Origin: Bdellovibrio sp. ArHS
GTDB taxonomy: Bacteria; Bdellovibrionota; Bdellovibrionia; Bdellovibrionales; Bdellovibrionaceae
Direction: 5' to 3'
Assembly: GCF_000786105.1 (NCBI RefSeq)
Contig: NZ_JTEV01000013.1
Location: forward strand, 1 to 64,000
Length of the DNA stretch: 64,000 bases
Part shown: piece by piece, positions 1-64,000 of the stretch
How positions within the stretch are numbered: position 1 is the stretch's first letter
Layout of the letters: every line of letters begins with the position of its first letter
Made by a program: the position numbers and the translations under genes
Notes under the pieces: generated by a model
What the model was told of the DNA's origin: nothing
What the model saw: the letters and a program-made list of their open reading frames with translations, nothing else
Database searches by the model: none

Positions 1-162
1 ACATACAAATTTATGACGGTAATGGCGGGGGATCTTCCTGGGTACGAAGAGGCTCTTCGCTGTTTGTTTGCTAAAGATGGGGAGAACTTTAAAAAGCTGA
101 TTTCTAAATGGCCTAAAGATATTCGTTCACATGTGATGATGCTGGCCAAGGCGGCTTTGTAA
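1..162 (+). CDS. DUF2239 family protein, C-terminal fragment
   Basis: The first 53 codons are open in frame 1 and end at TAA 160-162; the start lies outside the window. The visible tail, with FMTVMAGDLPGYEEALRCLF and a later WPKDIRSHV, matches what I remember of the C-terminus of DUF2239 proteins, a family of unknown function. A strong hairpin follows 16 bases after the stop. Only the tail can be judged, so the rest of the protein is inferred from the family. Confidence 0.7.
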   Translation, partial: TYKFMTVMAGDLPGYEEALRCLFAKDGENFKKLISKWPKDIRSHVMMLAKAAL

Positions 163-178
163 TTCGTTTGATGATATA

Positions 179-204
179 AAAGGGGCTTTTGAAAAAGCCC
201 CTTT
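179..204. terminator. Bidirectional intrinsic terminator
   Basis: The arms AAAGGGGCTTT and AAAGCCCCTTT form a GC-cored stem with A and T runs on either side, so it can work on both strands. It lies between the DUF2239 gene and the convergent chemoreceptor gene. Confidence 0.8.
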
Positions 205-212
205 CGTTAAAC

Positions 213-1787
213 CTAGCTTGCTGAATCCAGAGGAAGTAAATCTTCATTCTTTTTTGAAGAGGCGAGTTCGGCCTTGATTCGTGATGACACGGGCGTCGCC
301 ATCTTAGATCGCGAGGCCCGAGGAGTCTCTAGGGAAGCCTTTCCCATGGGGCTTTCCTCGTGGGTCTTGCCTTTAATAACTTCGACCAGAGTTGAAATCA
401 CATTCTTCAAGCTTTCTGCCTGGGCGGACAATTCTTCAGCCGAAGCGGCGGCTTCTTCAGAAGAAGCGGCGTTGACTTGAGTCACTTGATCTAGCTGATT
501 CATCGCTTTACTAATTTGTCCAATGCCATTGGACTGTTCGGTACTTGCGGAAGAAATTTCCTGATTTAGATGAGCAACCTTGGTCACCGCTCCAAGAATT
601 TCCGTAAGAACGGCGCCGCTCTTTTCCACTTGGACGCTGCCATGTTCAATTCTGCCGACGCTAGACTTAATCAAATCAGCAATGTCTTTTGCGGCGATGG
701 AACTTCTTTGTGCCAAAGTCCGGACTGCTTCGGCGACGACGGCAAAACCTTTTCCTTGTTCCCCGGCGCGAGCGGCTTCGACAGCCGCATTCAGAGCCAA
801 AAGATTCGTCTGAAAGGCGATATCGTCAATGACGGTGATAATGTCGGAAATCTTCTTCGAGTCCTCGGAAATCTCAGACATGGAGGCAATCAAAGAACTC
901 ATTTCTTTTTCACCGCGAGACACGATTTCACTGGCTTGACTCGAAAGCTTAGAGGCTTGGCCAGCGTTGTTGGCATTGACATTCACCATCGACGACAATT
1001 CTTCGATTGTCGCCACCGTTTCTTCTAAAGAGGAGGCCTGCTCGGTCGTCGCTTCAGAAAGCTCTACCGAAGCGGAGGCGATTTGCTGAGATGCTGCGGA
1101 AACATGATTTGAGGACGCCGAAAGGTTTTCGATAATTGTATTAATCGACTTTGAAAGAGAACGTAAAATTAAAGTACCGATAGAGAGCCCAAGAAGAATC
1201 GTTACTATACTAGCTGTCAACATCAGGCTTTTCGCCTGACTATAGTCATTTTCAGCTTCCATGGCATCCTTACTCATGCGCTCTTCGTTTCTTTGCACGT
1301 TGCCGTTGATGATTTCTTCGCCCGTTTGACGAATGTCGTGACCTATAGACTGACTTTGATAAAGGGCTTTGCCCTTGTCTCCAGCAGCGACATATGCTTT
1401 CACTTCTTTGGTGTTCTTCCACCACATTTCGTAGGCGGCCTTAAATTTTGTCGCTTCTTCTTTGCCGATTTCTGTAGAAACAGCCCAAAGGTCGTCTACT
1501 TTCTTAAGAAGTTCGTTATGGCGATTTTCCATCAACGTATCTATATTGGTCATTTTAGCGGGGTCACGCTCAAGGATATAGTTGCGTTCATTCATAAGCT
1601 GTAGATAAAAAATAGAACGAATGTCTTTGACGATAGATACGCGCGCCGACTTTTCGTTGACTATCGAATGCAGAGCTTCGTTGATTCTATTCATACGGCT
1701 TAAACCAATGCCTGCAATAACAACAGAGCCCGCAATCAGGATTGCCATAACGAAGTACATTTTAAAACTCAAACTTGTATTTTTCAT
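213..1787 (-). CDS. Methyl-accepting chemotaxis protein
   Basis: Inner-membrane chemoreceptor of 524 residues that passes ligand signals to CheW/CheA. Helix 10-30 is the first membrane span. Residues about 31-186 are a periplasmic helical domain of four-helix-bundle type, and the second span is about 187-208. The cytoplasmic hairpin tip (about 320-360) carries the conserved [20 protein letters not shown] and [16 protein letters not shown]. The second span runs almost straight into the signalling helices, and I cannot find a normal 50-residue HAMP domain. There is no C-terminal pentapeptide for CheR docking. The start is supported by a GGGGGAAT ribosome site just upstream. It is divergent from a second receptor at 2260. 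The ligand cannot be told from sequence. Confidence 0.95.
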
Positions 1788-2259
1788 ATTCCCCCATCCC
1801 AGTGGGTTGGCATTATTCGAACTTTTGTATGTGGCAGTTTCTTCGGGATGAATTTCAAAATGCTTCAGACAAAAAAAATTAACTTCTGAAATTTAATGAT
1901 CTGGAAGGGGGTTGATCAAAATAAACTCAGGTTTGAATACTGAAACCTTAAATGAAATCTGATTTGAGTAATAATCTTGTCGTTGGTCGGCGTGGAAGTG
2001 TGACGAAAGCGTGACAATTTAAAAGACGCAAGAAGAAAGGAAGTCAGAATTTTAGCTGACTAAAATTTCGCACTGCTGCTCTAGATGATTTCTTCAATTA
2101 AACTAAAATACTGGGATCCAATTTTTTCTTTGGAACGAATAATCCCTTGAAATCCCTGAGGCGTCTGGTCTTTAGGCCTTTCGTTCTTTCACTATTTGAC
2201 TGCGACCATCCTTTATTTTCAGAATTAACCCATGAGTAAAGCTCATAGATAGGCACGTT
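1788..2259. other. Intergenic region between divergent chemoreceptor genes
   Basis: 472 bases without a credible gene. It must hold promoters for both receptors, but I see no convincing sigma-28 or sigma-70 pair, no long palindrome and no structured RNA motif. It is AT-rich near both starts. Confidence 0.5.
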
Positions 2260-4077
2260 GTGGAAAAGATTCCTCTTAAGTGGCGACTGATAGTTAATAT
2301 TTTCATCTTCACCCTTCCCATTGTGGTTCTGACGGTATTGATGTATCGCTCAGAAACCGTAAACGTGGATTTTTCACTCAAAGAATACGAAGGCAACGAG
2401 CTGCAAAAGTCCTATGAAAACCTGTGGCAGAAGTTGGTGCATCTTCAATTGGGAACAAGTAAAAGTGATCCCGCCGAAGAGCTAAAGCAACTTGAAAGCC
2501 AGTATGTCTTAAGGGCAGACCTTCTGCAGTTTTCCGATACCGAACTGGCGAAACGAAAGCGCGACAATGCCAGCTTGCAGGCTCTGTCCTCCTTAATTAG
2601 TGAAAAGAAATGGTCTGACGCCATCGCCTCCGTAAAAACGGCGATCACCCATCTGGGCGACACTTCCAATCTTATCCTGGACCCTGACTTAGACAGCTAT
2701 TATATGATGGATATCTCCTTACTGGCTTTGCCGCAAATGCAGGATCGCTTATCTGTCATTATGGGAAATCTGGACGCACTTTATGTCGCCGGCAATGAAG
2801 TGGATCGGCGAATACAGGCCGCGCTCTATGCAACCCAATTGGAAGAGTCTGACCTGAATAGAATCGTGGCTGATAGCCAAACGGCGATTAACGAAGATCC
2901 AAATTTTTACGGCAGTTCTTCATCGCTGCAAGAAAAGATCCCGTTAGAGATTGAAAAGTTGTCCGTCAGCGTGAAAGCAGTCATCGAAAAGCTTCGCGCG
3001 CTATCAAGAGGTGAATCCATTGCAAGGGCTGATCTGCTGAGTGCCGGCCTCAAGGCTATTGATCAAAGCTTTGCTTCTTGGAACGTTGCAAACTCCGAGT
3101 TGGAACATCTTCTTAAAGTGCGAATTGAGACCTTAAAGGATGGCCGCGCGAAATCTTTCATCTATTCAGGTTTGGCTCTTTTAGTGACGATTCTTATCTC
3201 GATCTATATCGGGAACACCATCGGGCAAAGTCTGACTTCGATTTTAAGATCCATCACGCGGTTAAGAGACTCCGCCGGCAAATCTGAAGAGGTCAGCGCT
3301 ATTCTTCAGAATGCCTCGCAAAGTGTTCATCAAAAGGTGACAGAGCAGGCGGCAGCTATTGAAGAAACAGCGGCCTCTATCGAAGAAATCAATGGAATGT
3401 TGAAGCTAAGCACGGAAAGCTCACAGCAAGCTGCGGTGGTGGCAACGAGTGCTAACGACTCTGCCGTCAATGGCCAGACCGAGATCATGGCGGTTTTAAA
3501 TTCGATGAAAGACATCGCGGTCAGTTCCAAAAAGATCGTTGAGACAATCACTGTTATTGATGACATTGCGTTTCAGACGAATCTTCTGGCTTTGAACGCG
3601 TCTGTCGAAGCGGCACGGGCGGGAGAGCAAGGCAAAGGATTCGCCGTCGTAGCGGATGCCGTAAGAACTTTGGCGCAAAAAAGTGCTGTTTCGGCCAAGG
3701 AAATCAATTCTTTGCTGAAAGAAAATGTCACTTTGGTGGATTCCAGTCAGGCTCGGGCTGATTTGGCGGCAAAATTACTTCATGACATTGTCTCGTCGGT
3801 TCAGAAGGTGACATCTTTAAATACCGAAATTGCGGGAGCGACCAAAGAACAGGCCGTGGGGCTATTGCACATCTCCAAGCTCATCAACGAGTTTGAACAT
3901 GCAACAAATGAAAACAAAGAGAGCATGCGAGAGGTGTCTCAAGCATCCGAGGAAGTCTTTGCCCAAGTTCATCTTTTAAACGAAATTATCACGCAGCTTG
4001 AAACCGATGTCAGAGGGCGATCATCAAAAAGTACAAAGGCCCATGAACCAACAGCAGGAGTTTTGGTGGACGCCTAA
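2260..4077 (+). CDS. Methyl-accepting chemotaxis protein
   Basis: Second chemoreceptor, 605 residues. The spans are about 10-28 and 300-320, giving a periplasmic domain of roughly 270 residues, much larger than in the neighbour. Within it [11 protein letters not shown] (about 141-151) resembles a motif I have seen in other helical-bundle sensor domains. The cytoplasmic hairpin has [20 protein letters not shown] and [16 protein letters not shown] around 431-470. As in the first receptor there is little room for a HAMP domain between span two and the methylation helix. The start is GTG with only a weak AGG upstream; it was chosen because it places the first membrane helix right at the N-terminus. 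The sensory domain suggests a different ligand from the divergent receptor. Confidence 0.93.
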
Positions 4078-4123
4078 GATCCGCCAAACAACTTCGCCAG
4101 GGCGATGAGCCCTCTCTTCGGGC

Positions 4124-4480
4124 TTACGCTTTCTTGACGAACTCAGATTTCAGATTGATGGAACCAATACCGTCAATTTTGCAGGAAATGTTGTGACCAT
4201 CAGCACTGTCGACAAGACGAATATTTTTGGCTTTGGACCCTACTTTGACAACTAAAGAAGAGCCTTTCACTTTCAGGTCTTTAATGACTGTGATCGAATC
4301 ACCATCATTAAGAACATTGCCATTGGCATCGCGGATGCTGTTATCTTCGGCTTTTTCTTCCGCAACATCGGTAGCGGCGAAAGAACTCCATTCGTGACCA
4401 CACTCTGGGCAGATCCAAAGATTCCCGTCAGCATAAATATTTTCTGAATTACATTGGGGGCAGTTTGTTTGATTTTCCAT
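4124..4480 (-). CDS. yjdM: YjdM/PhnA-type zinc ribbon protein
   Basis: 118 residues. The N-terminus has a zinc ribbon of four cysteines (CPQC near residue 8 and CPEC near 24). A small beta domain follows, with [19 protein letters not shown], as in YjdM (formerly PhnA). E. coli YjdM was first named after the phosphonate operon, but its role is not settled; it is not the phosphonoacetate hydrolase that is also called PhnA. The gene lies downstream of a TetR gene on the same strand, with a 16-bp palindrome between them. Confidence 0.88.
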
Positions 4481-4540
4481 TTAAGCAAGCTAGCACAATT
4501 TAGCCGATTTAGCACGTCTTTGGCCGCTTTTTCTTTACTG

Positions 4541-4556
4541 ACAATCGTTCGATTGT
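4541..4556. promoter_or_regulatory. Palindrome between tetR-type gene and yjdM
   Basis: ACAATCG and CGATTGT arms of 7 bp are separated by TT. No T run follows on the minus strand, so an operator for yjdM is more likely than a terminator. That reading is inference from position only. Confidence 0.35.
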
Positions 4557-4564
4557 TGCGCCTT

Positions 4565-5182
4565 TCAAGTAGAAATCGTCTGAAAATATCTTTTTAAAGA
4601 ATCAAAAAGAGCGTCAAATGCTTTAGGCTCCTGAAGCCCTTTGAGCATTCCGTAGAAACCTTCATGGGTCATGACGATGAAATGGGCGACGTAACGAGTA
4701 TTGACGTCGGATTTTAGATAACCATCCTTTTTCGCTCGTTTGATATGGACTTCCATTTCATCGATCCATAATTGTAATGCCGCTTGCAGGCGTTCGCGAA
4801 AACCTTCGTCTTGCGACGACATTTCCTGAACTAAATTATTCAAAGGGCACCCCAGACTGAGCTCTTCAGGGGACGCTTTGCCGATAAGATTTTTTATCTG
4901 TTTTAGTATTCCCTCAAGGGGATTTTCGAAACTCTCTAAGGGCTTAATCCACCGTTCTAAAATCATCGGGCGAATGACTTCTTCAACTAAGGCATAGCCT
5001 AAATCTAATTTAGTCGGGAACTGATGGTAGAACGCACCTTTCGTCATCGACGTCTGTTTGACGATGTCGTCGATGCTGACCCCTTGGAAGCCGCGAGCGA
5101 AGATCAAGGAAAATGCCGCCGACAAAATTTCCTGACGGGATTTCTCAAGATTTCGTGATTTTTTCAAAGCGGATTTTTTCAT
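4565..5182 (-). CDS. TetR/AcrR family transcriptional regulator
   Basis: 205 residues from the ATG at 5182. An earlier in-frame codon at 5263 would put 27 unrelated residues in front and run through the likely promoter. The helix-turn-helix is clear at roughly residues 27-60, with VSIDDIVKQTSMTKGAFYHQ. The second part has LGCPLNNLVQEMS, common in AcrR-type ligand-binding domains. Such proteins usually repress a neighbouring gene and release DNA on ligand binding. The divergent PPC-domain gene and the palindromes in the 140-bp gap make that gene, and its own gene, the likely targets. The ligand is unknown. Confidence 0.9.
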   Translation of the reverse strand: MKKSALKKSRNLEKSRQEILSAAFSLIFARGFQGVSIDDIVKQTSMTKGAFYHQFPTKLDLGYALVEEVIRPMILERWIKPLESFENPLEGILKQIKNLIGKASPEELSLGCPLNNLVQEMSSQDEGFRERLQAALQLWIDEMEVHIKRAKKDGYLKSDVNTRYVAHFIVMTHEGFYGMLKGLQEPKAFDALFDSLKRYFQTIST

Positions 5183-5221
5183 GAATTTTAATTCTATCAA
5201 GGGCCAGGTTGTGTTGCAACG

Positions 5222-5275
5222 TACTACATAGTATGCAGTGCGAACAAATTTGTTATTCGACAAATAAATATTTGT
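5222..5275. promoter_or_regulatory. Candidate TetR operator cluster
   Basis: Three palindromes lie in the divergent gap: TACTA-CA-TAGTA at 5222-5233, the perfect 12-mer AACAAATTTGTT at 5243-5254, and ACAAATA-AA-TATTTGT at 5260-5275. The last two share the half site ACAAAT and their centres are 19 bp apart, about two helix turns. Repressor binding is inferred. Confidence 0.5.
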
Positions 5276-5322
5276 TTCTGGATAGGCCTTCAGATGCTAT
5301 TAGTTTTTAATGGAAGGTGTTC

Positions 5323-5772
5323 ATGTTTGAAATTGCCCAGACAGAGACAAGCAAAAGATATATCAAGGTCAGTGGCGGTTATTTGATGGTATTACGTCAA
5401 GGAGACCCCCTCTTTCCCTATCTAGAGAGCTTGGCGAAGAAGGAAAACATAAAAAGCGCGACATTCAGTGGTTATGGACCGGCAAACGTAAAGTTTGGAT
5501 TTTCGGACAAGAGCACTCAAGAAATGCCAGCCAAAGAATTCAAAAATATTGTTCTAGTCAATTTCAACGGCAGCATGGCCTGGGACGACGGAAACCCCTC
5601 AATGCGGGCCTATGGAGTTGCTGCTGCAGAAAACGGCCAGATCATAGGTGGCCAAGTCCTTGAGGCCATCGTTGAAGGCGGTTCGTTTGAAATTCGTATT
5701 GAGCTGATGGATAAAAAGCTCAATCGCATTCACGATGAATCGCTTAAAGCCAAGATCATGGAAATTCGCTAA
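5323..5772 (+). CDS. PPC (DUF296) domain protein
   Basis: 149 residues covering one PPC/DUF296 domain, seen in plant AT-hook proteins and in stand-alone bacterial proteins of unknown function. The fold signals are GDPLFPYLESLAKKENIKSA near residue 26 and GQIIGGQVLEA near 105. Many bacterial members carry metal-binding histidines in these strands (a His-x-His and GGH). Here the matching places read MRAYGV and GGQ, so the metal site seems lost. ATG 5323 is preferred over GTG 5317 because GGAAGG lies 5 bases upstream. It is divergent from the TetR gene and probably controlled by it. Confidence 0.82.
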   Translation: MFEIAQTETSKRYIKVSGGYLMVLRQGDPLFPYLESLAKKENIKSATFSGYGPANVKFGFSDKSTQEMPAKEFKNIVLVNFNGSMAWDDGNPSMRAYGVAAAENGQIIGGQVLEAIVEGGSFEIRIELMDKKLNRIHDESLKAKIMEIR

Positions 5773-5787
5773 GAAGGCCCTTAAGAA

Positions 5788-6297
5788 TTAGGCGCTTTTC
5801 GCTTCTTGCCAGAATTCTTTCCCTTGGAAGAAAGTCTTCTCCAGTTTATCGAAGGACTCATTCCAGCCAATTTTACACATATCGGCGATTTCACCAGGGG
5901 GAAACCCCTCGTGTTTTAGGGTCATTTTCGTTTTACTGCCTTGCTCTTCAAACTTGACGGTCACGAGTAATTCCTTGGGAATGCCTGGCATGTCATAGTA
6001 CTCAGAGCTGACGACATTGCCATTTTCATCCGCAAAAGAATCTGTGAAGACAAGTTCCGAGTGCGGTGCGACTTCTTTGTATGTTCCTGTGCTCCAGTAA
6101 GTTTTATTTTCAGGGGACTTCATCGCAAATAGGTAGACGCCGCCGACGCGCACGTCGCATTTAATAGTGGGTGCGGTGTAGTCCTTCGGTCCCCACCATT
6201 GCTTTATCTTTTCCGGAGCAGTCCAACTTTTCCAGACGTCAGCTAAAGAAGCATTGAAGACACGGGTTATTAGGATGGGTTCGGAATTTGTTGCCAT
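5788..6297 (-). CDS. SRPBCC/AHSA1-like protein
   Basis: 169 residues forming a single START-like (AHSA1) domain. The opening ILITRVFNASLADVWKSWT and IKQWWGPKDYTAPTIKCDVR and the closing helix with GWNESFDKLEKTF are typical. Members bind hydrophobic ligands or act with Hsp90-like chaperones; no specific role can be assigned. The start at ATG 6297 follows a GGAGG site, and a GTG-like codon at 6321 is disfavoured. It stands alone on the minus strand. Confidence 0.88.
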   Translation of the reverse strand: MATNSEPILITRVFNASLADVWKSWTAPEKIKQWWGPKDYTAPTIKCDVRVGGVYLFAMKSPENKTYWSTGTYKEVAPHSELVFTDSFADENGNVVSSEYYDMPGIPKELLVTVKFEEQGSKTKMTLKHEGFPPGEIADMCKIGWNESFDKLEKTFFQGKEFWQEAKSA

Positions 6298-6484
6298 TGT
6301 AAACCTCCGCTGCACTTTCATTTTGAATGCAGTGAAGGAAACCCAACAAGTCTAGGAACGAAGACACCGTATGGGCCAGCGCCTTCTCGGAATTCTTACG
6401 GTAAATTCATGTGAGTATTGTCGTATTCAAGACCTGATGCTAATGTTTATTCAAAGCAAATAACAACGGGAAAGGAATTACTTC

Positions 6485-6883
6485 ATGAAGAGCAAAATCA
6501 CCGTGGCAGCACAAGTTATTCTGGGGCTTATCTATTTTGTATTTGGACTGAATGGGTTTTTAAACTTTATTCCGGCGCCACCAACTCAGCCGGAAGGTGT
6601 TATTAAGTTCTTCGAGGGCGTTATGTCCACGGCCTATTTTATGCCTGTATTAAAGGGCACAGAAACAGTTTGTGGGGCACTTTTGTTGTTAGGATTCGCC
6701 TCTCCGGTGGCTTTAGTTATTTTAGCGCCAATCACCATACAGATTGCGCTGTTTCATGGATTTCTTACTCCCGGGATTTCCAATATCATCATGCCGCTGG
6801 TAATGATTGTTTTACACTTGGTCGCAGCCAGCGCTTATTGGCATTTATACCAACCTCTTTTTCAACGCAATCCCCGCGCGTAA
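6485..6883 (+). CDS. DoxX-like small membrane protein
   Basis: 132 residues with about four hydrophobic helices. It starts with a helix carrying VILGLIYFVFGLNGFLNF and has FMPVLKGTETVCGALLLLG, the pattern of DoxX/SURF4-like proteins. An AAAGGAAT ribosome site lies upstream. A paralogue sits at 34143-34517 (compare FWGLNGFFHWINIPPASP there with FGLNGFLNFIPAPPTQP here). The function of these stand-alone forms is unknown. A terminator hairpin follows. Confidence 0.8.
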   Translation: MKSKITVAAQVILGLIYFVFGLNGFLNFIPAPPTQPEGVIKFFEGVMSTAYFMPVLKGTETVCGALLLLGFASPVALVILAPITIQIALFHGFLTPGISNIIMPLVMIVLHLVAASAYWHLYQPLFQRNPRA

Positions 6884-6889
6884 TTTGCC

Positions 6890-6914
6890 AGGAAGAGGCG
6901 CCCAGCCTCTTCCT
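6890..6914. terminator. Bidirectional terminator hairpin
   Basis: AGGAAGAGGC and GCCTCTTCCT form a perfect 10-bp stem with a 5-base loop, exactly between two convergent stop codons. Confidence 0.75.
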
Positions 6915-7676
6915 TTATGCCTTGATTTTATAGCCGGTCCGAAAAATCCACCAGACAATGGCCATGCATACAGAGAAGAACAGAAAAGTCAGTCCTAAAC
7001 TGGCGCCAATGCTGACGTCTGCTTTTTCATAAAAACTCCATCTAAAACCACTGATCAGATAAACAACCGGATTAAAAAGAGACACCTTTTGCCAAAACTC
7101 CGGAAGCATGTCGATCGAATAGAAGCTTCCTCCTAAGAATGTCAGGGGAGTGACGATCATCAATGGAATCACTTGAAGCTTTTCAAAGCCGTCTGCCCAA
7201 AGTCCAATAATGAATCCGAAAAGACTGAAAGTGGCGGAAGTGAGTATCAAAAAGGCGATCATGACCAGTGGATGTGCAATTGTGTAATCAACGAACAAGC
7301 GCGATGTAATAAGTATGATGATTCCAAGAATGATGGACTTTGTGGCGGCGGCGCCAACATAACCCAACACGATCTCGAAAGCGGAAATGGGGGCAGAAAG
7401 AACTTCATAGATGGTGCCTGTATAGCGGGGCAGATAAATTCCGAAAGAGGCGTTTGATATGCTTTCCGTCAGAATCGACAGCATAATCAATCCCGGTACG
7501 ATGAAGGCCCCATAGCTGACGCCACTCATGTCATCCATGCGGGAACCGATCGCGGCACCAAAGACGATGAAGTATAGTGAGGTCGATAAAACTGGCGAGG
7601 CGATACTCTGAAAAAGGGTGCGAAAAAACCGCGCAAGTTCATGCCAGTAAATTGCTTTTATTGCGTAAAGATTCAT
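6915..7676 (-). CDS. ABC-2 type permease, YadH-like
   Basis: 253 residues with six predicted membrane helices. The sequence follows E. coli YadH closely over its length: [53 protein letters not shown] and [12 protein letters not shown]. It is the membrane half of an exporter whose ATPase is the preceding gene on the same strand; the two overlap by ATGA at 7673-7676. The YadGH substrate is not known, so none is assigned. Confidence 0.9.
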
Positions 7677-8599
7677 TTTTTACTCCCGATAAGTTTTACG
7701 AAAATTTCCTCTAAAGAGCTTTCGGATGACTTAAGATCTTTAAAATCAATTCCGTAGTTGCCGAGTCGGCGAAGAAGCTCTGAGATGCCGGTTTGTTCGG
7801 CCTGCGTATCGAAAGTATAGATCAATTGCGATTTGTCCTCTGATAGTTCCAGATGAACGCCGTTAAATTCGTCAGGTATCTGCGACAAGGGACTTTGCAG
7901 ATGAAGGGTGAGCTGCTTTTTCCCCAATTTTTTCATCAAGCTGTGCTTTTCCTCAACCAGGATCAGCTCACCTTTATTGATGACACCGATACGATCCGCC
8001 ATTTCTTCAGCTTCTTCGATGTAGTGGGTTGTCAGGATGATGGTGACACCGCTATCGCGGAGCTTGCGAACCAGGGACCACATGTCATGTCTCAGCTCTA
8101 CGTCCACACCCGCGGTGGGCTCATCTAAAAATAAGATGTCAGGCTCGTGAGAAAGCGCTTTGGCAATCATCACTCGTCGTTTCATACCTCCAGAAAGTGT
8201 CATGATCTTGGCGTCTTTTTTGTCCCATAACGAAAGGTCTTTAAGGATCTTTTCCAGATAAGAGGCCTTCGGCGATTTACCGAAAACACCTCGGCTAAAG
8301 GTGACGGAATCCCAGACCTTTTCAAACATATCGCCAGTCAGCTCCTGGGGAACCAGGCCGATTTTGCCGCGCACCTTGCGATAGTCTTTAAGAATGTCGT
8401 GGCCATCGACGGTGATTGCGCCGCTGGTGCGGTTGACAATTCCGCAGATGATATTAATCAGGGTCGTCTTCCCTGCGCCATTCGGGCCCAAAAGGGCGAA
8501 TATTTCCCCACGACGAATTTGCAGTTGAATATTCTTCAAGGCGCTATGGCCAGAAGAATACACTTTGTAGAGCTCAGAAATGTTTATGACGTCCGACAT
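7673..8599 (-). CDS. ABC transporter ATP-binding protein, YadG-like
   Basis: 308 residues from ATG 8599, which has AAGGAA upstream; a longer reading from 8689 adds an unrelated N-terminus. Walker A is [10 protein letters not shown], the signature is LSGGMKRR, Walker B is [12 protein letters not shown], and a switch His sits in [12 protein letters not shown]. The final 80 residues are an accessory domain common in ABC-2 exporters. It powers the permease that overlaps its 3' end. Confidence 0.93.
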
Positions 8600-8724
8600 C
8601 GCAATTCCTTTATGCCTTGATTGTTTCAGAGTTTTCATTGGATTGGCATTCCCTTTTTCGTCTCTGATAATGATTGTGTCTGAGCGCAAAATCTGGTTTT
8701 CTACGCTTTGCGGAGGCAGTTTGT

Positions 8725-10596
8725 ATGATTAAAGAACTCAACGAAGAACAAATCCATTCGATGACACTTGCACAGAAGGATGAATGGTGGCTCAAGAACG
8801 TCTATAAGGGCGATATGCCTCAGCTGACCCTTCGCTCCGCTTTAACGGGGATGATTCTTGGGGGCGTTCTTAGTCTGACCAATCTTTATATTGGAATTAA
8901 AACCGGATGGACCTTGGGCGTCGGCATTTCTTCTGTGATTCTTTCCTTTGCCTTTTTCAAATTGATGGATCGTTTAAAACTTGGTTCGCACATGTCGATT
9001 TTAGAAAACAATGCCATGCAAAGTATTGCGACGAGTGCGGGTTACATGACAGCTCCCATGATGGCGTCCATTCCGGCCTACATGATGGTGACTGGAGAAG
9101 TGATCCCGATGTGGCAGACCTTCTGGTGGATTGTTGTGCTTGCAGTGTTGGGTGTTCTTTTTGCCTTTCCACTTAAGAAGCGTTTTATCAATGAAGAACA
9201 AATGCCCTTTCCCGAAGGATATGCCGCCGGTGTTGTTCTGGACAGCTTGCATTCTGAAGACGGTAAGCAGGGAATGTTTAAGGCCAAACTTCTAATGAGT
9301 GGAGCGGGAATTTCCGCATTGATGGAGATTTTAAGAGCAGATGCGGTTTTGGCCGCTATCAAAGTTCCATTTTTGGCTCTGCCTCACTATTGGGATGATT
9401 TCATCTATAAATTTGCGACGCCAAAAATTTTGGGCAGCCCGCTTAAAGACCTGACGATCCAGTTCGATACGTCCATCGTAATGATGGGAACAGGTGGACT
9501 GATGAGCATGAAAACAGCGATGTCCATATTGCTTGGCGGCTTCCTTAATTATTTTGTGCTGGCGCCAATTATGATCAGCAATGGCGTAATTCCCGAGGCT
9601 AAATTCAAGGCGATCACAATGTGGGCGCTGTGGGGCGGGGCGGCCATTATGACAACGTCGTCTCTATATTCTTTCTTCTCCAAACCTCAGATCTTGATAG
9701 AAACTTTCCGCAAGGGTCTTGCGAAGAAAAAAGATAAGAGTGCTGATCCTCTGGAAAAAATTGAACTGCCGATGTGGGTCTTCGCGGTGGGTATTCCTAT
9801 AGTGAGTGCGATCACAATTTATTTGGGCCACGTGTGGTTTGGAATTCACTATTGGTTGGGACTTTTGGCGATTCCATTAGTCTTCGTCTTTACGCTGATT
9901 GCGGTTACTTCAACGGGTCTTACCGGAATCACTCCGGGTGGTGCTTTGGGTAAACTTACGCAGATCACCTATGGTGTTATGGCTCCTGGTAATGTGACGA
10001 CAAACCTGATGACGGCGGGAATCACTTCTGAAGTCTCCCTGAATGCCAGCAATCTGCTGATGGATATTAAGCCGGGATACATGTTGGGAGGAAAGCCGCG
10101 CCATCAAGCGGTGGGACACGTATTGGGAATTTTTGCCGGTGGCCTGGTCGCAGTTCCCGTTTTCTATTCTTTATTCCACGGTGATGTTTCTTTATTCACC
10201 TCGGAAGCTTTGCCTCTTCCGGGAGCTTCTATCTGGAAGGGCGTCGCTGAAGTTTTGACGAAGGGCTTAAACAACCTTCATCCGACAGCGCAAATGGCCG
10301 CCGGTATCGGCGCGGTTGCGGGTATTGTGATCGAAATTCTGAACAAAAAAACCAAAGGCCGCTTCCCGCTGTCCGGTGTGGGTTTAGGATTGGGGTTCGT
10401 CTTGCGCTTTGTGGACGCTTGGTCGATGGCATTGGGGACTTTGTTGTTCTGGATCGCCCGTAAACGTTACAAGGATAAAAGCAGCTTTGGATACCGCGCC
10501 TTTGTAGAAAACCAAGAGACCTTAGCTGCGGGAGTCATCGCTGGTGGTTCTATCATCGGAATTATTCTGATTCTTCTGGAAAATGCCGTCGGCTAG
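8725..10596 (+). CDS. OPT family oligopeptide/metal-chelate transporter
   Basis: 623 residues and about 14-16 hydrophobic segments. The N-terminal [20 protein letters not shown] and [11 protein letters not shown] are hallmark OPT segments, and later [20 protein letters not shown] and [19 protein letters not shown] follow the same family. Bacterial OPT proteins are thought to import peptides or siderophore-like chelates by proton symport; the substrate here is open. The ATG 8725 follows GGAGG; an in-frame codon at 8674 is rejected. The stop is 8 bases from the next gene, so they are probably cotranscribed. Confidence 0.92.
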
Positions 10597-10604
10597 GAGA
10601 GATT

Positions 10605-10970
10605 TTGGAAGAGCTGAATGATTTTTCTAAAAAGGTTATTCATTTCATTCAGAAAATTCCTTTGGGTCAAGTTGCCACCTACGGCCAAATCGCGAAACTT
10701 GCGGGAAAACCACAAGGTTCGCGGGGGGTCGCTTGGATTCTTCATTCCTCTTCTAAAGCCCACAAACTGCCTTGGCACAGAGTGATTAACTCTCAAGGGA
10801 AAATTTCTTTTCCCGAGGCTTCCGCTGCTTTTAAAAAACAGAAAGCTCTTTTGCGCCACGAAGGCGTCGTCTTTTTAGATAAAAACAAAATCGATCTAAA
10901 AAAGTTTCAGTGGAAGAAAGAAGTTTCTAAAAAGAAAAGCTTGCGCTCGCCACGCATGTTCACCGCTTAA
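10605..10970 (+). CDS. atl: Alkyltransferase-like protein (ATL)
   Basis: 121 residues of the MGMT DNA-binding domain fold. Where O6-alkylguanine-DNA alkyltransferase has PCHRV with the alkyl-accepting Cys, this protein has PWHRVI at residues 56-61. A Trp in that place defines the ATL group, which binds O6-alkylguanine and hands the lesion to nucleotide excision repair rather than reversing it. GQVATYGQIAKLAGKPQGSR near residue 21 and GVAWIL fit the family. The start is TTG with AGGAGA five bases upstream. A basic tail of about 25 residues extends past the core. Its position 8 bases after an OPT transporter is unexpected. Confidence 0.88.
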   Translation: MEELNDFSKKVIHFIQKIPLGQVATYGQIAKLAGKPQGSRGVAWILHSSSKAHKLPWHRVINSQGKISFPEASAAFKKQKALLRHEGVVFLDKNKIDLKKFQWKKEVSKKKSLRSPRMFTA

Positions 10971-11000
10971 ATTTTTCCTGAGTATTTTCACTTATAGCTT

Positions 11001-11027
11001 TAAAATCCTTGGCGGGCGCGGATTTTA
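11001..11027. repeat. Short inverted repeat, possible weak terminator
   Basis: TAAAATCC and GGATTTTA arms of 8 bp with an 11-base GC-rich loop. No good T run follows, so its role after the ATL gene or before the next lipoprotein is unclear. Confidence 0.35.
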
Positions 11028-11108
11028 TGAAGTCTTTAGTCCATATATAGTCCAGCGTTTGGCCCTTGGGGGTTTTAAGTTACACGTCTGTCACTTAAGA
11101 CTTTACCA

Positions 11109-11888
11109 ATGCAAAAACACAAGACTTTCACAAAAAAAATTAAAGGCGGTTTTTCGATTCTATTAATTTCTTCCGCACTTCTGGGTCTAGGATGTGCGCA
11201 GTCCTCTGGTGATGGTGAGTGGGCTTCAGGAGAACCCGATGATACCTCTCAAGGAACAACGTCTCCTGGCTATACAGATGCCCCGGGAACTATTACGACC
11301 CCGACCGAGCCTCCTTTGGCGGGATTGTATTTTTCGTTTAAGCCTGGCACGACTCAGCTTGCCTACGGTCCGGGAGTCACTTGGAATGGCTGCGATTCGG
11401 CAGCAGTCGTGCGCGGAGGATACGATAGTGACACTAAATGTGGTAACGGGACGATTCATCCGAACTATGCGACGCATTTGAATAAACATTTCTTTGGCTG
11501 TGTCGAGGCAGCGGCGCTTGCTGCAAATTATCCTCAGCCTGAACGGGTTTTTATTCGTCACTGGGGAACATATGTTAATCGAAATGCCAGAAACTCTTCC
11601 AGCTTAAGTATGCATGCGTACGCGCGTGCTATCGACATCGTGAAGTTTCTTATTTACGATCGAACGGGTGGCGTAACATCAGTCAGCACTCATGTTCGGG
11701 ATTTCACGGGAACGACCAAGACATTCTACAACGCTTTTCGACAGTGCTGGAAAGATACGATGCCTTCGAAGTGTCAACCAGGGCAGCGTGAATACGCGGG
11801 ATCTATTGGAATTCCGGGGTCGGCATTAGGCGGTAACGATCTTCATAATGATCATATCCATCTTTCTTTTCCACTATGTGCGGGGTGA
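11109..11888 (+). CDS. Lipoprotein with LAS-type (extensin-like/M15-like) domain
   Basis: 259 residues. Lipoprotein signal with lipobox LGLGC (Cys 29), then a Thr/Pro/Gly-rich linker to about residue 75. The folded part carries SMHAYARAIDI and HNDHIHLSF. These match the His-x6-Asp and His-x-His zinc ligands of the LAS fold shared by extensin-like proteins and D-Ala-D-Ala peptidases (M15). Peptidoglycan cleavage is a reasonable but unproven role. Several cysteines (such as NGCDS, TKCGN, FFGC, QCWKD, SKCQ and PLCAG) suggest disulphides. A small exported protein follows with a 2-base gap. Confidence 0.75.
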   Translation: MQKHKTFTKKIKGGFSILLISSALLGLGCAQSSGDGEWASGEPDDTSQGTTSPGYTDAPGTITTPTEPPLAGLYFSFKPGTTQLAYGPGVTWNGCDSAAVVRGGYDSDTKCGNGTIHPNYATHLNKHFFGCVEAAALAANYPQPERVFIRHWGTYVNRNARNSSSLSMHAYARAIDIVKFLIYDRTGGVTSVSTHVRDFTGTTKTFYNAFRQCWKDTMPSKCQPGQREYAGSIGIPGSALGGNDLHNDHIHLSFPLCAG

Positions 11889-11890
11889 CT

Positions 11891-12334
11891 ATGACTCTCT
11901 ATTCAAAATATCTATTAGTTTTTTCAACTTTAACATTTTCTCTAACCTCTTTGGCTGCCAGTGATATGGTTGGTGAAAAATCAATATCTTTGCAAAATGG
12001 CCGGGGGCAGGCTTTAGTGTCTTCGCGAATCGTGGAAGAAAAGTTGGGCCGGCCCTATTCAGTGGAACTGAAGGTCAGTTGTGGGCCTAAGGTGCCGCAC
12101 TGGCAAAGTCTTCCAATCTTGGATTCAGAGTCCGTGTGCGATGTGAAACCGCAATCGGCGAAGCTTTCAGCAGATGGGAAATACATTTCAGTGATGATCC
12201 GGGAAACTGATGCAGATTCTTTTAATAAGCTTTCTCAGATGGCAGATGCGCGGCAACTGGGCGAGATGAAACCAAAATGCCAGAAGGCGGGGAAAGAGTT
12301 TCGTTTTTCCGTCGAACAATACTGTCAAAAGTAA
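11891..12334 (+). CDS. Small exported protein of unknown function
   Basis: 147 residues with a clear signal peptide (YLLVFSTLTFSLTSLAA) and four cysteines in the mature part (SCGPK, SVCDVK, PKCQK, QYCQK), enough for two disulphides. I do not recognise a family. The ATG 11891 comes 2 bases after the stop of the LAS-type lipoprotein and GGGGTG serves as a weak ribosome site. Such tight coupling suggests that the two act together in the periplasm, for example as enzyme and partner; this is inference. Confidence 0.7.
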   Translation: MTLYSKYLLVFSTLTFSLTSLAASDMVGEKSISLQNGRGQALVSSRIVEEKLGRPYSVELKVSCGPKVPHWQSLPILDSESVCDVKPQSAKLSADGKYISVMIRETDADSFNKLSQMADARQLGEMKPKCQKAGKEFRFSVEQYCQK

Positions 12335-12338
12335 AAAC

Positions 12339-12369
12339 GGAATATCCCCGAGACTATCGGGGATATTCC
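12339..12369. terminator. Bidirectional intrinsic terminator
   Basis: Perfect 13-bp stem GGAATATCCCCGA / TCGGGGATATTCC with a 5-base loop, flanked by A and T runs, between convergent genes. Confidence 0.9.
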
Positions 12370-12384
12370 ACTAAAAAACCTGGA

Positions 12385-13035
12385 TCATTGCACGGTAATC
12401 CATACATTGCTGACGCCGTTCGCTCGCACTAAGCGATTGAACGTGTACGCGTTGTCGGGATGCATGCGGATACATCCGTGCGATGCCCGGGTTCCGAGCT
12501 TAGGCCAATTCGATCGTGGTGTACCATGAAGGGCAAAACCACCTCGAATAAAAACGGCATAAGGCATGTTCCCTAATCCATTATAGTCTCCTCCAGGATA
12601 TTTGCTAGAGGTGTAGCGGTCATAGATACGTCCATCTGGATGTTTGTCAAAGTTCGGCGTACCGTAGCCACTGATTCCCGTAGAAACGGGCCAAGAGCCG
12701 CGCAAACTCCCATTCACATACAGGTACATTCTCTGAGTTTCCTTTACAACTTGGGCCCAAACTGCGCAGTTTGCTCTTCGACAAGTTGCCAGGCCAATAA
12801 TGTCATTGATAAAAGCGTCGGAAAGATGGGCCGGTTTTCCGGTCTCTTCTTCATAAATTCTATCGTAGTATTCTAAGGTTTCTTCAATATTAGGGTCAAA
12901 GGGGTTCAATTCTTCGATCATATTGGGAATGCGTTCGTCTTCAGCCAAAGCTTCAGCGGTTTGTGCGTTCGCTTGAAGATTAATGCCAAAAAGTAGTGAG
13001 ACAACAAAAGTCGTTATCTTCAGCCCTGTTTTCAT
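12385..13035 (-). CDS. L,D-transpeptidase (YkuD domain)
   Basis: 216 residues. A signal peptide (1-24) precedes a spacer and a YkuD domain at about 92-215. The catalytic triad motif is complete: FALHGT with His 170, then TRASHGCIRMHPDNA with His 186 and Cys 188. The enzymes form 3-3 cross-links or attach proteins to meso-diaminopimelate in peptidoglycan. Bdellovibrio uses several such enzymes to remodel its own and prey walls (known for the genus); which role this one has is not visible. An AGGAGGTG ribosome site precedes the ATG. It faces the LAS-type lipoprotein pair. Confidence 0.93.
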   Translation of the reverse strand: MKTGLKITTFVVSLLFGINLQANAQTAEALAEDERIPNMIEELNPFDPNIEETLEYYDRIYEEETGKPAHLSDAFINDIIGLATCRRANCAVWAQVVKETQRMYLYVNGSLRGSWPVSTGISGYGTPNFDKHPDGRIYDRYTSSKYPGGDYNGLGNMPYAVFIRGGFALHGTPRSNWPKLGTRASHGCIRMHPDNAYTFNRLVRANGVSNVWITVQ

Positions 13036-13229
13036 AAAACACCTCCTGTGTTTATGTGATTGATTCCGTCTTCAATCTTACTGCTCGTGTACAACACCGG
13101 ATGGCGGTCTTAAGGCGCTTGACATGCAATTCTTAAGTTTTCAGTCCTCTGCAGAGCCTGTTTCCTGGAAGGCTGGAAACATTTGCGCACCGAAGTCGGG
13201 AGGCTGTATTTGTCAGAAATCTATGTTAA

Positions 13230-13736
13230 ATGTTTAAATCTATGGAAAATTCAGTCTGTTGTTCATGTCAAAAGCCGAAAGCGACGCTAGAGTGCGGTCA
13301 TTGCAAAAGCGCCGTTTGTAAGAACTGTGCCCAATTTTTAGAGAAAGAAACGTTTTCTTTCCTGCCGACTCTTCCCGCAGAGTTGTCTCACAGCACCTAT
13401 TGTGGTTCTTGTTACGATGCTCAGGTGGCGCCGCAGTTGGCGGACTACAATCAAACAATGGAAGAGGCGAAGAACATCGCGGTCTTTTTCAAAACGCAGA
13501 CAAAAGAAACCCGACTTCTTAAACGCAAAGAAAAGCCCGTTAAGGTCAAAGACTGTCCCGACCGCGAAGAAACCCTTCTGAGATTGGCGTTCCTGGCGGC
13601 CCAAGCGAAGTTCAACGGACTGTTGGATGTCGATATTCAATCTGAAAAAGTTTTGCAGGGTCGCTATCAAACGACAAAGTGGAGCGGCACAGGCATTCCC
13701 GTGCAATTGGAATCGAAAAGGCTGCTGCCAAAATGA
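13230..13736 (+). CDS. Cys-rich zinc-binding protein, unknown
   Basis: 168 residues. The first 62 residues hold paired cysteines and His (CCSCQ, LECGHCKS, VCKNC, YCGSC) in the spacing of a B-box or treble-clef zinc module. The C-terminal half, with LRLAFLAAQAKFNGLLDVD and YQTTKWSGTGIP, reminds me of small YbjQ-like repeats but is not a firm match. ATG 13230 and ATG 13242 are both possible; neither has a clear ribosome site. The stop overlaps the next start (ATGA at 13733-13736), so this gene and the YcaQ-like one are translated together, which hints at a nucleic-acid role. Confidence 0.75.
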   Translation: MFKSMENSVCCSCQKPKATLECGHCKSAVCKNCAQFLEKETFSFLPTLPAELSHSTYCGSCYDAQVAPQLADYNQTMEEAKNIAVFFKTQTKETRLLKRKEKPVKVKDCPDREETLLRLAFLAAQAKFNGLLDVDIQSEKVLQGRYQTTKWSGTGIPVQLESKRLLPK

Positions 13737-14914
13737 AGTTGACGCAAGCGCGGGCGCGCCATTTGTGGATTCACGCGCAACGCCTGGACGAAGTGTCGCC
13801 CTTTGGATCTGGTCCCCAGGCTACGGTGGATGCCATTGATCATCTGGGTTACGTTCAGATCGACACCATTCATGTCATTGAACGCTGTCATCATCACATT
13901 CTGTATTCGCGAATTCCCAAATACCACAAGCAGGATTTGCACACGGCCCAAACTTTGAATAAAGAAGTTTTCGAATACTGGACCCATGCATTGGCTTATA
14001 TACCGACAAAAGACTTTCGCTTTTTCATGAATGACATGAAAAGAAGGCGACTGCAGCCATCGCGCTGGTACCAAAGTGTGAAAAAGACAGATCTGCAAAA
14101 GGTTCTTCGTCTTATTAAAAATGAAGGCGCTCTTTCAATCCGTGACATCGAAGACGACGTGCTGGTGGAAAAAGATCATCCCTGGGTCAGTCGCAAGCCC
14201 TCAAAAAAGGCTCTGGATCTGGCTTTCAACGGAGGACTGATCACGGTGTCTGAAAGACTTGGCATGCTGAAGAAGTATGATCTGGTGGACCGCCATTTCG
14301 ACTGGGAAAAAAAGCCGAAAGCGGCGACGACGAAAGAAGTTTTTAACTATCTTCTGGATCGAGCTCTGCGCTCCCAGGCATTTGTTAGTTTGGATTCTAT
14401 CTGTCATCTTTATCCAAGTCGTAAACCTGAAATTCACCGCCTTATCGAACAAAGAGTGCGCAAGAAAGAACTGGTCGAAATCCAGATTGACGGCATTTCA
14501 AAATATCAGACATGGATTAGGCCGGAAGAGTTAGAAAAAGAATTAAAACCTCGGCCGTTAACCCACATTCTTTCACCCTTCGACCCTTTGATCATACAAA
14601 GAAAAAGACTTCAGGCGATTTTCGCTTACGAACACCGCTTTGAAGCTTACATTCCCAAAGAAAAACGAGTTTACGGTTATTTTGCGTTGCCCGTTCTTGT
14701 TGATGATGAAATCGTCGCTGCGTTGGATTTAAAGACGGACCGCCAGCAACAAAAGGTTTTAATTCAGAAGTGGACCTGGTTGGGAAAACACAAATCTCGA
14801 AATAATAAACGTCGGATCGAAGAAGAACTGCATCGTTTCGAAAAATTTCAACTTGCAAAAGAAGAGGGACACTTTGGTGCAGGACTTTCCAAAGCTCCTC
14901 AAGTCCGCAAATGA
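13733..14914 (+). CDS. ycaQ: YcaQ/AlkZ-like winged-helix DNA glycosylase
   Basis: 393 residues of the HTH_42 family. Tandem winged helices are followed by a beta-barrel-like C-terminus with LTHILSPFDPLIIQRKRLQ. The signature LGYVQIDTIHVIERCHHH (about 36-53) contains QID, the QxD form of the catalytic motif reported for YcaQ enzymes, as against QxQ in AlkZ. E. coli YcaQ removes bulky lesions and unhooks interstrand cross-links. It overlaps the zinc protein by 4 bases. Together with the ATL at 10.6 kb this makes two alkylation-damage genes within 4 kb. Confidence 0.9.
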   Translation: MKLTQARARHLWIHAQRLDEVSPFGSGPQATVDAIDHLGYVQIDTIHVIERCHHHILYSRIPKYHKQDLHTAQTLNKEVFEYWTHALAYIPTKDFRFFMNDMKRRRLQPSRWYQSVKKTDLQKVLRLIKNEGALSIRDIEDDVLVEKDHPWVSRKPSKKALDLAFNGGLITVSERLGMLKKYDLVDRHFDWEKKPKAATTKEVFNYLLDRALRSQAFVSLDSICHLYPSRKPEIHRLIEQRVRKKELVEIQIDGISKYQTWIRPEELEKELKPRPLTHILSPFDPLIIQRKRLQAIFAYEHRFEAYIPKEKRVYGYFALPVLVDDEIVAALDLKTDRQQQKVLIQKWTWLGKHKSRNNKRRIEEELHRFEKFQLAKEEGHFGAGLSKAPQVRK

Positions 14915-15052
14915 CATGAAATTTTGGGGCAAAATCCCCCGCTCAAGTGGAAAAAAGGGAGAACGTTTTTTCTCAAATTCAAGGAATGAGTTTAGAGGTT
15001 TGGCATTAATCGTGCTTTAGGAAAGTGCTGTTATCCTTTTCCAGTCCTGCAT

Positions 15053-15080
15053 GGGGCCCTGTCGTGGGGCCTCCTTATTT
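15053..15080 (+). terminator. Intrinsic terminator after ycaQ
   Basis: GGGGCCC pairs with GGGCCTC (one G-T) around a short loop and is followed by TCCTTATTTTTT. Confidence 0.65.
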
Positions 15081-15081
15081 T

Positions 15082-15579
15082 TTAGAATCCTTGGGCACTA
15101 TTTTCCGCTCTAAAGGATTCTTGCATTTCGCGTCTTAATTCATGAGTTAATTTGTCAACTTCTTCAGGCCGACCATGGAAGGCGGCCGGAGTATTCTGAA
15201 AGATGGAGATGCGCCAATGATCATCATCTTTCACGCTGACTAGAGTCTGAATTGCCGTCAGCTCGGGTAAGATATCGTTTTTTCCCGGCGGAATCATGCC
15301 AGCCACCGCATTTAGAACGGCAACCTCGGGCGCAATGAAGCGCACATTCCTGACGATATTAACAATCGACCCTGTTGGATGGTGAAAGAAAACCGTCGCC
15401 AGATGCTTTCCAATTTCTTCCTGGCCGGAAAGATGGCTGCCATCAAAACCAATCATATTGGCATCTTCAGAAAAAAGATCAGCCATATCTGCGGCACTTC
15501 TTTTGTTCCAGGCATTCAGCAGATTATGGTAAAGAATGCGAATCTGTGATTCTTCGCCAGTGTGAGCATGCAGATCCAC
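15082..15579 (-). CDS. SgcJ/EcaC-like NTF2-fold protein
   Basis: 165 residues of the SnoaL/DUF4440 cone fold. Helical start LLNAWNKRSAADMADLFSED, then SHLSGQEEIGKHLATVFF, and beta strands ending in DDDHWRISIFQNTPA, the usual end of SgcJ/EcaC proteins. These are often called oxidoreductases but mostly have no tested activity. GTG 15579 is chosen over GTG 15594 because GGGAGG lies 5 bases before it. It stands alone. Confidence 0.82.
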   Translation of the reverse strand: MDLHAHTGEESQIRILYHNLLNAWNKRSAADMADLFSEDANMIGFDGSHLSGQEEIGKHLATVFFHHPTGSIVNIVRNVRFIAPEVAVLNAVAGMIPPGKNDILPELTAIQTLVSVKDDDHWRISIFQNTPAAFHGRPEEVDKLTHELRREMQESFRAENSAQGF

Positions 15580-15670
15580 GGCCACCTCCCGCACGAGTTG
15601 ATAAGACCAGTGTGGAAGAGTTTTAGAAAGGTCGCAAGGCTAGCGGACAAATGACAGCAAGACCTTGGGG

Positions 15671-16636
15671 TTATTTCTTAAGAGCAAGATAGGGAAGATA
15701 TCCTGCGCCCAGCACTCCGGCATGATTCTTGGTTTTGGCGATTTCGATTTTGCACTCAAACATGGGATTCATTTGATGAATCATTTTTTTATAGTGAGAT
15801 TTCAAATCATTGAAATAAAGACTCTTGATTTTAATCAGCCCACCGCTCAGAAAGATTCTTTCCAAGTTATAGCCAATCGACAGATCGTAGCAGAGGCAAG
15901 CCAAAGCCCAGCCCATTTCTTTGAAAAGATCGTCGTACTTTCCATCTTTTGCTTCAACGAGCTCTTCGACCGAGTTTCCAGAAAAGCCTTTTTCCTTTGC
16001 GCGACGAAGAAGGCCCGTTCCGGAAGCGACTCCTTCGACGGTGCAATGGTGAAGTTGGTCGGGATGCTCTTGCAGTTTCTTAAAGTCGACAACCGTGTGG
16101 CCATATTCCGAGCCCATGCCCCGGCTCTGTGCGGGGAAGCCGTTAAAGATGACGCCGGAACCAACCCCAGTGCCTACGGTAACAACCGCAAAAGATTTCA
16201 TGCCTTGTCCTCCGCCGACCCAGCCCTCCGCCAAGGCGGCAGCGGTTCCGTCATGTTGAAAATGGACTTTCGTTTTAAAGCCGCGTGCCTGAATTTCTTT
16301 TGCGACCAGGTCACGAATAGGAACGATCTTCCATCCGGGATAGTTCATCGGATAGATCAGTTTCCCTTCTTCGGCATTGAGCGGGCCGGCACTGGCAAGA
16401 CCGATTCCCAGAAAATGTTTACCAGTGGTTTCTTTCGGAAAACGTTTTTTGAAATCCAGAGCAATGTCGGCCATCAGATTAATGACACGTTTTTGCGTCT
16501 GCGCCGCGGATTTTTCTCGTTTCATGTCGACGGGAACTTTTATGAAATCCAGCATCGTGCCGCTATTGTCCAAAAGAGCCGCTGCTAGTTTTGTTCCGCC
16601 CAGATCAAAGCCGATGGTGTATGTCTTCTTCTTCAT
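15671..16636 (-). CDS. ROK family sugar kinase (glucokinase-like)
   Basis: 321 residues. The ATP site GFDLGGTKLAAALLD is at the N-terminus, with a catalytic-region HDGTAAALAEGWVG and VTVGTGVGSGVIFNG. In most ROK proteins a Cys-x-Cys-Gly-x2-Gly-Cys zinc motif follows GHxxV; here the stretch reads GHTVVDFKKLQEHPDQLHHC and keeps only one Cys, so the zinc site is altered or absent. It is the last gene of the maltodextrin run, 3 bases after the amylase. Phosphorylation of glucose released from imported maltodextrin is the natural role, though repressor ROKs cannot act here since no DNA-binding domain is present. Confidence 0.87.
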   Translation of the reverse strand: MKKKTYTIGFDLGGTKLAAALLDNSGTMLDFIKVPVDMKREKSAAQTQKRVINLMADIALDFKKRFPKETTGKHFLGIGLASAGPLNAEEGKLIYPMNYPGWKIVPIRDLVAKEIQARGFKTKVHFQHDGTAAALAEGWVGGGQGMKSFAVVTVGTGVGSGVIFNGFPAQSRGMGSEYGHTVVDFKKLQEHPDQLHHCTVEGVASGTGLLRRAKEKGFSGNSVEELVEAKDGKYDDLFKEMGWALACLCYDLSIGYNLERIFLSGGLIKIKSLYFNDLKSHYKKMIHQMNPMFECKIEIAKTKNHAGVLGAGYLPYLALKK

Positions 16637-16639
16637 GAT

Positions 16640-18082
16640 TTATCTTTTTCTATTCTTAAGAGGCGAAGTCTTTAAAAGCACAATTGCAGACATCGCCGGA
16701 ATTTTTGCATGAACAGTACCACGATTCGTGACTGTCCAGGCTTGCGAGCAGGTTTTCGTCAAAGGATTGTAGTCAGAGCTCACGATATTGCAATAGTTTC
16801 CCGGCGTGAGCGAAGTGATAAAATCGCGTTCAAGTTCCAGCGTGGAAAAGTTCATCGCGACAAAACCAAAACTGCCACGGCTGAAGGAAAGCTGGTCTTT
16901 GTTATTCGACCACCAGTTTGAAATATAAAAGGCTTTGTCGGTCTGATTTCTAAAATCGACCATGGCTGCTATTTCCGGCAGACGGTGTTCGCAGGTCCAC
17001 GGCGCCACACAGTGACCATTGTCATCAAAAACCGGCTGCGATTTTAACTCGGGAGTCAAGGGCGGTCCCTGATCAAAGGTGGAAAACGAAAAGCCGGAAA
17101 AGAGCTGAGGATAACCAAACGGCCATGCCAGCATGAAAACCTGACTCAGACGATAAAGGCGTTGTTCGGAACCATTGTAGCTAAGGACAGAGTGAGCGTC
17201 ATGGCGTTCCAGATCGTGATTGGTCACAAAGACAATAGAGTCCTTGCTGTCGGGAAATCCGTCGGCGATGCGATGTAAACGTTCAGTATCTTTACTGCGA
17301 AATCCGTAGGCCAATGTTCGGGAATAATCATATGCCATGACATCCCCATAGGGCAGGTACTCGCCATATTGAATCGGCCCTTGAGGATCGTAGATGACTT
17401 CGTGATAGATGTAAGCGGAACGCTTTAATTTAGAATAAATAGCGGCAAGATCCTGTGCCGGAATGTGCTTGGCGGCATCAATACGAAAGCCCGCAACACC
17501 TAAATCCAAAAGCTTGTTAAGATATTGTGCCAGGCGATCGCGAACATATTCTGTTTCTGTCGCGAGATCCGCAAGATCGACCAGCTCACAGTTTTGAACT
17601 TCGTAACGGTCTTTGTAGTTAATGATGTTGTCATTACCGTTGCGACCGCAATGATGAAAATCTTTATAAGAATAAAGCCCGGGATAGTTATAGTGAGTAA
17701 ACTTAGTTCCGCCGAAACCGACACCGCCCGGCACACCCGTGGCGTGATTAATGACTGCATCAGCATAAATATCAACACCGGCGGCTCGACATCGGCGTAC
17801 CATGTCCGCAAACTGGGCCTCATCACCACTGCGAGATTTGAGGTCGTAACTGACAACTTGGTAGCGTTCCCACCAAGGCGTGTTTTCCCACATGATGTGT
17901 TCATGTGGGGGAGATACTTGAACGGCGGAAAATCCTGCCGGGCCTAGGTAGTTTTCACATTCCTGGGCAATATCCGACCAAGACCACTCAAAGAGCTGCA
18001 CAAAAACAGTGCGCGGAGCCGCGTGCGACTGCAAGCTCGTCATAAAGAGGGCCAAAGCTAGAAGGTGAATCCAACGGCGCAA
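16640..18082 (-). CDS. Secreted alpha-amylase (GH13)
   Basis: 480 residues with a signal peptide ending SHA-AP. GH13 region I is DAVINHATG, region II GFRIDAAKHI (nucleophile Asp 202), region III YHEVIYD (acid Glu 228) and region IV FVTNHDLERHD (Asp 290). Cysteine pairs and the opening VFVQLFEWSWSDIAQECE recall animal-type, chloride-dependent amylases. The start is TTG with AGGAGAT just upstream. It begins 9 bases after malK in the same run. It would cut starch or glycogen to maltodextrin in the periplasm or outside; for a predator the source may be prey glycogen (inference). Confidence 0.94.
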   Translation of the reverse strand: MRRWIHLLALALFMTSLQSHAAPRTVFVQLFEWSWSDIAQECENYLGPAGFSAVQVSPPHEHIMWENTPWWERYQVVSYDLKSRSGDEAQFADMVRRCRAAGVDIYADAVINHATGVPGGVGFGGTKFTHYNYPGLYSYKDFHHCGRNGNDNIINYKDRYEVQNCELVDLADLATETEYVRDRLAQYLNKLLDLGVAGFRIDAAKHIPAQDLAAIYSKLKRSAYIYHEVIYDPQGPIQYGEYLPYGDVMAYDYSRTLAYGFRSKDTERLHRIADGFPDSKDSIVFVTNHDLERHDAHSVLSYNGSEQRLYRLSQVFMLAWPFGYPQLFSGFSFSTFDQGPPLTPELKSQPVFDDNGHCVAPWTCEHRLPEIAAMVDFRNQTDKAFYISNWWSNNKDQLSFSRGSFGFVAMNFSTLELERDFITSLTPGNYCNIVSSDYNPLTKTCSQAWTVTNRGTVHAKIPAMSAIVLLKTSPLKNRKR

Positions 18083-18091
18083 ACGATCTCC

Positions 18092-19132
18092 TTAAAGTCG
18101 TTTATTCAGACCCGTTTTTTTATCAAAGAGGTGCGACTTTGTCAGGTCGATCTTCAGACGCACCTTTTCGTCTTTGGAAAAATTATAAGAAGAATCCACC
18201 AGTATACGGACATTTTGCCCTTCTAAAGAGCCATGAAGCATCTGCTGGCCACCCAGGTTTTCTGAAAGTTCGATCTGATAGCTTCCCAACTCTAATTCAT
18301 TGCTTTCCAGGCTGCCGTTGGAAATTCTCAAGGCCTCGGGACGGACGCCTAGCACATCTCCTTCCTGAGCTTCATTCCAGGGTAGTTTTTTCACAAGGGG
18401 ACCTTCAATAAAGTTCATTTCGGGTGAACCAATAAAGCTGGCGATAAACAGATTCTTCGGCTGATGATAAATCTGCGATGGGGTTCCTAGTTGTTCCACA
18501 ATGCCATCTTTTAAAACGGCGATGCGGTCACCCATTGTCGTGGCCTCCATCTGATCGTGGGTCACGTAGATCATCGTGGACTTCAGATTTTGATGAAGTC
18601 TTTTAATTTCCACCCGCATTTGACTGCGCAAGTGGGCATCGAGGTTGGAAAGAGGTTCATCAAAAAGAACGATGGAGGTTTGTCTGGCCAGGGCGCGGCC
18701 CAAAGCGACACGCTGACGTTGGCCGCCTGAAAGCTCTTTCGGCTTGCGCTCCAAGAGGTGGGAGATCTGCAAAAGCTCAGCGATTTCTTGCACACGTTTG
18801 TGGATCTCGTCTTTCGGCTTTTTCTGAAGCTTCATGGCGAAGCCCATATTTTCCGCGACATTCATGTGGGGATAAAGCGCATAGTTCTGGAAAACCATGG
18901 CGATGTCGCGGTCCTGAGGTTCATCCTTGGCGATGGACCTGTTATTAACCTTAATATCGCCACCATCTAATTTTTCAAGACCGGCCAATGTTCTTAGCAG
19001 AGTGGACTTCCCGCAGCCGGAAGGGCCTACTAAAACCAAAAATTCGCCACTGGAAATATTCAGATCAATATTTTTTAAAATATGTGAAGCACCAAAACTT
19101 TTCGAGGCTTTGGAAAACTCAATAGATGCCAT
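18092..19132 (-). CDS. malK: MalK-type ABC ATPase
   Basis: 346 residues. Walker A GPSGCGKSTLLR, signature LSGGQRQRVALGRAL, Walker B IVLFDEPLSNLDAHLR and switch His in YVTHDQMEA. From about residue 235 there is the OB-fold regulatory domain (VLGVRPEALRIS) of sugar importers. ATG 19132 has GAAGGG 6 bases upstream and is preferred to the overlapping TTG at 19138. It follows malG by 2 bases. It would energise the MalEF-MalG importer. Confidence 0.95.
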   Translation of the reverse strand: MASIEFSKASKSFGASHILKNIDLNISSGEFLVLVGPSGCGKSTLLRTLAGLEKLDGGDIKVNNRSIAKDEPQDRDIAMVFQNYALYPHMNVAENMGFAMKLQKKPKDEIHKRVQEIAELLQISHLLERKPKELSGGQRQRVALGRALARQTSIVLFDEPLSNLDAHLRSQMRVEIKRLHQNLKSTMIYVTHDQMEATTMGDRIAVLKDGIVEQLGTPSQIYHQPKNLFIASFIGSPEMNFIEGPLVKKLPWNEAQEGDVLGVRPEALRISNGSLESNELELGSYQIELSENLGGQQMLHGSLEGQNVRILVDSSYNFSKDEKVRLKIDLTKSHLFDKKTGLNKRL

Positions 19133-19134
19133 AC

Positions 19135-19953
19135 TCAACCCTTCACGCTGCCCATAGTTAAACCGGAAACCAAATAGCGGGAAATACTAATAAACAAAAT
19201 CAATACCGGAACACTGACGATCAAGGCGCCGGCTGCATAAAGACCCCATTGTGTCGCCATACTAGCCTGGAAAGAGCGAAGGCCCAGTGGCAGGGTGTAA
19301 AGCTGTGGATCTTGCAAAACCACAGCGGCAATGACGTATTCACTCCAACTGCTCAGAAAACTAAATAGCGCCGTAATCACCAAAGCAGGAGAGGAAACGG
19401 GTAGAATGATTTTATAAAAAGTCATCCAACGCGAACATCCGTCCAGTAAGGCAGCTTCTTCAAGTTCTTTGGGAATCGTGTCGTAGTACGCCTTCATCTG
19501 CCACACACAGAAAGGCAACGCGGTGGAGGAGTAAATGATGAAAAGACCCCAAAAGCTGTCGATCAAGCGAAGTTTCGATAAGATGATGTAAAAAGGAAGA
19601 ATCAACATGGTCGCCGGGAACATCTGGGTCGCGAGCAACGCAAAGAGCATCATGTTGCGACCACGGAAGCGATAGCGAGACAAGGCATACGCGCTGGTCG
19701 AAGCCAAAGCCACGCCCAAAAGCGTTGTCAGGGTGGCGACCAATAGGGAATTGCGCATCCACAGCAGAAAATCGGTTCTTAAGAACAAGTCCACGAAATT
19801 TTTAAGCGTGGATGTGGAAGTGATGATCTCCAGAGATTGTGATTGAAAAGCATTGTCTCCGCGCAAGGACACGGACAAGACATAAAGTATCGGATAGATC
19901 GAAAACATCGCAAAAATCAAAATGCTGAACCAAGCCAGTGTTTTTTTGATCAT
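19135..19953 (-). CDS. malG: MalG-type sugar ABC permease
   Basis: 272 residues and six membrane helices. The EAA loop that docks on the ATPase is ELEEAALLDGCSRWMTFYKI, and the protein ends SGLTMGSVKG much like MalG. ATG 19953 overlaps the malEF stop (ATGA) and has AGGAG upstream; an in-frame codon at 19998 is rejected. It is the second transmembrane subunit of the maltodextrin importer. Confidence 0.94.
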   Translation of the reverse strand: MIKKTLAWFSILIFAMFSIYPILYVLSVSLRGDNAFQSQSLEIITSTSTLKNFVDLFLRTDFLLWMRNSLLVATLTTLLGVALASTSAYALSRYRFRGRNMMLFALLATQMFPATMLILPFYIILSKLRLIDSFWGLFIIYSSTALPFCVWQMKAYYDTIPKELEEAALLDGCSRWMTFYKIILPVSSPALVITALFSFLSSWSEYVIAAVVLQDPQLYTLPLGLRSFQASMATQWGLYAAGALIVSVPVLILFISISRYLVSGLTMGSVKG

Positions 19954-22157
19954 CGGGTCTCCTTTCTGTATTGGCTGCGAAGAGATCCCAAACTCCAAAG
20001 AACTAAAATAAGGAAAATCAGCACAGAAACTGCCGCGGCATAACCATAGCGATAAAGGTTGAAGGCGGCTTTATAGACGTAACTGACCAAAATGTGTGTC
20101 TGATCACCGGGTTCGCCCGCATTGCTCACAAGCCAGACGATATTGAGGTTGTTGAATGTCCATATAGAGCCTAGCAAGGCGGCCGGAATCATCACGGGCA
20201 TTAACAACGGCAAAGTGATATGCCGAAATCTTTGCCATGCATTGGCTTTGTCTAAGTAAGCCGCTTCATACAGAGAATGCGGAATGGACTGCAAGCCACC
20301 TAACGCCACGATCATCATGAATGGAAATCCCAACCAAACATTGGTGATGATACAAGCTGTGAAAGCCGTGAAGGGTTGGCTTAACCACTGAACTGGCGAA
20401 AGATGCAAGAACTGTTGCAGGAACTGATTTATCGGACCGTATTCCTGATTGAACATGCCTCGCCAGGTTAGTGCGGTGATGTACTGAGGCACCGCCCAAG
20501 GAATAATAAAAAGAGTTCTCCAGAAACCTTTGGCGGGCATGACTTGATTGATGACGACAGCCAAAAACACGCCGAGGGTCACGTGGAAGAAAACGTTGAC
20601 CACCGTCCAAGCAATGGTTTTTCCAAAAAGGGCATAGAATTTGGGGTCCGTCAGAGCGTTGGCATAGTGATGCAAACCCACAATCGACCAATCTTGAAAT
20701 GTGCGCAGACTGAAGTTGGAAAAAGAGATCGCGATATTATAGAAAAACGGATAGATGATCACGGCAAAGATGCCGACAAACGCGGGCAGCATCATATAAT
20801 ACACAAATTTTTGCGGCCCCTTAAAACCTTGGACGAAGCTAAGAAGAGAACCTTTGGAAACCCACGCGAGTAAAATGACAAGGACAAGCACCAGTCCTTT
20901 AATAACAAAGGCCGAGGCATCAGGCTGTAAGACCTCGTTCATATCGCTGATCTGCGATTCAGCCAGTTTTTGTACCCCTTCCGCCGCTTGGGCCGGGGTT
21001 AATGAGTTGGCTAAAAGCTTTTGATATTGGATACGCAGACTGTCCCATACGCCGCGAACTTCGGGAACCACGGGCATAGGCGTACCTACTTCCATGATTT
21101 CGGCAGAAACCTTAAGTAGAGGATTGTTTTTCACGATGGGATTATCGCGAAGGCTTAGATTGGAGGGCAAAACGCCCACGCGCTCCATAAACATAAGCTG
21201 GACGCGTTCAGAAGTCAGGTAACGCAGAAGTTTTAAAGCCGCCTCGAGATGTGCCGAAGACGTCATGTTGACGTTTAAAGAATATCCCGCCGTTCCGACT
21301 AAGGGGCTTGGCCATTTGCCAGTTTCAGAAATCAGAGGAATGCGGGCGATACCGAAGTCCATGCCGGCATCTTTATAGTCCCCCCAGGACCAATCGCCAT
21401 TAATCAGCATAGCGGCTTTGCCCTGTTTGAAAAGTGCGTTCGCCGTTTCGTAGTCACATTCTTTAGGAATGATTTTTTCTTTATCACGAAGCCGCAAGAT
21501 GAATTCAAAAGTTTTGCGTAAAGCGGGGGTGTCGAGGTTCGGCTTAGCATCGTCAGTCATAAAAGCTTCGCCAAAAGCGGGAATGAATGGAGCAAAAAAG
21601 AAGGGCTCGGTATAATTGAAGACCAAACCATAGCGATCGATTTTGCCGTCACCATTCAGATCCCGGGTGTGTTCTTTTCCCAAAGCAATCATTTCGTCCG
21701 AGTTTTGCGGCGGCTTGGCTAGCAATTTTTTATTGTAGATGAGCATCAGATGATTACCGACGGCGCCGCCAATCATGTAGTGCTTATCGTGATAAAGCGG
21801 AATTGCCAAAGGATCGAATTGTTCGAAATACTTTTCTTCCAGAACTTCATCCAAAGGACGAATGATGTTCATGGTTGCAAAAGGACCGATTTGATCGCTG
21901 GGGCCGAAAACCAGTTCAGGGCCCGAACCGCCCATTGCGGCCGCTTGATAGCTAGAGCGAAGCTCTTCCGTTTCGCGATAAGTTTCCTGCACGGTGACGC
22001 CAGGGTTTTCCTTCTCAAACTGTCTTAAGGCTTCGGATAAAACCACGCGATGGCCATAAATCATCTGATGCCACAGCTGAATCCGCAAAGGCTTCGCCGC
22101 CTTGGCCAAGGGACTTAGAAATAAAAGGGAAAAGAAAAGAACCTTAACAAACTTCAT
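19950..22157 (-). CDS. malEF: MalE-MalF fusion: sugar-binding domain joined to ABC permease
   Basis: 735 residues. After a signal peptide (1-20), residues about 21-405 form a cluster-B solute-binding protein: LRIQLWHQMIYGHRVVLSEA, GPELVFGPSDQIGPFA, INGDWSWGDYKDAG. A membrane helix at about 417-435 is followed by six more helices and the EAA loop SLYEAAYLDKANAWQRFRH of MalF. The binding domain is thus tethered to the transporter. From memory, a MalE-MalF chimera of this kind has been characterised in Bdellovibrio bacteriovorus. It replaces separate malE and malF, and lies between the pullulanase and malG in one run. Confidence 0.94.
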   Translation of the reverse strand: MKFVKVLFFSLLFLSPLAKAAKPLRIQLWHQMIYGHRVVLSEALRQFEKENPGVTVQETYRETEELRSSYQAAAMGGSGPELVFGPSDQIGPFATMNIIRPLDEVLEEKYFEQFDPLAIPLYHDKHYMIGGAVGNHLMLIYNKKLLAKPPQNSDEMIALGKEHTRDLNGDGKIDRYGLVFNYTEPFFFAPFIPAFGEAFMTDDAKPNLDTPALRKTFEFILRLRDKEKIIPKECDYETANALFKQGKAAMLINGDWSWGDYKDAGMDFGIARIPLISETGKWPSPLVGTAGYSLNVNMTSSAHLEAALKLLRYLTSERVQLMFMERVGVLPSNLSLRDNPIVKNNPLLKVSAEIMEVGTPMPVVPEVRGVWDSLRIQYQKLLANSLTPAQAAEGVQKLAESQISDMNEVLQPDASAFVIKGLVLVLVILLAWVSKGSLLSFVQGFKGPQKFVYYMMLPAFVGIFAVIIYPFFYNIAISFSNFSLRTFQDWSIVGLHHYANALTDPKFYALFGKTIAWTVVNVFFHVTLGVFLAVVINQVMPAKGFWRTLFIIPWAVPQYITALTWRGMFNQEYGPINQFLQQFLHLSPVQWLSQPFTAFTACIITNVWLGFPFMMIVALGGLQSIPHSLYEAAYLDKANAWQRFRHITLPLLMPVMIPAALLGSIWTFNNLNIVWLVSNAGEPGDQTHILVSYVYKAAFNLYRYGYAAAVSVLIFLILVLWSLGSLRSQYRKETR

Positions 22158-24820
22158 TCATGATTCCAATAAGCGTTCGAGATTTGAAGAATCACAGTGG
22201 TGCGACCTGGAATTTGCACGATCTTTTGCGCAGGCTGCAACACCACCTGTGACAGCAGTGGGTCTACGGCTTCGTCAAAAAGAGGGTGAAGTTTCCAGTT
22301 GTGACGTAAAGATTCATTCGAGAACGTGCGCGCTTCATGAGAGGCATTGAAAAGAATCAACAGCGCTTCATGCTCATTCTGCAATAACATAGCGATCAAA
22401 CCGGGCTCTGCCGCTGTCTGATTATCGATGAAACTTAAATGTTGCGAAATCGCTTCCTGCGTATTGAGCTTGAATAAGGGGCTGCTTTGACGAACGCGCA
22501 AAAGCCCTTTGAAATACTCTTTCGTTCTTTGAATTTGTTCTGGGGAAACTTTCATTTCCGGCGCCGACAGTCTGGGCTGCCAGAAGCTCCAATCATTTAA
22601 ATTCTTCCAGGCGGGAGGCAGGCCCGCGCCCCAATAATTGGTCTGACCTTGCCAATCAATGCGATTGAAGAAGTCTCCCGAATCATAACTGTCCTGATCC
22701 CCATTTTTTGAACGCAGTAGTTCCGTACCCGACTCGATAAATGGAAGCCCTTGTCCTAGTAAAGGAATGGCCATGGCCAACTGATGCATGCGACGACGCT
22801 CTTCACTGCTGGCGGTATTTGGACTGCGATTGCGGTTGTAAAAGGGGGCTTTCGCTTGCACCGCATCCCAAAGACCGTAACCATCGTGGGCAGAAACATA
22901 GTTGACCGTTTCCAAGGCCTCTTTGGCAAAGGCAACGGGGGCCCCACGGAACTTCAGATCATGAGAGCGAATAACATGACCCAAATGCTCTTTGAATTCA
23001 AAGTCGGCGATATTTCCGGCCAGTCCTACTTTGATAACATCACCCAAGTGAAGAAGTTTGCCTTTTTGGTCTTCCAGATGAATTGGCGTGTTGCGGTTCG
23101 CCGGTTCTTGATTGAAATCAAAATACAAACCAGTGGCAAATCCCTGGTCGGATTTTTCAGCCGCCGAGGTCGTTCCGCCACGAACAGCATCTCGCAAGCG
23201 ATCATTGAAAAATCCGTACTGCATGCCGTAAGAGTTTTCGATAGTCATCGCTTCTTGGGGGTTTCCATCATGGAAAGATCCGAAGCTCCAGCCCTCGCCG
23301 TAAAGCAAAATCTTGTGTCCATCAACGCCATCGTATTGGAGTGTTAAATTGCGAACGGCTTCGCGAATTTTTGTCATGGTGCTACGGGAATGAAAAGACA
23401 TCAGGTCAAAGCGAAACCCGTCCAACTTATACGCCCGCGCCCAATGAAGAACGCTGTCGATCATGAGCTTTTCCATCATCCGGTGTTCGCTGGCGGTGTC
23501 GTTGCAGCAGGAACTCTTGAAGGTGCGCCCCTCGTCATCAACACGGTAATAGTAAAGAGGAACAATTTTATCAAAGACGGAATAAGGCTCGGCGCCACCT
23601 TGATAAGTATGATTGAAGACAACGTCTTGAATCACGCGCAGACCCAGTCCATTAAGAGCGGCCACCATATGACGAACTTCTTTAATGCGCGTGACCCCAT
23701 CAGGATCAACAGCATAACTGCCATCAGGAGTAAAATAGTGAACGGGATCGTAGCCCCAGTTGAAAGGATCGGAAGCTCTCATTCCGCCAATCAGACTTTG
23801 GGGTTCTTGCAGGTTGGAACTTGCATCTTCGTAGTTAGTCCATTCGGATTTTCTTTCGCTCACGCTGCCAAAATCATTGAATGGTAAAAGATGAACATGG
23901 GTCAATCCAGCTTGCGCCAGTTCTTTGAGGTGTTGAACTCCGAACGAGCGTTCGAACGAAAAGGCCAGATAAGTTCCACGATATTCCGGTGCGATATTCG
24001 GTTCATGGGCGCTGAAGTCACGCAAGTGCAGCTCATAGATGATCGAGTCATTCAGTGAGTTTAAAAACGGTTTCTGCAATATCTCCCAACCCTGCGGTGA
24101 CGCCTCGGTCGAGTCAAGATCGACAAGTTGAGATTTTTCAGCATTGATAGAAAGACTGAGACTGTAGGGGTCCGTGACAAGAAAGGTTTCAATCTTATTC
24201 GACAAGGGTTGAAAGCCGGTGACTTCAAAAAGATAAAAATAGTTCTTATAGCTGCGTGAAAGCGAAAAGTTCCAGACACCAAGATCGCTGCGCGAACCGT
24301 CGAAAATGACGGACGGTACGGAGTCCGAACTGTTTTTGAAAAGATGTAAGCGCACATTTTGAGCCGTGGGCGACCACAATTTGACGTCGCAATCGAATTT
24401 GCAGATGGCCCCAAGGTCGCTTTCTTTATAGAAGTAATTTGCGTCTAAAAGTCCCGCATATTGAACCGCCGTTGAATCCAGGATGGTGCGGTTGTTGGTC
24501 GTCGCAATAACTTTTAAAGGTTTGCGAATAAGCTCATCTATGTCGTCACGTGTGAGGTGACTGGTGCTGAGCCACGCATAAGTCCCCTGCACAGAAATTA
24601 CCGGAAGAGGGATCGAAGTATTCATCGCCAAAGGAAAGAAGCCTTCGACAAAAAAGAACTGGGTGTTCGCGCTGACGTAAAATCCTGGAGGAAGTTTAAG
24701 CTTCAGCTGTGTGGGATCACTCCACTGAGCTCGCGCATCACCGGCGAAGGTGGGCCAACAATAAAAGAAAGCAAAGCATAGAAAAATCCAGAACTTTTTA
24801 TGCAAGCTTCCCCCCTTCAT
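22154..24820 (-). CDS. Secreted pullulanase-type GH13 enzyme
   Basis: About 888 residues. A signal peptide ends near FAGDARA. Then come N-terminal beta domains (to about 240), with a CBM48-like VKLWSPTAQNVRLHLFKNSS, and the GH13 barrel. The pullulanase motif appears as FNWGYDPVHYFTPDGSYA. Catalytic parts are VIQDVVFNHTY, DGFRFDLMSFH (Asp nucleophile) and LLYGEGWSFG (acid Glu). It cleaves alpha-1,6 links of glycogen, pullulan or limit dextrin. ATG 24820 is shown; TTG 24805, behind an AGGGGGG site and giving a shorter signal peptide, may be the true start. The end overlaps malEF by 4 bases. First gene of the run. Confidence 0.92.
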   Translation of the reverse strand: MKGGSLHKKFWIFLCFAFFYCWPTFAGDARAQWSDPTQLKLKLPPGFYVSANTQFFFVEGFFPLAMNTSIPLPVISVQGTYAWLSTSHLTRDDIDELIRKPLKVIATTNNRTILDSTAVQYAGLLDANYFYKESDLGAICKFDCDVKLWSPTAQNVRLHLFKNSSDSVPSVIFDGSRSDLGVWNFSLSRSYKNYFYLFEVTGFQPLSNKIETFLVTDPYSLSLSINAEKSQLVDLDSTEASPQGWEILQKPFLNSLNDSIIYELHLRDFSAHEPNIAPEYRGTYLAFSFERSFGVQHLKELAQAGLTHVHLLPFNDFGSVSERKSEWTNYEDASSNLQEPQSLIGGMRASDPFNWGYDPVHYFTPDGSYAVDPDGVTRIKEVRHMVAALNGLGLRVIQDVVFNHTYQGGAEPYSVFDKIVPLYYYRVDDEGRTFKSSCCNDTASEHRMMEKLMIDSVLHWARAYKLDGFRFDLMSFHSRSTMTKIREAVRNLTLQYDGVDGHKILLYGEGWSFGSFHDGNPQEAMTIENSYGMQYGFFNDRLRDAVRGGTTSAAEKSDQGFATGLYFDFNQEPANRNTPIHLEDQKGKLLHLGDVIKVGLAGNIADFEFKEHLGHVIRSHDLKFRGAPVAFAKEALETVNYVSAHDGYGLWDAVQAKAPFYNRNRSPNTASSEERRRMHQLAMAIPLLGQGLPFIESGTELLRSKNGDQDSYDSGDFFNRIDWQGQTNYWGAGLPPAWKNLNDWSFWQPRLSAPEMKVSPEQIQRTKEYFKGLLRVRQSSPLFKLNTQEAISQHLSFIDNQTAAEPGLIAMLLQNEHEALLILFNASHEARTFSNESLRHNWKLHPLFDEAVDPLLSQVVLQPAQKIVQIPGRTTVILQISNAYWNHE

Positions 24821-24900
24821 CAAAAGCTTCAGTCTCTCTGCGTAATGTGTAGTCAGGCGCAGACTTTATGGGTAAGCCTCAGCTTTTTCAAGGGGCGAGG

Positions 24901-26178
24901 ATGAAAAGTATTAAGTGTTTCTTAATTTGTATGCTGACCTCTTCAGTGAGCTTCGCGTTGAATGCTGATTTTATCGGCTATTTGCGCGGCGGAACAGGTA
25001 TTAACTTTGAAGGCGGCCAGCAGAACTGTTTTTTCAACTCCGGAATTCCTGGTAATTTCCTACGTTTAGGTAACGAGTGCGGTTTTTATTCCGAACTGGC
25101 GATGATCTTTCATCATAAAAAACCTGAAGAACAAGATTCGGTCTATTTTCGAACGCAAGTTCGTTTGATGTTTAATTCTAAGGGAACTCGCCAGTGGGAA
25201 GCTGCGGCAAACAGGGATATGAGTCAAGTCGAAGCCTTCGTGACCGCCGGTGGATTCACAGAATTACCAGGGGAGTTTTGGATCGGAAAGCGTTTCTACC
25301 GGGATGTCGATCTGTATATTTTTGACTGGTATTATTACGCCGATATGAGTGGTGTGGGCGCTGGAATCGATAACATTCCGGTAGATCTGGGCGGTAAGGT
25401 GGCGGTGGCCCATTTGGTTCAAGCTAACGACGATCTTTCAGCGACGACGGCAGGTCGTCCTGTGTTGCAAGCTGTGGACTTGCGGTGGAAAACCATTCCT
25501 GTCTTTGCAGAACAAAATCTAAATTTATGGGGCGTGTATGCCTGGGCACAAGCGAGTTCCGATGGCACTTCCTCTTACATCGACACAAATGGCTTTTCGT
25601 TATCCGCTCGTCTGAATGGTTCTGTTTTTGACGGCAACAATAATACGACGATTTTATACGGCAAAGGTGCAATGAAGGACTTGAATATCTACGCCAGCAG
25701 TGCGGTTCCTTCGACGGATGACAGTCAAAACAAAGCCTGGACATTGCGTTTCGTTGAGGATTGGAATCATGACGTCACGGATCGCTGGGCTGTGATGTTG
25801 GCAGTCGCTGCTGAAATTGCGGATACCGGGAAAGATGAAAACAGTCATCGCGAGTGGCAAGAAATCGGAATTCGTCCCATTTATTTTGTTTCCGACAGAT
25901 TTCAGTGGGTCTTTGAAACAGGTTACTCCCGTTTTAAAGATGAATCAGAAGTGGATGGCGGCGGAAATTCCGTCGGTGTGCGCGAGCTAAGTCGCATCTC
26001 TTTGGCGCCGCAACTTTCCTTAAGCAAAACTATTTGGGGGCGCCCAGTGATGCGCGCCTTCGTCAGTCACTCGATGTGGTCAAATTCAAATAAAAGCCTC
26101 ATTGGTGCTTCGGCCAGTGCCTTCAAAGATAAAACTGCAGGCACCAGCTTTGGCTACCAGTTCGAAGCTTGGTTTTAA
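24901..26178 (+). CDS. lamB: Maltoporin-like carbohydrate porin (LamB family)
   Basis: 425 residues. A signal peptide ends SFALNA. The mature start DFIGYLRGGTGINFEGGQQN followed by a Cys pair (QQNCF, NECGF) is the LamB pattern, and the protein ends in an aromatic residue (EAWF) as outer-membrane barrels do. It would let maltodextrins cross the outer membrane. ATG 24901 has GGGGCGAGG upstream. It is divergent from the pullulanase across an 80-bp gap that must hold both promoters, so shared control is likely. No regulator gene of the locus is in the window. Confidence 0.93.
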   Translation: MKSIKCFLICMLTSSVSFALNADFIGYLRGGTGINFEGGQQNCFFNSGIPGNFLRLGNECGFYSELAMIFHHKKPEEQDSVYFRTQVRLMFNSKGTRQWEAAANRDMSQVEAFVTAGGFTELPGEFWIGKRFYRDVDLYIFDWYYYADMSGVGAGIDNIPVDLGGKVAVAHLVQANDDLSATTAGRPVLQAVDLRWKTIPVFAEQNLNLWGVYAWAQASSDGTSSYIDTNGFSLSARLNGSVFDGNNNTTILYGKGAMKDLNIYASSAVPSTDDSQNKAWTLRFVEDWNHDVTDRWAVMLAVAAEIADTGKDENSHREWQEIGIRPIYFVSDRFQWVFETGYSRFKDESEVDGGGNSVGVRELSRISLAPQLSLSKTIWGRPVMRAFVSHSMWSNSNKSLIGASASAFKDKTAGTSFGYQFEAWF

Positions 26179-27917
26179 ATGTCAGTGCGATCCAAAATGT
26201 ATTTCAAAAGAGCTTCGCGGGTGATGCCTCGGTCTTGTAATTGATTCTCGCTCTGTAAAAGGGCCTTTTCCTTCACCCAGCTTTTGATGACGCCTGCGGT
26301 GGATTTAGATCTTGGCACAAAGCCTTTCACTAAATCCAGGCAAACCCCGCGGGCGGCGCCTTCACTGGGGGAATATTCCCGAATCACTAGATAGCTTTGG
26401 CGGCGCCATTTACTTTCAACACTGATGTTGGGATAGACGCGATTTTTTAATTCCGCCCACACGTCACAGTATTCCTGGTTGGTCATGTTTGAGTTCATAC
26501 GATACGTATAGATCTTAACTGCTTCCAGAATCCAGTCAGTAGCTTCTGGTGCCAGCTCTTGCGTAAGTTCTTTTTTAAGTCCCTTGAATTTCAGTTTGCT
26601 GATGCGAAATTTGGCATCGTACAGGGATTGGGGCATCAGATCAGGGAACTTATTGATGTTCTCTTTTTGCCAGACTTGTGTAGCTTCGTAATCGACACAT
26701 TCTTCGAAAAAGCTGACTGGCGAGTGACCCACGATCGTTTGATAATAGCTTTGTCGGCAAGAATTTTTAATAACATCTTTCTGTGCGGCAGTGAAGTTGA
26801 CGCCGGCATCCACTTGTTTCTGATACTTCGTCTGCAGCGTTGGCTGAGAGCACAAAGCAGAGGAAGTAAATTCCAACCCGTCGAAAACCAAAAGTTTGAT
26901 GAGATTATATTTTTCAGGGGATGTCTTCTTCAACAAGGCCGGATTGAAGCGATAAGCCGTAACACTTTCCGCAAAGTCTTCATAGGGATTGGTTTCGCCA
27001 TAGCGAGAAACGAAAGGGTGTCCTTGCTGGGCTTTTCTTTTTTGCGCCTCGAATTCACCTTGGGAGGATTCTTTCCAATTGCTTAAAGCGAGCCAAGTGT
27101 TAGAGCGATCGTAGTCCGAAAAGTGATTGTTTGAATAATTGTGCGCAATCTCGTGATAGAGTGTGTATTGGCGCATTAAAGAGGATTCTTGTGACCAACT
27201 GTCAAAGAGCTCAATCGAGGCATTGGCTAAAACGGAGTCGCCGTCACCGCCGTAAGCCGCGCGAGTGTATCCGCGCTTAAATTTGATCAGCTGTTTGTTC
27301 GACTGAAACGGCAGTTGTTCGGGATGAACCAGTTCAAAAGAGCGTATAATATCCGCGATTTCTGACGCACTGAAAGTATCCGCATTGAAAAAAGAATAGC
27401 GGGAAGTATTAATGTCAAATCGCTCCATCAGAAAGACCATTTGTGATCCCACCGACGGGCCGAAAATCTTCTCGGCGGCGCAAAGAGCTTTCTTGCAGCT
27501 TGGATTTACATTAAAGGCCTTTTGAAAACTTTGTGGCGTGCCCTCAATCGATTCCTCTCCGCCGGCGGGGGAAAGAAGCTTTGCTAAAGCTAGAACCAGT
27601 TCCGGCCGTTCATTTTCAAGAAGAATTCCTCCTACGTAAGCCTGACCACTTTCATACCCAGGACCCAGCGGTTTCTTCGCATAATAGTTCAAGATTTCTT
27701 TGGTGGTCGTGGGCAGCTTCACACGACAAGTTGCGTTTTGTATTTGATTGGCATTTGCCGCCCACCAATTCATTTCTTCTGCGGCGGGAATGCGTGCCTC
27801 ATTAAGGCGAAATGGAATCACTTTTTGGTAAGCATTTTCTGTCTCGACCTTGGTCGGGATATGGGTGCATGAAGTAAAAAGAAAAAGGGAAGCAATAGTC
27901 AGTGACGAAAGATTCAA
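26175..27917 (-). CDS. Lipoprotein with HExxH metallopeptidase motif
   Basis: 580 residues, lipobox LFTSC (Cys 17). The centre holds YHEIAHNYSNN (His 255 and His 259) and, 53 residues on, EDFAESVTAYRF, whose Glu residues could give the third zinc ligand, as in gluzincin peptidases. Other cysteines suggest disulphides. I do not know a named family for the whole protein; a surface zinc peptidase is the best reading. The start is TTG with AGGAG upstream. Its stop overlaps lamB by 4 bases on the opposite strand. Confidence 0.72.
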   Translation of the reverse strand: MNLSSLTIASLFLFTSCTHIPTKVETENAYQKVIPFRLNEARIPAAEEMNWWAANANQIQNATCRVKLPTTTKEILNYYAKKPLGPGYESGQAYVGGILLENERPELVLALAKLLSPAGGEESIEGTPQSFQKAFNVNPSCKKALCAAEKIFGPSVGSQMVFLMERFDINTSRYSFFNADTFSASEIADIIRSFELVHPEQLPFQSNKQLIKFKRGYTRAAYGGDGDSVLANASIELFDSWSQESSLMRQYTLYHEIAHNYSNNHFSDYDRSNTWLALSNWKESSQGEFEAQKRKAQQGHPFVSRYGETNPYEDFAESVTAYRFNPALLKKTSPEKYNLIKLLVFDGLEFTSSALCSQPTLQTKYQKQVDAGVNFTAAQKDVIKNSCRQSYYQTIVGHSPVSFFEECVDYEATQVWQKENINKFPDLMPQSLYDAKFRISKLKFKGLKKELTQELAPEATDWILEAVKIYTYRMNSNMTNQEYCDVWAELKNRVYPNISVESKWRRQSYLVIREYSPSEGAARGVCLDLVKGFVPRSKSTAGVIKSWVKEKALLQSENQLQDRGITREALLKYILDRTDI

Positions 27918-27992
27918 AATGCACTCCTAGGTCTAAAAACCTCTTTTCGGAGTTATTTTGGTTTTGCTGAGACTCATTATGAGATTTTGAGA

Positions 27993-28511
27993 CTAGAAGC
28001 TTTCAAAAGTGCCGTGCTCCCTATTCTTACGAACATGAGGGACGGTGAAAACTTGATTATGAAACGAAATATAAAAACCTGGCTTTAAAAGTTTGGCAGA
28101 CAGCAGCGCCTCGGTGACATTTTGAGCAGCGTCACTATCTTCAAAACCCATTGGAATCATTGCGCCGGTAAATACCACGGGCACAGTCGGGACGCCCAAA
28201 ACTTGCAGGCAGTGTTCGGCAGTGACACTCATTGTGTCGGTACCGTGCAGGACAACGATCGGACAACCTCTTTGCATTTGATCTTTGATCGTCGCCGCAA
28301 TCAATGAACGATCTGCATCGGTCATATACAAAGAATCTTTGCTAAGAAGCGGATAGACCATGATGTTCGTGTAGGGAAGACGCATTTTTGAAAGAATGCG
28401 GTTGCGAATACTTGTTCCGCGATTTTCAAGAGAGCCATCGAACTCATTGTAAGTTTTTTCGATGGTTCCACCGGTAGTAATGATAACGACGTCTTGAATT
28501 GCATTTCCCAT
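27993..28511 (-). CDS. Single-domain asparaginase-like protein
   Basis: 172 residues. It holds only the N-terminal domain of type I/II asparaginases: VVIITTGGTIEKTYNEFDG with the catalytic Thr, and VVLHGTDTMSVTAEHCL with the second Thr-Asp-x-Met motif. The usual C-terminal domain (about 150 residues) that completes the active site between subunits is missing, and no frameshifted remnant follows in the 75 bases to the next gene. Short asparaginase-domain proteins are found in other bacteria and appear genuine, so a working hydrolase of asparagine or another substrate is possible. Confidence 0.85.
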   Translation of the reverse strand: MGNAIQDVVIITTGGTIEKTYNEFDGSLENRGTSIRNRILSKMRLPYTNIMVYPLLSKDSLYMTDADRSLIAATIKDQMQRGCPIVVLHGTDTMSVTAEHCLQVLGVPTVPVVFTGAMIPMGFEDSDAAQNVTEALLSAKLLKPGFYISFHNQVFTVPHVRKNREHGTFESF

Positions 28512-28556
28512 GATTTTGCATCCTATGCTAAGATTTTTAAAACAGCAAGGACGGCC

Positions 28557-29180
28557 GTGGCTTCACTGATCTCACATCTGACACAAGCGCAACAAAAAGA
28601 GCTAATGAATGATCTCAACTACTTAAATATGCAGGAGATTAAGACGTTCTGTCGTCACCATGGTTTGCCCCTGCACATCCATGCAGAGTATAAAAAAAAT
28701 GTTCTGCAAAAGACCAAAGAGTTAGACCGAAAGGGTGTCGTGCTGGACCGCGTGCGACAGTACTTGAAGACTGGAAAAGTTCCGCCTCCTTCCGTGATTC
28801 CCAACAAAATGATTGCGCAAAACCTTCCCAAAGAAATTCGGCCCGAGACTCATTTCTTATTCGGTCTTTATAAGAATCGTGACGCAAACTCCTTGAAAGT
28901 TCTGAAGCAGGTTACAAAGGGTCAATTTCAATTCGGAGCTTTGGCACAAGAACTCTCGCGGGAACTGTGGGTCCAAGGAAAAAAGATCACGTTCAGTGCC
29001 TTCGGAAAGTTATGGCTCAAAGAAAATATGAATCCTTCCAGAGAGCATCCCGAGTGGGCGTTTTTAACAGATTTATCCACAGGATCCGTGGGGCGTGATT
29101 GGAAATCTTTACGTCAACAAAAGGCCAAAAAAGTGATGGCCGAACTCAAAAGAATTTCAGCGGCTACCAAACGTTCATGA
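28557..29180 (+). CDS. SAP-like domain protein, unknown function
   Basis: 207 residues from GTG 28557, which has AAGGA five bases upstream; the open frame reaches back to 28494 but would overlap the divergent asparaginase. The stretch LNYLNMQEIKTFCRHHGLPL is close to a SAP-type helix-extension-helix that binds DNA or RNA. The rest is basic (LRQQKAKKVMAELKRIS at the end) and rich in Lys. I do not recognise the family. Cytoplasmic nucleic-acid binding is a fair guess. The last 17 bases overlap the convergent GreA-like gene. Confidence 0.68.
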   Translation: MASLISHLTQAQQKELMNDLNYLNMQEIKTFCRHHGLPLHIHAEYKKNVLQKTKELDRKGVVLDRVRQYLKTGKVPPPSVIPNKMIAQNLPKEIRPETHFLFGLYKNRDANSLKVLKQVTKGQFQFGALAQELSRELWVQGKKITFSAFGKLWLKENMNPSREHPEWAFLTDLSTGSVGRDWKSLRQQKAKKVMAELKRISAATKRS

Positions 29181-29655
29181 TTTCGTATTCGCGAACCTGA
29201 TCGCCATTTTCAACAGTGGCGATATCGCCCTGGCGAAGATCTTGAAGAGCTTCGCCCAGGGGGCTGCTGGGGGTCACGATCTGAATATTTCGACCCTCAA
29301 ACTTTACGCTGACGCCTCCGCCCTTAGCGATTATAAAAAAGAAACTGTGTTTGCCGTTGGACTCTACCTCCACCAGGGCTGTGGAGTTGATTTTATCATG
29401 AGGACCGAAATCTTTGACATCCAAGTGTTTCAGAATAACCAAAAGCTCTTCGATCTGGGAAATTCTTTTGGCCTGAGCTCCCGCCAGATAAGAGGCCTCT
29501 AAGCCGCGGGTGTCGTATTCATTTTCTGGTTTGCTTTCTTCGTGGGTCGCAGCTTCATAAGTCGCCAAGGCGGCTTGTTTTGCCACTAATAAATCACTTT
29601 CAAGCTGGGTGCGAATCGCTTCCACGAGTTTCTTTTTATCCAAAGCAGGCCTCAT
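29164..29655 (-). CDS. GreA/GreB-like transcription elongation factor
   Basis: 163 residues. The N-terminal coiled coil (1-80) carries ENEYDTRGLEASYLAGAQAK where GreA has its acidic tip. The C-terminal FKBP-like domain has IQIVTPSSPLGEALQDLRQG and ends REYEIMNVW, both as in GreA. Gre factors reactivate backtracked RNA polymerase. The tip differs from DxSENxEY of classical GreA, so this belongs to the divergent Gre-like group and may act on a different state of RNA polymerase. It converges on the SAP-like gene with a 17-bp overlap. Confidence 0.85.
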   Translation of the reverse strand: MRPALDKKKLVEAIRTQLESDLLVAKQAALATYEAATHEESKPENEYDTRGLEASYLAGAQAKRISQIEELLVILKHLDVKDFGPHDKINSTALVEVESNGKHSFFFIIAKGGGVSVKFEGRNIQIVTPSSPLGEALQDLRQGDIATVENGDQVREYEIMNVW

Positions 29656-29700
29656 TTTTAAATAGTATGACGGGACTCTTCAGAGAGAGCAACGGCGTTT

Positions 29701-30240
29701 TTAAAACGCGGAGCCCGGCTGCTTTAGAAATTCAGTTTCTGCCGGCGTCGAAATGCGCCCCAAAGCTTTATTGCGATGGGGATAACGGCCATAGGTCTCA
29801 ATGATCTTTTTATGAAGCAGTTCAAACTTCAGCCCGTTTTCCAGACCTTCTTGAGAAAACAGTCTTACGGCCTCGTCGTGGACCTTTAAGTCTTCACTGT
29901 GCATATAGGGCATGTAAAAAAAGTGTCTTTGCACCACGGGCACTCGTTGATCGTCGCCGACACGGACGGCCTCTTTGGCTAAATGCAGGGCTAAATCATC
30001 TTGGGCAAAAGCTTGTGCTGAATCACGAAAAAGATTTCTGGAGAACTGATCAAGAACGATGACTTCCGCAAGACGGCCTTCCGGCGACTTTCTCCAAGAG
30101 AACATTTTCCCGGCGATCACGTCTTCAAAGACATCAAGAAAACGACGGCGGATCTGTTGATCAAACAGATCGTCTTTCATAAACCAAAGACTGGGGTCAA
30201 TTTCTTCGAACCAAAAATCAATGATGTCTTGATAGGTCAT
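29701..30240 (-). CDS. DUF924 family protein
   Basis: 179 residues, all helical. DIIDFWFEEIDPSLWFMKDD at the start, VIVLDQFSRNLFRD and FFYMPYMHSEDLKVHDEAVR are the DUF924 signature stretches. The family is widespread and TPR-like, but without known activity. It sits between the GreA-like gene and hsp20 on the same strand, separated from hsp20 by a terminator. Confidence 0.9.
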   Translation of the reverse strand: MTYQDIIDFWFEEIDPSLWFMKDDLFDQQIRRRFLDVFEDVIAGKMFSWRKSPEGRLAEVIVLDQFSRNLFRDSAQAFAQDDLALHLAKEAVRVGDDQRVPVVQRHFFYMPYMHSEDLKVHDEAVRLFSQEGLENGLKFELLHKKIIETYGRYPHRNKALGRISTPAETEFLKQPGSAF

Positions 30241-30287
30241 GCCATTAGTTTAGAAGAACGAATGTCAGATTGTCAAAATAGAGAGGG

Positions 30288-30311
30288 GGGCCCGGCGGGG
30301 AGGCCGAGCCC
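30288..30311 (-). terminator. Terminator after hsp20
   Basis: On the minus strand a 9-bp stem (GGGCTCGGC / GCCGGGCCC, one G-T) with a 6-base loop is followed by a CT-rich tract ending TATTTT. Confidence 0.65.
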
Positions 30312-30325
30312 TAGGGAAGAGGGAT

Positions 30326-30811
30326 TTAGTGGGTTGAGTCCGTGGAGGAAGTGTCCTCACCCACTTTTTTGGAGCCGATCAGCTTTTCAAAAAAGCCACC
30401 GGATTTAGACTGAATTTCGATGTTGCGAGGTTTCGCAACCGCTGCTTTTGGCAAGTACATATTAAGAACACCGTCAGCGTAATGCGCCTCGATTTTTTCG
30501 ACGTCTACGGTGTTCGGCAAAGTGAATCGTTTCATAAAGGATTCACTGCCAGTACTGCGTTTTCTTTCTCCTGAAATACTCAAAACGTTTTCATTCTGCT
30601 CGATTTTCAAATCTTCCTTTTTAATACCGGGAAGATCGACAGCTAACAAAAAATGTTCTTCAGTTTCATTGACTTCAAACGCAGGTGTAAAACGACGCTC
30701 AGGAGTTGTGTTTGCGGGCGCAGCAAAGCCTTCAAACATACGCTCTACTTCGTCAAAAAGATCAGTGGCAAACGGTCTGCGATTTGTCATATACGGTGTT
30801 AGAATTCTCAT
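30326..30811 (-). CDS. hsp20: Hsp20 family small heat shock protein
   Basis: 161 residues. The alpha-crystallin domain spans about 45-140: FLLAVDLPGIKKEDLKIEQN, LSISGERKRS and YADGVLNMYLPKA. An IEI motif (RNIEIQ) follows for oligomer contacts. Cytoplasmic holdase for unfolding proteins. ATG 30811 has GGAGGC upstream and is preferred over 30826. A TTGACA element lies upstream at 30876-30881 on the minus strand, but I cannot see a good -10 or a sigma-32 box. Confidence 0.93.
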   Translation of the reverse strand: MRILTPYMTNRRPFATDLFDEVERMFEGFAAPANTTPERRFTPAFEVNETEEHFLLAVDLPGIKKEDLKIEQNENVLSISGERKRSTGSESFMKRFTLPNTVDVEKIEAHYADGVLNMYLPKAAVAKPRNIEIQSKSGGFFEKLIGSKKVGEDTSSTDSTH

Positions 30812-30976
30812 AGAAGCCTCCTTCAAAAAGTCTTTGTGAGTTCTTACATTACAAACATGTGCTTGGGGAAACCCTTGTCAAGGCGGTGAAACTCTCTAAA
30901 ATTGAAAAACGAACCCCCTGAGTTCAAAAAAAAATTTGTCAAGGTGCTGGTTTTTGGTCAGAAGGAGATTTTTAAA

Positions 30977-32374
30977 ATGAAAATTGCCGTCGCAGGTGCC
31001 AGCGGTTTTGTGGGAAAGGCTCTTATCCGTGAGCTACAAAAGAAGCACGAGGTCGTAGCCCTTAGTCGCTCTGTAAAAAAGTCTCAGAACAATGGGGGCG
31101 TTGAATGGCGGTCCTGCGATCTCTTCAGTCTGTTGGATGCGGAAAATGCGCTGAAAAATGTCGATGTCGCTGTATATTTGGTTCACTCTATGCGACCTTC
31201 CGCACATCTTACGCAAGGAACTTTCGATGACTTTGACCTTATCGTCGCGGACAACTTTGTGCGGGCGGCAGAAAAGAATCGCGTTAAACAGATCATCTAT
31301 CTTGGGGGTATGCGACCCGACAATGCGTCGGAACTGTCTCGTCATCTGCGCAGCCGATGGGAAGTTGAGGAGGTTTTTAAAACCAGCTCTATTCCCGCCA
31401 CGGTCCTGCGGGCTGCAATTATCCTAGGCCCTGAAGGTTCGTCCTTTCAGATGATGGCGCGACTGGTGACCAGGCTGCCTTTGATGATTTGTCCTTCGTG
31501 GACTGATACCGTCAGTCAGCCGATCTCGCTGAACGATGTCGTTCACAGTATTGAATACTGTGTTGAAAATGAAGTGGTCTATAACAAAGTCTTCGATATC
31601 GGCGGCCCCGTTGCCATCAGCTATCGAGAGATGATGCAAAAAATTGCCGACAAGATGGGACTTCAACGAAGACTGTTGCGTTTTCCCTTTGTGACTCCTC
31701 AGCTTTCCACTCTATGGGTTTGTCTAGTTACACAGGCACCGTGGTCTTTAGTTTCGCCTTTGGTGCGCGGACTAAGACACAACTTGCTGATAGATCCCTT
31801 GAAGGCCTTGAAAATCCCCGGCCATCCATTTGCGGATGTGGACTTGGCTATAAATGAAGCTCTGGTGACCTACGATCCTCACAAAAAGCCCTTGGCGTTT
31901 AAGGGCACCGAGGTTGGTAAACATGTCGTGCGTTCGGTGCAGCGTCTACCTTTACCGCCTGGGAAAAGTGCCGAGAGCGTGGCGCGCGCTTATCTGGATT
32001 TTTTGCCGACCTTGCCCGCTTTTTTAAAAGTGGATGTCGAGGGTAAGTGGGTGTACTTTCGCTGGCGTTTTCCTGACACTAAACTTTTAATTTTGGAATA
32101 TGCTCCGGACCGAAGCTGGTCGCATCGACAGCTCTTCTATGTTCGCGGCGGACTTTTAGCTGCAAAGACTGAGCGCGGCCGTTTGGAATTTAGAGAAATC
32201 TTAGGAGGACAAGCTGTCATTGCCGCTATCCATGATTTTGTTCCGCGCATGCCTTGGTATATTTACCGATGGACCCAGGCCTATTTTCATCTTTGGGTGA
32301 TGAAACAATTCGGCCGCTATCTTAAAAGCGGAAAATCGCGTCCCACAAATCGCCAGATGCCTCGCCCCTCATAA
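30977..32374 (+). CDS. NAD(P)-binding epimerase-like protein with DUF2867 domain
   Basis: 465 residues. Rossmann start KIAVAGASGFVGKALI with GxSGFVG dinucleotide motif; an atypical SDR/NmrA-like domain runs to about 290. A DUF2867 domain follows (VYFRWRFPDTKLLILEYAPD). The pairing is common in bacterial proteins of unknown reaction, often called nucleoside-diphosphate-sugar epimerases. ATG 30977 follows AAGGAG. The 3' end overlaps the convergent membrane protein by 53 bases. Confidence 0.87.
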   Translation: MKIAVAGASGFVGKALIRELQKKHEVVALSRSVKKSQNNGGVEWRSCDLFSLLDAENALKNVDVAVYLVHSMRPSAHLTQGTFDDFDLIVADNFVRAAEKNRVKQIIYLGGMRPDNASELSRHLRSRWEVEEVFKTSSIPATVLRAAIILGPEGSSFQMMARLVTRLPLMICPSWTDTVSQPISLNDVVHSIEYCVENEVVYNKVFDIGGPVAISYREMMQKIADKMGLQRRLLRFPFVTPQLSTLWVCLVTQAPWSLVSPLVRGLRHNLLIDPLKALKIPGHPFADVDLAINEALVTYDPHKKPLAFKGTEVGKHVVRSVQRLPLPPGKSAESVARAYLDFLPTLPAFLKVDVEGKWVYFRWRFPDTKLLILEYAPDRSWSHRQLFYVRGGLLAAKTERGRLEFREILGGQAVIAAIHDFVPRMPWYIYRWTQAYFHLWVMKQFGRYLKSGKSRPTNRQMPRPS

Positions 32375-34091
32375 GGCGGGCTAACACTTTTAATTTTTCC
32401 AGGGCCCAAGCGTAGCCGACGGCCGACCAAATAATAAGAACGGCGTCGAAAGGCACACGCAGACGATTTTCAGATTTAAAAAACCACACAGTCAGAAAAA
32501 GTGACAGCATCAGCAGAGCTGCCACCTCAGAAAAGTCGTCTTTTCTGCGCGCATACACCAACGCCCCAACTAGGGTAAACGGCAGCAAAGCAAACAGAAA
32601 GAATTTTTCCCACTCTAGAAACAGGGATCGCATCGGAGTTTCTCCGATAGGCCACAGCATGTTTCCGCCAAATAGATAATAGATATAACGAAGGCTTGTG
32701 CCTAAAACCATGGGCTCGGCAGCGACACATTTAAAGCCTTCTTTCCAAAAATAGTTTTGATCTGTAAATGGACGGGGCCATTGTTTAAAAGTTTTTTCGC
32801 CGGTGACATGAAAAAGTGGGGACATCCAGCGATTGCCTTGCGAATCCTGATTGTCTTTTGAGGGACACTTTCCTTCAACGAAGTTCAGCGCCCCCGCCGT
32901 GGGACCAAGAAAGGCTTTGCCATAGTTCATCTGGGTCCAGGCTAAATGGGGAGCTGCCACTAGCATACACCCCAAACCCAGAACCAGCACCTTCAAAGAG
33001 CCCTTAAAGAAGTTCTGACGATGCTGGTAGAGCAGCCAAAGTGAAAATATCGGGATAAAGAATGCGTGATTTCCTTTAAAGTAGAACGAAAGCATCAACA
33101 AAATTCCAGTCAGGAAGTAGCCGCTAAGTTTTTCGGTCTTTAAGGTTCTTAAGATAACCCACAACGACATAGTAAGAAAAAAGCCATAGATATTTTCTGC
33201 CAAATGCATCGACGCCATTGCCGCTTGAGGAATGTGGATCGCCGCGAAAAGCACAGCGACGGCCCCCGCGAGTCTTCCAAAACGCTCTCGAGCCATAAGA
33301 TAAATGAAAAGGACGATGCCCCAGGAAAGAAAGACTTGAGTCCAATTAAATAATTCAAAGCCGCCCAGATCACGAATTTGTTGAGACCAGAGAGTGAAGC
33401 CAACGGGCTGAAATAATTGATTCACATTGAAAGAGTGCCGGGAAATTTCCCAGGCTCTTTGAAAATACGCCCCCATGTCTGAAAAAAGGCTGAGCTCTGG
33501 AGGCGAGATGATAAAGACGAACCAGAATCTCAACAAAAAGGCGCCGATAAGGATGAAGGTCACGAATCCGCGTTCAACGCTATCATCAGCGGGGATGACA
33601 GCGAATATGAATAAAGCCAGGCTTAATAAAAAGAAAAGCAACCCCGCCGCCAGTTTTGGCTCTGACCAGTCTTTATCAAGTATCACACCATGAAGGTCCC
33701 CGCGTGTGCTTCCGGCAAAGTGCCACTGGGTGTCTTTCGCAAGCTCTTGGCCCGTGTTTTCAAGTGACAGGCCCTTTTTATTGTCGCAGCTCTTGGAAAT
33801 TTCACTCCATTCTTTGTTGTCAGTAGAAAGAGAGTGAATACAGTTTCGGGTGCGCAGGATTAATTTATTCAACGCGAAGGTTCGAGCCGGAGTTTTAAAG
33901 CTCAACCAATACAAGCCTTCCGAAGTTCCTCGATGATTCATCGTTGCAGGAGCTTTGTTGAAAATTTTCATGTCCGGTTGAATGAAGCTGATGTCATACG
34001 GACGCGGGGAAAGGTAAAAAATCCACGCCAGTCCTGCAACCATGCCGATAAGACTTGCTGACGAAAGAAAGAAAAGAGTGCGTTTTATCAT
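32322..34091 (-). CDS. GT39-like membrane glycosyltransferase
   Basis: 589 residues. One N-terminal span, a periplasmic beta-rich part (about 35-130) and ten or so further membrane helices. The helices FGRLAGAVAVLFAAIHIPQA and LYWLSFKTPA plus the loop MYLMARERFGR fit polyprenol-sugar-dependent transferases of the PMT/ArnT (GT39 and relatives) type. The usual acidic catalytic pair near the first periplasmic loop cannot be placed with certainty; FSDMGAYFQRAWE is the best candidate. It would transfer a sugar from a lipid carrier to an envelope acceptor. Confidence 0.7.
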   Translation of the reverse strand: MIKRTLFFLSSASLIGMVAGLAWIFYLSPRPYDISFIQPDMKIFNKAPATMNHRGTSEGLYWLSFKTPARTFALNKLILRTRNCIHSLSTDNKEWSEISKSCDNKKGLSLENTGQELAKDTQWHFAGSTRGDLHGVILDKDWSEPKLAAGLLFFLLSLALFIFAVIPADDSVERGFVTFILIGAFLLRFWFVFIISPPELSLFSDMGAYFQRAWEISRHSFNVNQLFQPVGFTLWSQQIRDLGGFELFNWTQVFLSWGIVLFIYLMARERFGRLAGAVAVLFAAIHIPQAAMASMHLAENIYGFFLTMSLWVILRTLKTEKLSGYFLTGILLMLSFYFKGNHAFFIPIFSLWLLYQHRQNFFKGSLKVLVLGLGCMLVAAPHLAWTQMNYGKAFLGPTAGALNFVEGKCPSKDNQDSQGNRWMSPLFHVTGEKTFKQWPRPFTDQNYFWKEGFKCVAAEPMVLGTSLRYIYYLFGGNMLWPIGETPMRSLFLEWEKFFLFALLPFTLVGALVYARRKDDFSEVAALLMLSLFLTVWFFKSENRLRVPFDAVLIIWSAVGYAWALEKLKVLARLMRGEASGDLWDAIFRF

Positions 34092-34142
34092 GAGTGTCAG
34101 GGTTTAATCATCCCGCCGACCTGATCTCAAGTTACGAAAAGT

Positions 34143-34517
34143 TTAGTGAACAAGCCGTAATAAAGGGCCGCTGTGCAGGGTCAGTAGAAGACAATAAGGA
34201 AGTGTATTCAAAATCAAGACCGTCCAAGGCTTGGGATTATGAAATAGATGCAGGCCGGTAATTACAAAAAGAAGGGGAGCGAAAGCGGCCAAGCTAAGAG
34301 GCACGGCGAAGTTCATGATAAGGAAAAGTCCGAAAACAATCTCAATGAGTTTTACTGATGGCATAATGAATTTTGTTTCCATACAAGCCGTTACAAAGCG
34401 GTCTATGACCGGGCTTGCCGGGGGGATATTTATCCAGTGAAAAAAGCCGTTCAGTCCCCAAAAGACCATCTGCATGGCAAAAGCCCATCGAACCGCGATC
34501 TCGAAGTATTCACTCAT
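34143..34517 (-). CDS. DoxX-like small membrane protein
   Basis: 124 residues, four hydrophobic helices. QMVFWGLNGFFHWINIPPAS and FIMPSVKLIEIVFGLFLI line up with the paralogue at 6485-6883. No function can be assigned. It follows the start of the GT39-like gene by about 50 bases on the same strand in the upstream direction and may share a promoter with it. Confidence 0.78.
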   Translation of the reverse strand: MSEYFEIAVRWAFAMQMVFWGLNGFFHWINIPPASPVIDRFVTACMETKFIMPSVKLIEIVFGLFLIMNFAVPLSLAAFAPLLFVITGLHLFHNPKPWTVLILNTLPYCLLLTLHSGPLLRLVH

Positions 34518-34639
34518 AAGCCTGAGTCTATATATGAAACGGGTGTGAGGGCAACCGTCTGATTCTTACCACTGGACTTCGTTAGACTCGCTGGAAACTG
34601 CCGTCCTTTGATAGTTTGAGAGTAACGAGAGGAGCAGAC

Positions 34640-35410
34640 ATGGATATGGATCTCGCAAAACTCGATAAGGAGATCGTGAACAACGAGGCTTATGATCACT
34701 TGGCAGAGCGCTGGTACGAGGCGCAGGACGACCCCATTGCGTTGTTACGCAATCAACACAAGGTGGAGATGCCATGGATTCTTGAAGAGATCCGTCGAAA
34801 CATCGGCTATCACGCCGAGATCTTAGATATGGGGTGCGGAGCCGGATTTCTTGCGAATGATCTGGCGCTGGCGGGACATAGCGTACAAGGAATCGATCTT
34901 TCGACGTCCAGCCTGAAGGTGGCACAAAATCGCGATGTCACACATACAGTTCATTATCAGCAAGGGGACGTTTATTCAGTGCCCTTTGAAAAGGAAAGTT
35001 TTGACGTCGTTTGTGCGATGGATCTTTTAGAACATGTCTCGGACCCGCGAAGAGTGATCGCTGAGGCAACACGAGTTCTGCGCCCGGGTGGATTATTCTT
35101 TTTTAATACATTCGCAAAGAACCCTCTGGCGTGGCTTGTGGTTATAAAAGGCATGGAGTGGTTCGTAAAAAACACACCGAAAGACTATCACGTATATTCT
35201 TTATTCATTGATCCAGAGCAAATAAGGGAGTGGGCAGATGACAGCGGCTTGGAGGTCACGCAAATTCGCGGAATACGTCCCGTCTTTGCGCAGAAAGCGA
35301 TGCTTGAGCTTATTCGCACGGGTGTTGTCCCGAAAGATTTCCGTTTCAAATTTACAAAGCTCCCGCTTATCGCTTACACGGGGTACGCCAAAAAAATGCG
35401 TGAACATTAA
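34640..35410 (+). CDS. ubiG: UbiG-like SAM-dependent methyltransferase
   Basis: 256 residues. SAM motif I is ILDMGCGAGFLANDLALAGH; VVCAMDLLEHVSDPRRVIAE and LRPGGLFFFNTFAKNPLAWL follow UbiG, the O-methyltransferase of ubiquinone synthesis. Late motifs with FIDPEQIREWADDSGLE agree. GAGAGGAG precedes ATG 34640. No other quinone gene is next to it, so the substrate is inferred from similarity alone. Confidence 0.85.
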   Translation: MDMDLAKLDKEIVNNEAYDHLAERWYEAQDDPIALLRNQHKVEMPWILEEIRRNIGYHAEILDMGCGAGFLANDLALAGHSVQGIDLSTSSLKVAQNRDVTHTVHYQQGDVYSVPFEKESFDVVCAMDLLEHVSDPRRVIAEATRVLRPGGLFFFNTFAKNPLAWLVVIKGMEWFVKNTPKDYHVYSLFIDPEQIREWADDSGLEVTQIRGIRPVFAQKAMLELIRTGVVPKDFRFKFTKLPLIAYTGYAKKMREH

Positions 35411-35471
35411 AGACTTCTTAATTTCAAAAAAGAAACTTGTGACTCTATGACACGGAGTTTATAGGTGTTCC

Positions 35472-36005
35472 ATGAACGTGTCGGTATTTTTTAGATATTT
35501 TTGTCTTCTGCTGGTGGGACTCATGGCAGGAAGCTCTTTTGCTTTTGTTTTGGGTATGGGGCCCGCTATGGAAAATCTTTCTGCAGCGGCTTACATTGAG
35601 CTTCATCAGAACCTGGACCCAGCTTTTTCAGCCTGGAATCCGCTTCTCTATTTCATTTTGACGGTGACCATCGTCGCTAACTTGTTTTTGCTTCGCGAAG
35701 AGTGGAAGTCTTTGGAATTTCTACTCGTGTTATTTGCATTGATCTGCGTTCTGGACGAGTTGCTGATGACTTGGACCGGAAATCTGCCGTTGAGTCGAGC
35801 GGTGCACGACTGGCAAATGCTAGCACCGCCTACTAACTGGGCCGAGGTGAGATCGCAGTGGCTGAGATTTATGTACATCCGCAGCGCCCTGTTGGTCTCA
35901 AGTTTTGGACTTCTTTTAGCCTCGAGCTTCTTTATGAAACAGTCTCGGGCTTCCCGGTCAAATGTCTTTGTTGTCTCTTCGGAATTGCAGAACTTGCCTC
36001 TTTAA
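35472..36005 (+). CDS. DUF1772-like membrane protein
   Basis: 177 residues with four hydrophobic helices. GNLPLSRAVHDWQMLAPPTN and WAEVRSQWLRFMYIRSALL match the N-x-PxN/W...R pattern of DUF1772 (anthrone-oxygenase-like) membrane proteins. Function unknown. The last 74 bases overlap the convergent radical SAM gene. Confidence 0.7.
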   Translation: MNVSVFFRYFCLLLVGLMAGSSFAFVLGMGPAMENLSAAAYIELHQNLDPAFSAWNPLLYFILTVTIVANLFLLREEWKSLEFLLVLFALICVLDELLMTWTGNLPLSRAVHDWQMLAPPTNWAEVRSQWLRFMYIRSALLVSSFGLLLASSFFMKQSRASRSNVFVVSSELQNLPL

Positions 36006-37494
36006 ACCCCGACTTCTTAGCCCCAAATTCCTTTAAAAACTTCGGCACATCGGTTTTTCCAGTTAAAGAATAGTCTTCCATAATCAGTGTCTTAGCTTCT
36101 TCCGCAGGCCAGCCGAGTTCTTCTTTTAAATACACATAAGCCGACTCAAACAGACTGATCTGAGAGATTCCGAAAGACTGTGCATATCGCTGAGTCAGAA
36201 ACTTATTAAATGCAAAAAATTCCCAGAAAAAAGATTTGTCTTCCCGGGTCTGCGATTTTTCACGCAAAACGTTTACCAGGTTTTTAAAGTTTCCGCTGTT
36301 GGCATAAAGATCCCAGTACTTTGCAAAGCGATTCATCACCTGCAAAGTTTCAAAAGACATGTTTTTTGTGCGCAAAATTTGAAATGGGGGATGTTCGGAA
36401 TAAACCATCTCCCATTCCTTATCGTGACGAGCGATGGGAGCCCCTTTGAGTCGTTTTAAGATACCCACCTGAATTTCGTGAGGATGAAGTGTCGCCAGAG
36501 TATCAAAGCCCTTTGCGAAGCTTTCCAGATCCTCGCCAGGAAGACCGGCAATCAGATCGGCGTGCGTATGAACGCCTGTTTCTTCCGCTAAAAAGCGGAA
36601 GTTGTCTTTGACCTTTTCGTAGTCGTTGCGTCGGCTGACGAGACGGGCCACCTCGGGATTCCAAGTTTGAATGCCAATTTCAAACTGCAATGCTCCGGCG
36701 GGGAATTTTTTGATGAGATCGCGAATTTCCACCGGCAGTCGATCCGGAACCATTTCGAAGTGAAGAAAAAGGCCGAGTTCAATGCGATCCAAGAAGAACT
36801 GCAGAATCGTCGTGCAGGTCGTGGGGCTCAGATTAAAGGTGCGATCAATGAACTTAAATTGGCGGGCGCCCCGATCCAAAAGTTTTTGGATGTCGGCAAG
36901 AAAATCTGTGAGTTCAAAACTGCGAACAGCTTTGTCCAAAGAGGAAAGGCAGTATTCGCAACGGTAGGGGCACCCACGTGACACTTCGACATAGATCACG
37001 CGGTTTTGAATATCTTCGTCGCTGTACAACCCGTAGGGTGATTTGATTTTTTTAATATCGGGCAAAGCGCCAGAGATAAACTTTGTCGATGGTAAGATGC
37101 CGTTATCCAGAGCGTTCTTGCAGAATTCATAGAACAAGAAATCGGCTTCACCCTTGATGGTGAAGTCTGCGATTTGGCAGATTTTATTGGACTCTGATTC
37201 GTGGCTCACTTCGGGGCCACCCAGAACCACTAGGGTGTCCGGGCTGATTCGTTTGATTAAAGACACCAACTCCAAAGACTCTTGTGCATTCCAGATGTAA
37301 ACTCCAACGCCGATGATCTTCGCTTTTTGACGCAGCAAAACTTCGGCGATGTCGCGAGGATCTTTTTGAATCGTAAACTCCATGATCTGGGCGCGATCTT
37401 TAAGGTCCTCAAGATTGGCCATAAGATAGCGCAAACCAAACGAGCTATGGGGATAACTGGAATTCAAGGTCACAAGCAAAATGTCTTTATTCAT
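35932..37494 (-). CDS. B12-binding radical SAM protein (DUF4080-like)
   Basis: 520 residues. A cobalamin-binding domain comes first (1-130; VLLRQKAKIIGVGVYIWNAQ, LVVLGGPEVSHE). The radical SAM cluster is SRGCPYRCEYCLSS (Cys-x3-Cys-x2-Cys near residue 178). A helical C-terminus with FDTLATLHPHEIQVGILKRL matches DUF4080. Such proteins do radical methylation or rearrangement of unknown substrates. It is single, with no biosynthetic cluster around. Confidence 0.88.
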   Translation of the reverse strand: MNKDILLVTLNSSYPHSSFGLRYLMANLEDLKDRAQIMEFTIQKDPRDIAEVLLRQKAKIIGVGVYIWNAQESLELVSLIKRISPDTLVVLGGPEVSHESESNKICQIADFTIKGEADFLFYEFCKNALDNGILPSTKFISGALPDIKKIKSPYGLYSDEDIQNRVIYVEVSRGCPYRCEYCLSSLDKAVRSFELTDFLADIQKLLDRGARQFKFIDRTFNLSPTTCTTILQFFLDRIELGLFLHFEMVPDRLPVEIRDLIKKFPAGALQFEIGIQTWNPEVARLVSRRNDYEKVKDNFRFLAEETGVHTHADLIAGLPGEDLESFAKGFDTLATLHPHEIQVGILKRLKGAPIARHDKEWEMVYSEHPPFQILRTKNMSFETLQVMNRFAKYWDLYANSGNFKNLVNVLREKSQTREDKSFFWEFFAFNKFLTQRYAQSFGISQISLFESAYVYLKEELGWPAEEAKTLIMEDYSLTGKTDVPKFLKEFGAKKSGFKEASSAIPKRQQRHLTGKPETVS

Positions 37495-37605
37495 ACGGCG
37501 CCCATCTTAGTGCATGTTGAAAAAATAAGCGAATTGTCTTTGCCAAGGTGAGGACAAATTAGATACGATTACGTGACGGTAATTTATTTTTCAAAGGATT
37601 GAATT

Positions 37606-38835
37606 ATGAAAACTGCCACGATGGCACTTTTATTCGTCGCATCGACGGCTTCGGCCCATGTTGCGCCTCTTGAAAGTTTCGAAACCAAACCCATTCTTGC
37701 GGACCTTAAAGATCTTAGAGCTCTGAACATTCCGATCCTGGCAAAAGACGAACGTATCGAAGTTGGATACGCGATTGTCACGCCCTTGATGCAGCAGCGG
37801 ATTCAGGAAAGAGCTCATCAGGTTGGCAAGTGCGGTGGGTTTGAAGATCTTAGTCAGGACATGATGTTGCAGTCGCGCGGCTTTGACGGAATGTTGAACA
37901 GCCTGGCCGAAATTCAAGAGAAGAATGAATTGTATGAACGTGCGCCGTTCAAAATTCTTTCGTTGAACAAAGATGCAAAAATTGAAGCCGCGTTGACGGA
38001 AGTGAGCGAAAGCAACTTGCGCAGCTATGTGACATGGCTGTCTTCTTTCCCCAATCGCAATAACCGCGATCCTCAGCCCAATCGCCACGTCGATGAAATG
38101 AAACAGCGTTTAGAGGCGATGCTTGCAAATTCATCGGTTCCGTACGAAATCTCGGTGATTTCGCATAGCTCAACGAAGCAGAACTCGATTCGTGTTCGTT
38201 TGGTGGGATCAGAAAGACCGAACGAGATCGTTGTCCTTGGCGGTCATTTGGATTCCATTAATCAGTCATGGGGCGGTGGTAAAGAAGCTCCGGGTGCTGA
38301 TGACAATGCTTCAGGTTCCGCGAATCTTATTGAAGCTTTAAGAATTCTTATGGACAAAGAGCAGCCCAAGCGCACGGTCGAATTCTTCTGGTATGCCGGA
38401 GAGGAATCAGGTCTTCTGGGATCTGCTGAAATCGCGAAACAATATAAAGCGGAAAAGAAAGACGTCGTCGCAGTTCTGCAGTTGGATATGACTTTGTTCC
38501 CCGGCTCGGGCGAGTTGGTGATCGGCAGCATGACAGATTTTACCAGTGCTTGGTTGCGCGACTATTTGAAAGCAATGAACGAGACCTATTTGCATGCCCG
38601 CGTAGTTGATGACAAGTGCGGCTATGGTTGTAGCGATCATGCTTCTTGGAACCGCCAAGGCTATCCGGCACTTATGCCGTTTGAAGCGACCTTCAGAAAC
38701 AGCAACAAGGATATTCATACAGCGAAGGATGTTGTTTCCCCCGCTTCGAACTTCAAGCATTCTGCGGTTTACACAAAAATCGCGTTGGTCATGGCGATGG
38801 ACCTGGCAAACAGCCAAGCCCGCCAACCTTACTAG
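37606..38835 (+). CDS. Secreted M28 family aminopeptidase
   Basis: 409 residues with a signal peptide (ends ASTASA). After a propeptide-like part (to about 190) the M28 domain shows zinc ligands in order: LGGHLDSINQ (His), GADDNASGSANLIEALRIL (Asp), WYAGEESGLLGS (Glu) and DIHTAKD (His). These enzymes remove N-terminal residues from peptides, with leucine preferred in near relatives. AAAGGATT precedes the ATG. Part of the exported hydrolase load usual in predators. Confidence 0.93.
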   Translation: MKTATMALLFVASTASAHVAPLESFETKPILADLKDLRALNIPILAKDERIEVGYAIVTPLMQQRIQERAHQVGKCGGFEDLSQDMMLQSRGFDGMLNSLAEIQEKNELYERAPFKILSLNKDAKIEAALTEVSESNLRSYVTWLSSFPNRNNRDPQPNRHVDEMKQRLEAMLANSSVPYEISVISHSSTKQNSIRVRLVGSERPNEIVVLGGHLDSINQSWGGGKEAPGADDNASGSANLIEALRILMDKEQPKRTVEFFWYAGEESGLLGSAEIAKQYKAEKKDVVAVLQLDMTLFPGSGELVIGSMTDFTSAWLRDYLKAMNETYLHARVVDDKCGYGCSDHASWNRQGYPALMPFEATFRNSNKDIHTAKDVVSPASNFKHSAVYTKIALVMAMDLANSQARQPY

Positions 38836-38847
38836 TATTCTTTTTGG

Positions 38848-38870
38848 GGCACAGGCGAACGGCTTGTGCC
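38848..38870. terminator. Bidirectional terminator
   Basis: GGCACAGGC and GCTTGTGCC (one G-T) form a 9-bp stem placed exactly between convergent stops; T runs lie on both sides (TTTTT before, TTTTTTCC after). Confidence 0.75.
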
Positions 38871-39791
38871 TTAGATTTTTTCCATTTTTTTGATGCTGTT
38901 CTTAACGTCTTCCACAGTGTCATCGTAATTGTCGTCTTTTCTTCCCAGCAGATAGAGGCTGTGTTGCCAATAGCCCGCTTTCGGTCCGAGCGTTGTAATA
39001 GTGCCATTGTTGACCTCGTCAAGCAGATAAGGAACCGGCATAAAGCCAACCCCAGCGCCATCAACAATAGCCCGTCCCACAACAGATATAATATCACTTT
39101 CAATGACAACCTTTTTGCGGGCTTTGATCTCTTGAAAGAAGAGATCAGTTTCATGTCGCAATTTCATTTTGTACGACGGGATGATCAGTCCCCAGGGCAC
39201 GGCATTCAAAAATTCCAGGGCCGAAGTGCTGCGAGAGACGCGAATTTTTAGATCCTTAAGATTTTTGGTTGAGACCATCAGATTCACGGGCATGTTGGCC
39301 GAAGCCAGTTCTTTCACGTCGTCGGCGTAAATGGGTTTGTTGGTTAAAACCAAGTCAATGTCATGGCTGCGTAATTGATTTAACAGAATTTCCGAGGGCG
39401 CAGAGCTGACGAAAAATGTTTTTTCTATATCCCGGCGTTTCTCTTTGATTAAAGGACTTAGCAAGTCAGCAATAAAGGGCCGCTCTACTTGATCGGTGAC
39501 ACCGATGCGAATTCTTTGACTTTGTTTTTCGCTTGGACTTCGTAAGCTTTCCGCAAACTCATTGGCGATATCAAAGATTTTTTTGGAATACGCGAAGGCC
39601 TTTTCTCCCTCGGCGGTCAGCTGTAAGTTTCGTCCTTTTTTTTCGAAAAGTTTTTGGTCAATGGCAGACTCAAATACCTTCAGTTGGGAACTGAGGGAAG
39701 GTTGGCTGATATGCAGGTATTTTGCGGCGTTGCTGACTCCGCCTAGCCTCGCGGTGACATAAAAGTAATAAAGATGGTTGTAATTAAACAT
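38871..39791 (-). CDS. LysR family regulator, NhaR-like
   Basis: 306 residues from ATG 39791. The helix-turn-helix (about 14-40; GGVSNAAKYLHISQPSLSSQ) opens with FNYNHLYYFYVTARLG, the NhaR style. The effector domain runs from about 90. E. coli NhaR answers to sodium, but no antiporter gene is nearby, so the target is open. A GGGGG site lies about 7 bases before the start. A 14-bp perfect palindrome 29 bases upstream may serve in autoregulation. Confidence 0.88.
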   Translation of the reverse strand: MFNYNHLYYFYVTARLGGVSNAAKYLHISQPSLSSQLKVFESAIDQKLFEKKGRNLQLTAEGEKAFAYSKKIFDIANEFAESLRSPSEKQSQRIRIGVTDQVERPFIADLLSPLIKEKRRDIEKTFFVSSAPSEILLNQLRSHDIDLVLTNKPIYADDVKELASANMPVNLMVSTKNLKDLKIRVSRSTSALEFLNAVPWGLIIPSYKMKLRHETDLFFQEIKARKKVVIESDIISVVGRAIVDGAGVGFMPVPYLLDEVNNGTITTLGPKAGYWQHSLYLLGRKDDNYDDTVEDVKNSIKKMEKI

Positions 39792-39819
39792 GAAATTGGA
39801 CCCCCGTATGACAACGATT

Positions 39820-39833
39820 AAACGGCGCCGTTT
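39820..39833. promoter_or_regulatory. 14-bp perfect palindrome upstream of LysR gene
   Basis: AAACGGCGCCGTTT stands out as GC-rich in an AT-rich gap, 29 bases before the LysR start. Operator function is inferred from place and symmetry. Confidence 0.35.
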
Positions 39834-39994
39834 TGGAACTGGCTTTTTGTCTAGCTTCTGTAAGTGCTGAAACTTCCTCAAAATTACAATCTGTAGTCCA
39901 GCAAACCTATAACTTTAAACTAACTATGTCATCCAAATTATATATTTAAAGAAATCATAGTTCTTAGCGATAATGAACTCAGAAGGAGGTAGAT

Positions 39995-40375
39995 ATGCAA
40001 ACAGACATCTACTACAGAGACATCACTAAGACTGAAAACCTTGAGGCTTATTTGTTGGAAAAGGTGGAAGGTACAGTCGAAGACTTCTTTAAAAACGACA
40101 GTGGTGCTCACCTCACAGTGCGGGTCGAAACAGATCGACATCGCTCGCAAACTCGTAAGCCGAGCTATGTTTGTGAGGTTATCCTTAAAGCTTCTTTCAT
40201 CCGTAACGTCATTAAAGTACGTAAAACTGATGAAAACTTTAAGCGATGTGTAGCGAACACAGTAGACGCTTTGAAGGTTATCTTAAGTAAACAGTCCTCT
40301 TTGAAATCTCAGCACCGCCGACGAGATCCGGCTTTAAGATATCAGCCGGAGACTTGGGAAGACAGCGTGGCTTAA
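39995..40375 (+). CDS. hpf: Ribosome hibernation factor (HPF/RaiA-like)
   Basis: 126 residues. TENLEAYLLEKVEGTVEDFF, HLTVRVETDRHRSQTRKPSY and DALKVILSKQSS follow the S30AE fold of HPF/YfiA. It binds the decoding site of idle 70S ribosomes. It has the short-form length and lacks the C-terminal dimer domain of long HPF. A near-perfect AGAAGGAGGTAGAT site precedes the ATG, which suggests strong translation. It is followed 29 bases later by a BON protein gene. No sigma-54 gene is close, unlike the classical rpoN-hpf arrangement. Confidence 0.85.
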   Translation: MQTDIYYRDITKTENLEAYLLEKVEGTVEDFFKNDSGAHLTVRVETDRHRSQTRKPSYVCEVILKASFIRNVIKVRKTDENFKRCVANTVDALKVILSKQSSLKSQHRRRDPALRYQPETWEDSVA

Positions 40376-40404
40376 TAAAACGACTGAGACAGAAGGAGCA
40401 GCTT

Positions 40405-40962
40405 ATGAGTACTCTTCTGAAAAAAAACCATGGAGATTGTGAGCTAGTACAAAAACTACGTGAACGAATTAAATGGGACAAAAGAGTAAGCGAGGCTGAT
40501 CTAGATATCGTCGTCCATGGAGGTGTGGTCATTGTCAGTGGCTGTGTCGACACCTCTTTTAAAAAGAATGCGGCATTGCAGGCGATCTCTGATACAGAAG
40601 GCGTATGGGCCGTAGAAGATCGGATTGCAGTGCCAGTTGATTTTCATAGAACGGATGACGAAATTACGGAAATCCTGATGTCGAATCTGACGGAAATGAT
40701 CAAAATCGACGGAGAGCATATCGAACTCGAAGTGATTAATGGTGTCGTCAAACTTTATGGCGAAGTTTTCCGTCCTCGACTGAAAGCGATGGCCGTTGCC
40801 TCAGCCTGGGAGCTCTCGGGTGTGAAAGATGTCGATAACTTTATCGAAATTATCGATCCTCCTCGTCGGGCTCCTCTTACTGTCGACGAATATCAATCCC
40901 TGTTCCCTCAAACGGGAATGGGTTTTTCCCTAGAGGTCAATACTCTGAAGGAGGTTTCTTGA
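40405..40962 (+). CDS. Double BON-domain protein without signal peptide
   Basis: 185 residues. Two BON repeats: about 18-80 (LDIVVHGGVVIVSGCVDTSF) and 86-150 (IELEVINGVVKLYGEVFRP). BON proteins such as OsmY bind membranes from the periplasm, but this one starts MSTLLKKNHGD and shows no export signal, so it is likely cytoplasmic. AGAAGGAGC precedes the ATG. Cotranscription with the HPF-like gene suggests a stress or stationary-phase role. Confidence 0.82.
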   Translation: MSTLLKKNHGDCELVQKLRERIKWDKRVSEADLDIVVHGGVVIVSGCVDTSFKKNAALQAISDTEGVWAVEDRIAVPVDFHRTDDEITEILMSNLTEMIKIDGEHIELEVINGVVKLYGEVFRPRLKAMAVASAWELSGVKDVDNFIEIIDPPRRAPLTVDEYQSLFPQTGMGFSLEVNTLKEVS

Positions 40963-41012
40963 TGACGAGAGTGACAAATTAATGCGGTCCTTTTCCCAAT
41001 CCCTCCAAATCT

Positions 41013-41045
41013 GGGCGCCTCCCTAGGGCGCCCTTCTTTTTTCTC
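41013..41045 (+). terminator. Terminator after hpf-BON operon
   Basis: GGGCGCC and GGCGCCC (7 bp) with a 7-base loop, then TTCTTTTTTCT. Confidence 0.8.
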
Positions 41046-41057
41046 CCTTGCGAAGAC

Positions 41058-41220
41058 GGAAATTTTAATTATAGGAAGCACCCCGATGCAGGGCCCTGCG
41101 GTCGGCTCGCCTTCCGGGCTCGGTCGGTGCCGAGGCTTTGCCTCGGTTCGCGCCATCGTGGCGCCACCGAAGGCCTTCCTTCGGGTCTGCACCAGTGTGC
41201 TTCCTATAATCAAAATTTCC
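41058..41220. repeat. Inverted-repeat element with internal hairpins
   Basis: Terminal arms of 24 bases (41058-41081 and 41197-41220) are inverted copies with one mismatch. The 115-base interior is GC-rich and packed with symmetric units: GCAGGGCCCTGC, CCGAGGC-TTT-GCCTCGG, GCGCCA-TCG-TGGCGC and CGAAGG-CCTT-CCTTCG. The outer arms are AT-rich toward the ends (AAATTTTAATTATAGG). No open frame spans it. It could be a small mobile element remnant (MITE-like), a REP/BIME-type repeat, or a structured RNA. There is no second copy that I can see in the window. Confidence 0.75.
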
Positions 41221-41292
41221 TATGAGGGTGAAAATAGAAGGGAGCTGGCGGTCGCAGTTTTTTAAGTTGGCTTGGTGCCTTGCTTTTTGTTT

Positions 41293-41321
41293 TTGATGTT
41301 TGGTGGTGGGGTGGGCATACT
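41293..41321 (+). promoter_or_regulatory. Sigma-70-like promoter, leaderless start
   Basis: TTGATG (41293-41298), a 17-base spacer and CATACT (41316-41321). Transcription would start about 41328, at the ATG 41329, which has no ribosome site before it. Confidence 0.5.
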
Positions 41322-41328
41322 TTTTCTT

Positions 41329-41910
41329 ATGAAAAAGATTTTGGTTCTGAATGGAAGTCCGGTTGGGGATTCTGGGAATTGCGGGCGTTGGGTTCGCTTG
41401 CTTTTAAAGATTTTTAAAACTTTGGATGTGGATTGTTCGGTGGATGTTGTCCATCTGAAGAAGACCTCTTATGGAATGGGGCTGAAGAAGAAAATTTCTG
41501 CGGCGGATGCATTTGTTTTTGTTACCGGGACGTATTGGGATTCTTGGGGAAGTCCTTTGCAGAAACTTTTGGAAGAGATGACTGAACTGGAAGGAACGCC
41601 GGCGTTGATGGGAAAGCCTTGTTCGGTCTTTGTACTGATGCATTCGGTGGGCGGTAAGTCAGTGCTTTCTCGTTTGCAGGGGGTGCTTTCGACCATGGGC
41701 TTATTGATCCCGCCGATGAGCGGAATGGTTTACTCTTTGCTTTCAGAAGAGGCTTTGCGGGGGACGTCTTCGCATAAAGCGGATTTTTGGCAGAAAGAAG
41801 ATGCCGAACTTATTCTTCTGAACCTCATTAAGGCCTGTGATTGCCGTGTGGATTGGGTGACCTGGCCGGTGGATAAGAAAGATCCCCGTCGGATTTGGTT
41901 TAAGCCCTGA
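41329..41910 (+). CDS. Flavodoxin-fold NAD(P)H-dependent reductase
   Basis: 193 residues. KKILVLNGSPVGDSGNCGRW is the FMN phosphate loop of the NADPH-dependent FMN reductase family; VFVTGTYWDSWGSPLQKLLE contacts the flavin ring in relatives. Electron acceptor unknown (quinones, azo or nitro compounds are possible). There is no ribosome site before the ATG, and a promoter fits a leaderless message. It is flanked by terminators on both sides, so it is a single-gene unit. Confidence 0.82.
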   Translation: MKKILVLNGSPVGDSGNCGRWVRLLLKIFKTLDVDCSVDVVHLKKTSYGMGLKKKISAADAFVFVTGTYWDSWGSPLQKLLEEMTELEGTPALMGKPCSVFVLMHSVGGKSVLSRLQGVLSTMGLLIPPMSGMVYSLLSEEALRGTSSHKADFWQKEDAELILLNLIKACDCRVDWVTWPVDKKDPRRIWFKP

Positions 41911-41929
41911 GCCTTTCAGACGAAAAAAA

Positions 41930-41957
41930 ACTCGGCATCATAATCACGATGCCGAGT
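41930..41957. terminator. Bidirectional terminator
   Basis: ACTCGGCATC / GATGCCGAGT, a perfect 10-bp stem with an 8-base loop, preceded by eight A and followed by TTCTTTTTT, between convergent genes. Confidence 0.92.
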
Positions 41958-42000
41958 CTGTTCTTTTTTGCGCTTAACAATGCAAAGAAGCACGCATTTT

Positions 42001-42621
42001 TTACGTCATTGATTTTGTAAGATCGCGAACTTTTTTAGAAGCATAGTTTTCTGAAACGAAGTTCCAGTTGATTTGCGTCCAGAACGTCTCAAGATATTTT
42101 TGACGTAGGTTGCGGTAGTCAACGTAGTAAGCGTGTTCCCAAACGTCCGCGACCATCAAAGGTGTAGGGCCGTTGTTTGTGAAAGGGACTTGCGCATTAG
42201 AAGTTGAAACCAAGCTTAGTTTCCCAGAAGAGTCTGTGCATAGCCAGATCCATCCTGAACCGAAGGTTTTCACGCCGCCATCCACGAATTTTGCTTTGAG
42301 TTCGTCCATAGAACCAAAGTCACGTTTGATCGCCGCTTCAAGATCCGCAGAAGGCTGTCCGCCTTTTCCGTTGGGAGCCATATTGAACCAGAAGAAAGTG
42401 TGATTCCAGCCCTGAGCCGCGTTGTTAAATACGCCGCCGGAAGAAGAAAGAACGATCTCTTCTAAAGATTTTCCTTTCAACGAAGAATCTGTCTCCATCA
42501 TCTTATTCAAGTTATCTAAATAAGCTTTGTGATGTTTGTCGTAGTGATAGGTCATTTGTTCTTCATTGAACAAAGGAGCCAATTCAGTTTTTGCGTAGGG
42601 AAGTGTTGGAAGTTTGAACAT
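42001..42621 (-). CDS. sodB: Fe-type superoxide dismutase
   Basis: 206 residues. Metal ligands in TYHYDKHHKAYLDNLNK (His), GWNHTFFW (His) and DVWEHAYYVDYRN (Asp, His). NNAAQGWNHTFFW with Gln before the second His favours the iron form. It lacks a signal peptide and so acts in the cytoplasm, on superoxide from its own respiration. The AGGAGGC ribosome site lies inside an inverted repeat that follows the upstream speDE gene. Confidence 0.95.
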   Translation of the reverse strand: MFKLPTLPYAKTELAPLFNEEQMTYHYDKHHKAYLDNLNKMMETDSSLKGKSLEEIVLSSSGGVFNNAAQGWNHTFFWFNMAPNGKGGQPSADLEAAIKRDFGSMDELKAKFVDGGVKTFGSGWIWLCTDSSGKLSLVSTSNAQVPFTNNGPTPLMVADVWEHAYYVDYRNLRQKYLETFWTQINWNFVSENYASKKVRDLTKSMT

Positions 42622-42627
42622 TATATA

Positions 42628-42670
42628 CGCCTCCTGTTGAGTACTGAAAGTATAATGAAAACAGGAGGCG
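42628..42670. promoter_or_regulatory. Inverted repeat covering sodB ribosome site
   Basis: CGCCTCCTGTT (42628-42638) and AACAGGAGGCG (42660-42670) are perfect 11-bp arms around 21 bases. The arm next to sodB holds its ribosome site; the loop holds TATACT on the minus strand, a possible -10. Confidence 0.6.
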
Positions 42671-42679
42671 GTCTATTAA

Positions 42680-44041
42680 TTAAGCATTTTCGCCAAGCAT
42701 CGTTCTGACGAAGGTAGGCAAAGCGAAGGCCGCAGAATGCAGTTCTTCGTTGTAGTACTTCAGACCTTTGGCCATAGAAAATTGGCGCGCTTTGTCTTTG
42801 TTGAAGTCCTTGGCCGGATGATAGTGACCCTTTACACCCACTTGCAGACTCCACATCCCTGACGGATAGGTCGTGGCGTGGAAAAGCATGGTGTGGACAT
42901 TGGATTTACCAAAGATGCCTTTTAAGCAGTGGTTTAGTTCAACGAAAGTGCCTTCGTGGAACATCGGTGACTCGCCTTGAGTGATGATGATCCCGCCTTC
43001 TTTCAGTGCATTTTTACAGTTATTGTAGAACTCGGCCGTAAAAAGACCTTTTGCCGGACCTACTGGGTCCGAACCATCGACGATAATGACATCGTATGAA
43101 TTAGCGGCTGCGTCTTTAACAAATTGAATGCCATCGCCAATAATCAAATTCAGTTTCGGATTGCCGAACTCGGAAGCAATGCTCGGAAGATGTTCTTTAG
43201 AAGCACGAATGACTGCTTCATCGATTTCGACCATGGTGACTTTTTCGACGTGGTCATACTTGAACAACTCACGAATGGTACCGCCGTCTCCACCACCGAT
43301 GACCAGAATATTTTTCGCATTTCCGTGCGCTTGCATAACTGGATGAGAAATCATCTCATGATAATGGAACTCATCGCGCTCAGTGCACATCACCATGTTG
43401 TTGATCGCGAGAAATTTGCCGTGAGAGTATGAATCCAAGACACGTACGCGCTGGAATGGGTTCGTTTCGTCAAACAGAACATCACCCGTGTAACGCAAAG
43501 ACAAGGCTTGGTTTTCGTCTTTATCGGTGAACCACACATTGCGTTCGATTTGGAAACCTTTTTTCAAATCGAAAGAAGGCTCGGTGCGAAGGTGCTTGGG
43601 CTGGAAATCTGACTTTTGAATAACATGCAAAGAGCCACGATTCATTTCGAGTGCAGAATAATTCGCCTGAAATGCTTTTTTCAAATGCTCGAAAGAAACC
43701 CAAGGGTCCACAGAATCGCCGCATGTGAACAAATCAACAGCGGCATAACGATACTCAGGCCACGTGTGGATCGCCAAATGGCTTTCTTGAATCACCACAA
43801 CTCCACTGACTCCCCACGGAGAGAAGTGATGGAAGGTCGAATTAATAACCGTAGCTCCGGCGATTTGCGCGGCCTCAATCATGCTTTTTTCGATGATTGA
43901 AACATCGTTCAAAACCTCAGCGTTACAACCACTGAACTCAACTAAAATATGGCGACCTAAAGCTTTCAATTCCGTGCCCTCCCCGGGGAAAAATGTGATG
44001 TCATTTGAAAAGGGGGGTTCTAGGTCCTTTTGACCCCCCAT
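42680..44041 (-). CDS. speDE: SpeD-SpeE fusion: AdoMet decarboxylase joined to spermidine synthase
   Basis: 453 residues. Residues about 28-125 are a class 1B S-adenosylmethionine decarboxylase: [20 protein letters not shown] has the Ser 87 that would become the pyruvoyl group after self-cleavage. Residues about 150-430 are an aminopropyltransferase with [20 protein letters not shown] and [16 protein letters not shown]. If the decarboxylase part self-cleaves normally, it would leave a small free N-terminal chain. Both steps from AdoMet and putrescine to spermidine thus sit in one polypeptide. Such fusions are known in some bacteria. The first codons can form a strong GC hairpin. Confidence 0.93.
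44012..44039. repeat. Hairpin over speDE start codons
   Basis: GGGGGGT and ACCCCCC arms of 7 bp lie 14 bases apart, with an inner GGTC/GACC pair, in the first ten codons of speDE. It may slow translation of the message. Confidence 0.45.
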
Positions 44042-44153
44042 GCAAGAATTTTCTTCAGAGATTTTAAGACCGTCAAATCTAGATATTCTGCTCTAAGGCA
44101 GGAAGTCGGCGCCAGGGCGTCCACAGCGGTTTTCGACGGAAAATGAGCCCGAT

Positions 44154-47527
<3,374 letters not shown>

Positions 47528-47641
47528 GTGACAAGTCTACTGACAACAACATTGCTTAATAAAATTACAAAAGCGTCTGGGAATTAAAGTTTTGTAATAA
47601 CACGATGTCTGACGCCTTATTTACGTCTGAGCTTTCTGATC

Positions 47642-47653
47642 TGTCACATGACA
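47642..47653. promoter_or_regulatory. Palindrome upstream of Cys-rich copper protein
   Basis: TGTCA-CA-TGACA, extended on the outside to CTGT...ACAG, about 95 bases before the start of the Cys-rich gene and 115 bases before the kinase start. An operator is possible. Confidence 0.35.
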
Positions 47654-47746
47654 ACAGACTTTAGCTATGACTGAAATCTGACAAAAAATCGGGGATTCCT
47701 TTATTTGTCCTTGTTTCAGAGGGAAAATTAATAAAAGGAGGTCGGT

Positions 47747-48148
47747 ATGGCGACGAACCAAATACAAGATAGCGACATGGCCAAGTGTATTAATAATTGT
47801 TTGACCAGTGTTCGCACGTGCACAGAAACCCTTCATTATTGTCTACAGCAAAAGGGGACGGCCTTTTCCGGCAAGCATATAGCCCTTCTTCAATTTTGCT
47901 CAGATGCCTGCAGTCTTTCAGCAAAATTGATGATTGCCGAATCTGAATTTCATCATCAAGCGTGTGAACTATCGTTTGAGTTGTGTGATGCCTGCGCGAT
48001 TGAGTGCGAGCGCTACGAAGGTGACTCAGTTTTCGCAAATTGTGCGGAGGTTTGCCGTCGTTGTGCTGAGTCCTGCCGGGCGATGGCTGGAATGACGGTG
48101 CGAATGCCTATGCAGGGGAGAAGCGAAGGGACTTCAGCTCGTATGTAA
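47747..48148 (+). CDS. Four-helix-bundle Cys-rich copper-binding protein
   Basis: 133 residues with 14 cysteines in helical spacing: CINNCLTSVRTCTETLHYC, FCSDACSLSA, CELSFELCDACAIEC, NCAEVCRRCAESCRAM. This is the DUF326/Csp pattern, in which Cys line a four-helix bundle that holds many Cu(I) ions. There is no signal peptide, so it fits the cytosolic Csp3 type rather than exported Csp1. AAAAGGAGGTCGG precedes the ATG. A terminator follows. Copper storage is inferred from family. Confidence 0.88.
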   Translation: MATNQIQDSDMAKCINNCLTSVRTCTETLHYCLQQKGTAFSGKHIALLQFCSDACSLSAKLMIAESEFHHQACELSFELCDACAIECERYEGDSVFANCAEVCRRCAESCRAMAGMTVRMPMQGRSEGTSARM

Positions 48149-48151
48149 AAT

Positions 48152-48180
48152 AAAAGCCCTTTGCAAAACAAAGGGCTTTT
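48152..48180. terminator. Bidirectional terminator
   Basis: AAAAGCCCTTTG / CAAAGGGCTTTT, a perfect 12-bp stem with a 5-base loop between convergent genes. Confidence 0.92.
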
Positions 48181-48207
48181 TAATGCTTCTAAATATGTTC
48201 GAAAAAA

Positions 48208-48669
48208 CTATTTCGCTGGAGTTGCGAACATCGAAGTCGCAAAGAAACTTCTGCGGAATGTAGACCAGTTTGCATCAGCTACTGCGGCAACTCTCCAGTA
48301 GTAGTGTTTGCCAGCTTCCAAGCCTGTAGCTTCAAAAGAAGTGCCTTTAACGTGGTATTCGTTAGCCACTAACCATTTGAAATTAGGGTCTGTCGCCAAT
48401 TGCACGTGGTATTCAGAAGCGCCTTCAACGGCTTTCCATTGCAAAGCTGCTTTGTCAGCTTTGATCTCAGAAAAATAAGCAGGAGCGGAAAGTTCGGGAG
48501 CTGCAGGAACGTCTCTTTTAGCTGGAACTGGTTGCTTCGGAGGGAACAAAGCATTCATTTTTTCGGCAAGGCCGCCATGTCCACCTCCACCATGGCCTTC
48601 TTCAGCCAAAGACGGAGACGTAAGAGCTAGGGTCAAAGCGAATGCGAATAGAGATACAGCGATCTTCAT
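48208..48669 (-). CDS. Exported fibronectin type III-like protein
   Basis: 153 residues. Signal peptide ends PSLA-EE; a Gly/His-rich stretch (HGGGGHGG) follows. Residues about 58-145 form one FN3-like beta domain: WKAVEGASEYHVQLATDPNF and GLEAGKHYYWRVAAVADANW. A binding role in the periplasm or at the surface is likely; the Gly/His tract could hold metal. It reads away from rnpB. Confidence 0.78.
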   Translation of the reverse strand: MKIAVSLFAFALTLALTSPSLAEEGHGGGGHGGLAEKMNALFPPKQPVPAKRDVPAAPELSAPAYFSEIKADKAALQWKAVEGASEYHVQLATDPNFKWLVANEYHVKGTSFEATGLEAGKHYYWRVAAVADANWSTFRRSFFATSMFATPAK

Positions 48670-48732
48670 GGTAAAGTCCTTTTGTAAACTGTGCTTAGAA
48701 ATTAAAATAAAATGGGGTCGATGAAAACCCTC

Positions 48733-48761
48733 TTGCGCTTTTTGCTGGGGGGTGTTAGAAA
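48733..48761 (+). promoter_or_regulatory. rnpB promoter
   Basis: TTGCGC, 17-base spacer, TAGAAA. The predicted start (about 48768) agrees to within a base with the first paired base of RNase P RNA. Confidence 0.6.
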
Positions 48762-48768
48762 ACCCCTT

Positions 48769-49148
48769 CGGTTTTGCGGATGATCGCTCTAATAATGCTC
48801 TAAATTCCTGAAATTAGAGAGGAAAGTCCGGACTCCATATGGCAGCGCAAGGGGTAACGCCCCTCGACAGTAATGTCAGGAACAGTGGAACAGAAAGAAT
48901 ATCCAGGACTATGATCCTAAAGGCGGGAACGGGAGCCTTCTGGGGAGTCGCTGGAGTGAAAACAGCCAAACTCTGCGCGGAGCAAGATCAAATAGGGAAG
49001 CATTAGTAGGACGGCCAGTCCGTAGCTTTCGGGTAAGATCGCTTGAGGGTGCTAGTAATAGCATTCCCAGAGGAATGATCATCTACGATTATCGGGACAA
49101 ATTATGGGACCTGGTGATTGGGACAGAATCCGGCTTACAGCAAAACCG
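48769..49148 (+). ncRNA. rnpB: RNase P RNA
   Basis: 380 bases. The conserved core is unmistakable: GAGGAAAGTCCGGACTCC at 48819-48836, AAATAGGG at 48990-48997 and ACAGAATCCGGCTTACAG at 49123-49140. The ends pair as helix P1 (CGGTTTTGC at 48769-48777 with GCAAAACCG at 49140-49148), which fixes the limits. It looks like the ancestral (A) type. The catalytic RNA trims the 5' leader of tRNA precursors. Short open frames inside it are chance. Confidence 0.97.
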
Positions 49149-49253
49149 TGATCCCGCCTTCTTACGACTCACGTCCAGAAATGTGTGTCTTAGCAACTTC
49201 CGATCGAGACTTATCCGAGAAAGATTTAAATTTGACGTATGGAGGAAATTTTC

Positions 49254-50849
49254 ATGCGTCGTCTTGTTGTGGGCTTTATCGCCCTAACGTTGTTTTTGAC
49301 TTCTTGTTCGACCTTTCAATCTTCTGATCGTACGCCTGCATCCACCCAGTACTTTGTCGATCCTCAATATTATGACTTTCAAGTTCTTGTCGCCGAGTCC
49401 TTGGACTTCCGTGCCGAAGCTTTGAAATTCGCTGAAAGCAAAAAGCTAAATGAAACTTCTCAGATTTCTTTGACCCGTACCGAGGGGGAGTGGCTGCGCG
49501 AAAAAGGCCGCAAATATCTGGAGCTGCGTAAAAAGCTGGTAGATTTGGCGATCAAAGAGGGTGAACTCTTTGACGGATATAACTCGGTAAAATTGAACGC
49601 CTACAAGGGGACTTCTACTAAGACCCACAACATGCCGGGCGATTATGAGCGTAGGCCTCATACTCAACAGCCCACCTTCACCGTTATGCAATTAGATCCT
49701 ACTGACAAGGAAGGTGAGCAACGATTCTTCCGTATGCAGATGGCGTTATCCGCAGCATTGCTTCTTATGGATAACTATCTCGTGGCGATTCAGCCCTACA
49801 ATGAAAACTCGTCGCTGCGTTACGTTTTAAACTACGACACAAGCGAACGCCGTGCCCTTCAACAGATTGCCGATTCCTATTCCTCGCCATCGCGTCGGTT
49901 GCAAGTTGAAAAAGGTATTAAATTTATTGACGAAGTCATGGCATGGCGTCGGGCCAAGGGTATCGAAACCAGTCCTGAAGAAAGCTTTTTGTATGGCCTT
50001 ACACAATCAAGCATTTGGTACCTAGCTGTAAAGAATGGTCAGAACAACTCAAGCTTCAAAGATGCCATCGTGAATCTGTGGAACCGCATTACTTTGCGCG
50101 GAAAGCGTGGCGTTCGTGTGGTTTCCTATGGGGTTAGCATGGGATTTGGGAATATGGTCGGATTGGTCGAGACCCGCAAAGGCTACCTTCACAATATGCC
50201 CGCATCTGAAAAAGAGGCTTTGATTGCGGAAATGCAGCCTTTAGATATTCTTATGGAAAAAACACCCTTCCGTCTGACGGATAAAATGATTCCCGGGCAC
50301 TATGGGCACGTGGCGATCTGGTTGGGAACGGAATCTCAATTGCGCGATCTGAAAGTCTGGGATCAAATTCCCAAAAATATTCAGGATAAAATCCGCTCAG
50401 GCCATCGTATCGTCGAAGCTTTGCGTCCTGGTGTGCAAATCAATACTTTAGAGCATTTCCTGAATATTGACGACTTCCTTGTGATTCGTGATAAACGCCA
50501 GGTTTCTGATGACTATCGCCGCAAAGCTATTTTACAAGCGGTCGCTCAAATCGGAAAAGAGTATGACTTCAACTTCGACGTTGCCACTCACGAACGTATT
50601 GTATGCTCGGAAATCGCTTACGTCGTCTACTCGGATGTGAAGTGGCCGTTGGAAGAGATGGTTCGTCGTTATACGATCAGCCCTGATAATGTCGCCCAAC
50701 TTGCCGTGGGGAATAATCCTGTCTTTGAACCCGTGATAATGTACTACGGCGGCAAACGTTATTTTAAAAACCTTCCATACTCTTTGTCGCTTCTTTTGAA
50801 AGCCACGGACCAGTCGTACGCGGATTTCGAAAGATTCCAGAATTTATAA
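49254..50849 (+). CDS. Lipoprotein with YiiX-type permuted papain-like domain
   Basis: 531 residues, lipobox LFLTSC (Cys 18). The first 330 residues are mostly helical and match nothing I know. The last 190 follow the YiiX/YebB group of NlpC/P60 enzymes with permuted catalytic order: His 352 in GHYGHVAIWLG, then Cys 451 in RIVCSEIAYVVYSD. Such proteins hydrolyse peptide, amide or ester bonds, some in the cell wall, some on lipids. It opens a cassette with a second lipoprotein (9 bases on) and a phospholipase D-like enzyme. GGAGGAAATTTTC precedes ATG 49254. Confidence 0.8.
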   Translation: MRRLVVGFIALTLFLTSCSTFQSSDRTPASTQYFVDPQYYDFQVLVAESLDFRAEALKFAESKKLNETSQISLTRTEGEWLREKGRKYLELRKKLVDLAIKEGELFDGYNSVKLNAYKGTSTKTHNMPGDYERRPHTQQPTFTVMQLDPTDKEGEQRFFRMQMALSAALLLMDNYLVAIQPYNENSSLRYVLNYDTSERRALQQIADSYSSPSRRLQVEKGIKFIDEVMAWRRAKGIETSPEESFLYGLTQSSIWYLAVKNGQNNSSFKDAIVNLWNRITLRGKRGVRVVSYGVSMGFGNMVGLVETRKGYLHNMPASEKEALIAEMQPLDILMEKTPFRLTDKMIPGHYGHVAIWLGTESQLRDLKVWDQIPKNIQDKIRSGHRIVEALRPGVQINTLEHFLNIDDFLVIRDKRQVSDDYRRKAILQAVAQIGKEYDFNFDVATHERIVCSEIAYVVYSDVKWPLEEMVRRYTISPDNVAQLAVGNNPVFEPVIMYYGGKRYFKNLPYSLSLLLKATDQSYADFERFQNL

Positions 50850-50858
50850 GGATGAATT

Positions 50859-52058
50859 ATGAATAAAAATATTCGTTGGGCTTTTTTGGCGGTAACGGCC
50901 TTTCTTAGCCTTCATTGTTCACATAAAGAAAAGCGCGAACCGGCGGCGACAAAGTCCTTAACAACGGATGCGGGGGTTGAGGCCGCAGCCGAAATTTTTG
51001 GCGGAGATTCGCCGACACAGGCATATCGTCATCCCTTGAAAATTAATTTTTACACGAATGGTGACCAAAAGTATTTGTCGACCACCGCGCGCAAAGCTTT
51101 GGAACAGGCTCTTACGGAAAGTCTTTCCGCCGAAGTTCCCGAGCAGGCTTTGGCGAAACTTTTCGTAGGCAATCTTAAAGAATCCGTCCTTGAGAACTTT
51201 GTAAAAACGCTAAGAGTTTTCAAAATCATTAATACGGGTTTGCAGGTGGATTTGACTTTTACGCCCGAACCTTATCGCAAGGACGACTATTCAGCTGAAC
51301 TTTCCAGTAATCAGTTGTTCCGCCTGAGCGATGTCGGCACTCTTAGTCGGAAATGGGAAAACTTAGAAAAGGCCACCATGACAGGTTCTATCTATAACAA
51401 CTCTGTCTATGTTCCTATACAAAATAAAGCCGACTATATCGGTGGAGTCATGACCCTGTATGTAGAGATCATGGATTTAAAACCCGGCATTCCGAAGCCC
51501 TCAAAAAAGGGTGTAAAGGGGTATGTCCGCTATCGTCGGTATTATCGGGTCAACGATTCCTTAAACAAGCCTATGCAATGTGAAAACTTTATTGCGTCGG
51601 CAAAAGGCGGCGGAAACGGCGTTCCCGTCTTCTACACTGTCGACATTTACAAAAACTTCAATCTTAAGAATCTGATTCCCACAGATGAGTATCTTGAAGT
51701 TTATCCAGGCCTTCTTGCAACTTCCAGTGAGGGGCGTTCCGAGTTGATGCCGGATAAATTTGATTCCGTAGGGAAATCTGTTCAGACGGCAACCTACACC
51801 GTAGAGCCCAAAAGACGTTTTTCAGAAAGCGTCAGCTTTAAACTTAAAAAACTCGTTTACGATATGAAAACAAAAGAAATCAACATCAATAAGAGCTCCG
51901 TCGATTTAGTTGAATACATTCCGGATGGTGGTGAATCCTCGTCTCAGAATCAGGACATGGTCCTAAATGATGCCAAACGCCAACTTTTCAAAAAGTGCGA
52001 AAAGCAATTGGAGTCATTCTTAAATCTTCAATCCGTTCTTGAAGGACGTGCCCTATGA
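50859..52058 (+). CDS. Lipoprotein of unknown function
   Basis: 399 residues, lipobox LSLHC (Cys 21). Mature chain is soluble, with beta-rich stretches (YIGGVMTLYVEIMDLKPG, VKGYVRYRRYYRVND) and one more Cys pair-like set (QCENF, KKCEKQ). I do not recognise any family. It lies 9 bases after the YiiX-type gene and overlaps the PLD gene by 4 (ATGA), so the three are translated as a unit. It may scaffold or localise its enzyme neighbours at a membrane; this is inference. Confidence 0.78.
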   Translation: MNKNIRWAFLAVTAFLSLHCSHKEKREPAATKSLTTDAGVEAAAEIFGGDSPTQAYRHPLKINFYTNGDQKYLSTTARKALEQALTESLSAEVPEQALAKLFVGNLKESVLENFVKTLRVFKIINTGLQVDLTFTPEPYRKDDYSAELSSNQLFRLSDVGTLSRKWENLEKATMTGSIYNNSVYVPIQNKADYIGGVMTLYVEIMDLKPGIPKPSKKGVKGYVRYRRYYRVNDSLNKPMQCENFIASAKGGGNGVPVFYTVDIYKNFNLKNLIPTDEYLEVYPGLLATSSEGRSELMPDKFDSVGKSVQTATYTVEPKRRFSESVSFKLKKLVYDMKTKEININKSSVDLVEYIPDGGESSSQNQDMVLNDAKRQLFKKCEKQLESFLNLQSVLEGRAL

Positions 52059-54106
52059 AAAAAATGGCTTTGATTGCTTTGACGATAATTGTGGCTTTCC
52101 AGGCAAAGGCGCAGACCGTGTCTTTAAAAGAGCGGCTGGCGGCGGTAGAGTTCTACAAGAAGAATCATGATGTTCTTTATGGTCCTGAAGCTTGCCGTCG
52201 GGCCGAAACGCTGTTGAAAGAGTTGCAAAAGCTTCCCAAGGCAGAGCAGGGAAAGACACGGGATTTCGTAAAAACCTACGAAAACCAGATTCCCGAGTCG
52301 ATCCTGCGCCCTTTGGTTTATTGGAAATTTATAAAGAAAAATTCCGCCAATGAAAGTCGCGTGCTTCAGTCATTACTACAGTATCGTTTGCAGCTATTGC
52401 GGGACTACGCAGAGCACCCCTTAAAAAAAGACAAAGCCGCGCAAGCCAAGGCGCGATCGATGATGGATGCGATGGCGCAGCAAGGTGCGCGCGATTTGTC
52501 TTTGCGAAATCCGGAGTTAACGCAGGATTTGCGCAGTTTGTTTCCGGAAATGGATGATCACGTTTTGACGGCCACAGGGCTGATTCCCGGCAATGCTGTC
52601 GAACTGGTCAGTCATAACGAGACTTCGCCTGAAAGAATCCAGTGGTTTAATGATCGGGTCATCTTTGCCGGCGGCAAACTTGATTTCAGTCAGCCCTACA
52701 TGAAAATGCCTTTAACCAATACAGACGAGGGACATCCTTCTTTTAAGGACCCCATGTTTGCAAAGATCCGCGACATGATTCTTTCGGCGAAAGAGTCTGT
52801 TTTTATCAACATCTTCCTTTTCGGAGGAACGATGGGCGGGACTTTGTCGAAATTTCTTCTGGATCAGGCTGTTGAAAAAAAGAAGACCAATCCGAACTTC
52901 AAAGTTTTGATCATGCATGACTATGCGACGAACTATAATATGGAAGATGAAATGATGCCGATCTTTAAATACATTAAGGATCGCTCACAGGAGCCGGCGC
53001 TTAAGGGCTCTGTGATTCTTCTTCAAGCGAACATTCAAAGACATCCGCCCGGTATTCCCTTTGGTTTGACAAACTTTGTTCCGAAAACGGAAGAGACCTT
53101 CAAGGCCTTGGAAAAAAGAAATACTTACTATGAATCTAAGATTGATCACAGCAAAGTGATTGTTGTCGACGCGGAATCAGATGCTCCACAGGCCTATTTC
53201 GGTTCAAAGAATTGGACAGATCATAGCGGTGGATACTATTTCGATAATGCCTTGTATGTTAAAGGACCGGCAGCGGCCATGGTGCAAGCGGCCTACTATG
53301 ATGACGTCGACGCGGCGTTGACGTTAGATCCCAAAGAGCGCAAATGGTTCTTCTACAAGGAACAGGGCTTGGCGAATGAAGCCTATTTGCCGCAACGAGA
53401 TCAGATTTTGGCATGGTTCAAGTTAAAAAGGACAGAGTATCCCGCCCAGGGCACTCAGGTGGTCCGTTTGGCTGAAGCCAATGTTGATGGCAGAATCAAG
53501 GACGCGCGAAATATTTTGGTTGATATGATCTCTAAAGCAGAAAGCCATATTTATATGGAACAGCTTTTCATTTACGACAAATATATTAATGACGCTTTGA
53601 TGAAAAGAAAGGCCCAGGTGCCTTCGCTGAAAGTTCGTATTTTGGCCGACCACAACGGAAACTTCAAAATGGGCGGATTGCCCAATACTCTATTCCTAGG
53701 ACAGTTGCTGGATCACGGTGTCGAGGTGCGCGCGCGACGTACGCTGGGAATTGAAGCACACTTTCCAGACGGAACAAAGCAGGAGTATCATCAAGAAAAC
53801 CACAGAAAGATTACTTCTGTAGACGGAAAAGTTCTTTTGGCGGGATCATCCAATCTAAACCCTGACACTTTACAGGGAAGCTTTCGCGAGTTCGGAGCCC
53901 AGATCTTTGACAAAGCGGAGATCCGCAAGTTCGAATCCGAATTTGAACAGGACTGGAACGACGATGCTAAGATCGGCCCCTTCTTTGAGGGTGATGCTTT
54001 ACAATTGACATTGAAGGGCCAAAAACTTTCGCCGGAACTAAGTCGCCTCATCAACGATGTTGGTGCGAAGGTGATCCGCGCAAAAGACGATATCGAGAAG
54101 CGTTAA
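52055..54106 (+). CDS. Exported phospholipase D-like enzyme
   Basis: 683 residues with a signal peptide (ends AFQAKA). Two HxK-x4-D motifs: KIDHSKVIVVD (His 365, Lys 367, Asp 372) followed by GSKNW, and NHRKITSVD (His 583, Lys 585, Asp 590) followed by GSSNLNPDTL. This is the full active site of the PLD superfamily, whose members cut or swap phosphodiester bonds in phospholipids, cardiolipin or DNA. A helical N-terminal 190 residues is extra. Export plus coupling to two lipoproteins points to membrane lipid as substrate, of self or prey. Confidence 0.9.
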   Translation: MKKMALIALTIIVAFQAKAQTVSLKERLAAVEFYKKNHDVLYGPEACRRAETLLKELQKLPKAEQGKTRDFVKTYENQIPESILRPLVYWKFIKKNSANESRVLQSLLQYRLQLLRDYAEHPLKKDKAAQAKARSMMDAMAQQGARDLSLRNPELTQDLRSLFPEMDDHVLTATGLIPGNAVELVSHNETSPERIQWFNDRVIFAGGKLDFSQPYMKMPLTNTDEGHPSFKDPMFAKIRDMILSAKESVFINIFLFGGTMGGTLSKFLLDQAVEKKKTNPNFKVLIMHDYATNYNMEDEMMPIFKYIKDRSQEPALKGSVILLQANIQRHPPGIPFGLTNFVPKTEETFKALEKRNTYYESKIDHSKVIVVDAESDAPQAYFGSKNWTDHSGGYYFDNALYVKGPAAAMVQAAYYDDVDAALTLDPKERKWFFYKEQGLANEAYLPQRDQILAWFKLKRTEYPAQGTQVVRLAEANVDGRIKDARNILVDMISKAESHIYMEQLFIYDKYINDALMKRKAQVPSLKVRILADHNGNFKMGGLPNTLFLGQLLDHGVEVRARRTLGIEAHFPDGTKQEYHQENHRKITSVDGKVLLAGSSNLNPDTLQGSFREFGAQIFDKAEIRKFESEFEQDWNDDAKIGPFFEGDALQLTLKGQKLSPELSRLINDVGAKVIRAKDDIEKR

Positions 54107-54130
54107 GTTTAAAATTGCATTCATGCGAAT

Positions 54131-54165
54131 ACGCCGAGGCTTGGTCTTCGGCGTTTTCTTTTTCT
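54131..54165 (+). terminator. Terminator of the exported cassette
   Basis: ACGCCGA / TCGGCGT stem with a 10-base loop, then TTTCTTTTTC. Confidence 0.82.
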
Positions 54166-54189
54166 GAAGTCTGAGATAACCTTCCAGGC

Positions 54190-56016
54190 ATGGAAAAAAT
54201 GGCTTGGAATATCGAATCGGAGTATCCTTCTTGCACCTCTTCAGAGTTTCAAACTGAGTTCGAAAATTTTTCGAATAAAGTCAGACTTTTAGAAGAGCTG
54301 GTTAAAACCGCACAGGCATCTTTGGCAGACTCTTTGTCTGGCAAGACGATGCCGTCAGAGTCTACACGGGAACAGCTTCAGAAAATTCTGTTAGAGCGTG
54401 AGGCTGCCTTGATCCTTTCCATGAACATGGGGACCTTTCTGAATTGCACTTTATCAGTGAATTCGGCTGACGATGCCGCTCAGGCGAAGTTTTCCGAACT
54501 TCAGGCACTGAATTCTCGATTCTGGCAATCGACGATTCCGGTGAATAATTTCTTAAAACGTTGTTCAGAAGATTTTCTTATGAAAGTGCTTGAGCATCCG
54601 GAATTGCAACCTGCCGAATTTTTCTGGAAGAATGAACGAAAAAATGCTGACACCTTGTTGTCTGATTCGGAAGAAGCTTTGTTAGAGTCTGTCTCTAATC
54701 CCGGCTTAAGAGCCTGGGGAGAACTTTACACAAAGCTCAGCGGGGCCATGCGCTGCCAACTTCAGTGGGAGAATAAAACCGAAACTGTGGGGTTGGCGCA
54801 AGCCAGTGCTTTGACTCGCAGTCTGGATGAAAATACGCGAAAAGTGGCTTGGTCTAGTATTCAAAATGCTTGGGCAGAACATAAAAACACCGCCGCCTTT
54901 ATTCTTAATTCTTTAGCAGGCTGGCGCCATGAGGTGAATAAAAAGCGTTCTTACGCAAAACCCGTGCATTTTCTGGATACGTCTTTGCATGGCAATCGTA
55001 TTGAAAGAGCGACACTGGATGCGTTGATATCCGCCTGTCATAGCAACCTGAATGACACCCGCAAAGCCCCGCGCTTGATGGCTCAACTTATGGGAAAAAG
55101 AGCTTTAGATCCGTGGGACCTTTTGGCGCAAAGCCCGGTTTCCGGAGGGAAGAAGGAACGTTCTTTTGACGAAGCTCTGTCGCTCATTCAGGATTCTTTC
55201 GCCCGTATCGACCCCCAGATGTCTGATTTTGTAAAAATGATGGCGGACAAGCGATGGATAGAGGGTCGAGTTCTTCCGCATAAACGCAACGGCGCCTATT
55301 GCACAGGATTTGCGAAGCGCCGCGAGCCCCGGGTTTTCATGACTTATATGGGTTCTAACAGCGATATTTCCACCTTGGCTCATGAATTGGGACACGCGTT
55401 TCATTCCTGGGTGATGCGCGATCTACCTCGTTCGCAAACGGGTTATCCTATGACGTTGGCAGAAACGGCGAGCATCTTTGCAGAAACAGTTCTTCATGAT
55501 GTTTTGATTGAAGAAGCACAAACTAAAGAAGAAAAGATCGAATTTGCCTGGGGAGAGGTTGAAGGGGCCACCAGTTTCCTTATTAACATCCCAGCACGTT
55601 TCGAATTTGAAAAAAGCTTCTATGAGCAGCGCCAAAAGCGCTCGTTGAACGCGGATGAACTTGCGCAGTTAACGGATGAAGCGTGGAATAAGTGGTATGG
55701 GCCGACGCTGACAGAAAACGATAAAATGTTCTGGGCAACCAAGCTGCATTTCGCGATGGCAGGCACCAGCTTTTACAACTATCCTTACACCTTTGGTTAT
55801 TTGTTTGCCATGAGTATCTATGCTCGCCGACAGGAACTGGGCAAAGATTTTATGAAAAAATATGTCGAGATTCTAAGGGATACGGGCAGAATGACGGCGG
55901 AAGATTTGGTTCTGAAACACTTGGGCGAAGATATTCGTCAACCGGAGTTCTGGCAAAAATCCATAGATGTTATCAAGAACAAGGTGAATGCGTTTGAAAA
56001 GCTAGCGTTTCGCTAG
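54190..56016 (+). CDS. M3 family oligoendopeptidase
   Basis: 608 residues. The thermolysin-type zinc motif is LAHELGHAFHSWVM (His 398, Glu 399, His 402), and the third ligand Glu lies in MTLAETASIFAETVL. An N-terminal oligoendopeptidase F-like domain (60-130) and the late YNYPYTFGYLFAMSIYARRQ complete the M3 pattern. No signal peptide, so it trims peptides in the cytoplasm, fitting a cell that imports digested prey protein. ATG 54190 or 54199 may be used; neither has a good ribosome site. Confidence 0.93.
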   Translation: MEKMAWNIESEYPSCTSSEFQTEFENFSNKVRLLEELVKTAQASLADSLSGKTMPSESTREQLQKILLEREAALILSMNMGTFLNCTLSVNSADDAAQAKFSELQALNSRFWQSTIPVNNFLKRCSEDFLMKVLEHPELQPAEFFWKNERKNADTLLSDSEEALLESVSNPGLRAWGELYTKLSGAMRCQLQWENKTETVGLAQASALTRSLDENTRKVAWSSIQNAWAEHKNTAAFILNSLAGWRHEVNKKRSYAKPVHFLDTSLHGNRIERATLDALISACHSNLNDTRKAPRLMAQLMGKRALDPWDLLAQSPVSGGKKERSFDEALSLIQDSFARIDPQMSDFVKMMADKRWIEGRVLPHKRNGAYCTGFAKRREPRVFMTYMGSNSDISTLAHELGHAFHSWVMRDLPRSQTGYPMTLAETASIFAETVLHDVLIEEAQTKEEKIEFAWGEVEGATSFLINIPARFEFEKSFYEQRQKRSLNADELAQLTDEAWNKWYGPTLTENDKMFWATKLHFAMAGTSFYNYPYTFGYLFAMSIYARRQELGKDFMKKYVEILRDTGRMTAEDLVLKHLGEDIRQPEFWQKSIDVIKNKVNAFEKLAFR

Positions 56017-56022
56017 TTTTTC
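56002..56022 (+). terminator. Terminator overlapping the stop codon of the M3 gene
   Basis: CTAGCG-TTT-CGCTAG followed by TTTTTCTTC; the right arm contains the TAG stop itself. Confidence 0.6.
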
Positions 56023-56414
56023 TTCTGCAAATAAAATTTTAAAAGTTCAGAGGTGCTGACAAAACTTCCATCTTTGAAGTTGCAGCGATCCAGCTTAAAC
56101 CATTCTTTATCAGCCTGAAATTCCAGTATTTCGGGCTTACCGTCAAGTTTGCGGCACAGGTTAAAACCGGGATTGCTGTTTTCGTCGTGCAGATCCGAAA
56201 AATTAAAATATTTTTTTGAATCGAAGGCCAAAGGGCATTTTTGATTCTTGCATTCCTTCGAGTACAACTGGGTCTTGTCAGAATTGTAGCAGTAAAAACT
56301 TTTGCTGGTGGAGGTCACTCCGTTCGTCAGGAAACGGAAGCTGCCACTGGCGCAGTGAAGATCGCTTTGGGCAAAAGAAAAACTGAAAAGAAGAAAAAGC
56401 AAACTACTTAACAT
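56013..56414 (-). CDS. Small exported Cys-rich protein, partner of C1 peptidase
   Basis: 133 residues. Signal peptide (1-15, ends FSFA). The mature chain has six cysteines (residues about 21, 42, 55, 60, 87 and 111), enough for three disulphides. I know no family. Its start overlaps the end of the C1 peptidase gene by 11 bases, so both are made from one message. A role as inhibitor or chaperone of that peptidase would parallel known protease-inhibitor operons, but nothing in the sequence proves it. Confidence 0.75.
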   Translation of the reverse strand: MLSSLLFLLFSFSFAQSDLHCASGSFRFLTNGVTSTSKSFYCYNSDKTQLYSKECKNQKCPLAFDSKKYFNFSDLHDENSNPGFNLCRKLDGKPEILEFQADKEWFKLDRCNFKDGSFVSTSELLKFYLQKKN

Positions 56415-57654
56415 AATCTAAAAATTTCCCACGTTTCATAATGTCGGTTTTAGGAACCCAGATATTTCCTTCTTTGCACTCATAGTGGCGGTCATAGCCG
56501 CAACCTCGTCCCCAGGAATTTCTGATAAGATATTCACACTGCCCGGACTTTTCATTAAATCGTCGTCCTGCGATCACGCTGGCGTGCATGCGTCTTTTTT
56601 CGGTATCCCGTCGGTCTATCAAGTTCGAAGAGTCGTATCCCAGGACCACGGGATTCATTTTATTTAGTTGCTCGTCTAAGTCCTGAATCATACCTTTTTT
56701 ATCGAAGACATATACGTTGGCTTCTGTTTCCATATTCGCTTTAACTCGGGGCTCACAAGTCTTGTCAGCCATATTGTCGATGAAATCGCGTGACGAGCTT
56801 TCGCGAAGGACTGCTTGTAAGTCTGCTATTTTTACGTTGGGAAATAGTGCACGGGATCTGTGATAAAGAGGCGCGCAGTCTGTTGCAGAGGCCCCCAATT
56901 TCTGGCGGCCCATAGCATCGATGGCCTGCAGGGTGTTTTTGAAGTTTGAACTTGAGTTGTCTTCGCTAGGAAAATCTTTTTCCAGGCAAAATCCTTTTTT
57001 TAGGGTACTGTCGATAGCGCCAGCGGTGAAGCCCCCTTGGATGTCGTCAGCCGTTGTTCCCAATGTTTTGCGAATATCAGAAAGAATTCCGTCATTGTAG
57101 GAAATGGCGATATCGGCAGCCGAAACAGTCTTTTTTAACTTATATGAGACAAGATCTGCAGCCGCAAATGCGTAACACCATCCGACCGAGTCCTGATTTC
57201 TGACAGGTCCGAAATCCTTGCTCATGTCGACGGGAGAACAGGATTGGCGCTCTTTGACGGCTGACTGGGCACCTTGCGATTTGTGTTTTTTTAGGAAGGC
57301 TTCAACTTCGGCGGGGGACAGACCGGCCTTTCTTGCATACATCCTGTATTCCAGTTCGAACATTTCTACGCGCCCATTTTCAGAAAATGTTTCGATGTCT
57401 TCTTTGATGCGTTTATACTCTTCGCGGATCGAAGTCATTTTTATCTGATCCAGAAAGGTTTCTGAAACTCCCATGGCGCGGGCGCCGCCGCAAGCACTGA
57501 TATTCTTTTTTGCGATATCCACGCTGACAGAAACATCACGGTAGGTGTAATTTTGGTATATGTACTTCATCTGGTCGCGCACTGAATCGCGATCACAGGT
57601 GGTTTGCGCAAATCCCGACAAAAGTAGAGTTTTAAAAAGAATGAGTACTAGCAT
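56404..57654 (-). CDS. Exported papain-like (C1) cysteine peptidase
   Basis: 416 residues. Signal peptide ends GFAQ. A helical stretch (about 25-135) could be a propeptide. The catalytic domain follows: FGPVRNQDSVGWCYAFAAAD (Gln 154, Cys 160), RMHASVIAG (His 357) and LIRNSWGRGCGY (Asn 379). This is the papain order with all four key residues. C1 peptidases are less usual in bacteria and some are virulence or predation factors. Export, a partner gene and a hairpin directly before the start make it an interesting member of the predator's protease set. Confidence 0.9.
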   Translation of the reverse strand: MLVLILFKTLLLSGFAQTTCDRDSVRDQMKYIYQNYTYRDVSVSVDIAKKNISACGGARAMGVSETFLDQIKMTSIREEYKRIKEDIETFSENGRVEMFELEYRMYARKAGLSPAEVEAFLKKHKSQGAQSAVKERQSCSPVDMSKDFGPVRNQDSVGWCYAFAAADLVSYKLKKTVSAADIAISYNDGILSDIRKTLGTTADDIQGGFTAGAIDSTLKKGFCLEKDFPSEDNSSSNFKNTLQAIDAMGRQKLGASATDCAPLYHRSRALFPNVKIADLQAVLRESSSRDFIDNMADKTCEPRVKANMETEANVYVFDKKGMIQDLDEQLNKMNPVVLGYDSSNLIDRRDTEKRRMHASVIAGRRFNEKSGQCEYLIRNSWGRGCGYDRHYECKEGNIWVPKTDIMKRGKFLDYVK

Positions 57655-57657
57655 CAG

Positions 57658-57688
57658 TAATTACATCGGCTGTCCGCCGATGTAATTA
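57658..57688. promoter_or_regulatory. 13-bp inverted repeat before the C1 peptidase start
   Basis: TAATTACATCGGC / GCCGATGTAATTA with a 5-base loop ends 3 bases before the ATG. T run lies on the plus-strand side, so as a terminator it would act against antisense transcripts; on the minus strand it would occlude initiation. Confidence 0.6.
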
Positions 57689-57702
57689 AGCTTTTTTTTC
57701 TT

Positions 57703-58323
57703 TTACTTAGGCATTTGGCGCATTTGCGCGACCTTTTTGTAAGCTGGGCGAGAATGCAGCTCGGTCATCCATCGTTGAATGTGAGGATAAGCCGATAAGT
57801 CATACTTTAGTCCAAGTAGAATGTCTGTCACAGTCCCTAAATTAACGTCGGCAACGGTAAAACGATCTCCCACAAGGAAGGTCTTTCCTTCGAGGCCGCG
57901 ATTCAAGACTTCTAGAACTCGTGGCAGAGCTTTTTTTGAATTTTCAATGACCAGCTGGTTGCGGTGTTCGGCGGGGACAAAGAATTCCTGGATCATCCAG
58001 CTTACCGCCGGCTCCTGAAAATCCACTAAGCCCCATAAGCTCCATTGTTGAATCAAAGATTCTTCCTGAAGATTTTTCGGTGCTAAAGGACTTTCAAATT
58101 TCTTGGCCAGATAGCTATTGATCGCCATCGACTCCCACAACACGAAATCACCGTCGATCATCGCAGGAATTTTTCCATTCGGATTGATCTTTAAAAACGC
58201 CTCTGATTTCTGTTCTTTTTCTCGCAAATTCAGCGGCATGACTTCGTAGGGAACAGCGAGTTCTTCAAGCATCCAATAGCAGCGTCCCGCACTTGAAAGA
58301 GGTGAACCATAAAGTTTGATCAT
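57703..58323 (-). CDS. Glutathione S-transferase family protein
   Basis: 206 residues. Thioredoxin-like N-domain (IKLYGSPLSSAGRCYWMLEE, NPNGKIPAMIDGDFVLWES with the cis-Pro and Glu-Ser) and helical C-domain (LEGKTFLVGDRFTVADVNLG). Conjugates glutathione or relatives to electrophiles. The Ser pair near residue 10 may activate the thiol. It stands downstream of the DUF990-type exporter on the same strand with an 11-base gap, so may share its message. Confidence 0.9.
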   Translation of the reverse strand: MIKLYGSPLSSAGRCYWMLEELAVPYEVMPLNLREKEQKSEAFLKINPNGKIPAMIDGDFVLWESMAINSYLAKKFESPLAPKNLQEESLIQQWSLWGLVDFQEPAVSWMIQEFFVPAEHRNQLVIENSKKALPRVLEVLNRGLEGKTFLVGDRFTVADVNLGTVTDILLGLKYDLSAYPHIQRWMTELHSRPAYKKVAQMRQMPK

Positions 58324-58334
58324 ATGAACCTTCC

Positions 58335-59129
58335 TTAAGAACTTGCGCTGGAATAAAAGCGCAAGGCAAATCTCCAGAATTTATTGGAGAGATAAATTAA
58401 AATAAATGATAACACAACCACCCACATAATAAGGCCGAATTGCGGCGGTTCCAACAAGGCTCTTGCGGGAACGCTGGCAATGACTCCCACCGGAAGAGCC
58501 GTCAACAAAATCCATTTGAACCAAGGTACATAAATAGAATCGGGTCGCATTCCCAATTTATAGATTTGATACCAGATAAACTGAAGATTTTCAGAGCGGG
58601 CAAATATAACCGCAGTGGAGGCCATAAAAAATCTCATTGCATAGAGGGCAATAAGTCCACACGGAATCAAAACTATGAGCCACAAAAGTCGCAGCCAATG
58701 AAAGTCCGGAAGTTGCCAAAGGCTGTAGAAAAACCAGGAAAGCCCCAACAGCAGATTTCCGATCATCGCGGTAGAAGCCTTTTGAAGGCTTAGCATAAAC
58801 TGCGAGTTCACGGGTTTTGCTAAGAGCAGATCTAAATCACCCTTGCGAACTTTTTCAGAAAACTGATCCAGATTTTCCGAAAGAATGATCATATAAAGAC
58901 CGTCAACAACAAAGACCAGTCCCAGGAAGACGCGCATCTGTTCTAAGTTCCAATCCCCAATCTTTGGCGTGTGATGAAATAGAACTTCAAACGTCAGAAT
59001 CTGGGCGGCATACCAGAAAATGTCAGTCACAATTCTGGTTAAAAAATTAACCCGATATTCGAGATCCGCGATGAAGCTGGTTCGGAAAAGAGCAAAGTAT
59101 AGAGAGAGGTATTTTTTTAAAGTCTTCAC
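58335..59129 (-). CDS. ABC-2/DUF990 permease subunit 2
   Basis: 264 residues with six hydrophobic helices. KYLSLYFALFRTSFIADLEY and EYRVNFLTRIVTDIFWYAAQ are typical of DUF990 exporter subunits; LRKGDLDLLLAKPVNSQF-type text appears as KVRKGDLDLLLAKPVNSQFM. The start is GTG directly after the TAA of the first subunit (no gap). Forms a membrane pair with it. The substrate is unknown. Confidence 0.88.
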   Translation of the reverse strand: MKTLKKYLSLYFALFRTSFIADLEYRVNFLTRIVTDIFWYAAQILTFEVLFHHTPKIGDWNLEQMRVFLGLVFVVDGLYMIILSENLDQFSEKVRKGDLDLLLAKPVNSQFMLSLQKASTAMIGNLLLGLSWFFYSLWQLPDFHWLRLLWLIVLIPCGLIALYAMRFFMASTAVIFARSENLQFIWYQIYKLGMRPDSIYVPWFKWILLTALPVGVIASVPARALLEPPQFGLIMWVVVLSFILIYLSNKFWRFALRFYSSASS

Positions 59130-59963
59130 TTAGGCCCCCGTCCCCGCATAGGTTTTTACTCCCTTGCGCCACAGCAGCGTTCCGATGGCGTTCACGATAA
59201 CAATGCCGATTGTGATAGAGGCGAAGGACTGCCAGACTGTCGCGATTTCCAACCGCCCGGTGATATAACCGACGGGGACATAAACCCCGGCACTGAAAGG
59301 CAGTGCGATCACCCAGGTTCGGAAGGGCTCGGGCATCAAATCCAGCGGGAAGAGTTCTCCAGTGAACAACCACAAAGCTAAGTTTTTGGCCCCCGTCAAA
59401 GAGTAAACCTTGTTGAAATAAAACGCGATTGTGGCGACGGCAAAGCTGATGGAATGGACAAGGACGAGATAATAGAACTCTAAAGCAAAGGCGATGGGCA
59501 GTCGGGAAAACTGTGTGGGAAGTTTAAAAGCCATAACCACGAACAGCGGAATCATCATTGATACCAGCGTCGTTATGAATTTGTACCCCATAAGTTGCGA
59601 AAAATAATATTCATAAAAACTCATTGGTCGCACCAGAAGACTATTTATGGTCCCGGTGTCGATTTCTTGGATCATGCGATATTCGTACATCCAACTGGTG
59701 CAGATCCGCGCAAAAAATGCACCCCACAAAGCATAGGAAAGGTAGTAATCGCGACTAAAGCCAGCAATCTCGGTAGAGCCTGCGCCGACGAAGACTGCAT
59801 ACCACAAAAGCATTTCGATGCCCGTGGTGATCGTGGGCTGTAAAATCGCATCAACAAAATAGTTCAGGCGATATTCAAGATTCGTGACGATCGCAAGTTT
59901 AGCGAACGCGAGATTCCGTTTCCAAAAAACGGCGGATGACATCTTCAAAATCGACCTCTTCAT
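59130..59963 (-). CDS. ABC-2/DUF990 permease subunit 1
   Basis: 277 residues, six helices. TNLEYRLNYFVDAILQPTIT and IDTGTINSLLVRPMSFYEYY follow the same family as the next subunit. Two starts are possible, ATG 59963 and ATG 59942; both overlap the ATPase gene, by 65 or 44 bases, which is long for this genome. The reading frame of the overlap codes for both protein ends. Confidence 0.88.
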   Translation of the reverse strand: MKRSILKMSSAVFWKRNLAFAKLAIVTNLEYRLNYFVDAILQPTITTGIEMLLWYAVFVGAGSTEIAGFSRDYYLSYALWGAFFARICTSWMYEYRMIQEIDTGTINSLLVRPMSFYEYYFSQLMGYKFITTLVSMMIPLFVVMAFKLPTQFSRLPIAFALEFYYLVLVHSISFAVATIAFYFNKVYSLTGAKNLALWLFTGELFPLDLMPEPFRTWVIALPFSAGVYVPVGYITGRLEIATVWQSFASITIGIVIVNAIGTLLWRKGVKTYAGTGA

Positions 59964-60729
59964 TTTCAGCTAATTCTTTATTTGATTTTGCAACAAACTC
60001 GGGAACGGTGCCTTGATAGACGATGTGTCCTTTGCTGATAAGCAAAAGCTTGTCGGCCAACTTGGCAATGTCGTCCATGTAGTGGCTCGTTAAAATGACA
60101 GTGGGACTTTTTTCTTTTACGTATTGATCCAGGAACTCGCGAATTGTTTCCTGCGCGACAATGTCTAAGCCGATTGTCGGTTCATCCAAAAACAAAACCT
60201 GTGGTTCGTGCAAAAGAGCCCCAATGATTTCCATTTTCATGCGTTCACCCAGGCTTAAACGTCGCAACTGCGTGTGTAAGACATGCGAGCACTGAAGCAT
60301 CTCGGCCAATTGTTCAACGCGCTGGCGGGCTTTAGTGGGATCTAAGTCATAAATTCGCGCCAGCAGGGCGTAAGAGTCTGCGGGAGAAATATCCCACCAC
60401 AACTGATTCTTCTGTCCCAGAAGAATGCTGATCTGGCGTAGAAATTCATTCTTTCTTTCCCATGGACGAAATCCCAAAACTTTGGCGTCGCCACTTGTCG
60501 GAGTGACCAGGCCGGAAAGCATTTTCAGAAGCGTAGTTTTTCCCGCGCCATTGGCGCCGACAAGTCCGACGATCTGTCCTGATTCTATTTTTAAAGTGGT
60601 GCTATCAAGCGCGACTCGGTCAATATGCTTGCGATTGATAAAGCCACGAAGGGAATTAAGAAATCCCTCGGGCTTTTGATATGTTTGATAAACGCGCTTT
60701 AGATTTTCAGTTTCGATTGCTATCGCCAT
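59899..60729 (-). CDS. ABC exporter ATPase
   Basis: 276 residues. Walker [21 protein letters not shown], signature LSLGERMKMEIIGALLHEP, Walker B VLFLDEPTIGLD, switch His in LTSHYMDDIA. The Q-loop region RQISILLGQKNQLWWDISPA is typical of ATPases paired with DUF990 subunits. First gene of the ATPase-permease-permease-GST run. No clear ribosome site before the ATG. The small exported protein ahead of it ends 17 bases upstream. Confidence 0.93.
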   Translation of the reverse strand: MAIAIETENLKRVYQTYQKPEGFLNSLRGFINRKHIDRVALDSTTLKIESGQIVGLVGANGAGKTTLLKMLSGLVTPTSGDAKVLGFRPWERKNEFLRQISILLGQKNQLWWDISPADSYALLARIYDLDPTKARQRVEQLAEMLQCSHVLHTQLRRLSLGERMKMEIIGALLHEPQVLFLDEPTIGLDIVAQETIREFLDQYVKEKSPTVILTSHYMDDIAKLADKLLLISKGHIVYQGTVPEFVAKSNKELAENEEVDFEDVIRRFLETESRVR

Positions 60730-60746
60730 GTTGGCGATACTATAGA

Positions 60747-61277
60747 CTACTCTTGCGCAAAAGAAAACTCAGCGTAACGTTCTTCGTCGCTGAAGTAAGT
60801 CAAAGTATCCGAGGAAACATAGCTTCCTTCAACGATACGACCTTCTTGACAGCTTTTCAAAGACGCACGCGAGCCATCGAATTCACAGTCTCCAGTGTAC
60901 CAGGCCTTCTCAGAGTACTGGATTTTATAGCCGACAAGATCCTGGTCTTTATAAAAAGCCACTACTTGGTCTAAACGAGTACGACCGGAGGCATAATAAT
61001 CGCCTTCCAAAATAGTATCGCCCCAAATTTGGGCTTGATCGAAGGCGACCTTTTTCAAAGTGTCTTTAGTTGCGGCGGAAAGTTTATTTAGCTTCGCTTT
61101 TTGGTCGTAGACAATCACGCGGCTGTAAGAGCCAGAGCAAGGATCCGCTTTGCAGGCATTTTCAAAGTGAGCAGCTTCTTCGTAAAACTTGTCACCATTG
61201 GGGCCCATTTGGTCAGCCAAAGCAGTCGTAGAGGCACACAATCCGATCAGTGCTAGTGAGATGATTTTCGAAAACAT
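60747..61277 (-). CDS. Exported protein of unknown function
   Basis: 176 residues. Signal peptide ends ALA-DQ; four cysteines in the mature part (CKADPCS, DCEFDG, SCQEG). No family recognised. Strong AAAGGAGG before the ATG suggests high expression. It is 17 bases upstream of the ABC exporter genes on the same strand and might be made with them; a link is not shown. Confidence 0.78.
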   Translation of the reverse strand: MFSKIISLALIGLCASTTALADQMGPNGDKFYEEAAHFENACKADPCSGSYSRVIVYDQKAKLNKLSAATKDTLKKVAFDQAQIWGDTILEGDYYASGRTRLDQVVAFYKDQDLVGYKIQYSEKAWYTGDCEFDGSRASLKSCQEGRIVEGSYVSSDTLTYFSDEERYAEFSFAQE

Positions 61278-61419
61278 AGTGGCCTCCTTTACACAGAAGA
61301 CTATGCTCCTAAACCGAGAGAAATTTTAATACATAGACAATATGTTATTATGCTAAAAATGCATCTTATTCACTTCCAAAGAGCGTCTGCGGCGGGTGTG
61401 GGCTGCTCTCAATGAAGCG

Positions 61420-62208
61420 TTATTGCAGTCGGAAGTCGGCCGTAATGGGGGCATGATCTGAGCTTTTGATATCTGAGTGCAGCTTTGAGGAGTGAAGAAG
61501 CAACCCACGCACAAAGACATGGTCTAACTTCATGCCTCGATCATCATTGTCCAACAGAATCTTTTTAAGTCCTAAAGAGCCCAAGATCGCCTCTAAGGCA
61601 TTGAGGCGATTGCCATTCCAACTGTTGAAGTCGCCGGCAAAAATGATGGGTCCTTGGTGTTTTCGAAGGAAGTCCGCAACCGCTTGAATTTGCGCCCGGT
61701 TGTTTTTATCTTGGACGAAGTTCAGCGCATGAATGTTAGCGACCATCAAGGTTTCACGGCTATTGGCTACAGCAAACTCTGCAACCAGCGTCATTTTAGG
61801 TGTGCGGACCACGGGTTCTCTGCCGGGGCTCCGAAAGAAATAGGTTTTAAGAGCTCCGGTCAAAGAGCCGTTCATGACTCCGGTGGGGCTTTCATCGATA
61901 AAGCTGGTGGCAAAATCCCAGCAAAAATTCTTCTGACGAAGAGCTATCGATGTGACGAAGGGATCCAGCATCGCCTCTTGGATCAGAACCACATCGGACT
62001 TGGGCACGAAATGCTCAAAATCACGAGCCCAGCGCGCTTTTGCTTCCGCTTTTTTTATATTCCATACGAAGAGAGAAAAATTCGCAGGAAGAAATTCAGC
62101 TTGGCAGACGCCAAAGCGGGTCATCACATCGCTATCCTGCGGTATTTCATAGGCGAATGCGGAAGCTCCCATCACCATGGTCAGTGCGAGGGCCCATCTT
62201 TGCATCAT
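61420..62208 (-). CDS. YafD-like exported endonuclease/exonuclease/phosphatase protein
   Basis: 262 residues. Signal peptide ends ASAFA. The EEP fold shows VWNIKKAEAKARWARD, VVLIQEAMLDP (Glu), MVANIHALNF (His), IIFAGDFNSWNGNRLNALEA (Asp, Asn), KLDHVFVRGL and SSDHAPITADF (Asp, His). The order and wording follow E. coli YafD (UPF0294). Members cut phosphodiester bonds; nucleic acid or phospholipid could be the target in the periplasm. GGGAGAAG precedes the start. Confidence 0.87.
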   Translation of the reverse strand: MMQRWALALTMVMGASAFAYEIPQDSDVMTRFGVCQAEFLPANFSLFVWNIKKAEAKARWARDFEHFVPKSDVVLIQEAMLDPFVTSIALRQKNFCWDFATSFIDESPTGVMNGSLTGALKTYFFRSPGREPVVRTPKMTLVAEFAVANSRETLMVANIHALNFVQDKNNRAQIQAVADFLRKHQGPIIFAGDFNSWNGNRLNALEAILGSLGLKKILLDNDDRGMKLDHVFVRGLLLHSSKLHSDIKSSDHAPITADFRLQ

Positions 62209-62231
62209 ATGCTTCTCCCGAAACCGGTTGG

Positions 62232-62756
62232 CTAAACCTTCTTTTCAAGGACGGTAAACTCTAATCCTTGTACTTTGGGGATTCCGAAACGTTCGTCGCC
62301 GTAAGGGAAGGGTTTCGTCTCTTTGGTGTCACGGAAACCATGCTTCACATACCAGGCGATAAGCTCAGAGCGCACCGAGATCACCGTCATGTAAATGCTA
62401 GTGCAATCCCAGAATTGTGCAAGGGCTTCCGATTCGTCTAACAACATCTTGCCAATTCCCTGACTTTGCAATGACGGATCGACAGTTAACATGCCCAAAT
62501 AGCATTTTGAATTGTGCTTTTCTAAATGCACACAGCCCAACAAGTCTCCGGTGTCATCATCTTCAGCGATAAGTATGATCGAATCATTTCTATGAATCAG
62601 TTCGCGCAGGCTTTGTTCATCCACACGTTGACCATCTAGCAAATCAGCCTCGGTCGTCCATCCTTCTTTGGAGCTGTCTCCGCGATAGGCCGAGTTGACG
62701 AGTTTCACAAGATGCTCAATATGACTTTCATCGGCTTGGGTAAATTCAATATGCAT
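62232..62756 (-). CDS. GNAT family N-acetyltransferase
   Basis: 174 residues from ATG 62756, which has GGAGGAATTT before it; a longer frame to 62906 is rejected. The acetyl-CoA loop is MLTVDPSLQSQGIGKMLLDE; WYVKHGFRDTKE lies near the end. Substrate unknown. It follows the TPMT-like gene by 32 bases, likely in one message. Confidence 0.88.
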   Translation of the reverse strand: MHIEFTQADESHIEHLVKLVNSAYRGDSSKEGWTTEADLLDGQRVDEQSLRELIHRNDSIILIAEDDDTGDLLGCVHLEKHNSKCYLGMLTVDPSLQSQGIGKMLLDESEALAQFWDCTSIYMTVISVRSELIAWYVKHGFRDTKETKPFPYGDERFGIPKVQGLEFTVLEKKV

Positions 62757-62788
62757 AAATTCCTCCGACCCGAAGGTGCCGGCTTCTT

Positions 62789-63823
62789 TTAAGTTTTCTT
62801 GGTATAGATGAAAAGTTCTTTGCCTTGGCGGCGGGGAACAGACTTTTGCCAGCGGCCCCAAAAGATCGGGTGATAAGACGATTTCAAACGTTGTCGCAGT
62901 TCCCATTCAGTGCCGCCATAGGGCGGGCCTTGGCGTTTTTCGAAAGTGAAGAACACACCCATCAGGTGGCCTCCGCTGACTAAGACGCGGTTCCATACCT
63001 TCACCAGATCCTGGCGTTTGGCAGGATTGATCGCACAATAACAAGTGTGTTCGAAAACCACGTCGAAGGCTTGGTCAAAATCACGGGGAAGTTTGAAAAG
63101 ATCTGCTTCCAGGAATGTCAGGTTTGAAAGATGTCCGTAATTCTTTTTCGCGCGCTCAATGGCTTCCGGAGAAATATCCACAGCCGTCACAAAGTGACCG
63201 GCCGTCGCGAAAAATGCAGCATCATGACCTTCTCCGCAGCCCAAAACAAGAATTCGGGAACGGGCAATTTTCAGTCGTGGAAGCATATCTTTCAAAGCTT
63301 CAGCCGGTTCTCCTAAGTTCCAACCTGGATTGACTTCTTCTTTGTAAATGTTGCTCCAGTAAGTCTCTTTTTCGACATTTTCGTTCGCAGGCCAATAGTT
63401 GGGAATTTCGTAAGTCTTTCCCTGGAACTCGATGAAGTCATCGCCGTATTCGTCGAGCAAATTAAAAAAGCTGGCCTGGGCTTTGCGAGAAAAGACAAAA
63501 GGAATATTGTTCGAAGCGTATCCGTGAAAACGGTCCCATTCATCCAGGGACAACGATTCCAATTGAAAAGAATAATGGACGCCGTAAGGAAGCGAAATTT
63601 CCCAGGTGCCGTCGTGAAAATGGACTTGTGAAGCCACATAGGGTTCGTCAAAAGCCTCTACGATGACGGGCGTTTCACCAATAGTGGAAAGCAATGTTCC
63701 ACCTTCATGAAGTTTCAAATTCTGCAGAAGTTCTTGTCCTACTAAAGGGTCTTGGATGCGAATTTCTCGACTGAGTCCGTAACCCTCTTCATCAATCTGG
63801 ATGAATTGTGTAGGAATTGGCAT
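62789..63823 (-). CDS. TPMT-like methyltransferase with N-terminal extension
   Basis: 344 residues. The C-terminal 180 are a class I methyltransferase of the thiopurine S-methyltransferase-like type: ETYWSNIYKEEVNPGWNLGE, ILVLGCGEGHDAAFFATAGH, VDISPEAIERAKKN and FEHTCYCAINPAKRQDLV. The first 165 residues form an extra domain with beta-strand character that I do not recognise. Small thiols, selenium or tellurium compounds are usual substrates of the family. It starts 2 bases after the stop of the partial gene at the window end. Confidence 0.83.
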   Translation of the reverse strand: MPIPTQFIQIDEEGYGLSREIRIQDPLVGQELLQNLKLHEGGTLLSTIGETPVIVEAFDEPYVASQVHFHDGTWEISLPYGVHYSFQLESLSLDEWDRFHGYASNNIPFVFSRKAQASFFNLLDEYGDDFIEFQGKTYEIPNYWPANENVEKETYWSNIYKEEVNPGWNLGEPAEALKDMLPRLKIARSRILVLGCGEGHDAAFFATAGHFVTAVDISPEAIERAKKNYGHLSNLTFLEADLFKLPRDFDQAFDVVFEHTCYCAINPAKRQDLVKVWNRVLVSGGHLMGVFFTFEKRQGPPYGGTEWELRQRLKSSYHPIFWGRWQKSVPRRQGKELFIYTKKT

Positions 63824-63825
63824 TT

Positions 63826-64000
63826 TTAGTGGGTCGCTTCCTGAGGGGCCGCTGTCGGAGCTGCCGTGGCGGCGGGAGCTGCTTCCTCAGTTTCAGGGGC
63901 TTCACCCGGAGTCAAAGTTGTACCCTCGGTGAAAACCACGATGTCATTTGTCGTTTTTACGGATTGAAGAACCCATTTGTCAGTGCTTGCATCTTCAGAA
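63826..64000 (-). CDS. Ala/Pro/Thr-rich C-terminal fragment
   Basis: 57 codons are visible before TAA 63828-63826; the start is beyond the window. It reads DKWVLQSVKTTNDIVVFTEG, then a low-complexity tail of Ala, Pro, Thr and Glu. Such tails are common in exported or surface-linked proteins. No family can be named from this. It is tightly upstream of the TPMT-like gene. Confidence 0.7.
   Translation of the reverse strand, partial: SEDASTDKWVLQSVKTTNDIVVFTEGTTLTPGEAPETEEAAPAATAAPTAAPQEATH

Follow-up and report, generated by a model that had tools for sequence, protein, structure and literature searches.

A lipoprotein of no known family coupled to an exported phospholipase D-like enzyme in Bdellovibrio and its phylum, with a possible role in the attack on prey membranes

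What might a predatory bacterium do with three consecutive genes for exported proteins, one of which belongs to no known family, and do these genes belong together at all? We addressed this question for genes A, B and C in a window of 64,000 nucleotides (the whole stretch of DNA analyzed here) from Bdellovibrio sp. ArHS, whose genome comprises 3.54 Mb, and for their relatives in other genomes of the phylum.

Layout and products of the three genes

Genes A (49254..50849), B (50859..52058) and C (52055..54106) all lie on the forward strand. The gap between A and B amounts to 9 bases, a GGATG precedes the start of B, and B and C share 4 bases (ATGA). On the same strand an intrinsic terminator with a 9-pair stem and a T-rich tail (54131..54154) ends the unit; the spacer that contains it folds with -24.7 kcal/mol (z -2.7), and downstream of it the gene of an M3-family peptidase starts at 54190. 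The first-pass annotation of this DNA had described three exported genes with 9-base and -4-base spacing that are closed by a terminator, and we found open reading frames and terminator just as described. Absent from it was the class A RNase P RNA (48768..49153, forward strand; Rfam RF00010, 223.4 bits), which lies outside the module, ends about 100 bases 5' of A and serves here as a marker of the site. A sigma-70 scan did not find a promoter for the A-B-C unit. Comparison with two orthologues gave pN values of 0.09-0.30 versus a pS of about 0.8 for A, B and C, and all three are real coding genes under purifying selection; since dS is saturated, no dN/dS ratio is given.

The product of gene A is a lipoprotein with a C-terminal C92 (permuted NlpC/P60) domain at residues 331-482 (Pfam PF05708, E 1.2e-22, 81.1 bits with the family cut-off at 27). 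The cysteine of its lipobox (...LFLTSC18-S) is kept in all aligned Bdellovibrio A orthologues. Residues H352, E388, Y437 and C451, in the permuted order His-Glu-Tyr-Cys, are invariant in 13 diverse proteins, so that the complete permuted papain-like His/Cys pair noticed earlier (His352 and Cys451) is borne out; the catalytic positions of YiiX and BcPPNE are the same quartet of His, Glu, Tyr and Cys. For the YiiX equivalog NF007458, A scores 22.6 bits against a cut-off of 216, and judged by sequence A is a relative of YiiX, with YiiX itself excluded. The approximately 330 residues before position 331 match no family in Pfam or NCBIfam, as had been supposed; a structure model predicts them to be helical with moderate confidence. 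This model has a mean pLDDT of 45.3 (2-sequence alignment), with values <50 over the C92 domain, where we looked for a hydrophobic acyl-binding pocket. Those permuted NlpC/P60 enzymes that have been characterized to date have the acyl groups of lipids or lipoproteins as their targets: a fatty acid is bound in YiiX (PMC3142127), PG and PE are cleaved by Tox-Act1 (PMC12994826) and lipoprotein N-acylation requires LnsA (PMC7387801).

Gene B likewise encodes a lipoprotein (lipobox ...LSLHC20-S), the cysteine of which is kept in all aligned Bdellovibrio B orthologues, so that the lipoboxes assigned to A and B at first reading both hold. Searches of Pfam, NCBIfam and PDB returned no match for B, in agreement with the earlier statement that the entire protein fits no family. 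Its structure model reached a mean pLDDT of 46.5 (3-sequence alignment; the model alignments for A and B comprised the proteins of the window and of loci L011 and L012 only) and gave no Foldseek match with E <0.001; given this low confidence and the missing match, we claim no fold for B.

The product of gene C carries a Sec-type signal ending in A-x-A and belongs to the phospholipase D (PLD) superfamily (PLDc_2, PF13091, 3.3e-20; PLD motif, PF00614, 5.9e-5). Both of its HKD motifs, H365-K367-D372 and H583-K585-D590, are intact and invariant in 10 proteins, as expected from the two motifs recognized earlier (residues 365-372 and 583-590). The cassette proposal had been made to depend on conservation of the catalytic Cys/His and HKD residues, and in aligned relatives these are indeed invariant (n=13 for A, n=10 for C). 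C reaches the cut-off of no named PLD subfamily, e.g. with 27.3 bits against 290 for cardiolipin synthase (TIGR04265, E 1.7e-6) and 19.2 bits against 297 for the NucT-type nuclease (NF010492, E 6.9e-4), and its profile weakly matches Streptomyces phospholipase D structures (6.6e-5). A contig scan of the genome with C alone yielded two loci.

Linkage and fusions across the phylum

Of the 369 phylum genomes searched, 49 contain B, and 42 of these also contain a strong C match (Fisher p 9e-47; as this value ignores relatedness, it attests to linkage inside lineages and not to an equal number of independent events); C without B occurs in one phylum genome only, as a remnant in Bdellovibrio genome G099. 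The matches to B and C are directly adjacent in 41 genomes and lie 1.1-1.3 kb apart in 3 more, in which only a distant part of C was matched; the ATGA-type overlap recurs in relatives. Outside Bdellovibrio, the order A-B-C is present in families f4 (G039, G086), f26 (G336, G337, G349, G350) and f12 (G127, G129, G233), and most f12 genomes contain the B-C pair without A and a B that starts with a membrane anchor instead of a lipobox. By these matches, B-C is a conserved tight pair across the phylum, which A accompanies in four families. Whether the three genes always occur together, a check suggested with the first-pass annotation, can thus be answered in part: mostly they do, but A lies elsewhere in one Bdellovibrio genome (G025) and is often alone in others.

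Fusions were observed as well. A and B form a single protein in L011 and G350. A second kind of fusion, of an A-type protein with a PLD of a different type, occurs in one genus of the same family (five genomes); the catalytic quartet of A is retained in all three of the A-PLD fusions that we examined. At L067 and L193 a PLD gene ends 7-10 bases upstream of A, and at L204 and L214 a third type of PLD gene is located directly upstream and overlaps A by 4 bases. Altogether, a PLD is fused or adjacent at 11 of 53 A-type loci read outside Bdellovibrio, which were of our own choosing and therefore do not represent a random sample; A was found in over 100 genomes, and at many A-type loci of the phylum there is no neighbouring PLD gene.

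Several neighbourhoods were recorded in addition. Distant PLD-like proteins that are exported and roughly 800 residues long (L072:6261-10051, L073:4869-8890, L074:6880-10754, L075:6493-10582) are encoded directly behind a gene for 454-555 residues that has no clear Pfam family, in a layout resembling B-C. Many f12 B-C loci (L113, L119, L121, L123-L127, L130, L131, L133, L134) are close to a gene whose product starts with MAVKKVIRMGHPxLR, a start that resembles peptide deformylase, and other A-type paralogues in f12 (L219, L221, L225-L229) lie beside a gene starting with MISIKSxREIELMR, which resembles methionine aminopeptidase. At L068 (870-8213) an A-type lipoprotein stands behind two other lipoproteins, a RoxA-like cytochrome and a protein of 995 residues that weakly matches P450; the candidate HKD protein encoded two genes before A at this locus was rejected, as it is this cytochrome and no PLD. 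At L070 (5020-7680) a CotH-kinase-like exported protein is directly followed by an A-type protein.

Occurrence in Bdellovibrio and the link to Bd3603

Within the genus, A, B and C are all present in 8 of 24 genomes, and 14 show no trace of the module. The module is thus accessory and outside the core predation functions, and, with most of the genus lacking it, dispensable for predation in general. The other two genomes contain parts of it: in G103 only the first part of A was found, next to RNase P where the contig ends, and in G099 only the second half of C is left (332 residues), adjoining an inserted RCC1-repeat gene. In G025 the B-C pair occupies its usual place, and A is located on a different contig. 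In three of the 14 genomes without the module (G044, G050, G056) the M3 peptidase gene stands directly by RNase P. The stretch after the RNase P RNA (window 48768-49253; L079, L093, L094, L103) is variable across the genus, with genes for an alpha/beta hydrolase, DUF1254/DUF1214 proteins or RCC1-repeat proteins in different genomes; in G099 (L103:5160-8455) the RCC1-repeat gene, 709 aa, takes the place of A and B and of the first half of C. Such variability has the look of an insertion hotspot.

A connection to predation comes from a 2024 study of emptied bdelloplasts, in which the PLD-like proteins Bd1257, Bd1516 and Bd3603 were among the predator proteins in emptied prey, in data that comprise few peptides and, according to the authors, include some predator breakage (PMC11003981). 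In genome G032, which we take as HD100, PLD-domain matches are located at 1.19, 1.44 and 3.50 Mb, the places expected for Bd1257, Bd1516 and Bd3603 (1054, 1054 and 1030 locus tags per Mb), and the C orthologue is the sole PLD match near 3.5 Mb. We are therefore highly, though not fully, confident that Bd3603 is the C orthologue in HD100, an assignment made by position and not by a sequence record. Bd3604 and Bd3605 are not named in this context in the main texts, the only other matches to these tags being from a mite paper, and Bd3603 is not named in the main text of the predatosome paper.

Candidate function and comparison with known systems

We prefer to read the cassette as a module that is anchored in the membrane, attacks phospholipids and probably serves against prey, B being the dedicated membrane partner of C; this reading has about an even chance of being right. 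A would be an outer-membrane-type lipoprotein enzyme that forms an acyl-thioester on its Cys and then either sets the fatty acid free or passes the acyl group on to an amine or a different lipid, and C would be an exported HKD phospholipase D that cuts or exchanges the phospholipid head group. B, a membrane-anchored protein whose synthesis is probably coupled translationally to that of C, has much closer ties to C than to A and is most likely the partner of C, which it would dock, fold or restrain at the membrane of the predator itself. As an accessory, the module would in Bdellovibrio most likely act on prey membranes early in predation. An anchored acyl enzyme and an exported head-group enzyme that are co-made, and whose kinds are repeatedly fused, fit such a module. 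Of the earlier idea that an amidase/esterase-like enzyme is coupled to a PLD in lipid or lipoprotein remodelling, the coupling stands, with conserved pairing and fusions, and lipid as substrate (rather than lipoprotein) and prey as target (rather than self) are what we infer.

B might also be an immunity-like protein or inhibitor of C, so that B-C would be an effector-immunity pair and A a second effector. This is possible, though we doubt it, and it is a variant of the preferred reading rather than a contradiction to it. B is membrane-anchored, is tied to C by the overlap, is practically confined to the company of C and has the higher rate of divergence (57% identity to G032, versus 76% for C); however, gene B precedes gene C, one lineage has B fused to A, and modelling of B gave no usable fold.

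As to the target, the main rival is that the predator uses the module to edit phospholipids or lipoproteins of its own while it grows in prey, and that nothing is delivered to prey at all, which we consider somewhat less probable still. That A and B are anchored lipoproteins, that many f12 B proteins have an N-terminal membrane anchor in place of the lipobox, and that LnsA and Lnb, also permuted NlpC/P60 enzymes, modify the cell's own lipoproteins would all agree with it. The first reading had left prey and own envelope side by side; the prey side gains from the listing of Bd3603 in the emptied-prey secretome (PMC11003981), for which reason we favour prey as the target, and a housekeeping role poorly matches absence from most of the genus.

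It is improbable that C is instead an exported HKD nuclease digesting prey DNA or RNA: the HKD superfamily does include nucleases, and C has a weak match to NucT (6.9e-4, far below cut-off), but the match to cardiolipin synthase, though weak as well, is better (1.7e-6), the C profile matches phospholipase D structures (6.6e-5), and a nuclease would leave the repeated pairing of differing PLD types with a C92 lipid-type enzyme unexplained. That A, B and C are functionally unrelated and adjacent by chance is hardly credible, as the adjacency recurs together with two kinds of gene fusion even though A is often alone elsewhere and at another locus in G025, and for B-C this notion is already largely refuted.

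A far more specific version of the preferred reading is a two-step pathway, in which A would N-acylate phosphatidylethanolamine with acyl groups from prey phospholipid and C would release N-acylethanolamine and phosphatidate, with B as a new partner family. By analogy this is conceivable, and we think it very unlikely; if true, it would be a bacterial counterpart of the PLAAT/NAPE-PLD route, and B would found a new family of phospholipase membrane partners.

Membrane attack in Bdellovibrio predation has few named enzymes, and Bd3603, known from killed prey, now gains two partners. The families of A and C are already known; a literature search returned no description of B or of the A-B-C module. 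B, a family of unknown function, is now tied to an exported PLD across the whole phylum, and a permuted NlpC/P60 lipid-type enzyme is repeatedly coupled and fused to PLDs.

Like Peptidase C92 of the YaeF-YiiX type (YiiX PDB 2if6), A has the C92 domain and the His/Glu/Tyr/Cys quartet, but unlike YaeF-YiiX it has about 330 additional helical residues at its front, a lipoprotein anchor and a place in a PLD-containing module. C shares the two HKD motifs of PLD superfamily PF13091, with weak profile matches to cardiolipin synthase and Streptomyces phospholipase D, and differs from the named PLDs in being below every subfamily cut-off, in its export, in an N-terminal region of its own and in its own partner B. 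LnsA and Lnb, the lipoprotein N-acyltransferases, share the permuted NlpC/P60 superfamily and the cell-envelope location with A, whereas LnsA works with LnsB, a CPBP-family protein, and has no PLD partner. In the mammalian PLAAT/NAPE-PLD route a permuted NlpC/P60 acyltransferase precedes a phospholipase D, a parallel that is a lead and not a test; NAPE-PLD has a metallo-beta-lactamase fold, unlike C. Tox-Act1, a permuted NlpC/P60 phospholipase of the same superfamily as A, is a T6SS effector that targets the envelope phospholipids of another bacterium, whereas A is without a T6SS marker, anchored as a lipoprotein and paired with a PLD.
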